Virus record (IMG/VR): IMGVR_UViG_3300044986_000212
Coordinates: 1 to 36,943 of that record
DNA from: a virus
DNA length: 36,943 nucleotides
Strand: one strand, 5' to 3'
This document shows, piece by piece, positions 1-36,943 of this stretch (the first letter of the stretch is position 1; every line of letters begins with the position of its first letter). A program made the translations under genes and the position numbers. The notes below the pieces were generated by a model, which saw only the letters and a list, made by a program, of their open reading frames with translations, did no database searches and was not told where the DNA came from.

Positions 1-2
1 GC

Positions 3-116
3 GACCCGCGCTTCCATGCCAACATCCGCGTGATGTTTGAACTGACGGAGGAGCAGGTGTCGTGGCTTCCGACGTTCACCCCGGAACCAAGCATTCCATA
101 TCGCGTATTTGCCTAA
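3..116 (+). CDS. C-terminal fragment of the 96-residue fiber-adjacent protein (partial)
   Basis: The reading frame enters from the left edge and gives 37 residues ending PEPSIPYRVFA before TAA. It is the same gene as 36562-36852, cut by the way the circle was opened. The only protein difference from the full copy is Met for Thr in the stretch IRV(M/T)FELTEEQ. No function is known; see the full-length entry. Confidence 0.85.
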   Translation, partial: DPRFHANIRVMFELTEEQVSWLPTFTPEPSIPYRVFA

Positions 117-120
117 CCCA

Positions 121-149
121 TTGACTTGCAATAACTCCTGCGAGATACT
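121..149 (+). promoter_or_regulatory. Sigma70-like promoter for the head-tail operon, predicted leaderless
   Basis: TTGACT (121-126), a 17-base spacer and GATACT (144-149) match a sigma70-type promoter at 5 of 6 and 4 of 6 positions. The ATG at 156 lies six bases after the -10 hexamer, so the expected transcription start is the A of the ATG itself. No Shine-Dalgarno sequence precedes the ATG, which agrees with a leaderless mRNA. The same spacing occurs before 18560, 27164 and 29339. Confidence 0.6.
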
Positions 150-155
150 GCGCTA

Positions 156-1331
156 ATGAACACCCCTTCCCACCGCGTAACGGACAACGGTAAGACCGTG
201 ACCATTCACGGGCTGGAAGTGTTTTGCGCCTACGACCCTGCGCTGGACGGCGAATCGGACCCCGAACTGACGAAGTTCGATAACGAGCGCGTGCAGGACA
301 TCGTGGAAAGCACCCGGCGGTACATGGAGCGCGGGTCGCTTCCCCGGTTGGTGGTCATGCACGAAAAGGACGGGAACGAACCCAAGTCCAGCGTGGGCCG
401 CTTCACCAACATCGGGTACGAGGAGCGCGACGGGGTGGGCTTCATCGTGGGCGACTGCGAGGTAGAGAAGCCCGTATTCGATAAGTTGCTGGCGACCAAT
501 GCTTTCCCGCGCCGTAGCGCGGAGATTTGGTCGGAGCAGAATCACCTGTCGGAAGTGGCGTTGCTGGGGCGTGAAACCCCCCGCCGTCCCCTTCCCGACA
601 CGCACTTCACCCGCAAGGGTGAACTGGTCCGGTTCGCACGTTCGCTGCGCTTCGACATGGGGACGGTCGGAGGCGGGCTATCCACTTACGTTCCCGGTAC
701 GAAGGACACCAACATGGCTGACGATGACATCCGGAAGGAAGTCGCCGCGCTGAAGTGTGACATGGACGAGATGAAGTCCATGATGAAGAAGCACTTTGGT
801 TCGGACGAGGAGGAGAAGGAGGAGATGGCGGCGGAAGATATGCTCACGGAGCAGTTCGCGGAGGAATCCGGCGAAGGCGACGGCGTGCATATCGACATCG
901 ACTCCCACGGTGGCGAGGAGGAGGAGGAGGAGATGGGTATGTATGCCCGTCCCGGTTCCGCCGACACCTTCGCGCTGCGCCGCGAAAACGCCAAGATGAA
1001 GCGCGAACTGGACTCGCTCAAGGCGGAAATCCGCCGGGAGAAGTTTGGCCGCGAACTGGACATCATGGAGAGCGAGGGATATCGCATCCCCGCCGCCCAG
1101 CGTCCCCGGCTTGTTGCCGAACTTCAGGCGAGCAACGACCCGGCGGGAACGCTGGAGGGTTGGCGGGAACTGTTCACCCGCGATCCCATGAACGTGCGTA
1201 TCGACATGAGCCGCGCCGCCCTGCCCAGCAGCACGGACATCAACAAGAACGAAATCTCCAGCATGGTCCGCGAGTTCGCTGGCCGTCCTGAAGATTTCGC
1301 AAAGGCAATCAACAGCCGCATCAAGCGGTAA
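156..1331 (+). CDS. Mu gpI-like prohead protease/scaffold fusion
   Basis: This 391-residue protein probably acts inside the procapsid as maturation protease and scaffold. Residues 1-165 look like Mu gpI-type and other phage capsid proteases: a conserved His (VMHEKDG, H69), then FPRRSAEIW with S121 and LSEVALLGRE about ten residues later. That H/S pair is my inferred catalytic set. Residues 185-300 are highly acidic (DEEEKEEM and a run of Glu near 915-935) and then charged and helical, as expected of a scaffold. Residues 171-180 read VGGGLSTYVP, identical to residues 6-15 of the capsid protein encoded at 1771. It is the first gene of the capsid cluster and has no Shine-Dalgarno; the promoter places the transcript start at the ATG. 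Its neighbours are the cement and capsid proteins, the usual order in Mu-like head modules. The protease assignment is by motif and context. Confidence 0.75.
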   Translation: MNTPSHRVTDNGKTVTIHGLEVFCAYDPALDGESDPELTKFDNERVQDIVESTRRYMERGSLPRLVVMHEKDGNEPKSSVGRFTNIGYEERDGVGFIVGDCEVEKPVFDKLLATNAFPRRSAEIWSEQNHLSEVALLGRETPRRPLPDTHFTRKGELVRFARSLRFDMGTVGGGLSTYVPGTKDTNMADDDIRKEVAALKCDMDEMKSMMKKHFGSDEEEKEEMAAEDMLTEQFAEESGEGDGVHIDIDSHGGEEEEEEMGMYARPGSADTFALRRENAKMKRELDSLKAEIRREKFGRELDIMESEGYRIPAAQRPRLVAELQASNDPAGTLEGWRELFTRDPMNVRIDMSRAALPSSTDINKNEISSMVREFAGRPEDFAKAINSRIKR

Positions 1332-1349
1332 ACAGGAAAGGAACTACCA

Positions 1350-1742
1350 ATGTCTGACATGGGATTCACCCCGAACTTCATCGCAAGCGGCGATATCAAC
1401 CCGTTCCGCTTCGTGGAGATCAACACTTCTACGGCGTTCACGGGCCAGCAGGCCAATGCTGCTTCGGACAACGTGCTTGGTGTCACGGACGGCAGCGTGA
1501 AGCGTTTTGATTTGACCGTCCACGCTGCTGCTGGCGACCCGATCACCCTCCAGCCGTCGAACACGGTGCAGGTTGAATCGGGCGCGGCAATCAGCACCAT
1601 CGGCACGCTTCTGACTTCGGATTCGTCCGGTCGGGCGATCGCTGGTGTGTCTACGAACGTGTGCTACTACATGGCACTTGAAACTGCTGGCGGCGCGGGT
1701 GAAATCATCCGTGCGTTCCGCTTCGGCACTCGCGTTGTCTAA
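1350..1742 (+). CDS. Capsid decoration (cement) protein
   Basis: The 130-residue product resembles the small phage cement proteins that coat the capsid surface. It is rich in beta-forming and small residues, with the pattern VLGVTDGSVKRFDLTV, then AAGDPITLQPS, then VESGAAISTIGTLLTSDSSG, typical of the DUF2190-like capsid cement fold. It starts with ATG 1350 behind an AGGAAAGGA ribosome-binding site. It sits between the protease/scaffold and the major capsid gene, the standard place for a decoration protein. An unrelated head-stabilising protein of similar size is the alternative. Confidence 0.65.
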   Translation: MSDMGFTPNFIASGDINPFRFVEINTSTAFTGQQANAASDNVLGVTDGSVKRFDLTVHAAAGDPITLQPSNTVQVESGAAISTIGTLLTSDSSGRAIAGVSTNVCYYMALETAGGAGEIIRAFRFGTRVV

Positions 1743-1770
1743 AGCCATTACCTACAAGGAGGACTAAACA

Positions 1771-2808
1771 ATGGCATTCTCTGTTGTCGGTGGTGGACTT
1801 TCGACGTACGTCCCGTCCACCAATGATCTTGCGACGGGTGCGCTTCAGGTGGAGTTCACCCGAAGCGTCAATTCGTTCGCTCTCACCCGGTACGCGCAGT
1901 TGGTTCCCGTCACGAAGATGACGGGGTACTATCTGCGGCAGGACGTTCCGGACAACGTTCGCCTGACGAGCGACCGCGAGTTTGCTTGGCCGCTGGGCAA
2001 TGACCGCCCCACGGGTAAGCAGAACGCGTTTGACTTCGTGCAGTACGCCACGCAGCGTTTCGCGTTCCCCTTCTACATCCCGCAGGAGACTGCGACGCAG
2101 GCCGCGTGGGATGTCGTTGCGCAGCACGCTCGCAGCAAGGCGCAGTTGGCGATGACCGCCCGTACGAACCGTGCGGCGGCCATCCTGACCGATACGGGCA
2201 ACTGGGGCAGCAACTTCGTTGCGAACCCCACGGCTTCCCCGATTTCGGCTGCGTCGTACTGGAACGCCACCACAACCACGAACGCAGCCATTCAGACCTC
2301 CATTCAGGCGGTCATGCGGCAGGTGAGCCTGTCAAGCGGCGGCGCGATTGCCCCCAATCAACTCATCATGGTCATTTCCCCGACCGTGGCGAACGTGATT
2401 TCGCAGGCTCCGGAAGTTCGTGAGTACGTCAAGAACTACCCCGCCGCCCTGTCGTTCCTTCAGGGTTCGGATACGTTCTCGCGCTGGGGCATCCCCCCGA
2501 CCCTGTTCGGGCTGGGCGATGTCGTGGTCGATGACTCCGTGAAGGTGACGAGCAAGAAGGGTGCAACCCTTTCGACTTCGTACATCTACGGCGATTCGGC
2601 TGTCTTTGTGTCGCGTCCGGGTGGACTGGTCGGCGTTGAAGGCGCATCGTCCTTCAGCACGTGCCAAATCTTCGCGTACGAGGACATGACCGTGGAGCAG
2701 TTCAACGATCCGATGAACCGTCGCATTGAGGGTCGCGTGATCGACAACTCGGTGGCTGCGGTGGTGGCCCCGGTTGGTGGCTATCTGATTCAGGACGTTA
2801 TCTCCTGA
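1771..2808 (+). CDS. Major capsid protein
   Basis: The 345-residue product is placed as the major capsid protein from its size, its position after scaffold/protease and cement genes, and a very strong ribosome-binding site (AAGGAGGA, 1755-1762) before ATG 1771. The sequence is compatible with the HK97-type fold: a long polar N-terminal arm, a helix-rich middle (residues 110-140) and a C-terminal domain with conserved Pro/Gly turns; I cannot prove the fold. Residues 6-15 (VGGGLSTYVP) are identical to a segment of the upstream protease/scaffold. An N-terminal arm of this kind is often clamped by scaffold or removed by the prohead protease. A stable UUCG hairpin follows the gene. Confidence 0.8.
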   Translation: MAFSVVGGGLSTYVPSTNDLATGALQVEFTRSVNSFALTRYAQLVPVTKMTGYYLRQDVPDNVRLTSDREFAWPLGNDRPTGKQNAFDFVQYATQRFAFPFYIPQETATQAAWDVVAQHARSKAQLAMTARTNRAAAILTDTGNWGSNFVANPTASPISAASYWNATTTTNAAIQTSIQAVMRQVSLSSGGAIAPNQLIMVISPTVANVISQAPEVREYVKNYPAALSFLQGSDTFSRWGIPPTLFGLGDVVVDDSVKVTSKKGATLSTSYIYGDSAVFVSRPGGLVGVEGASSFSTCQIFAYEDMTVEQFNDPMNRRIEGRVIDNSVAAVVAPVGGYLIQDVIS

Positions 2809-2833
2809 TAAGTGAAGCAGCGGACAACGGGTG

Positions 2834-2853
2834 GGGGGGGCTTCGGCCCCCCC
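2834..2853 (+). other. Stable UUCG tetraloop hairpin after the capsid gene
   Basis: An eight-pair G/C stem closed as C(UUCG)G lies 25 bases after the capsid stop and 25 bases before the next start. No T-run follows, so it is not a classic intrinsic terminator. It could stabilise the 3' end of capsid mRNA or partly attenuate transcription, helping to make capsid protein in excess of connector proteins. Confidence 0.6.
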
Positions 2854-2878
2854 TCCCCGGCTTCTGAAAGGCGGCACG

Positions 2879-3364
2879 ATGGCATACGCTGATTACGCCG
2901 ACCTAGAGGCTGCGCTGGATCAGAACATCATCGCGCAGTTGTGTGGGGATGCGGGCACCCCGATGCCGGGGCCGAACCCGATGACCACGCACGCGCTGGA
3001 CCGGGCTACTGCCATCATCCGGTCCTATGTCCGGGTCGGCAACATTTACACGGACGCGGAACTGGCTGCGCTTGACGCGGCCAACGATCCGTTGCTGGTC
3101 ACGATGGCTGTTGACCTTGCGACGGAGTTCCTGTTCCAGCGGCGCGGGTCCAAGTTGACCCCCGCGATTGAACAGCGCATCAAGCAGACGTATTCCATGC
3201 TGGAGGGATTGCGGGACGGCAAGATGCTGTTCGGCTCCGTGGGGGCGAATGCGGACGCGGGTACGCCCGTGGTCAAGGCGGTTGGGTCCGCTGTGACCGG
3301 GTGGTACAACCAAGTGTCTAACTCGCAATTCTTCCCGCCCCGCCGACCCACGGCCTATCCGTGA
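2879..3364 (+). CDS. Head-tail connector, Mu gp36-like (DUF1320)
   Basis: This 161-residue protein fits the DUF1320/Mu gp36 connector family. It starts with the short MAYADYADLEAAL stretch, then has ALDRATAIIRSYVR (dA...I..yv), a helical segment VTMAVDLATEFLFQRRG, and ends the helical part with LEGLRDGKMLFG, the typical L..i..Gk..l ending. Such proteins sit at the capsid vertex between portal and tail. ATG 2879 follows AAAGGCGG. Its 3' end overlaps the next gene by four bases (GTGA), so the two are probably translated in a coupled way. Confidence 0.65.
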   Translation: MAYADYADLEAALDQNIIAQLCGDAGTPMPGPNPMTTHALDRATAIIRSYVRVGNIYTDAELAALDAANDPLLVTMAVDLATEFLFQRRGSKLTPAIEQRIKQTYSMLEGLRDGKMLFGSVGANADAGTPVVKAVGSAVTGWYNQVSNSQFFPPRRPTAYP

Positions 3365-3987
3365 ACTGGCGCAGCCGGGTGCGGCAGGCGTTGGGCGACC
3401 CGTCCGTGGCGGCGGGCATCGCGCAAATTGTCGCGTACTACATGAAGGAACACATCGACCGTTCAGAGGGTCGCGGCGCGGGCGGGCAGGCGATCGCCTA
3501 CGCCCCGCTGAAGCCTTTGTACGGCGAGTTTTGGACAAACAAGCCCGTGAAGGGCGGTACGGTGGTCAAGACCCGCCAAACGGCTTCAGGCCGCACGGAA
3601 TACCTTGTGCGCGTTCCGGGCTACCGTAACGGCGGGCACCCCCTGCGGGACACCGGGCTGCTCTACGGCAGTCTGACGGCCACCGGGAAGGCAAGCGGCA
3701 GCAGCATCAAGGTAACGCTGCGCGGGCCGAAGTACGCCCTGTATCAAGACAAGGGGCTTACGACCAAGCGCACCAACTACATCCCCCTCACCCTTGCGGC
3801 CAAGCGCGGCCACGGCACGGGCAACGACCCCGGCAAGGAAGGCTTCGCGGAGGGGCGCGACTACCTGCTGGCTCGGCGGGGAGTCAAGGTGCCAGCACGA
3901 CCGTTCCTCCTTCCGACGCGGCAGGAGATGACCGCTGTTGGAAAGAGCATCTATCTCGGACTACGATCCATCCTCAAGAGGACTTGA
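3361..3987 (+). CDS. Phage virion morphogenesis protein (Mu gpG / tail-completion type)
   Basis: The 208-residue basic product shows the family pattern of phage virion morphogenesis proteins: HPLRDTGLLYGSLT near residues 97-110, YALYQDKGL near 124-132 and VPARPFLLPT near 177-186. In relatives these correspond to L..TG.L..S, YA..hq.G and iPaRpFlg. The role is joining head to tail or terminating the tail. The start is GTG 3361, overlapping the previous stop codon. It lies between the connector and the tail tube gene, as expected. Confidence 0.65.
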   Translation: MNWRSRVRQALGDPSVAAGIAQIVAYYMKEHIDRSEGRGAGGQAIAYAPLKPLYGEFWTNKPVKGGTVVKTRQTASGRTEYLVRVPGYRNGGHPLRDTGLLYGSLTATGKASGSSIKVTLRGPKYALYQDKGLTTKRTNYIPLTLAAKRGHGTGNDPGKEGFAEGRDYLLARRGVKVPARPFLLPTRQEMTAVGKSIYLGLRSILKRT

Positions 3988-3990
3988 CCC

Positions 3991-4491
3991 ATGCCTATTG
4001 CCCTGTACGTCCCCGGACCCACCATCATCTCCGTCGATACGGCCAACAGCGGCACGTACACGGAACTTGGTCGGTCGGACAACGACAACCTGCCGTCCAT
4101 CTCGTTTACCGACCATCGCCACGAAGTCAAGACGGTTTCCAGCGGCGCGGTGCCGGAGGAAATCGTCATGCAGAACACCGAAGCCATCGTGACTTGCGCG
4201 CTGGTGAAGTGGGACGCGGACCTCCTGACCAACCTGCTAGCGGACAACCGTGGCAATGCCTTCACCCCGGTTGTGGGGCGGCAGTTGGTGAGCAGCAACG
4301 GCTTCTTCGGTCTGCGTATTCGGTCGGTGGCAAACGGCAATCTCGCCTACACCTTCACGCACGCCTTCCTGCGTTCGGACAGCGTTTCGGATTCGCAATG
4401 GGGCAACCGTGAGCGCGTGCTTGCGCTGAACTTCCATTGCATCCCGAACCCCTCCACGAACCTTCTCTACGCCTACGCGACGGTTTCATAA
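3991..4491 (+). CDS. Probable major tail tube protein
   Basis: The 166-residue product lies between the tail-completion-type gene and the frameshifted chaperone, which in siphoviruses is the place of the tail tube subunit. The sequence is beta-rich with alternating hydrophobic residues (EAIVTCALVKW, FGLRIRSVANG, RVLALNFHCIP) and no membrane segment. GAGGA lies ten bases before ATG 3991. No specific family motif was recognised, so the call rests on synteny, size and composition. The stop overlaps the next ATG (TAATG). Confidence 0.6.
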   Translation: MPIALYVPGPTIISVDTANSGTYTELGRSDNDNLPSISFTDHRHEVKTVSSGAVPEEIVMQNTEAIVTCALVKWDADLLTNLLADNRGNAFTPVVGRQLVSSNGFFGLRIRSVANGNLAYTFTHAFLRSDSVSDSQWGNRERVLALNFHCIPNPSTNLLYAYATVS

Positions 4492-4754
4492 TGCCCATCG
4501 AACTGACCGAAAACGACGATCCCATGCTGTTCGCCGTGTCGCTTCCCAACGGGCGACTGGTGTTCCAGTTCAACGAAGTGACCGCGACGCTTCAGGCGAT
4601 GAACGGCGGGCAGAACCCCGGCGTGCCGGAACTTGCCCGCGCCATGCGCGAGGCGAGCCGCACGGCAGACGTAGCGAAGGACGCGACGGACGCGCAGTTG
4701 TTCGCCGCGTATGCGCGTGCAGCGCAGAGGGTGGAGCAGGCGGGAAACGGCTGA
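4491..4754 (+). CDS. Tail assembly chaperone, short form (lambda gpG-like)
   Basis: The zero-frame product has 87 residues and is helical, ending VEQAGNG. In siphoviruses such a protein coats the tape measure during tail assembly. It lies directly between the tail tube gene and the genes leading to the tape measure. A perfect -1 slippery heptamer, GGGAAAC, spans 4742-4748 just before its stop, so part of the ribosomes should continue into the downstream frame (see 4748-4996). The sequence is not obviously related to lambda gpG; the assignment rests on position and the frameshift layout. Confidence 0.75.
   Translation: MPIELTENDDPMLFAVSLPNGRLVFQFNEVTATLQAMNGGQNPGVPELARAMREASRTADVAKDATDAQLFAAYARAAQRVEQAGNG
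4742..4748 (+). promoter_or_regulatory. Programmed -1 frameshift site
   Basis: The heptamer G_GGA_AAC is of the X_XXY_YYZ type in the zero frame, close to lambda's GGGAAAG at the same position of the G/T genes. The zero-frame stop TGA follows at 4752-4754. Slippage joins codon AAC (4746-4748) to CGG at 4748 in the -1 frame. Confidence 0.8.
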
Positions 4755-4996
4755 AGGCGGTAGCCCGGTTCGTAAGCGTCTACGGGCGACCGCCGACAGA
4801 GTTCGACAAGGACACGGCGATGGGCCTCATGGCGAACATCCCCGCAGTCGAAGCCGCGCAAGCACTTGTGTTTGCCCGCGCCATTTCGATTGCCTTTGGT
4901 GATGGGAAGCAGATGGCTTCGACGGTGTACGCCGCGACGGGCAGCAGTCGGCTGGCGCAGAAGATTGAGATTGATTCCATGAGGCAGGCGCGATGA
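4748..4996 (+). CDS. Frameshift extension of the tail chaperone (lambda T-like domain)
   Basis: This is the -1 frame continuation. It adds 82 residues (starting RLKAVARFVSVYG and ending DSMRQAR) to the first 86 residues of the short form, giving a fusion of about 168 residues. It has no good start codon of its own near its beginning and is open across the whole slippery region, which is the usual sign of a G-T type fusion. In the family the short form is in large excess and the fusion binds tube subunits. Its stop overlaps the next start (ATGA at 4993). Confidence 0.72.
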   Translation, partial: RLKAVARFVSVYGRPPTEFDKDTAMGLMANIPAVEAAQALVFARAISIAFGDGKQMASTVYAATGSSRLAQKIEIDSMRQAR

Positions 4997-5451
4997 CGAA
5001 CACGGGCGAAATCCTGTTTGAAGTGCGCGACCGCCTTGCGGAGTGGATGCAGGAGCGCGGGTACGGGTCGAACGTCTACATCGTGGAAGCCCCGATTGAT
5101 GACATGGTGGGGCAGTACGCGGTGCAGATTGTTCCCGGCCCTGACACGGCGGCGCACCCGAACAGCGGGGTGGGCCTGATTCGGACGAACGTGGACATGG
5201 TGGTGTGGTGGCGCGGCATGGCCGACCCGGTGATGCGCGGCACGTACCGCATTGCAGGCGCGGAAGGCATCCAGCAGTTCGCGGATGTCCTGCGCGAATG
5301 GCTGGTGCAGCGCACCTTCGGCGGTCGCATGGTGGTGCCGATGACGTTCCGCAATGGCGGCACGGTGCAGGCGGTGCCGGAACTGGAGGGGTGGCTGACG
5401 CTGAAGGACACCTACGAGTTCGGCTATGAGATGGATTGGGAGGTGAAATAG
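4993..5451 (+). CDS. Minor tail protein, function unassigned
   Basis: The 152-residue soluble product begins with a helix (ILFEVRDRLAEWMQERGY) followed by alternating hydrophobic strands (YAVQIVPGP, VDMVVWWRGM) and a second helix (IQQFADVLREWLVQRTF). That outline is like tail terminator or neck proteins, but the gene lies between chaperone and tape measure, an unusual place for a terminator. I do not recognise the family. ATG 4993 overlaps the frameshift product's stop. Its 3' end carries the GGGAGGTG ribosome-binding site for the tape measure gene. Confidence 0.7.
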   Translation: MTNTGEILFEVRDRLAEWMQERGYGSNVYIVEAPIDDMVGQYAVQIVPGPDTAAHPNSGVGLIRTNVDMVVWWRGMADPVMRGTYRIAGAEGIQQFADVLREWLVQRTFGGRMVVPMTFRNGGTVQAVPELEGWLTLKDTYEFGYEMDWEVK

Positions 5452-5453
5452 CC

Positions 5454-6452
5454 GTGGAGGATCTAGGAACAATCAGCATCAACATCCGCGAACTTGGCGG
5501 CGGGGGCGGGGGTGGAGCGGGTAGCGGCAACGTCGGCGGTGGTCCGGGCGGCGGTGGTGGCGGCTTTCAGACGAGCATGGGCAATCGTCTGCTCGGCCCG
5601 CTGACGGCCATGCAAGACCGCATTTCTTCGGCGGTCGGGGTTTTGGCAGGATCGGTGAGCAATTCGTACCAAGCCTTTAGCGATGTCAAGCGCACGGTGG
5701 CTTCGGGCATGGTGGCAATGCAGGTAGACCGCGCACGCGCTGCGGGCTTTGCGAGCAACCTTCGGTCTGAACTGGTGGGGTTCTTTCGTGCGCCGACGAT
5801 GGGTGGCTACTCGCAACTCATGCGCGAAGGCACGGCGACTAGCACCGTTATTAATGCGCTTGGCAAGACGGGCAAGGTGGTGGACAAGGCGTTGTATGGC
5901 TTGTCGGTGGTCGGCTCCGTGGCATCGCTGGCACTTGCAGGGTTGCGTGCGTCGGCAGACTTCACGGCCAAGCGCGTGGAAGCGGTCGGCACTTATAGCG
6001 GGCGCGTGCAGGCGGAATTGCTGATTCAGCAATTCTCCAAATTGCGGATGGCGATGGACGAAGCCGCCGTGAACGGAAAGATTTACGCGCAGGCGGTTCG
6101 GATGCAGACGTACGAACTTGTCGTGGGCGCGCTGTTTGACCGTGAATTGGGGCGCATTACCGCATCTCTGTCGCAGGCATTTTCGGCCCTGAAAGTGGTG
6201 TTGTATTCCGTTGGGGCTGCGCTGTTGATGATCTTCAACCTGCCTACTCGGATGTCGGAATGGCTGGAATCCCCGGTGCGGGCGATGTTTGACGCGGCGT
6301 TGCCGGGTTCGGCCCTGTACGGGGTGCGCGAGATTCTGAAGTATCTCGGGTTCATTGAGGACAACACGCGCAAGACGAATGCGATAGACCCGAACGATGT
6401 CAACGCATGGTTCCAAGCGGACATCCGCGCCATGACCGGAAAGGTGTATTGA
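5454..6452 (+). CDS. Short tape measure-like protein
   Basis: The 332-residue product follows the frameshifted chaperone, which is the position of the tape measure. Residues 15-40 are a glycine run, the centre is mostly helical with hydrophobic stretches (LYGLSVVGSVASLALAGL near 150-167 and LKVVLYSVGAALLMIFNL near 245-262), as in tape measures that enter the host membrane. At about 1.5 angstrom per residue the tail would be only about 50 nm. The start is GTG 5454 with GGGAGGTG eight bases upstream; an in-frame start 18 bases earlier lacks such a site. Confidence 0.6.
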   Translation: MEDLGTISINIRELGGGGGGGAGSGNVGGGPGGGGGGFQTSMGNRLLGPLTAMQDRISSAVGVLAGSVSNSYQAFSDVKRTVASGMVAMQVDRARAAGFASNLRSELVGFFRAPTMGGYSQLMREGTATSTVINALGKTGKVVDKALYGLSVVGSVASLALAGLRASADFTAKRVEAVGTYSGRVQAELLIQQFSKLRMAMDEAAVNGKIYAQAVRMQTYELVVGALFDRELGRITASLSQAFSALKVVLYSVGAALLMIFNLPTRMSEWLESPVRAMFDAALPGSALYGVREILKYLGFIEDNTRKTNAIDPNDVNAWFQADIRAMTGKVY

Positions 6453-6453
6453 A

Positions 6454-8292
6454 ATGCCAAGCACGCTCACGATGCAGTTGTCTACCGGGGCCAGCGCGAC
6501 GTTCAACAACGTGCAGGTGGATGCCTACAACTGCGACCCGATCTATGCGGAAGGAACGCAGATCGTGACAGAGCAGAAGCGCATGGTGCGCGGAACGGCC
6601 ATCGTCAACACGGGCACGACGAACTACAGCACGTTCCTCAACACGTTGCGCGACTCGGCGGGCAGGCTGAACACGGCTTCGCTCACAGTCAATGGGCAAA
6701 GCCTGTTCGCGGCATCGACCGACGCACGTGGCTGGCCGACCGCAAAGGTGGAAACCACGGAAATCGTCGGCACGCAGACGGCGTTGATGCGGTTTGAGAT
6801 TGAGAACCACGTGACGTTCAACGGCGATCAAACCGTGACGGCGCACCGTTGGACGCAGCGGATGTCAATGGACGCAGCCGGGAAGCCGACGCGCACCGTA
6901 AACGGCACGCTGCACATCACGCGCAGCACTTCGGGAAGTTCTACGACTGCACCGACTGGACCCTCCTCATTCACAGGCCGGGTGGCTTATGCCGACCTGT
7001 TCCGGAATGCAATCATCCCGCCCGTTCCCGGTCCGGGCTGGCGGCGTGAGGGGCAGGAGTTCGCGCTGGACGAGTTGGGAACGATGCTCACCTACTCGTT
7101 CACGGACAAGTGGCATACCCACGACCTACCGGACGGGGTGAAGGTGGGCAACATGAACTGCGTCTACGAACGGTCGATGCAGAACGCGACTCTTGCCACG
7201 CTGCAATTTTCCTGCGAACTTGAGGGCGAGCAGGGGTTGCAGAACATCACAGGCACGACGGGCAATCGCAAGTTGGTGGAAGCGGCGGTTGAACTTGCCA
7301 AGACCCGCGTAGACCTGAACTTCCAGCAGACTTGGATTACGCGACTTCGGGTTGAGGAACGCGAAATCCTGACCGGGTTTTCGATCCGGTTTGAACTTGA
7401 CGCGATGGTGCAGCCAAAAGGCAGCGATTCGGCAGGCAGCACCAGCATCCTCGGACTTGCCTACATGGTGGGCAATCAGTTCACGATCACGCGAACGGAA
7501 AGCCGGGAAGCACCCCCGTATGGTTCGTCCATGTTGGTGTCGGGGGTGGAATCGCAGTACGCGATGCTTCCGTACTTCGTCGGCAACCTGATCGACGGCA
7601 TGGCAAATACGGGCGGGACCATGCCGCAAGCCGCGTTGTTTACGATCCCGAAGGCCAACACCTATGGGGCAATCAATGTAGCGATCATCAGCAATGCCGA
7701 TGGCGTGAACTTGATGAACACGGAGTTGGGCGGCGCGTTCAACAACACGCAGTTTCAGCCCGCTTCGGTCAGCGGCTACACGACTGCTATCGGTCAAACG
7801 CACGGCCACACCAAGACTACGGTAGACCCCGGCATCGTCCGGTTGTCTCCCATGTACGTCGATGCGCCGGACCTGCTGTTCCAAACGCGCAAGCCTACGG
7901 CGGTGGTGACCGAATACATCGAAGTGTCGCGGATGAACCAAGCCCCGCCACGGTATCAGCGACCGCTTCCTACGCAGGCGTACCTTGCGAGCGAGGATTG
8001 GCGGGTGTCGCACGGCAAGTATGACCCGCAAGGGAACCGCCTGTTTAGTGGCGTGTTTGAGCGGTCCTACGTGACCTACGACGTAGGCGCAGGCAGCACG
8101 GTTGGCTTCAGCACGTTTACGGCCCCAAGCGGCGCGAACGTGCGTCGGTGGTCTACCCCAAACAACGGACTTCTTCCCCCTGTGTCACCCGCGACCACGG
8201 CGGGAAGCGATGTCCCATCGTCTAGCAGCCTTGCGGTAGCAACGGATGCGCGGCAGCAGTACCAAGTCTCCACGGACACGCTGGTGACATGA
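6454..8292 (+). CDS. Large tail protein, distal-tail or baseplate candidate
   Basis: The 612-residue product has no membrane segment and a beta-rich composition with many Thr, Ser and Gly residues. It directly follows the tape measure, the place usually held by distal tail proteins and baseplate components. The region around residues 320-345 (TWITRLRVEEREILTGFSIRFELDAM region) is charged and strand-like. I do not recognise a named family, and the length exceeds a simple distal tail protein, so it may carry additional domains. It overlaps the next gene by four bases (ATGA), indicating coupled translation. Confidence 0.65.
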   Translation: MPSTLTMQLSTGASATFNNVQVDAYNCDPIYAEGTQIVTEQKRMVRGTAIVNTGTTNYSTFLNTLRDSAGRLNTASLTVNGQSLFAASTDARGWPTAKVETTEIVGTQTALMRFEIENHVTFNGDQTVTAHRWTQRMSMDAAGKPTRTVNGTLHITRSTSGSSTTAPTGPSSFTGRVAYADLFRNAIIPPVPGPGWRREGQEFALDELGTMLTYSFTDKWHTHDLPDGVKVGNMNCVYERSMQNATLATLQFSCELEGEQGLQNITGTTGNRKLVEAAVELAKTRVDLNFQQTWITRLRVEEREILTGFSIRFELDAMVQPKGSDSAGSTSILGLAYMVGNQFTITRTESREAPPYGSSMLVSGVESQYAMLPYFVGNLIDGMANTGGTMPQAALFTIPKANTYGAINVAIISNADGVNLMNTELGGAFNNTQFQPASVSGYTTAIGQTHGHTKTTVDPGIVRLSPMYVDAPDLLFQTRKPTAVVTEYIEVSRMNQAPPRYQRPLPTQAYLASEDWRVSHGKYDPQGNRLFSGVFERSYVTYDVGAGSTVGFSTFTAPSGANVRRWSTPNNGLLPPVSPATTAGSDVPSSSSLAVATDARQQYQVSTDTLVT

Positions 8293-10106
8293 TCCAAGCG
8301 TATTTCACTACGTCCAGCAGCACGGTCATCGCGGCCCGCGTGCCGGATGGTGACTTGCTTGACCTTGCCGCAAGCGTCGGCATGGAACCGGGCGACTTGT
8401 TCGGCATCGACATCCCATCCGGCGCAACCCGGCACGCTCGCATCCGGGTGTTGGTGGCGCAGGATCAGTTGACCGCGCTTTACAACAGCGTGTCGGACGG
8501 GTCGAACCCCAGCGCGACGTTCACATGGCAGGAGAACGACAACGCAACGGCCATGACGCTGGACGTATGGCTGCTCCCGCCGCGTCCGCTTTACATGGTC
8601 GCGGGCGGTGCGGGCGTTGCCGTAGTGGAAGCGGTCGATGCGCGTTGGTGGTGGTCGCAGTCACAGGGAAACCCGCTAAACGCGGTCCCGATTCAGGGCG
8701 CGCTACGGAGTGCAGATGGGCGATGGGTGGTGCAGGCTGCGACATCGGCTACACCTTCGGGATTGATGAGCGCGCTGATTACCGCAATTAGTTCAGCGGG
8801 GTTGCCGGGAACGATTGCGTTAGGCAGTTATTCCGCCAATTCGCTGCTCATCAATCGGTTGGCTGACTTTGTGCTTACGCCGGAATGTTCCATTGCTATG
8901 GCGATTGACACGCTGGCGGCTGGTACGGGGTTCATGGTGCAATGGGATGCAGCGACGAACACCTACACGCTGGTCCCGGTTGGTGGCGATGCGTCCACGC
9001 TCAATTCGTGGATGACGAGTAACAAGGTGGCATATGCGGGCGGCGCACAACCCCCGGCGAACACCTTTAGCCCAACCGAACCGCTAGCAACCCTGTGGTA
9101 CGGCAACGCGGCGCAACAGCGCAACATGATGCCGAACGCCGTCACGACTTCGTTTCCGTATCGGACGGTCGAAGGCAAGACGCGCTACAACAACACGGCG
9201 ACGGACTCCACCACGCTCATGTTTGCGACGGAGAAGGAGTTTGGGTGGGAAAGCACGATCACGACCGGGCGAGCGCGTGCCGACATCGGCAAGCGGCTGT
9301 TGAAGGAACCCCGTCCGCTAGTAGCAAGCAGCACGCCGGGATTGACCCCGCTGACCCCGGCTACGGCCATCCTCGGCACGACTGCGCCATCGTGGAACTA
9401 CACGGGGTATGTCACGCAGGTAGTCACCTTGTTGCAGACACGGGCTTCGGTGATGACCGGGCGGATCGGGTGGGGCGGTTGGGCGGCGGTCCCGACCGGA
9501 TCTTTCCGATGCACGATGCTGCGGTATTGCCTGTCCGTCCGGGCGGGCGAACTGGTCCCGGTGACGATCACGGAATGCGAGCAGGACGATTGGCTGCTCG
9601 GCCCGGACGGGATGATGGAGTCGGACCCCGCCAGCCTTACGTTGTCGAAGGGCACCACGCACCTGCGGCGACTATGGAATGGCGCGGTGATGGCGGATAC
9701 GGCCCCGCCGAATACGCGGGTGTTCCTTGCGCGGATCACTTCCAGCACATCCGTATGCGGAGGGTGGAAGTGGACGTATGGCTTTGAAGAAGTTGAGCCG
9801 CCCACATACCCCGGAACTACTTGCCCCTATGGGGTAAGCATTGCGCCGTTTGATCGAACTGGAACGGCTCGCAACATGGTTGAGGACACAAACAACCCGG
9901 CGACGGGATTCATCGCGCCGGGGGTGTCACAGGCGGCATATCCGAACGCGACAATTCAACCCCTTCCAATCGCAACGAATACGCTGGTGATGATGGTGGA
10001 GCAGTTCCCGCCAATCTCGGATAATGGTACGGCTACGGTGCCGATCCCGCAGTATTGGTTCACGATGCCGAATGCGGTGTTGGTCGAATGCACACCCGGA
10101 GAATGA
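8289..10106 (+). CDS. Tail/baseplate hub-type protein
   Basis: The 605-residue product is the second large protein after the tape measure. It has a beta-rich N-terminal part, aromatic clusters (VDARWWWSQ near residue 120) and Thr/Ala/Pro-rich stretches. By order in siphoviruses it would be a hub, tail-associated protein or fiber anchor. I see no lysozyme, peptidase or lyase motif. It starts at ATG 8289 inside the end of the previous gene and ends one base before the next ATG. Confidence 0.6.
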   Translation: MIQAYFTTSSSTVIAARVPDGDLLDLAASVGMEPGDLFGIDIPSGATRHARIRVLVAQDQLTALYNSVSDGSNPSATFTWQENDNATAMTLDVWLLPPRPLYMVAGGAGVAVVEAVDARWWWSQSQGNPLNAVPIQGALRSADGRWVVQAATSATPSGLMSALITAISSAGLPGTIALGSYSANSLLINRLADFVLTPECSIAMAIDTLAAGTGFMVQWDAATNTYTLVPVGGDASTLNSWMTSNKVAYAGGAQPPANTFSPTEPLATLWYGNAAQQRNMMPNAVTTSFPYRTVEGKTRYNNTATDSTTLMFATEKEFGWESTITTGRARADIGKRLLKEPRPLVASSTPGLTPLTPATAILGTTAPSWNYTGYVTQVVTLLQTRASVMTGRIGWGGWAAVPTGSFRCTMLRYCLSVRAGELVPVTITECEQDDWLLGPDGMMESDPASLTLSKGTTHLRRLWNGAVMADTAPPNTRVFLARITSSTSVCGGWKWTYGFEEVEPPTYPGTTCPYGVSIAPFDRTGTARNMVEDTNNPATGFIAPGVSQAAYPNATIQPLPIATNTLVMMVEQFPPISDNGTATVPIPQYWFTMPNAVLVECTPGE

Positions 10107-10107
10107 C

Positions 10108-10446
10108 ATGGACAAGTGGCAACTGGTGTTCCTGAAGGGCGCAACCTACGAGCAACGCATCACGCTTACGGGCGTGTCCGACATTGCTTCGGCAACGGAA
10201 TGGCGCGTTCGGGTGGCGCAACCGAATACGACGGCATTCCTTACTGCCACGATTGCGAACGGCATGATCGTTGACGCGACTCCACCAACAACGGGAGTCA
10301 AGATCCTGCGCGTTCCGGCGGCAACCACAACGACGTTCCCGATTGGGAATGCGCGGTTCGACTTTGAGGTGGATTGGACGGGCGGCGTGGTGCGGCGGTA
10401 CTACGAGAACGGCGAAGCGCAGGTGAACCCAAAGGTGGGAACGTGA
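10108..10446 (+). CDS. Small fiber-associated protein with beta-sandwich pattern
   Basis: The 112-residue product begins with LVFLKGATYEQRITLTG and ends with ARFDFEVDWTGGVVRRYYENGEAQV. This outline (a strand-rich domain with f.kG.t....l at the start and a final G.v.r...G...v) is common in small phage proteins encoded just before tail fibers or baseplate tips, where they form Ig-like adaptor domains. It lies between the hub-type gene and the fiber gene. Its stop overlaps the fiber's GTG start. Confidence 0.6.
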   Translation: MDKWQLVFLKGATYEQRITLTGVSDIASATEWRVRVAQPNTTAFLTATIANGMIVDATPPTTGVKILRVPAATTTTFPIGNARFDFEVDWTGGVVRRYYENGEAQVNPKVGT

Positions 10447-12425
10447 GCGCAGAAATTACCGTGGTCAACAGCGGCGTAGCCGTGACCGTTTCGGCCACGG
10501 GCGTTTCGCTTGCCGTCACCAGCCCATCGGTGGAGTTGAACGTGGGGTCGGTATCGACCATTATTGCCGGGACGGGCTTGACTGGTGGCACGATCACGAC
10601 TTCCGGCACGGTGGCAGCGGACTTTGCCCCGGATGGTGCTGGCACGGCCAATCAGATTCCGCGAGCGACCGACAGCAGATTGTCCAATGCTCGCACCCCG
10701 ACTGCACACGCTGCAACGCACGCAATACTTGGCAGCGATCCGTTGACACTCGGTATTGCACAAATTAGCGACTTGGTAACAACGCTTTCGGGCAAGGTTG
10801 ATACCACGCGCATTATCAACACTTCGCTTCCGTTGTTTGGCGGCGGCGATCTGACTGGGGATCTGACGCTAGGCGTGTTGTTTGGAACATCCGCTAGTAG
10901 CGCGTGCGCTGGCAACGATGCACGGCTCTCCAATGCGCGTACCCCGACCGCGCACGGCAGCACGCATGGCAGCGCAGGCAGCGATCCGATTCCGGCGGGC
11001 GCGCTAGCGCAGTCGCAAGTTGCAAACCTGACTACAGACCTTGCGGCGCGTGTTCCGATCACGCGGACCATTACGGCAGGAACCGGGCTTTCGGGCGGCG
11101 GCGACCTGTCGGCCAACAGGACGCTTTCGGTGGTGTATGGCACAAGCGGCGTAGATGCGTGCGTCGGCAACGATGCGCGATTGTCCAACGCACGCACCCC
11201 TACGGCGCACGCCAGCACGCACGGCGTGGCAGGCAGCGACCCCGTAACGGTTGCCATCTCGCAGGTGTCGAATCTTTCGACAACCCTATCAGGGAAGGTG
11301 GACACGACGCGGCAGGTGATTGCCGGGACGGGTTTGACTGGCGGCGGCGACCTGTCGGCGGATCGAACCCTGAACGTGGTGTATGGCACAGCAGCGGGGC
11401 AGGCGTGCGTAGGCAACGATCCCCGCCTGTCAGATGCTCGCACCCCGACCGGGGCGGCGGGTGGCGACCTGACGGGAACGTATCCCAACCCCACGGTGGC
11501 AGCGAATGCCGTCACGTACGCGAAGATGCAGGCGGTGAGTGTGGGTTCGCGGCTGCTTGGTAGCAGCAGCGCGGGCGGTGGGAACGTGCAGGAAATCGTG
11601 CTGGGGTCCGGGTTGTCAATGAGCGGCACCACGTTGTCCGCGTCGAACGTGACCACGGTAGGGGTTTACAGCACGCCGGGGACGTATACGGTGGCGCGTC
11701 CCATCGGCGCGATGACGGCATTTCTGTGTGTCGGTGGGGGTGGCGGCGGCGGTAGCGGGCACGCACACTCCAGCGGCACACGCGGTGGTGGTGGCGGTGG
11801 CGCGGGTGGCGGCGTAAGCATCATTGAGTATCGCACCAGCGACCTTCCGGCTTCGTTCACGGTCACGGTTGGGTCCGGTGGCGCAGGAGGCGCGGGTGTT
11901 ACAGCCAACGCCAACGGCAACCCCGGCACAGCAGGTACGGCATCGTCTGTGGTCAACAGCGGCACGAATTACGCATGGGCAGCGGGTGGGGCGGGAGGAG
12001 GTGGCGGAACGAATAGCGCAGGCGCAGGGGGGGCGGCAGGAACGGCTGGGGACAGCCTGTTCCCCGGCGGGGCTGGCGGGTCCGGAGGAACGAACGCAAA
12101 TGCCCCGGCGGTATCAAACGCCACGGGCGCACCCGGCGGCGGCGGTGGTGGCGGTCTAAACGGAAGCAACCCACACAATGGCGCAGCGGGTGGTTTGCGG
12201 TGCAGCATCGGCACGGCAGGCACGGCGGGAGGTGGCAACGGCACGACCACGGGCGCGGTGTGGGGTTCAGGCGGCGGCGGTTCGCACGGCATCGTTGGAA
12301 CGTCGGTCAACGGCGGCAATGGAGCGACAGGGGCGGGCGGTGGCGGGAGCGGCGGGGCATCCGTTGCGACGGGGGCAGGCGGCGCAGGCGGAAATGGGAT
12401 TGTGTTCGTCATTGGATATTCGTAG
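10443..12425 (+). CDS. Tail fiber with repeat shaft and glycine-rich tip
   Basis: The 660-residue product is a probable receptor-binding fiber. Residues 70-330 hold four shaft repeats built around (R/A)LS(N/D)ARTPT(A/G)(H/A)A, each followed by GSDP and GGGDL(S/T) elements, a pattern well known in trimeric phage fibers. Residues 425-660 are extremely glycine-rich (GGGGGGGSG, GAGGAGG and similar), ending IVFVIGYS. This resembles the glycine-rich receptor-recognising domains of other fibers. The start is GTG 10443 overlapping the previous stop; an upstream in-frame ATG would only add residues that overlap the previous gene. The repeats are good substrates for recombination and host-range change. 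Confidence 0.8.
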   Translation: MSAEITVVNSGVAVTVSATGVSLAVTSPSVELNVGSVSTIIAGTGLTGGTITTSGTVAADFAPDGAGTANQIPRATDSRLSNARTPTAHAATHAILGSDPLTLGIAQISDLVTTLSGKVDTTRIINTSLPLFGGGDLTGDLTLGVLFGTSASSACAGNDARLSNARTPTAHGSTHGSAGSDPIPAGALAQSQVANLTTDLAARVPITRTITAGTGLSGGGDLSANRTLSVVYGTSGVDACVGNDARLSNARTPTAHASTHGVAGSDPVTVAISQVSNLSTTLSGKVDTTRQVIAGTGLTGGGDLSADRTLNVVYGTAAGQACVGNDPRLSDARTPTGAAGGDLTGTYPNPTVAANAVTYAKMQAVSVGSRLLGSSSAGGGNVQEIVLGSGLSMSGTTLSASNVTTVGVYSTPGTYTVARPIGAMTAFLCVGGGGGGGSGHAHSSGTRGGGGGGAGGGVSIIEYRTSDLPASFTVTVGSGGAGGAGVTANANGNPGTAGTASSVVNSGTNYAWAAGGAGGGGGTNSAGAGGAAGTAGDSLFPGGAGGSGGTNANAPAVSNATGAPGGGGGGGLNGSNPHNGAAGGLRCSIGTAGTAGGGNGTTTGAVWGSGGGGSHGIVGTSVNGGNGATGAGGGGSGGASVATGAGGAGGNGIVFVIGYS

Positions 12426-12434
12426 GATTACGTC

Positions 12435-12695
12435 ATGTCGGAACAGACGCAGACGCGCATCATCCTTGAGCGGCTTCAACTTGCGGCTACAACCATCCTG
12501 CTGTTTGGCTCGCTGATTTACGTCGGCAAGCGCAGCGAGCAGGACGAGACACAAGGCAGGCTTTTGACGAGCATTGCCGCCGACATTAGCGTGATGAAGG
12601 AACGCAACGCCGACGCAAACGCGCAGATTCGCGTGATTGGCGAGCGCGTTTCGCAGGTGGAGAAGCGGCTAGAGCGCATGGAGCAGCCCCGGTGA
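12435..12695 (+). CDS. Small membrane protein with coiled coil, holin candidate
   Basis: The 86-residue product has one hydrophobic segment (residues 17-30, LAATTILLFGSLIYV) followed by a charged helix with heptad character up to the C terminus. The position after the fiber gene, next to other membrane proteins, suggests a lysis cassette and a holin-like or spanin-partner role. There is no sequence match that I recognise. TAGGA precedes ATG 12435, and the stop overlaps the next gene's GTG. Confidence 0.6.
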   Translation: MSEQTQTRIILERLQLAATTILLFGSLIYVGKRSEQDETQGRLLTSIAADISVMKERNADANAQIRVIGERVSQVEKRLERMEQPR

Positions 12696-13186
12696 GGCTT
12701 GCGGCGGTGCTATGCGCCGCCGTGCTTGCCGGGTGCAGCCCGGTGCAGCGCATTGCCGCAAACGCAGCAGGCATCCGCGACGAGGCGCAAGCGTTAGAGG
12801 CGCACGGCATGGAGGTAGGCGACCCGGTAGTGGTTGCCAGCGCGGGCCGGATTCAGGTGCTTGCCGGGGGCATTCAGGGCGATTTGGGGGGGATTCAGGA
12901 CCGCACACCCTCATGGGTAACGGCCATCATGTACGGCGGGGCAGCAATCATTGCGGTTGCCATTGTGGTGGTGCTATGGCAGACGCAACTTGGGACGTTG
13001 ATCCGGGTCGCCATCGGATGGCTTCCTACGCGCCGGAAGGTGTCGCAGGCTGAACTGGCGGTGGATATGCTCGACCCAAACCGACCCGAAGGGGATCGGG
13101 AATTTGTAGCGGCACTTCGGCAAGATCCGGAGTTCGATTCCGCCTATCGCAAGGCTCAAACAAGGAGGAAGAATGATTCTCGCTGA
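12692..13186 (+). CDS. Lipoprotein with internal membrane segment, unimolecular spanin candidate
   Basis: The 164-residue product starts with a lipoprotein signal: Arg at position 2, a hydrophobic core and the lipobox LAGC (Cys15). After about 58 residues there is a second strong membrane segment (near residues 75-96, AIMYGGAAIIAVAIVVVLW), followed by a basic and polar tail of about 65 residues. A lipid anchor plus a transmembrane segment in one chain is the topology of unimolecular spanins, which link outer and inner membrane in Gram-negative hosts. The periplasmic part is short for that job, so this is tentative. GTG 12692 overlaps the previous stop. Confidence 0.6.
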   Translation: MRLAAVLCAAVLAGCSPVQRIAANAAGIRDEAQALEAHGMEVGDPVVVASAGRIQVLAGGIQGDLGGIQDRTPSWVTAIMYGGAAIIAVAIVVVLWQTQLGTLIRVAIGWLPTRRKVSQAELAVDMLDPNRPEGDREFVAALRQDPEFDSAYRKAQTRRKNDSR

Positions 13187-13286
13187 CGCTCTCGGAACGC
13201 TTTGGTGGTCGGCCCTGTGCGTGGTTGTTGGCTTTGGGCTTGGCTGGTTCGTCAAGGGCAAGTACGGCAAGCGTTTCACCCTGTGA
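13173..13286 (+). CDS. Single-span membrane miniprotein (37 residues)
   Basis: ATG 13173 follows a perfect AAGGAGGAAG ribosome-binding site, supporting real translation in spite of the small size. The product has one hydrophobic span (WWSALCVVVGFGLGWF) and a basic end (KGKYGKRF). It overlaps the end of the lipoprotein gene by 14 bases and its stop overlaps the GTG of the cysteine-rich gene. It may be a holin or lysis regulator; no family is recognised. Confidence 0.65.
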   Translation: MILADALGTLWWSALCVVVGFGLGWFVKGKYGKRFTL

Positions 13287-15136
13287 GCGGGATCACGGCG
13301 TATTCGTGCTGCTGCGAAACCGGGGTGACGTACTACGCCGAAAAGTGCGAGGCGTATACGGATGACTATTGCTGTGACCTTGTGTGTTGCAGCGGCCCGG
13401 AACGCATTGAGTTCTGCGAGTCGTACTTGACGTTCATCGGAATCTCGCTTCCGCTGGACCCGAACAAGTGCTACTTCGTGGCTTATCTCAACTGCGTGTA
13501 CGAAATCAAGGGCACGCTGGCGTTCCCATGCCCGCCGGGGTCCGGGTTGTTCCCGCTCAACGTCGGCACGCTGCTTGAAATCCGCGACAAGGGGGAAAAT
13601 CCGTGCTGCATCCCAAAAGAGCAGGAGCAGGTGCCGCCGGGTGGCATTGCCGACCTTGAGGTGGAGGGGAACCCGGTCATCACGGAACCCACAAACCCAT
13701 GCGAGGATGTCATTGCGGAGTGCTATCTGTTCTGCGACCAGTTCGGCACGAACGCGGTGGGATGTGATGGCCCAGCGGTGACTAGCACGCTTACGGCGTG
13801 CTACATCAAGTGGGGGCTGGACTGGAACGGTGGGTTGGATGACCGGGATTGCGTGTGCTGTGACCGGGACTTCCCGTTGGAAACCTACGCGCCAGTCACG
13901 AAAGCGGCGAACCAGCGCGTGGGAATCTGCATTCCGGATATGTCGCAGGTGGTGCAGACATTGATACCGGGCATTCAGTCCGGAGTGTATTTCCAATCGC
14001 AGGTCGTTTACGGCGAGTGCCCCGACTGCCCTGCGGCTTTGGGGTATTGCTGCATTGAAGGGGACATCTGCGAACTGGACCCCACGCTGTGCGACAACTA
14101 CGAAAACCCGCTGTTGTCCTACGACCTGTTCACGTACTACTCGTTGGTCACGGGCGGGGTGAGCGGATGCGTGGATGACGTTCGGGATGCGCTGGTCATC
14201 CGCTTCCCGTTCTGCATGGCGCAGGCGGCTTCGCTTGACCCGTTCTCTAGCGATCCTATAGAGCAGGAGGCGGTGCGCCAGTTCTACTTGGCGTTGGTCA
14301 ACGTCACGAACTGGAACGATCCGATCCCCTGCACGGTCAACACCGGATGGGGCGTGCTTCCCGCAACGTGCGTCGATGTGTGCGACTATCGCGCCATCGT
14401 ATTCAGCGGCAACCCCGGCCACGTTGCGCAGCGCATCAACGACAGGCTGGCCCCATTCATCACGGCGCAGGGACAGGGCTTCGGGGCAGAGTGCTTTTGG
14501 TTCGCCAACAGGCAGTCCTGCAACGACTGCGGCGGCGGTCCGAACCAGCGTCCACCGTTCTCCGCAGGCGACAGGCTAGAGGTAGATCGTGCCGTGATTG
14601 ACGTTGCGAGCCAGCAGGTGTTCGTGTGGCTGGTTGGCAGAAGCGTGCGCTACCGGGCGTGCGTCTGCCAAGACTTCACGCCGCGCCAAGTCATCAAGAA
14701 CGTGGTGAACGTCGCTATCAGCGCGGAGTGCCTGTCGCCAGCGGAATACTCCTGCAACGCTCGCTACTCCATGCTCCCTGTATCGCAGGAAGGCACGGTG
14801 GGGTTGTATTGCCGGGGCGATGGGTTGCCGGAAGAGGAATACCCGGAGTGCGAGGAGATTCCGTGGTCGCCGGGAGCCGTGTGGCCGCTTGAGGACATCG
14901 AGGTATTCGACCCAATCAGCGGAACGTGGGTTGTGCTGGTGTACGGGTATGAGAGCATTTGCAACCTGTGTTCGCCGTCAACGCAATGCCGCGTTTACCC
15001 GCTGAAGTTCCCGACGTTCTCCTGTGAGGAATGCAACAGCATTCCGCCGAATGAATGCCCGGAACTGTGCCAAGAGGTTTACTACGACCCCAAGACGTTC
15101 TGCGAAACTAGCGCGACACCGATCCAACTGCTATGA
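13283..15136 (+). CDS. Cysteine-rich large protein of unknown function
   Basis: The 617-residue product contains about 51 cysteines (near 8%), spread over the whole length, often as pairs or CxxC (CCC near residue 9, CVCC near 185, CNDC near 412, CNLC near 560). No signal peptide or membrane segment is apparent, nor any recognised catalytic motif. The chain is acidic with many Tyr, Pro and Asp residues, like an extracellular or virion-surface protein. The start is GTG 13283, coupled to the miniprotein's stop; a longer frame reaching back to 13202 would read through that gene and is unlikely. Position between lysis-type and phosphoesterase genes does not reveal the role. A disulfide-rich spike, a metal-binding protein or a zinc-ribbon array are possible. 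Confidence 0.75.
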   Translation: MSGITAYSCCCETGVTYYAEKCEAYTDDYCCDLVCCSGPERIEFCESYLTFIGISLPLDPNKCYFVAYLNCVYEIKGTLAFPCPPGSGLFPLNVGTLLEIRDKGENPCCIPKEQEQVPPGGIADLEVEGNPVITEPTNPCEDVIAECYLFCDQFGTNAVGCDGPAVTSTLTACYIKWGLDWNGGLDDRDCVCCDRDFPLETYAPVTKAANQRVGICIPDMSQVVQTLIPGIQSGVYFQSQVVYGECPDCPAALGYCCIEGDICELDPTLCDNYENPLLSYDLFTYYSLVTGGVSGCVDDVRDALVIRFPFCMAQAASLDPFSSDPIEQEAVRQFYLALVNVTNWNDPIPCTVNTGWGVLPATCVDVCDYRAIVFSGNPGHVAQRINDRLAPFITAQGQGFGAECFWFANRQSCNDCGGGPNQRPPFSAGDRLEVDRAVIDVASQQVFVWLVGRSVRYRACVCQDFTPRQVIKNVVNVAISAECLSPAEYSCNARYSMLPVSQEGTVGLYCRGDGLPEEEYPECEEIPWSPGAVWPLEDIEVFDPISGTWVVLVYGYESICNLCSPSTQCRVYPLKFPTFSCEECNSIPPNECPELCQEVYYDPKTFCETSATPIQLL

Positions 15137-15513
15137 CCACGCTCAAACTCCGTTTCGGGTCGCGCGAGTACGAAGTGCCTGACTGCAAGTCATGCCAAGT
15201 GCAGAACTACGAGCCGCGTTGTCTGCTCGGGTTAGACATCAAGGCGTGTGCAACCTGCGACAAGCGCGAGTCGCGCAACGGGGACTATCACCATCCGCCG
15301 CTGGTCATGGTGTCGATGTCGGTGCCAATCCCACAACGGGCTGCGCCGAAGCCAGCGGAACCCGCCGTCCCCGCGTCGGAGCCGATGCGCGGGCTGGGCG
15401 ATGCGGTAGCCAAAGTCACCAAGACGCTTGGCATCAAGGAATGCGGCGGCTGCAAGAAGCGGCGCGAAGCCTTGAACAAACTGGTGCCATTCAAGACTCC
15501 ACCGGAGGGATGA
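15133..15513 (+). CDS. Small protein with three CxxC-type motifs, putative zinc binder
   Basis: The 126-residue product has CKSC near residue 18, C-containing ACATCDKR near 38-44, and ECGGCKKRREAL near 106-117. Paired CxxC motifs suggest bound zinc or iron. A Pro/Ala-rich linker separates the N-terminal and C-terminal cysteine clusters. It overlaps the stop of the cysteine-rich gene (ATGA) and is followed by the phosphoesterase, so it probably belongs to the same functional group. No family is recognised. Confidence 0.65.
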   Translation: MTTLKLRFGSREYEVPDCKSCQVQNYEPRCLLGLDIKACATCDKRESRNGDYHHPPLVMVSMSVPIPQRAAPKPAEPAVPASEPMRGLGDAVAKVTKTLGIKECGGCKKRREALNKLVPFKTPPEG

Positions 15514-15516
15514 CCT

Positions 15517-16419
15517 GTGCCGCCTACGCTCCCATTCGCCGTCACGCAGAACGCCCGCAACATTCACACGGTCGAGATGCGGACGGACACGCGCACGGCG
15601 CATTGGGACTTCCTGCTGACAAGCGACAGGCACCACGACCATCCGAAGTGCGACCGCGACCTAGAGCGCAAGCACTTGGACGAGGTAGTGAAGCGCAAAG
15701 CGGGTGTGCTGGATTTTGGGGATATGGGATGTCTCATGCAGGGGAAATACGACCCACGGCGTTCTCGGCAGGGGGTGCATGAGGAAGATCAAGACGCGCC
15801 GGACTACTTGGACTCCGTGGTGAAGCACGCAAGCGAGTTCTACGCGCCGTATGCGCGGCACTTCGTGGTCATCGGCAGGGGCAACCACGAAGAATCGGTC
15901 CTTCGCAACTGCGACACGGACTACACCGACCGGGTTTGCGAGCGCATGAGCGCGTTGAGCGGGCATCGCGTGTTCAGCGGCGGCTACGGAGGATGGGTGC
16001 GCTTCATGGCGAAGGTTCACAACGAGCGGTACACGCTCAACCTGAAGTATCACCACGGTTCGGGCGGCGCGCCGTTGATGTCGCACGGCACCCTAAACGT
16101 GCGCCGGAATGCCGCCGTCGTCCCTGACGCGGATGTGATGTGCAGCGGGCATATCCATAAGCGGTGGGTGCTACCGATGCGGCGGGAACGCATCGTGAGC
16201 GACCGCGCAGGCGTGCGGATTGAGCAGGACTATCAATGGCATATCTGCACGGGTTCGTACAAGGACTCCTACGGCGACAACTACCGGGGATGGGAAACGG
16301 AGAAGGGGATGCCGCCCGCCGAATCGGGTGGCGGCGTTTGGATGCGGCTGCACTTGGAGAAGCACAGCAAGGAAGGGCGAACGCGCTACGCGCTGGTGCC
16401 GCAATTCACGATGGCCTGA
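15517..16419 (+). CDS. Calcineurin-like metallophosphoesterase
   Basis: The 300-residue product carries the complete metal-binding set of the calcineurin-like phosphoesterase superfamily: D37-x-H in SDRHHDH, GD in DFGDMG (D69), GNH in RGNHE (N123, H124), HH at 179-180 and GHIH at 211-214. Such enzymes hydrolyse phosphomono- or diesters; in phages the substrate is usually unknown, with nucleic acid or cyclic nucleotides among the possibilities. GTG 15517 has GGAGGG seven bases upstream. It is followed by a small HExxH protein, and the two genes may form a pair. Confidence 0.8.
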   Translation: MPPTLPFAVTQNARNIHTVEMRTDTRTAHWDFLLTSDRHHDHPKCDRDLERKHLDEVVKRKAGVLDFGDMGCLMQGKYDPRRSRQGVHEEDQDAPDYLDSVVKHASEFYAPYARHFVVIGRGNHEESVLRNCDTDYTDRVCERMSALSGHRVFSGGYGGWVRFMAKVHNERYTLNLKYHHGSGGAPLMSHGTLNVRRNAAVVPDADVMCSGHIHKRWVLPMRRERIVSDRAGVRIEQDYQWHICTGSYKDSYGDNYRGWETEKGMPPAESGGGVWMRLHLEKHSKEGRTRYALVPQFTMA

Positions 16420-16422
16420 CCC

Positions 16423-16728
16423 ATGCCGCATCGCAAGCCCATGCGCGTTCGGCTCGGCAAGCGGTGGTTCACGATCCGCGAGAGCGGCAACCTGAATGAC
16501 TTTGGGCAATGCGAAATCACGCAGCGCAAGGACGGCACGGTGGAGCGCATCATCCGGGTAGCAACATGGCAGAACGAACCCGACGAACTTGATACGTGGG
16601 TCCACGAAGCCATGCACGCGATATGGCCTGACAAGTCGGAATCGGAGGTTGCAGCGTCCAGCGCGGAGTTGGCGCGCCTGTTGTGGCGCATCGGCTACAG
16701 GCGCACAAAAGAAACGAACGATTCCTAG
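16423..16728 (+). CDS. Small zincin-like protein with HExxH motif
   Basis: The 101-residue product contains WVHEAMHAIWP, a canonical HExxH zinc motif (H61, E62, H65), with Glu residues at 74-76 that could supply the third ligand. The C-terminal ELARLLWRIGYRR segment is typical of the small phage proteins of this type. It may be a minimal metallopeptidase or a non-catalytic zinc protein. It is the last gene of the late block, with a large intergenic region following. Confidence 0.65.
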   Translation: MPHRKPMRVRLGKRWFTIRESGNLNDFGQCEITQRKDGTVERIIRVATWQNEPDELDTWVHEAMHAIWPDKSESEVAASSAELARLLWRIGYRRTKETNDS

Positions 16729-16752
16729 CCGGGTTGGTAAGGAAACGATCCT

Positions 16753-16776
16753 GCTACAGATTGGAACTTCTGTAGC
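16753..16776. promoter_or_regulatory. Perfect 8-bp inverted repeat, operator or hairpin
   Basis: GCTACAGA, an 8-base centre and TCTGTAGC form a perfect inverted repeat that overlaps the -35 of the promoter at 16761-16789. A smaller repeat, CACCT (16776-16780) and AGGTG (16792-16796), brackets the -10. The placement suggests binding sites for a regulator. Confidence 0.5.
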
Positions 16777-16789
16777 ACCTTCGTACCAT
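16761..16789 (+). promoter_or_regulatory. Candidate promoter in the 16.8-kb intergenic region
   Basis: TTGGAA (16761-16766), 17 bases, TACCAT (16784-16789). The -10 equals the one before 29339. No large gene follows at once; the transcript would cover the paired hairpins at 16915-16985 and a possible 59-residue ORF before reaching 17201. Confidence 0.4.
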
Positions 16790-16817
16790 TGAGGTGCGGT
16801 GATGTGGGTCAAGCGTC

Positions 16818-16997
16818 ATGGCTAGCGCACGCGATTCCCACACGGGCTGGGGCAGAAGGCCGCAAGGTACGCCCCCCAGCAGCGCACCCGTTGGGGTAAG
16901 GGAACCTGCCGCCGGGACAGGCGGGCATCCGAAGGATGCCCGTGCTGTCCGCAAGTTCAACAAAGTGGAAGGTAAACTTCCACTTACGGGGGTGTAG
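16818..16997 (+). CDS. Possible basic small ORF (59 residues), weak support
   Basis: An ATG at 16818 opens a frame to TAG 16995-16997, coding a basic, Gly/Pro-rich peptide ending KVEGKLPLTGV. No ribosome-binding site or known family is visible, and the sequence contains two perfect hairpins, so the region may act as RNA instead. It is listed because it lies directly behind a candidate promoter. Confidence 0.25.
   Translation: MASARDSHTGWGRRPQGTPPSSAPVGVREPAAGTGGHPKDARAVRKFNKVEGKLPLTGV
16915..16985 (+). ncRNA. Tandem perfect hairpins, possible structured RNA
   Basis: The first hairpin pairs GGACAG (16915-16920) with CTGTCC (16945-16950) and, inside it, GGGCATCC with GGATGCCC around a GAA loop. 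The second pairs AAGTGGAAG (16963-16971) with CTTCCACTT (16977-16985) around GTAAA. Neither has a T-run, so simple termination is doubtful. A regulatory RNA or leader fold is possible, given the promoter at 16761. Confidence 0.45.
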
Positions 16998-17040
16998 AAA
17001 CGTGTACGGGCAGGCGCGGGGGTGGCAATTTGCACACGGC

Positions 17041-17069
17041 TTGCGCTGGCGGTCGGGACCGGGTATGCT
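17041..17069 (+). promoter_or_regulatory. Candidate promoter for the replication gene
   Basis: TTGCGC (17041-17046), 17 bases, TATGCT (17064-17069). The -10 is the same as the one at 22476. The expected start near 17076 lies at the base of a hairpin, as in the recombination-block promoters. Confidence 0.5.
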
Positions 17070-17074
17070 GCTCG

Positions 17075-17171
17075 CATCCTGCCGTTCGGCGGGATGAGCA
17101 GCGTGGCAGTTGCTCGACATTACGGCTAACCGGGCGCGGGGCGTGGGTTGCTTCGCCACGCTGCTCCCCGC
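17075..17171 (+). promoter_or_regulatory. Folded leader of the DUF1376 gene
   Basis: A hairpin at the predicted 5' end pairs CATCCTGCC (17075-17083) with GGCGGGATG (17088-17096) around GTTC. A second hairpin spans 17136-17171, pairing GCGGG with CCCGC and, inside, GCGTGG with CCACGC. The GGAG ribosome-binding site at 17189-17192 follows. The layout mirrors the leaders in the recombination block, though the AGGUC loop is absent. Confidence 0.45.
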
Positions 17172-17200
17172 CCCCGCCCCGGTGCTTTGGAGCGACACGC

Positions 17201-18097
17201 ATGGCACAGCCCCAATGGTTTCCGATGTACCCCACCGACTTCCTGACCAGCACGGCGATGATGTCGCCCGTGCAGGGCTGGGCGTACACGCAGTTGCTTC
17301 TGTACGCATGGACGAATGCAGCGGTGCCGGATGACCGGGAAACGTGTTCGCGCATGACCCGTTGCGACCTGTCGGACGGGGATTGGGCGGTCATCCGCGC
17401 ACGGTTCACACCCACCCCGGCGGGACTCGTCCATCGACGGCTGGAGAAGGAGCGCGCCGACGCTTTGAGGCGGTCGGAACAGGCCGCAGATTCGGGCCGC
17501 AGAGGTGCCGCTGCGCGATGGGGTCGCCATAGCGACCCTATTGGCGACCCCATTGGCAACCCTAATGGCAACCCCAATGGCAAAACGATGGCTGCTACAT
17601 CTACAACTACATACACCCCCCACCCTTCGGGTGGGGGTGCAGGGGGAGGGGAGGGGGTTGTATCTGCAAAGCAAGGGACCAAACAGCCCGCCGTTTCGTC
17701 CGTAGCGGCCCGCCGTTCGCCTGTGGCGCGTCCGAACGCTTCGGACGGGTCCACGCCGCACCCGACCCCTTCGGACGCAACTGGGGGCATTTCCGGCGAT
17801 GTCGCATTACGCGACCCAACCCCCGCAGAGATGGACCGGATAACACGCTGGCCGGGGAGCAGGACCGTACCCCCCGTCGCGTTGGAGGGGAAGCGCAGGG
17901 TGCTGGTCCGGATGCTGCGCGAGAAGAAGGTATCGGCGGAATACCTTGCCCCGGCGTGGGAGGCGGCACTACGCGAATGGGGGGAGCGCGGGACCGATCC
18001 CTACGACTTTGTAGCCAACACCCTGTTGGGGGAATGGGAGGGGGTGCGCTTCCCTGACGCGGTGATGAAGCATCGGCTGGGGATGGGGGCCGCATGA
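17201..18097 (+). CDS. DUF1376 replication-type protein
   Basis: The 298-residue product starts MAQPQWFPMYPTDFL and shows the DUF1376 pattern (W.p.y..DfL..t..ms...G.Y..LL...W) over residues 1-95. This domain is found in phage replication modules beside helicase loaders or as the initiator-like part. It is followed by a low-complexity linker with DPIGDPIGNPNGNPNG and a Pro/Ser/Thr-rich stretch, then a C-terminal helical domain (residues 200-298). ATG 17201 has GGAG eight bases upstream; extension upstream would run into the hairpins and is not supported. The linker is encoded by 12-bp direct repeats that could be the replication origin (see 17528-17584). The stop overlaps the next ATG. Confidence 0.7.
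   Translation: MAQPQWFPMYPTDFLTSTAMMSPVQGWAYTQLLLYAWTNAAVPDDRETCSRMTRCDLSDGDWAVIRARFTPTPAGLVHRRLEKERADALRRSEQAADSGRRGAAARWGRHSDPIGDPIGNPNGNPNGKTMAATSTTTYTPHPSGGGAGGGEGVVSAKQGTKQPAVSSVAARRSPVARPNASDGSTPHPTPSDATGGISGDVALRDPTPAEMDRITRWPGSRTVPPVALEGKRRVLVRMLREKKVSAEYLAPAWEAALREWGERGTDPYDFVANTLLGEWEGVRFPDAVMKHRLGMGAA
17528..17584 (+). repeat. 12-bp direct repeats, candidate origin iterons
   Basis: Four tandem 12-mers with the core ATTGGCRACCCY (first copy CATAGCGACCCT), plus a partial fifth, lie inside the DUF1376 gene. They are followed by a less GC-rich stretch (17580-17616) and a 9-bp hairpin (17617-17637). Lambda-type phages carry origin iterons inside their initiator gene in the same way. 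The origin role is inferred. Confidence 0.5.
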
Positions 18098-18528
18098 GCC
18101 GCCCCGTGTACGAGCGACTGACCGACCAAATCCGACAGGGTGAAATCATCACCCGGTTGGAACACGCGGTCGGGATGCGTGCCAGCGCGACTCCGCGCCT
18201 GTGTGGGTGGGACTACGAGATGCTGCGGAACGATGGCACGCTGTCGGCGTTGGTGGAGGTGAAGTACCGCCGGAACACGATGCAGCACTACCCCACGTAC
18301 ATCATCTCGCAGGCGAAGATCGTGAACATGGCGCAAGCCGCACGGGAGCGCAACTGCATGGCGGGCTTACTGGTCGGATGGACTGACTGCATCGGCTGGC
18401 TGCGCGTGGACAATCGCAAGCGCAACGCATGGCCCGTGGTGCGCGGTGGCCGCAGCGACCGCAACGACCCCGCCGACATCGAATCCGTGTACGAGATTCC
18501 CACGGAATATTTCCGGATCATCTATTGA
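18094..18528 (+). CDS. PD-(D/E)XK nuclease-like protein
   Basis: The 144-residue product has D40 in WDYEML, then VEVKYRRN with E55 and K57, a D-x14-ExK spacing that fits the PD-(D/E)XK nuclease superfamily, and a later ISQAKI with Gln that fits a fourth motif. These small enzymes include Holliday-junction and Vsr/VRR-type nucleases. The gene overlaps DUF1376 by four bases (ATGA), so it is probably co-expressed with replication. Specific function is not known. Confidence 0.6.
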   Translation: MSRPVYERLTDQIRQGEIITRLEHAVGMRASATPRLCGWDYEMLRNDGTLSALVEVKYRRNTMQHYPTYIISQAKIVNMAQAARERNCMAGLLVGWTDCIGWLRVDNRKRNAWPVVRGGRSDRNDPADIESVYEIPTEYFRIIY

Positions 18529-18553
18529 CCCCGGCGCAGCGGGGCGTTAGGTT
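18525..18553 (+). promoter_or_regulatory. Candidate promoter, predicted leaderless start
   Basis: TTGACC (18525-18530), 17 bases, TAGGTT (18548-18553), then exactly six bases to ATG 18560. The -10 is weak (3 of 6), but the geometry matches the promoters before 156, 27164 and 29339. Confidence 0.4.
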
Positions 18554-18559
18554 ACGCGC

Positions 18560-18793
18560 ATGGCAAACACCGATATCACCCAACAACTGCGGAACCACGC
18601 CATGTATGTGCGCGATGGCTGGTCGGACATCACGCAAGCAGGCGAGTGGCACGCGAAGGACATGAATCTGTGCTTCATGCTTGAAAGCGCGGCGAGCATC
18701 ATTGACCAGTTGCGCGAGCAGCAGCGCGAAATGCGCGACCGCAACGTTCGCTTGATGTCGAAGATTCAGGAGATGGAGGTGAGGGAGCAATGA
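18560..18793 (+). CDS. Small helical protein, unknown
   Basis: The 77-residue product has a C-terminal coiled-coil-like helix (IIDQLREQQREMRDRNVRLMSKIQEM, given here only as position 46-72 in outline) and a polar N terminus. No family is recognised. No ribosome-binding site lies before ATG 18560; the promoter geometry predicts a leaderless transcript. The 3' end carries GGAGGTGAGGG, the ribosome-binding site of the next gene, with a four-base overlap. Confidence 0.6.
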   Translation: MANTDITQQLRNHAMYVRDGWSDITQAGEWHAKDMNLCFMLESAASIIDQLREQQREMRDRNVRLMSKIQEMEVREQ

Positions 18794-19149
18794 CCGAAGT
18801 AGCCGAATGGGACTTGACCGACGCGACCGACGAGGACATCGCGTTCATTGAGGAGGAACACGCCAACGCCATCAAGGGGATGATGGTTGCCAGCATCCGC
18901 ACCAACGCGGCCTATTCCCGCATTGACGATGAAGGAACCGTCACGCAGAAGTGGGTGCTGGACGCTCGCATCGTGATGCGCGACGAGGCCGAGCAATACC
19001 GCACGGTGACGTTCCATGCGAACGTCCCTTACCGCCGCATGACCATCGACGAAGCACGCGACAAGTGGACCGGGATCGTCGCGCACTACTTCGTGCAAGA
19101 CTGGCTTCCTGTGTATCTCGCAGGAGGCTTCGACGATGAAATCGAATGA
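18790..19149 (+). CDS. Hypothetical acidic protein
   Basis: The 119-residue product is acidic at its N terminus (MTEVAEWDLTDATDEDIAF) and has two strand-like segments (WVLDARIVMRD, YRTVTFHANVP). It starts at ATG 18790 behind AGGTGAGGGAG. It overlaps the next gene by 14 bases. No known function; its place in the early block suggests a host-interaction or replication accessory role. Confidence 0.65.
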   Translation: MTEVAEWDLTDATDEDIAFIEEEHANAIKGMMVASIRTNAAYSRIDDEGTVTQKWVLDARIVMRDEAEQYRTVTFHANVPYRRMTIDEARDKWTGIVAHYFVQDWLPVYLAGGFDDEIE

Positions 19150-19360
19150 ACTAGGCAGGCTGGTTGTCACCCTTGACAGCCGGGATGAGGCGATGACCCT
19201 CATGGCGCACACCGACAACGGCCCAATGCCTGTGTGGTTTCAGGTCGCGGAACCGAAGGGGTGCCGCTGCGGGTGCGGGGCACACAAAGTCAAGGTGCGC
19301 GTAGTCGCGTCAAAGGCAGTACGCCTTCAGCGTGTCCCGCTCACGGAAGTTCCGGAATGA
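19136..19360 (+). CDS. Small protein with CRCGCG cluster
   Basis: The 74-residue product has a cysteine cluster (GCRCGCGAHKVKVRV near residues 42-56) that could bind a metal. A perfect AGGAGG ribosome-binding site precedes ATG 19136. It overlaps the end of the previous gene. No family is recognised. Confidence 0.6.
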   Translation: MKSNELGRLVVTLDSRDEAMTLMAHTDNGPMPVWFQVAEPKGCRCGCGAHKVKVRVVASKAVRLQRVPLTEVPE

Positions 19361-19378
19361 CCACGGCGAAACTAGCCT

Positions 19379-19597
19379 ATGACCATGAAGCGACGGCACC
19401 CCGCCTACACGCTGGAACGCGAACGGCGACGGCATCGGGATGCCGTGCGGCTGGTGGAAGCAGCGATGGCATCCGGCGAGTGCGAGATGGAGACAGGGCT
19501 AGAGGCCATTAGCGTGCTGTGGCATTGGTACGAAGTCACGGGGATGTCGATAGATCGACCATTGCCCGCATGGTTGCGGGCGCAAAAGGAGACATGA
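19379..19597 (+). CDS. Small basic protein, unknown
   Basis: The 72-residue product is strongly basic at its N terminus (MKRRHPAYTLERERRRHRDAVR) and continues as a helix. An alternative start at ATG 19385 is possible. No clear ribosome-binding site is present. The stop overlaps the next gene's ATG. Function unknown. Confidence 0.5.
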   Translation: MTMKRRHPAYTLERERRRHRDAVRLVEAAMASGECEMETGLEAISVLWHWYEVTGMSIDRPLPAWLRAQKET

Positions 19598-19848
19598 TGC
19601 AACCGAAGTCACTTATCCAAGAGGCCGAAAAGTTCCTTGCCTACCTGCGTGGGCTGGGCTTTGTCGGCAACCTTACGAAGTCGGGATGGGTCGCGTGCCA
19701 CGCCAACGGCGTGACGTTCACCGGGAACGCCAAGCGCATCCGGTTCGATTACGTGGTCATCACCGAAGGCGGGACCACGTGCATCTGCGAACGCGGCCCC
19801 GTGAGCATGGCATGGCTTGACGGCAAGGCGAAGGGGGCAGGACTGTGA
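19597..19848 (+). CDS. Hypothetical protein
   Basis: The 83-residue product shows a helix (LIQEAEKFLAYLRGL) followed by strands (GVTFTGNAKRIRFDYVVIT). ATG 19597 was chosen over ATG 19594 because AGGAG (19587-19591) then has a five-base spacing. Its 3' end overlaps the next GTG. No family is recognised. Confidence 0.6.
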   Translation: MQPKSLIQEAEKFLAYLRGLGFVGNLTKSGWVACHANGVTFTGNAKRIRFDYVVITEGGTTCICERGPVSMAWLDGKAKGAGL

Positions 19849-20213
19849 CTCCCACGGGATGCCCGGTCGGACTGTGCGACGATCAAAGCGCGTGCCGCTT
19901 CTGCGACAACGGGGGACGCAGGTACATGGACGGCGGCGAATTGCAGCGCGTGTGGATGCTCCACGTGAATGCCATGCGCGAGTGCCAACGTGCCGAGGCA
20001 CGCGCACGGACGCTGGATGACGATTGCACGATGTTGGCTCGTCGAAACGCGAAGTTGGTCATTGAGGTTGACCAACTCCGCGATGAAATATCCGTGCTGC
20101 GTCGGGCGGTTGCGCCGCAACATCTGCAAGCGCAGATTGCGATGCTGAACTACGAGAACGCACAACTGCGCCAGCGCAGCCTCAATGCCGCGCTTTACGA
20201 GGGTGAGGGATGA
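19845..20213 (+). CDS. Protein with N-terminal cysteine cluster and coiled coil
   Basis: The 122-residue product begins CPVGLCDDQSACRFCDNG, a four-cysteine cluster that may bind zinc, followed by a long helix with heptad pattern (residues 45-110). It starts with GTG 19845 overlapping the previous stop and overlaps the RusA gene by four bases. This arrangement suggests a DNA-binding or scaffold role in the early block, but no family is recognised. Confidence 0.6.
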   Translation: MTPTGCPVGLCDDQSACRFCDNGGRRYMDGGELQRVWMLHVNAMRECQRAEARARTLDDDCTMLARRNAKLVIEVDQLRDEISVLRRAVAPQHLQAQIAMLNYENAQLRQRSLNAALYEGEG

Positions 20214-20674
20214 CGGCTAACGAGTACGTCGTATGGGTCGATGGCGACCCGGCGGCGCAGGGGTCCAAGCGACTGGTGCGCCTGAAGGATGGCCGCAGCG
20301 TGATGCTGGAGAACAGCAAGCGCGTGAAGCCGTGGCGTGCGGCGGTAGCCGATGCCGCCCGCGAGCAGCGCGTTCAGCCGTTCCATGGGGATGTCATCAT
20401 CCATGCGCGTGTGCGGTTCGTGCGACCACAGAAGCACTACCGCAAGGACGGCAGCATCACACCGTCCGCCTTGCCCCGACCCGGATACGCGGACTGCGAC
20501 AAACTGGCGCGGGCTATCTGCGACGCGCTGGCCGGGATTGCGTATGCCAACGACCGACAGGTGGCCGCGCTTGCCATCGAACGGGAGTGGGCATCGGCGG
20601 GTTCCGGCCCCGGCGCGTGCATCCTGATCCGGCCCTGCCCCCCAAAGGGCGGCTGGAACTACATAGCCCCCTAG
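20210..20674 (+). CDS. rusA: RusA-type Holliday junction resolvase
   Basis: The 154-residue product matches the RusA family: an N-terminal VDGDPAAQGSKRLVR segment, then PGYADCDKLARAICDAL with D95 and D97, then AYANDRQVAAL with D115. These correspond to the three catalytic aspartates of E. coli RusA. The enzyme resolves four-way junctions made by recombination or replication before packaging. It is the last gene of its transcription unit and is followed by a terminator at 20680. Confidence 0.8.
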   Translation: MTANEYVVWVDGDPAAQGSKRLVRLKDGRSVMLENSKRVKPWRAAVADAAREQRVQPFHGDVIIHARVRFVRPQKHYRKDGSITPSALPRPGYADCDKLARAICDALAGIAYANDRQVAALAIEREWASAGSGPGACILIRPCPPKGGWNYIAP

Positions 20675-20679
20675 ACCAA

Positions 20680-20750
20680 CCCCGGCGCGGGATCTGACGC
20701 AACGACCCGGCGAGTGCTGGGAAGGAGTGCCCGCGACCGGGGATTATCTT
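20680..20750 (+). terminator. Terminator after the resolvase gene
   Basis: CCCCGG and GCGGG (20680-20691) pair with CCCGC and CCGGGG (20730-20742), leaving a small bulge, with ATTATCTT following. It marks the end of the replication transcription unit and the beginning of regulatory cassette A. Confidence 0.55.
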
Positions 20751-20798
20751 ACCCCAAAAGAAATCTGCGAAATCCATCAGAAATACCCCTCCACCCCC

Positions 20799-20826
20799 TT
20801 GACCCCCGCCGGAACGGGGGTACAGT
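20799..20826 (+). promoter_or_regulatory. Promoter of regulatory cassette A
   Basis: TTGACC (20799-20804), 16 bases, TACAGT (20821-20826). Between the hexamers CCCCC and GGGGG form an inverted repeat. The preceding A-rich stretch (20751-20782) is shared with cassettes B and D and may act as an UP element. Confidence 0.65.
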
Positions 20827-20832
20827 ACGGGT

Positions 20833-20871
20833 GTTGAGCAGGTCGCTCGACCCGAACCCGCCGGACGCGGG
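20833..20871 (+). promoter_or_regulatory. Leader RNA A: AGGUC hairpin and CGGAC hairpin
   Basis: Hairpin 1 (20833-20851) is GUUGAGC-AGGUC-GCUCGAC and begins six bases after the -10, at the predicted 5' end of the mRNA. Hairpin 2 (20857-20871) is CCCGC-CGGAC-GCGGG. AGGAG at 20875-20879 follows. The loops are the same as in the other copies while the stems differ by paired changes. Confidence 0.65.
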
Positions 20872-20888
20872 CGCAGGAGACAACGACA

Positions 20889-21215
20889 ATGGCAACCAAG
20901 ACGAACATCAACCTGATCGTGAACGGCGCAAAGGTTTACACCCGCAAGACCACGGGCCGACCCTACACCCACGCGCTGGTTGAGCGCAACAGCAAGGGTG
21001 CGTGGGTGATTGTGTCCTGCTCCAGCAAGGGAACGCAGCAACTTCAGAACATCATTGATGACGGGCAAAAGACCGTCATCGGCTTGACCTTCCGAATTGC
21101 GAACGAGCCGGGAAGCCCCTACGTCGCCACTTGGGAAAAGACGATCTACAACATCCACAACGCGAACTCGCGCATCCTCCCCATCATCGACAACACGGTG
21201 ACCCTGAACGCCTGA
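20889..21215 (+). CDS. Hypothetical protein, first gene behind leader A
   Basis: The 108-residue product is soluble and strand-rich (INLIVNGAKVYTRKTTG, AWVIVSCSSKG). It has its own promoter and structured leader, suggesting high, tightly controlled early expression. No known family. A strong hairpin at 21224 separates it from the DUF932 gene. Confidence 0.7.
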   Translation: MATKTNINLIVNGAKVYTRKTTGRPYTHALVERNSKGAWVIVSCSSKGTQQLQNIIDDGQKTVIGLTFRIANEPGSPYVATWEKTIYNIHNANSRILPIIDNTVTLNA

Positions 21216-21223
21216 CCCACACC

Positions 21224-21250
21224 GGGGGGCGGGCGCGTTGCCCGCCCCCC
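21224..21250 (+). terminator. G/C hairpin between 20889 and DUF932 genes
   Basis: An 11-bp stem (GGGGGGCGGGC / GCCCGCCCCCC) with a GCGTT loop, without a T-run. A paralogous hairpin follows the 22542 gene at 22951-22975. It is likely a partial terminator or mRNA 3'-end stabiliser. Confidence 0.5.
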
Positions 21251-21260
21251 TCACCCTACG

Positions 21261-21273
21261 CCCCCGGACGGGG
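21261..21273 (+). promoter_or_regulatory. Leader hairpin 2 before DUF932 gene
   Basis: CCCC-CGGAC-GGGG, followed by AAAGAG and ATG 21291. It is the same element as hairpin 2 of the other leaders, here without its own promoter. Confidence 0.5.
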
Positions 21274-21290
21274 CAGAAAGAGACACGAAC

Positions 21291-22307
21291 ATGGCGCACG
21301 AAATTGAAACCAACGACGGACTGGTGCTGGCGAACAAGGGAGCATGGCACGGGCTGGGGACTGTGGTGCAGGGCGCACCGAACCCCTACGCCGCGCTCCG
21401 CATCGCCGGGATGGAATGGGAAGTGCTGGAGTCGGACGCGCTCACGGGCACGTTCAACGCGGGCAGCACCGACGAACGCCGGGTGGTGACGGGTGACAGC
21501 AAGATGCTGGTGCGCTCCGACGATCACACCGTGCTTGGGGTAGTCGGCAAGGACTACAGCCCCGTGCAGAACAGCGCGCTGGCCGACCTCGCCTACGCCA
21601 TGCGGAACGCCGACGCGGACAGCGGGGTGGAAGTCGAATCCGCCGGAAGCATCCGGGGCGGCAAGCGGGTGTTCATGCTCCTGCGCGCTCCCAGCGTGGA
21701 CATGACGGGCATGGGCGACGAAGCCCACCCCTACCTGCTCATCGCCAACGGGCACGACGGCACGCTGGCCCTGCGGGTGCAGCCGACGAGCGTTCGCGTG
21801 GTGTGCAGCAACACCTTCCACGCCGCCATCGGGGTGAAGCAGAAGGCGTGGTCGCACCGCCACACCCTGAACATCGGAACGCGGGTCGAAAGCCTTGCCG
21901 CCGAAATCAAGTTGTGGTTCAAGATGGTGGAGGACGGGCAGGAAACCGCCCGCGCACTCGCAGCGCGGCAGGTGAACCGCGAAGGCATCCGCAACCTGTG
22001 GGCCGACGTTCTCCTGCGGCTTGACGGACCCACGCCGCTCAACCCCAAGAACGGCTGGCAGGAGCGGCGCAAGGAACACGCCGTCGCCTTCCTCGCGCAC
22101 GCCGCGCAGGTGTTCGACACGGAGGCGCGGCAGTACGGCGCGAACCTGTGGGTGGCCGCGAACGCCGCCACGAACGCCATCCAGCACCTTCGCGCCGGGT
22201 GGAGCGTGCGGACGAAGGACGCGCAGGCCCGCGCCTACGCCGCATGGGACGGCACGACGGCGAACGCTACGCAGGAAGCCTTTGACGCTGCGCTCGATTG
22301 CCTGTAA
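21291..22307 (+). CDS. DUF932 phage/plasmid-like protein
   Basis: The 338-residue product matches the DUF932 (TIGR03299) family: MAHEIETNDGLVLANKGAWHG at the start, VVGKDYSPVQNSALADLAYA, IRGGKRVFMLLRAP, and TSVRVVCSNTFHAAI. These proteins are widespread in phages and plasmids, often in recombination/replication modules, but the biochemical role is not established. It lies between cassette A and cassette B, close to the ERF annealing protein. Its start is supported by AAAGAG before ATG 21291. Confidence 0.8.
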   Translation: MAHEIETNDGLVLANKGAWHGLGTVVQGAPNPYAALRIAGMEWEVLESDALTGTFNAGSTDERRVVTGDSKMLVRSDDHTVLGVVGKDYSPVQNSALADLAYAMRNADADSGVEVESAGSIRGGKRVFMLLRAPSVDMTGMGDEAHPYLLIANGHDGTLALRVQPTSVRVVCSNTFHAAIGVKQKAWSHRHTLNIGTRVESLAAEIKLWFKMVEDGQETARALAARQVNREGIRNLWADVLLRLDGPTPLNPKNGWQERRKEHAVAFLAHAAQVFDTEARQYGANLWVAANAATNAIQHLRAGWSVRTKDAQARAYAAWDGTTANATQEAFDAALDCL

Positions 22308-22365
22308 CCTCACCACGGTCGGGACGGCCACGGACGGCCCCCGACCCTTCATAAGCCCCCGGAAG

Positions 22366-22404
22366 CGTGCCCCCTGTGCCCATTGGCCGGGGGGCGCGTT
22401 ATTT
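22366..22404 (+). terminator. Terminator after the DUF932 gene
   Basis: A nine-pair stem (22366-22374 with 22390-22398) around an inner GCC/GGC pairing is followed by TTATTT. It ends the A unit just ahead of the B promoter. Confidence 0.6.
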
Positions 22405-22453
22405 CACCCAAAAAGAAATGTGAGAAAATCTGCCAAGTTTCCCCCCCCACCCC

Positions 22454-27867: not shown

Positions 27868-29300
27868 CCCGCCAGCAGGCGGTCGAAGCCGCCCGCGAGA
27901 ACCCGGCGGCGTTCGTGGCCCTGTGCATCGGGAAGCCCGTAAGCGCGCTCCAGCGCGAGATGCTGCACCACGCGCTTGTCCACCTTGACTGGTATAGCGA
28001 AATCCCACGTGGGCACGCCAAGACCAGCACGTATTCCTTCCTCGTCGCATGGTGGCTAGGGGTCCGACCCGACGCCCGGTTCAAGATCGTTTCACAGAAC
28101 GATGAAACGGCATCGGCTACCAGTCGGTTTATCCGCGACATCATCCGCAGCCGACCGTACCAAGCCGTGTTCCCGAACGTCACCCTGAAGCCGGGTGAGG
28201 ACACCGTGACCGCGTGGAGCATCGTTTCTCCGGGGCTAGGGCCGCGCCGTGACCCCTCCGTGCAGGCTTCCGGCGTGTTCGGTCGAACGGGCGGACGCGC
28301 CGACGTAATTTGGTTCGATGACCTGTGCGACCTGCGGAACTCCGTGCTGCAACCCGCCCTGCGCGAGCAGGTGAAGGAAGCCGTATCGAACGTGTGGCTC
28401 CCGATGCTGGACCCGTCCGGGCCGCACCCCAGCCGGGTATGGCGCAGCGCAACCCCCTTCCATGTCGATGACCTGACCGCCGACTGGCGCAAGGAATGCG
28501 AAGGCAACGGCACCCTGCTGCGCCGCCCGTGCATGGGACTGCAAAGCCCGTGGCCGGAAGTATTTACGCCTGACCTACTCGCCAAGCGTCGCAGCGCGAT
28601 GGGGCCGATGGGCTACGCTCGCGCCTACGAACTGGTCCCCCTGTCCAGCGACCTGCTGGTATTCCGCCCTGAATGGGTGCGGTACTACGACCCGGCAAAG
28701 ATTCCTGCCGTGACCCGAACCATCGCCGCGATTGACTGGGGCTATGGAAAGAAGGCGCAGGAACGGGATGATCCCGACTACAGCGTGTGCATCGTGGGGG
28801 AAGTGGACTTCCAGCGCAACCTGTACCTGACCGACATTCTGCGCGTCCGCGAGGCGTTCCCGGTGTTTGCAAAGCAGGCCGCGTCCCTGCTCTCCCGCCG
28901 GGGCGCGTCCGTGGTACTGGCCGAAGCCAACGGGCCGCAGAAAGGCATCTTCGACTCCTTCCGCGACATCACCACGCAGCCCATGCTGGCCGTGGAGCGA
29001 TCCAGCGACAAGCACCTACGCGCAGCGGGGGCGCAGCCGTTCGTGGAGCAGGGCAAATTGCTGTTCCCGCAATCGGGCGACGGCAGGGTGTTGCCCGCCT
29101 TCCAGCCCGTCATGGACGAAATGATGGCGTTCCCGGCAGGCTCCCACGATGACACCGTGGACGTAGTGGTAGACCTGTGCGGGGAAGCCGTGCGCGGCTC
29201 GCTGACGGCGACGGAGCGCAACGCAGGCAGAATTGAACGGCCTGACGCAATCGGGCAACTGTTCGGCGCGCGTGCCCCCAAGCGTCCGTTCTTTGCCTAG
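27834..29300 (+). CDS. terL: Terminase large subunit
   Basis: The 488-residue product is the packaging ATPase and nuclease. Walker A is PRGHAKTS (residues 58-65), a form common in phage terminases; Walker B is DVIWFDD (157-163). The RNase H-like nuclease acids are D301 in AIDWGYG, E364 in VVLAEANG and D439/D440 in SHDDTVD. GTG 27834 was chosen; it overlaps the small subunit gene by 34 bases, and frames reaching further upstream give non-protein-like sequence. It packages DNA into procapsids through the portal encoded downstream. Confidence 0.85.
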   Translation: MPKPKAQAQALTRQQAVEAARENPAAFVALCIGKPVSALQREMLHHALVHLDWYSEIPRGHAKTSTYSFLVAWWLGVRPDARFKIVSQNDETASATSRFIRDIIRSRPYQAVFPNVTLKPGEDTVTAWSIVSPGLGPRRDPSVQASGVFGRTGGRADVIWFDDLCDLRNSVLQPALREQVKEAVSNVWLPMLDPSGPHPSRVWRSATPFHVDDLTADWRKECEGNGTLLRRPCMGLQSPWPEVFTPDLLAKRRSAMGPMGYARAYELVPLSSDLLVFRPEWVRYYDPAKIPAVTRTIAAIDWGYGKKAQERDDPDYSVCIVGEVDFQRNLYLTDILRVREAFPVFAKQAASLLSRRGASVVLAEANGPQKGIFDSFRDITTQPMLAVERSSDKHLRAAGAQPFVEQGKLLFPQSGDGRVLPAFQPVMDEMMAFPAGSHDDTVDVVVDLCGEAVRGSLTATERNAGRIERPDAIGQLFGARAPKRPFFA

Positions 29301-29304
29301 TGCA

Positions 29305-29332
29305 TTGAACGTCAATAGCAAGCCGCTACCAT
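29305..29332 (+). promoter_or_regulatory. Promoter of the modular protein/portal operon, predicted leaderless
   Basis: TTGAAC (29305-29310), 16 bases, TACCAT (29327-29332), then exactly six bases to ATG 29339. No ribosome-binding site is present. The region is the only gap between terminase and the modular gene. Confidence 0.55.
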
Positions 29333-29338
29333 CTCCGC

Positions 29339-31612
29339 ATGGCCGACATCGACCTGACCCCCACGGAGGAGATGGCATCGAATGCCGCCCGTGGGCTGGA
29401 ACTGCGCGAGAAGCACGGACGCGGCGGAACCGCCGTGGGCGTTGCCCGCGCACGCGACATCAAGAACCGGAAGAACCTGTCCCCCGACACCGTTCGGCGG
29501 ATGCACTCGTTCTTCTCGCGTCACGCTGGGAATGAAGCCGGGGGTGAAGATGATGCGGGGTACATCTCGTTCCTGTTGTGGGGCGGGGCCGCAGGACGAT
29601 CATGGGCAAAGCGCAAGAGCGCACAACTTGACAAGGACGAAAACGCTATGAGCGACACGCGCAAGGAAATCATGGAACGGCTTGGCAGCGCGGGCAAGGT
29701 GAAGTCGGGCCGCGCGGAACAGGTAATGCGCGATGGCACCGTACATCTTGATTTCCGCGCCGCGAAGGAATGGCTGGCGGGCGTGACGGATTCTGCCCTG
29801 CGGTACATCATCAACGATGCACAGCAGGCGGCGAAGGCGATGCCGGATGGGAACAAGTGGAACTACTACCACGATCTTTCGCTGACAGCGCAAGACGAAC
29901 TCCAGCGGCGCAAGCGCAAGTCTGCCCGCCCCGGCGTGAAGGCGAAGATGGCGCGGTGGACGCTAGACGCATCCGAAGGATGGGGCGACCTGTCCAAGCA
30001 ATGGACGGCAACCATCAACGGAACGCAATGGGCTATCGTTGTTGAGGGCGCGACTGGCAATGGTTCGCTCATGCGAGTTCAACCGGGGCGCGCTCCGCAA
30101 ACCATCAAGCGTGGTTCCGTCGAACAATTGAAGCGATACGCGGAAACGCTCAAGTCCTCCCGCCCCGGCGCGAAGGCGAAGATGGCGATGATTCCGATTG
30201 GAACGATGCGCCGCCTGAAGAAGAACTACGACGAATACTTGGCGTATCTGCATCGCAATGATCCGAAGCGCAAGCCCATGTCCTTTGATGAGTTTGTGGA
30301 TGAACACAAGGAGTCTGTGAAAAACAGCCCGATGTTTGACTCCAATCAGTTCTCCCGCCCCGGCGCGAAGGCGAAGTTTGGCTTGGAAGTTGGCGAAGCC
30401 TTTGAGTTTGAGGGCAAGGTGTATGTGGTAAACAGCAACGCCGACAAAATCTCATTCCTGCTTTCCTCGCTTCGGTCCAACAGCGAAAAGGCGATGATGC
30501 TTGCCGCTTATATGCACAAGGGATGGATTTCCTACGAAGGCAAGCGCAAGTCCTCCCGCCCCGGCGTGAAGGCGAAGATGGGGAAGTGGGAATCGACGCT
30601 GACCAAGAAGCACGGCAAGACGATTGAGGAATACACGGCTCGTCTGAAGGGCGGGATGTTCAAGATCGAAGTGGGCGAGGGTTCAGGTGGGCCATACGCC
30701 ATTCTGTATCGGTGGGATGACCTGCGCGGCTTGGAGCGAATTGCATCCGGAAACTTGCAGTCGCTTATGCGGCAGGCCGAAAGCATGGGAGCAAAGGAAG
30801 CGCGTGGCGTGGCGGCTGTTGAGCGGCTTGCGAACTACGCCCGCCCCGGCGCGAAGGCGAAGATGGCTAGGATTGCAGGAAACTCGTTGGTTCTTGATTC
30901 CGGTGATGTGTTCAAGATTACAGAATGGGATGATCTATCGAATGCGGCTCCCGCAATACGGGATGTGATTTCCAAAGCGGGAGTGGTGACAGATAAAAAG
31001 GGCAGGATGTGGTACTTGCGAATTAGAAAAAACGGGACATTCGTTCTGCAAGTTCCAACAGCGGGAGGACAAACAATTCAGGGCAGAATGGAATCCTCCC
31101 GCCCCGGCGCGAAGGCGAAGTTTGCGGAGGATGCCCGCGAAGTCGCACAGGAAATCCTGCGGCAACTCGGCGGCGGTCGCTTCATGGCGATGGTCGGCGG
31201 CAAGAACGCATTTCACGGCACGTTCGGCGGCAAGGCTGGACTGCAATTCGACATCGGCAAGGGTGCGGACGGTGGTGTAAATCGCGTCATCGTGAAGTTG
31301 GACCGTGGCACCGACACCTACGACATGGAGTTTTGGCGCATCGGCAATCGCGGCATGAACGTCAAGAAGGTGTCGGAGGCTTCGGGCGTGTATGCCGATG
31401 ACCTCCAGCGCATCTTTACGAGCCGCACGAAGTTCTATACGTCGCTCTCCCGCCCCGGCGCGAAGGCTCACAACGCCATCCGCGAAGGCGAGAAGGTGAG
31501 CGCGTCCGACGATGCCGTGTCGCGTAAGATCCGCAAGTTGATGGACGAAGGCAAGCCGCAGAAGCAGGCTGTTGCCATCGCGCTTGACCTTGAACGTAGG
31601 GGCGAACTGTGA
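29339..31612 (+). CDS. Modular protein with seven (S/A)RPG(A/V)KAK(M/F) motifs
   Basis: The 757-residue product lies between terminase and portal. Residues 1-95 form a conserved-looking phage domain (NAARGLELREKHGRGGTA; GYISFLLWGGAAGRSWAKRK). Residues 105-195 form a helical domain. Then seven near-identical motifs at about residues 196, 274, 339, 406, 501, 587 and 704 separate unlike modules of 65-117 residues. Modules after motifs 1 and 4 share an outline and may be related; module 6 (ILRQLGGGRFMAMVGGKNAF, DTYDMEFW, GVYADDLQRIF) looks like a domain that also occurs as a separate protein in other phages. The C terminus is IRKLMDEGKPQKQAVAIAL. The motif DNA is nearly the same each time. No enzymatic motif is seen. 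It could be a capsid-internal or ejected protein, a polyprotein or a cassette that gains modules. Confidence 0.75.
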   Translation: MADIDLTPTEEMASNAARGLELREKHGRGGTAVGVARARDIKNRKNLSPDTVRRMHSFFSRHAGNEAGGEDDAGYISFLLWGGAAGRSWAKRKSAQLDKDENAMSDTRKEIMERLGSAGKVKSGRAEQVMRDGTVHLDFRAAKEWLAGVTDSALRYIINDAQQAAKAMPDGNKWNYYHDLSLTAQDELQRRKRKSARPGVKAKMARWTLDASEGWGDLSKQWTATINGTQWAIVVEGATGNGSLMRVQPGRAPQTIKRGSVEQLKRYAETLKSSRPGAKAKMAMIPIGTMRRLKKNYDEYLAYLHRNDPKRKPMSFDEFVDEHKESVKNSPMFDSNQFSRPGAKAKFGLEVGEAFEFEGKVYVVNSNADKISFLLSSLRSNSEKAMMLAAYMHKGWISYEGKRKSSRPGVKAKMGKWESTLTKKHGKTIEEYTARLKGGMFKIEVGEGSGGPYAILYRWDDLRGLERIASGNLQSLMRQAESMGAKEARGVAAVERLANYARPGAKAKMARIAGNSLVLDSGDVFKITEWDDLSNAAPAIRDVISKAGVVTDKKGRMWYLRIRKNGTFVLQVPTAGGQTIQGRMESSRPGAKAKFAEDAREVAQEILRQLGGGRFMAMVGGKNAFHGTFGGKAGLQFDIGKGADGGVNRVIVKLDRGTDTYDMEFWRIGNRGMNVKKVSEASGVYADDLQRIFTSRTKFYTSLSRPGAKAHNAIREGEKVSASDDAVSRKIRKLMDEGKPQKQAVAIALDLERRGEL
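29924..31474 (+). repeat. Seven dispersed 27-bp coding repeats
   Basis: The motif copies are at 29924-29950, 30158-30184, 30353-30379, 30554-30580, 30839-30865, 31097-31123 and 31448-31474. The first six share the core CCCCGGCGYGAAGGCGAAG; the seventh changes after GAAGGC. Spacing varies from 195 to 351 bases, always in frame. Codon choice is fixed although synonymous codons are available, so recent copying or recombination is likely. Confidence 0.85.
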
Positions 31613-33078
31613 GCAAGAAGCGCGGTCAAAACCCCAACCCGTTGATGAACGGGCTGACACCGGACGAGCGGCCCCGCAAGCCACTCCCGGCCCCGGTTGA
31701 CCGCGCACCGTCTGCACCCCTTGCTACCCCGGTCGAAGTCCAGCGTTCGTTCTTCACGACCGCCGACAAACTGCTCCGCAACAGCAGTTTGGCGTATCGC
31801 CTGAACCCGCAGTATCAGATGATGATGCGGGCGGATGCGGACATCGAAGGTGTCCTGCGGTCCCTGCAAGTCACGCTGGCTTCCCTTGAATGGGCAGTCA
31901 TGGCCGACGATGACGAGAACCCCCGGCTGGTCGCGCTGGCCGAACGCATCGGGAAGATTTACGACGCGATCCCCCGCCGTTCCGATTTCGTGCGAGCCAT
32001 GCACGAAGCCGTGTGGTACGGCAACAGCGCAGCCAACGTGGTGTACGGGCGACACGCGACCAACGGCGTGTGCGTGAAGGAGTGGTATCCGTTCCACCCC
32101 GACACCCTCGCCTACGACCAGCGCGGCAATCTTGCCATGCGTGTCGGCTCGGACTACGGAGCGCACGGCCCGAACGAGCAGAACATCGGCTTCGATAGCC
32201 GGGTGCATATCTTCACGGAGGAGGAGCGGAAGTCGGTCATCCTCCACCGGGTGTTCGTGGCCGCGCCTGACTTCAACGACCCCAACAGCACCGAAAGCAT
32301 CTACCGGGGCGTAGGTGCGCGGGATGTCTGTTGGTTTATGTGGCTGGCGAAGCAGGAGATTCTTCAGGACGCGATCACCTACGCGGAGCGGTACGCGATG
32401 GGCATTCGGGTGGGGTACTACCCGCTTGGTCAAGACGCTGGCCGCGCCATGATGGAGAACGTTCTAGCCAACCTGACCAACGACAACTCCGTGCTGCTCC
32501 CGCAGTCCGGTACGGAGAAGGTGTACGACATCGACATCAAGGAGCCGAACGCGGGCCGCGCCACGGTGTTCCTTGACCTTGTGAACTGGTTTAGCAGCAA
32601 GATCAAGGAAGCGATCCTCGGGCAGTCGCTTTCGAGCGAGGCAGGCAGCACCGGGCTGGGTTCAGGGGTGGCAAGTCTGCACGCCGATACCCTGTCCCGC
32701 ATCATCCGCTACCACGCGGACGCGCTGGCCGACAGCCTCACGAACGACTTTGTGCGTGTGGTGGCCCGGATGCTTGGGGCGACGGAGGAGGAATCCACCG
32801 CCCTGCGCTTCCAGTTTGCCCCGGAGCGACCCGACCCGAAGGATCGGTTGGAAGCCATTGAGAAGTTCGTAACGATGGGTGGCCGGGTGTCCGAACGCGA
32901 GGTGCGCGACCTGCTCGGGCTGTCGCAGCCACAGGAGGACGAACCCATCCTCGGCTCCTCGCAGGCAGGCAGCAACCCGCTGGAAGCCATCCTTGGGAAG
33001 AACGGCACCGCCGCGCCGGAAGGCACGGAACCCGCCCCGGATGCCCCTGTGACGTTCACGATGAAGCGGTGGGTGTAA
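31609..33078 (+). CDS. Portal protein (DUF935, Mu gp29-like)
   Basis: The 489-residue product is the portal through which DNA is packaged and ejected. DUF935-type features are the N-terminal ADIEGVLRSLQVTLASLEW segment, FVRAMHEAVWYGNSA, ITYAERYAMGIRVGYY, KEAILGQSLSSEAGSTG and the helix SRIIRYHADALADSLTNDF. It starts with GTG 31609 overlapping the previous stop and is followed by the gpF-like gene, the usual Mu order. The C-terminal 40 residues are Pro/Ala-rich. Confidence 0.8.
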   Translation: MSKKRGQNPNPLMNGLTPDERPRKPLPAPVDRAPSAPLATPVEVQRSFFTTADKLLRNSSLAYRLNPQYQMMMRADADIEGVLRSLQVTLASLEWAVMADDDENPRLVALAERIGKIYDAIPRRSDFVRAMHEAVWYGNSAANVVYGRHATNGVCVKEWYPFHPDTLAYDQRGNLAMRVGSDYGAHGPNEQNIGFDSRVHIFTEEERKSVILHRVFVAAPDFNDPNSTESIYRGVGARDVCWFMWLAKQEILQDAITYAERYAMGIRVGYYPLGQDAGRAMMENVLANLTNDNSVLLPQSGTEKVYDIDIKEPNAGRATVFLDLVNWFSSKIKEAILGQSLSSEAGSTGLGSGVASLHADTLSRIIRYHADALADSLTNDFVRVVARMLGATEEESTALRFQFAPERPDPKDRLEAIEKFVTMGGRVSEREVRDLLGLSQPQEDEPILGSSQAGSNPLEAILGKNGTAAPEGTEPAPDAPVTFTMKRWV

Positions 33079-33081
33079 CCC

Positions 33082-34206
33082 GTGGCGAAGCGCGCCGCGC
33101 CTATCGCGGACCTGCTCCGCGCCGTCTATGCGGACGGGGCGCAGGCGTACCGCCGTGCCATCGCAGCGCAGGTGGAGGACCGCGACCCGACCGCCGAATG
33201 GGACGCATGGGAAGCCGATACAGCCGCCCTGCTGCTTGCGTCGTGGGCGTTGGGCGCGCAATACAGTCTGCACGCCGCCGGGGTGAGCATCCCCAAGCCG
33301 ACCGCCCCCGCCCGGTTCGACCGTGACATCCCCGACATCGGCGTGCGCTTCAAGGCAGGCCCAGCGCGGGAAGTCATCCGCAGATTTGCCGACCTGCTCC
33401 CGATCACCCGTGCGAAGTGGGATGCGCTGATCGACAACGCCTTCCAAGCCGCCGGGGAGTTGCGGAAGGACGAAGCCAATACCGCCCTGACCAAGATGCT
33501 GGACCGCAGCCCCGACTTGGCGCGGTTGGTGCTTCCGGCGATGCTGGGCACCAAGCCCCCGCCCGTGCCGGGGCAGCAGGCCGCAACCCTGCCCGAAGGC
33601 GTGCAGGTGCGCCGGACCCCCGGCGTGCAGGCGATTGCCCGTGGCGCGTTCTTCGTCACGGGCATGACGGCGAAGCAGGCTACGGAAGTCAAGTCCCTGC
33701 TGGCAAAGGTGATACGTGGCGATGTCACCCGGTCGGTGGCCGGGAAGCGGCTAGAACGGCTAGGCGTAGGAGACTTCGTGGAGCAGGCTACGCTCACCAC
33801 GGGGACCGACCTGACGGCGGCACGGCTGGAAACGGTCTACCGGACCAATCTGAACCGGGCATCCTCGCAGGGGCAGTTAGACATCGTGCGGGACGAGAAG
33901 GTGCAGGCGTTCGTCCCGGTCATGCAGTTCAGCGCGACGAAGGACAACCGGACCCGCGACACGCACCGGGCGATGGACGGCTACGTGGCGACCGTTGAGC
34001 AAATTGACGCGCAGGGGATCAACACCCCCGGCGGCTTCAACTGCCGCTGCGGATGGAAGCCGATCCCGGTTGCCGTGGCGATGGCGAAGGGCTGGGTGGA
34101 CGATGACGGCCAACCCGACTACGCGGCCATCAAGCGGCACAACGGGCGACGGCAGGCGTTGATCGACACGGGCAAGTTCCCCGACGCGGGTTTCGTGTCG
34201 GGTTGA
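33082..34206 (+). CDS. Minor head protein (Mu gpF-like)
   Basis: The 374-residue product carries the Mu F-type C-terminal signature: ARLETVYRTNLNRASSQGQ, then DNRTRDTHRAMDGYV, then NTPGGFNCRCGW. These residues span about 250-330 and are typical of the SPP1 gp7/Mu gpF head morphogenesis family. The protein sits at or near the portal and helps head assembly or DNA delivery. GTG 33082 follows the portal stop by three bases. Confidence 0.85.
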   Translation: MAKRAAPIADLLRAVYADGAQAYRRAIAAQVEDRDPTAEWDAWEADTAALLLASWALGAQYSLHAAGVSIPKPTAPARFDRDIPDIGVRFKAGPAREVIRRFADLLPITRAKWDALIDNAFQAAGELRKDEANTALTKMLDRSPDLARLVLPAMLGTKPPPVPGQQAATLPEGVQVRRTPGVQAIARGAFFVTGMTAKQATEVKSLLAKVIRGDVTRSVAGKRLERLGVGDFVEQATLTTGTDLTAARLETVYRTNLNRASSQGQLDIVRDEKVQAFVPVMQFSATKDNRTRDTHRAMDGYVATVEQIDAQGINTPGGFNCRCGWKPIPVAVAMAKGWVDDDGQPDYAAIKRHNGRRQALIDTGKFPDAGFVSG

Positions 34207-34215
34207 CACAAGGGA

Positions 34216-34243
34216 TTGTGTACGCATTGCAGGACGCTACGAT
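34216..34243 (+). promoter_or_regulatory. Candidate promoter of the 34275 gene
   Basis: TTGTGT (34216-34221), 16 bases, TACGAT (34238-34243). A TTGACA at 34203 is not at a usable distance. The predicted leader is about 25 bases and contains AAAGG before ATG 34275. Confidence 0.35.
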
Positions 34244-34274
34244 GGATGGCGTTCCGGAAACGAAAGGCATCGAC

Positions 34275-34814
34275 ATGGCAGACGCAAGCATCATCACCTA
34301 TCAGCGACCCTACACGAACGTGAGCGTGGCGAGCGTGGGTTCGTCCTACGCGAGCATCGCCACCCTTTCGGCCACCAAGCCTTCAAGCGGCGTGGTGCAT
34401 GACCAGCAGTTGAACGGAAGTTCGCCTTCGCTGCTTCGGATCATGCCTTATGCGAGCAGCACCAGCATCGGTTCGGCTACGGGCGTGCGCGTGGTCGGAT
34501 ACACGGGCGAAGTCAACAGCGCGGACGGCCTGACGTACTGGCTTCCGACCGTGCTGGCGGATTTCAACCTGACGTTCAGCGGCGGCGCGGTCCCGACGTA
34601 CAGCCTTGATAGCGCAACGCAGCGACCGTTCGCGGTGATTGCGCAGGTTGGAGGTACCCCGGCGGCAAACCTGTATAGCCCCGGCACGGCAGCAGGCGGC
34701 AACGTGGAACCCGCTTCCGCAATGGTGGATATTGCAGGGCACCAGTTGGTGCAGGTGCAGTTCAAGGCCGCAAGCGGCACGCCGACGATGGGCGTGTTTG
34801 TGACCACGCTCTAA
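34275..34814 (+). CDS. Probable virion structural protein
   Basis: The 179-residue product is rich in Ser, Thr, Ala and Val, with strand-like segments (GVRVVGYTGEV, HQLVQVQFKAASG) and no membrane segment. It is encoded between the gpF-like protein and the fiber/lectin-type gene. ATG 34275 has AAAGG seven bases upstream. A decoration or neck role is possible. No family is recognised. Confidence 0.65.
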   Translation: MADASIITYQRPYTNVSVASVGSSYASIATLSATKPSSGVVHDQQLNGSSPSLLRIMPYASSTSIGSATGVRVVGYTGEVNSADGLTYWLPTVLADFNLTFSGGAVPTYSLDSATQRPFAVIAQVGGTPAANLYSPGTAAGGNVEPASAMVDIAGHQLVQVQFKAASGTPTMGVFVTTL

Positions 34815-36565
34815 TGCGACGCAGCACCCGATTCAACCGTCCCGGCCTGTCGGGTTCATCCCGATCCGCGATGCTGTTGGGCGCGGATGGCGACGGCTCC
34901 ACGCTCACGCTGGACTTTACCACGGGCATCCTTGATCCGCGCCTGACGTTCACGCGGGGAACAACGGCAACCTTCATCAACTCGCAGGGATTGGTGCAGT
35001 ACGCCAATGCGAACATCATCCGTCAGTCTGAAAACTGTGGATCATGGAGCGGCGCGCAGAACATCACGCCTACTGCCGATGCGGCTATCGCCCCGAATGG
35101 AACGCAGACCGCGGATCAACTGAACCTCCTCGCCAGCAGTTACAGGTATCAAGTTACATCAACGACATATGCGGTCGGTCAGCCGTATGTCGGCAGCATT
35201 TGGATGCGAACCGTTTCTGGAACCGCATCTGTCGGGTTCAGAATCGCTAACTCGGTAACCGGAGCCAATAATGCCATCGCAACTTGTTCCGTCACGGAAA
35301 CATGGCAACGATTCACGACTCCGGCGTTTACATTGAGTGACTCGGCAAATCGAGTAATTGACATCGGAATCGACCAGCGATCAATCGTGAGTGGCCCGAA
35401 CGTGGCTGCAAACATCTATGTATGGGGGTTGCAACTTCAGCCGGGTACTTCCGCTGACGAATATCTGCCAACGACCACGACGGAAAACCTAAACGTCCCC
35501 CGCTTCGACCACGACCCGTCCACGCAGGCTCCGAGGGGGCTGCTGATTGAGGGGACGGCGACGAATCTAGTCACCTACAGCGATCTTCGGACAACCGGGT
35601 GGGCTGGAATAAATGCAACCGGAACGAACGACAACGCGACCGCGCCAAACAATACAACCACCGCCACACTTTGGACGGGAACATCGGGCGGCCTCAATCG
35701 AGCCTATTCCGCAGGCTTCAGCGTAACGAGCGGCACGACCTACACCATTAGTGCGTGGGTAAAGAAGCCGAGCAGCAACGCTGCGCGATATGCAAAAATT
35801 GATGTCCGATCATCCATCGAAGGGCTTATTGGTTGGCCTTCAAACGGGACGCTGGATCTAGATACGGGAACAATCAGCGGCACCGGATACACGGTTACTC
35901 CATACCAGAATGGTTGGTATCGGATTGTTTCAACCGGAACGGTCAACTCTACTACGACCGCTCGGATGTTTGTGCGTATTACCGATGCCTCCGGTGGAGA
36001 ACCAACGGTAACCACCGCATTGCTATGGTGGGGCGCACAGGCAGAAACCGGCTCCGGTGCCTCCTCGTACATCCCCACGGGCGCGAGTCAGGCGACGAGG
36101 AATGCGGATTCGTGCGTGATGACCGGGACGAACTTCTCGTCGTGGTACAACCAGTCAGAAGGATCGTTCTTTGCGCGCGTGCAAAAGAACACCACTATCC
36201 CGGGGCATATCTTCAATGCAAACACATCGAACAACGCACCGCGAATAATGATGACGTATAACTCCGGCTGGTTTTTGTCCGGAGAAAATCCATCAGGGAC
36301 GAACACGCCGAGTTTGTTTATCACGACAGGTGCAATCAACGCAGCGCAAAAGTTCGCTGGGGCATTTCAGACCGGAAATTACGCCGCCTCCGCGAATGGC
36401 CTTACTGCGGTCACAACGTCAACTGGCACGATGCCGACCGGGCTGAACACCCTACAGATTGGCGCAGCAGAGGGCGGATATCAGTTCTTCAGCGGCACCA
36501 TCGCGCTGCTCAAGTATTGGCCGACCCGCCTCACTAACGCCCAACTTCAAAGCCTCACCACATGA
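34814..36565 (+). CDS. Large fiber- or head-spike-like protein with lectin-type domains
   Basis: The 583-residue product shows two related beta-sandwich-like regions of about 180 residues (one at 30-225, one at 240-420, each with W...P.ADQL / YT(V/I)S(I/A)W.(R/K) patterns and ending L.w.gaQ.E.G..a..Y.pT), followed by a C-terminal LamG/concanavalin-like region (430-583). Such modules bind sugars in spikes and fibers. The location next to head genes leaves open whether it decorates head or tail. Its DNA is less GC-rich than its neighbours, which suggests exchange. Confidence 0.65.
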   Translation: MRRSTRFNRPGLSGSSRSAMLLGADGDGSTLTLDFTTGILDPRLTFTRGTTATFINSQGLVQYANANIIRQSENCGSWSGAQNITPTADAAIAPNGTQTADQLNLLASSYRYQVTSTTYAVGQPYVGSIWMRTVSGTASVGFRIANSVTGANNAIATCSVTETWQRFTTPAFTLSDSANRVIDIGIDQRSIVSGPNVAANIYVWGLQLQPGTSADEYLPTTTTENLNVPRFDHDPSTQAPRGLLIEGTATNLVTYSDLRTTGWAGINATGTNDNATAPNNTTTATLWTGTSGGLNRAYSAGFSVTSGTTYTISAWVKKPSSNAARYAKIDVRSSIEGLIGWPSNGTLDLDTGTISGTGYTVTPYQNGWYRIVSTGTVNSTTTARMFVRITDASGGEPTVTTALLWWGAQAETGSGASSYIPTGASQATRNADSCVMTGTNFSSWYNQSEGSFFARVQKNTTIPGHIFNANTSNNAPRIMMTYNSGWFLSGENPSGTNTPSLFITTGAINAAQKFAGAFQTGNYAASANGLTAVTTSTGTMPTGLNTLQIGAAEGGYQFFSGTIALLKYWPTRLTNAQLQSLTT

Positions 36566-36852
36566 CCGACTACATGCTCCGCACCAACACCGAGGCGCAG
36601 ATGGACGATGCGCTTGAAGCCGCAGGACTACTTGAGGACGGCCCGATGGGAACCTATCCCGTTGCGGGCTGCTATGTGGACCGCATCGGGCCGATTCCCG
36701 CGACCTACGACATCGACGGGCAGCAGATCAAGGCAGGCGACCCGCGCTTCCATGCCAACATCCGGGTGACTTTTGAACTGACGGAGGAGCAGGTGTCGTG
36801 GCTTCCGACGTTCACGCCGGAACCAAGCATTCCATATCGCGTATTTGCCTAA
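36562..36852 (+). CDS. Small protein downstream of the fiber-like gene
   Basis: The 96-residue product (MTDYMLRTNTEAQMDDALEAAG start; IKAGDPRFHANIRVTFELTEEQ centre) resembles small phage proteins often encoded near fibers. The function is unknown; a fiber chaperone is one possibility. ATG 36562 overlaps the previous stop (ATGA). The last 38 codons are repeated at the left edge of the window. Confidence 0.7.
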   Translation: MTDYMLRTNTEAQMDDALEAAGLLEDGPMGTYPVAGCYVDRIGPIPATYDIDGQQIKAGDPRFHANIRVTFELTEEQVSWLPTFTPEPSIPYRVFA

Positions 36853-36856
36853 CCCA

Positions 36857-36885
36857 TTGACTTGCAATAACTCCTGCGAGATACT
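36857..36885 (+). promoter_or_regulatory. Second copy of the head-operon promoter
   Basis: TTGACT, 17 bases, GATACT, identical to 121-149. ATG 36892 lies six bases after the -10 hexamer. Confidence 0.6.
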
Positions 36886-36891
36886 GCGCTA

Positions 36892-36943
36892 ATGAACACC
36901 CCTTCCCACCGCGTAACGGACAACGGTAAGACCGTGACCATTC
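36892..36943 (+). CDS. 5' end of the protease/scaffold gene (partial)
   Basis: The first 17 codons (MNTPSHRVTDNGKTVTI) repeat positions 156-207 and run off the right edge. This is the same gene as 156-1331. Confidence 0.85.
   Translation, partial: MNTPSHRVTDNGKTVTI

Follow-up and report, generated by a model that had tools for sequence, protein, structure and literature searches.

The ten-residue motif VGGGLSTYVP was found twice in the head genes of a family of uncultured phages, once inside a protein that joins a protease-like domain to a scaffold and once near the N-terminus of the major capsid protein. Both copies were present in every one of the 278 related viral loci that hold both regions. 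The two copies have most likely been kept alike by the need of a single partner, probably the phage's own head protease, to recognise each of them. The window analysed in our study is the whole stretch of 36,943 nucleotides of the IMG/VR record IMGVR_UViG_3300044986_000212 (positions 1 to 36,943), and the following features of it were concerned.

156..1331, plus strand: protease-scaffold fusion gene, 391 amino acids, with an N-terminal protease-like domain (about residues 1–151), a linker and a C-terminal helical scaffold part
666..695, plus strand: motif copy 1, VGGGLSTYVP, residues 171–180 of the fusion, within its predicted disordered linker
687..689, plus strand: codon of Tyr178, at the invariant aromatic position of the fusion copy; putative P1 residue
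702..706, plus strand: internal ribosome-binding site AAGGA, found as AAGGA in 44 of 56 distinct sequences and as AAGG in 6 more
714..1331, plus strand: nested in-frame scaffold gene, 205 amino acids, starting MADDDIRKEV at a conserved ATG after the internal ribosome-binding site; its predicted product is devoid of the motif
1350..1742, plus strand: small head protein, decoration- or cement-like, between the scaffold and capsid genes (weak Phage_cement_2 match; PHROG 673 head protein)
1771..2808, plus strand: major capsid protein, 345 amino acids, HK97 fold (PHROG 1005 major head protein; Foldseek 3bjq, E 5e-14)
1786..1815, plus strand: motif copy 2, VGGGLSTYVP, capsid residues 6–15, in the N-terminal arm
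1807..1809, plus strand: codon of capsid Tyr13, the putative P1 residue of this copy

Conservation of the two motif copies

The motif was found exactly at the residues of the fusion and of the capsid protein where the sequence-only reading had placed it, and the partly agreeing xTxD that it had noticed after both copies was present as GTKD in the fusion and STND in the capsid. The DNA of the two copies differed, as had been stated, since eight of the ten codons were unlike and 22 of the 30 bases were identical. The longest identical run between the fusion and the capsid protein was these 10 residues; in 300 shuffles of both proteins the longest run was usually 4 and at most 6 residues, on which ground a chance origin of the common 10-mer was rejected. 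A looser pattern searched in six frames matched only the two known places in the window, and no third copy was found. Further pattern matches in the relatives were unrelated glycine-rich frames and not third copies in the head module.

The 278 informative loci contained 55 distinct pairs, and no relative with the motif in only one of the two proteins was found among them, so that this refuting condition of the sequence-only reading did not arise. The consensus in both proteins was [VA]GGG[LQN][SN][TSAP][YF][VI]P, with invariant GGG and Pro. The letters allowed at each column were nearly equal in the two proteins; I and M were found rarely at the L/Q/N column, in the scaffold copy. The aromatic position was aromatic in all the distinct scaffold copies, and it was Tyr or Phe in all the distinct capsid copies except for one misregistered row. 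The shared conserved part ended at the Pro, beyond which the scaffold copy was variable whereas the capsid was conserved.

The relatives from IMG/VR formed two branches. The capsids of the first branch were about 69–100% identical to that of the window and those of the second, deeper branch about 57–65%. The first branch contained S in both proteins at the S/N column and the second branch N in both; the distinct pairs were 40 S/S and 14 N/N and never mixed, with one row misregistered. Compared across relatives, the two segments thus differed together between the branches at the S/N column, whereas the other variable columns changed independently. The match between the proteins points to a coupling of the two copies; as the S/N difference is one evolutionary event, this coupling is suggestive and not proven. 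A third branch with Thr or Ala at this position was sought by a pattern search of viral contigs, which gave five unrelated stretches only.

The synonymous codons varied in both copies, giving 63 distinct codon-level pairs. The rate of same-codon matching within a locus was 0.42 in these pairs, against a mean of 0.40 and a maximum of 0.45 in shuffled pairs. Since codon matching within loci was not above that between loci, the likeness appears to be held by selection at the protein level and not by gene conversion, in agreement with the earlier proposal, and recent copying was rejected on the same ground. The common motif might otherwise be ascribed to chance, to a recent duplication or gene conversion, or to a start at Met168 that would give both proteins the same N-terminus. 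Met168 does stand before the motif in the window. However, the second branch contains CTC, CTG or CTT in place of this Met codon, and upstream of it no ribosome-binding site is found, so Met168 was also rejected as a scaffold start; together with the shuffles and the codon comparison, this leaves next to no probability for any of these origins, which are refuted for practical purposes.

Exchange of genes within the head block was also found. Four loci of the first branch (L012, L013, L017, and L071) contained proteases about 99% identical to that of the window, with values above 99% in L012, L013 and L071, and capsids only 83–87% identical, and the motif was undisturbed by this exchange of protease and capsid genes. 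No tblastn match was found in the INPHARED isolate phages for either protein of the window or for the capsid of the second branch; for the fusion reading frame of the second branch, all of the matches listed were to its extra N-terminal domain. Two pattern-based scans of GTDB genomes gave no prophage relatives.

The fusion protein, its predicted nested scaffold gene and the surrounding head genes

The N-terminal domain of the fusion looks like a prohead protease, judging from its gene position, from the invariant residues His69 and Ser121 and from a motif-level likeness to HK97 gp4 and P2 gpO. His69 and Ser121 were invariant in both branches, Ser121 being followed by a conserved LSEVALLGRETPRRPLPD stretch, and they were compared by eye with HK97 gp4 and P2 gpO; in a prohead protease of these types, a catalytic His and Ser about 50–60 residues apart would be expected. 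No Pfam match was found for the domain, its model had no significant match in the PDB, and the profile comparison (hhalign) of the fusion with Mu I, HK97 gp4 and P2 gpO, each entered as a single sequence, was not significant. In the AlphaFold2 model the fusion was folded at residues 1–137, disordered at 138–190 and helical at 191–214 and 269–342. Most residues of the 138–190 linker had a pLDDT below 50, and the C-terminal half was helical and acidic, as in a scaffold.

In the second branch, a domain (MEIDLKPTDEM...KHGRGGTEVGVARARDIKNRKNLSPDTVRRM) was fused in frame to the N-terminus of the protease (L220, 3047–4546). The same MEIDLKPTDEM domain was present in the window at 29339–29650, where it begins a 757-residue protein instead, and matches to it were found in 90 records of isolate phages, under varied annotations.

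The internal ribosome-binding site and the in-frame start were conserved in both branches and lay between the protease and scaffold parts; motif copy 1 ended 6 bases upstream of AAGGA. In the second branch the site was AAGGAGG. A strong SD was found upstream of 116 of the 173 Met codons near the motif, against 257 of the 2114 elsewhere in these open frames. This conserved AAGGA with the in-frame ATG at 714, just past the scaffold copy, is new here. From their conservation, a 205-residue scaffold without the motif is probably also produced, as Mu Z is inside I. In the long form, the motif thus stands where protease and scaffold join.

The window starts inside the head-gene block, with the fusion gene upstream of the capsid gene and one small head gene between them; elsewhere it contained a Mu-like portal, F and gp36 proteins and a terminase. 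A fusion with a nested scaffold upstream of the capsid gene is the layout of Mu I/Z and lambda C/Nu3. The likeness to Mu I/Z-T covers the gene order, the nested in-frame scaffold start (predicted here) and the Mu-like portal, F and gp36, whereas no motif common to I and T was found in Mu (longest run 4) and neither the protease nor the capsid of the window gave a profile match to its Mu counterpart. In herpesviruses, too, a protease, a linker and a scaffold follow one another, the scaffold is nested, and a release site lies at the join. Their second site lies in the scaffold tail and not in the capsid protein, whereas here the proposed second site is in the capsid protein.

The predicted structure of the capsid protein matched many phage capsids, best 3bjq with a TM of about 0.6, and no solved relatives were found by sequence. 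The arm (residues 1–50) had a pLDDT below 50. Both copies of the motif were unstructured in the models, so that these assign it no place in the active site or on the capsid.

Other repeats were also found in the window. Positions 1–200 are repeated at about 36740–36943 with one or more base differences, the second repeat again containing the start of the protease gene, as would fit a genome that is circular or terminally redundant. The 757-residue protein (29339–31612) contained seven copies of a linker [AS]RPG[AV]KA(K/H), about 65–116 residues apart, between unlike modules. The number of linker copies varied among its relatives, and the protein resembles a polyprotein or a modular internal head protein. 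Many scaffolds of the family contained an ASRPGRAD stretch before the C-terminal coiled coil, and SRPG could be another processing site. The capsid contained a near-invariant SRPGG at residues 281–285 (2611–2625), which resembles the SRPG linker of the 757-residue protein and is probably structural.

Proposed cleavage at the motif and the other explanations

The proposal that the motif is the site cut by the prohead protease in both proteins fits its location at the capsid N-terminus and at the protease-scaffold join, by analogy with phages in which such cuts are known. VGGGLSTYVP may, with a likelihood a little short of even, be a shared recognition element shown by the fusion and the capsid to the same partner, probably the prohead protease, and serve as a release site in the one and a trimming site in the other. 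The fusion copy, which lies a little upstream of the nested start, would release the scaffold from the protease, and the capsid copy would be the place of N-terminal trimming. The cut would most likely fall after the invariant aromatic residue (Tyr178 and Tyr13), as in P2 and 80alpha; this would leave VPGTKDTN-MADDD as the beginning of the scaffold and Val14 as the first residue of the capsid. The protease activity of the domain, its cutting at the motif and the bond that is cut are all three inferred. As the nested start lies just past the motif, only the long form would need the site. A cut at the invariant Tyr/Phe would thus explain the location, the motif-free nested scaffold, the invariant aromatic position and the shared letters.

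In 80alpha, the capsid and scaffold have an extended N-terminal motif in common, which is cut after Phe by the host protease Prp (LKLNLQHF'A and LKFNLQFF'A; PMC5744158, PMC9405229). The phages of our study likewise contain one extended motif conserved in both the capsid and the scaffold, close to the capsid N-terminus, with an aromatic residue at the cut that is known in 80alpha and proposed here. However, 80alpha lacks its own protease and has its scaffold copy at the N-terminus, whereas in these phages the copy lies inside the fusion, where the protease-like domain and the scaffold flank it. In P2, the fused protease (domain 1–141) is reported to cut at the capsid N-terminus (31/32) and at the protease/scaffold join (PMC7552001). 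The likeness to P2 lies in the fusion of a protease to the scaffold beside the capsid gene and in the cuts of gpO and gpN at the join and the capsid N-terminus, both after Phe. In our alignment of 13 diverse P2-like phages, an invariant Phe was found just before both cuts. The P2-like sites shared only this Phe and usually a small residue, with longest shared runs of 3–5 residues; between the scaffold join region and residues 1–60 of the capsid the longest run was 2–4. P2 thus differs in that its sites are without an extended motif, and no sequence relation between the fusion proteins was detected.

Ten conserved residues with an invariant GGG are more than a P2-like protease needs, which counts against the processing reading. 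Why GGG and Pro should be required over a stretch of ten residues does not follow from a cut by itself, but would from a second role in binding such as that in 80alpha. The failed profile link of the protease domain to Mu I, HK97 gp4 and P2 gpO also counts against cleavage. The head module is Mu-like, the start site of the Mu major head protein is recorded as confirmed by amino acid sequencing, and the capsid of the Mu-like phage JBD30 retains a hook of the N-terminal arm in the mature head (PMC11445458), which together argue against trimming of the capsid.

The sites of cleavage could also lie elsewhere, for instance behind Phe151 in the fusion and Phe29 in the capsid (F-x-R, cf. F-C-R of P2 gpO) or at SRPG-like sites, in which case the motif would have another role. 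Phe151/Arg153 and Phe29/Thr30/Arg31 were invariant, and this Phe-x-Arg pair could provide P2-type sites instead, a further point against cleavage at the motif. Many of the family's scaffolds contain the SRPG-like stretch, and the protein at 29339–31612, as described, contains it seven times. However, F-x-R is a very short likeness, no SRPG-like stretch is found at the capsid N-terminus, and neither of them accounts for the common 10-mer, so cuts away from the motif seem quite improbable.

A signal for a common host factor, a chaperone or a host protease, in place of the phage protease or capsid has likewise little probability. In 80alpha, the motif of the capsid and scaffold is shared with the host ribosomal protein L27 and all three are cut by Prp, and the authors suggested a common chaperone as well. 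Against this, the protein with the fusion copy seems to include a protease of the phage itself, and this copy is internal and not N-terminal. VGGGLSTYVP does not match the sequence recognised by host Prp, LKxNLQ(F/H)F'A.

The sequence-only reading had offered a second possibility, that the scaffold mimics the capsid arm and occupies its binding surface until maturation. As a general mimic this is weakened, because the start at 714 probably gives a short scaffold without the motif; docking by the fusion only survives. The capsid arm would then bind a groove on the neighbouring subunit in the procapsid, and the arm copy in the fusion would bind the protease, and not the bulk of the scaffold, to free arm sites, which we consider possible but somewhat unlikely. 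The motif is long, with invariant Gly and Pro, and in this it resembles a strand for binding rather than a minimal site for a protease. The first 14 residues of the P2 capsid bind inside the procapsid under the P-domain of the neighbour (PMC7552001), the N-terminal sequence of the 80alpha scaffold is essential though its cut is dispensable (PMC5744158), and the arms of JBD30 make contacts between capsomers (PMC11445458). On the other hand, docking does not predict a position exactly at the protease/scaffold join, and in P2, the closest case, no motif like the first 14 capsid residues was found in gpO when its authors sought one (PMC7552001), which leaves docking without a precedent there. The arm copy of the fusion could also act as a loading tag, filling vacant docking sites and thereby placing a few protease copies beside the capsid tails while the nested scaffold does the bulk of the templating, but this seems unlikely. 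If true, it would be capsid-arm mimicry inside a protease.

Meaning for the family

We know of no description of such mimicry inside a protease. The probable nested scaffold gene revealed here would escape annotation. How a prohead protease finds and cuts its own linker and the capsid is known for few phages. In this family, the approximately 280 loci mark one element common to both proteins, with a matched difference between the branches, so that a shared recognition by the prohead protease may be tested by point mutations.
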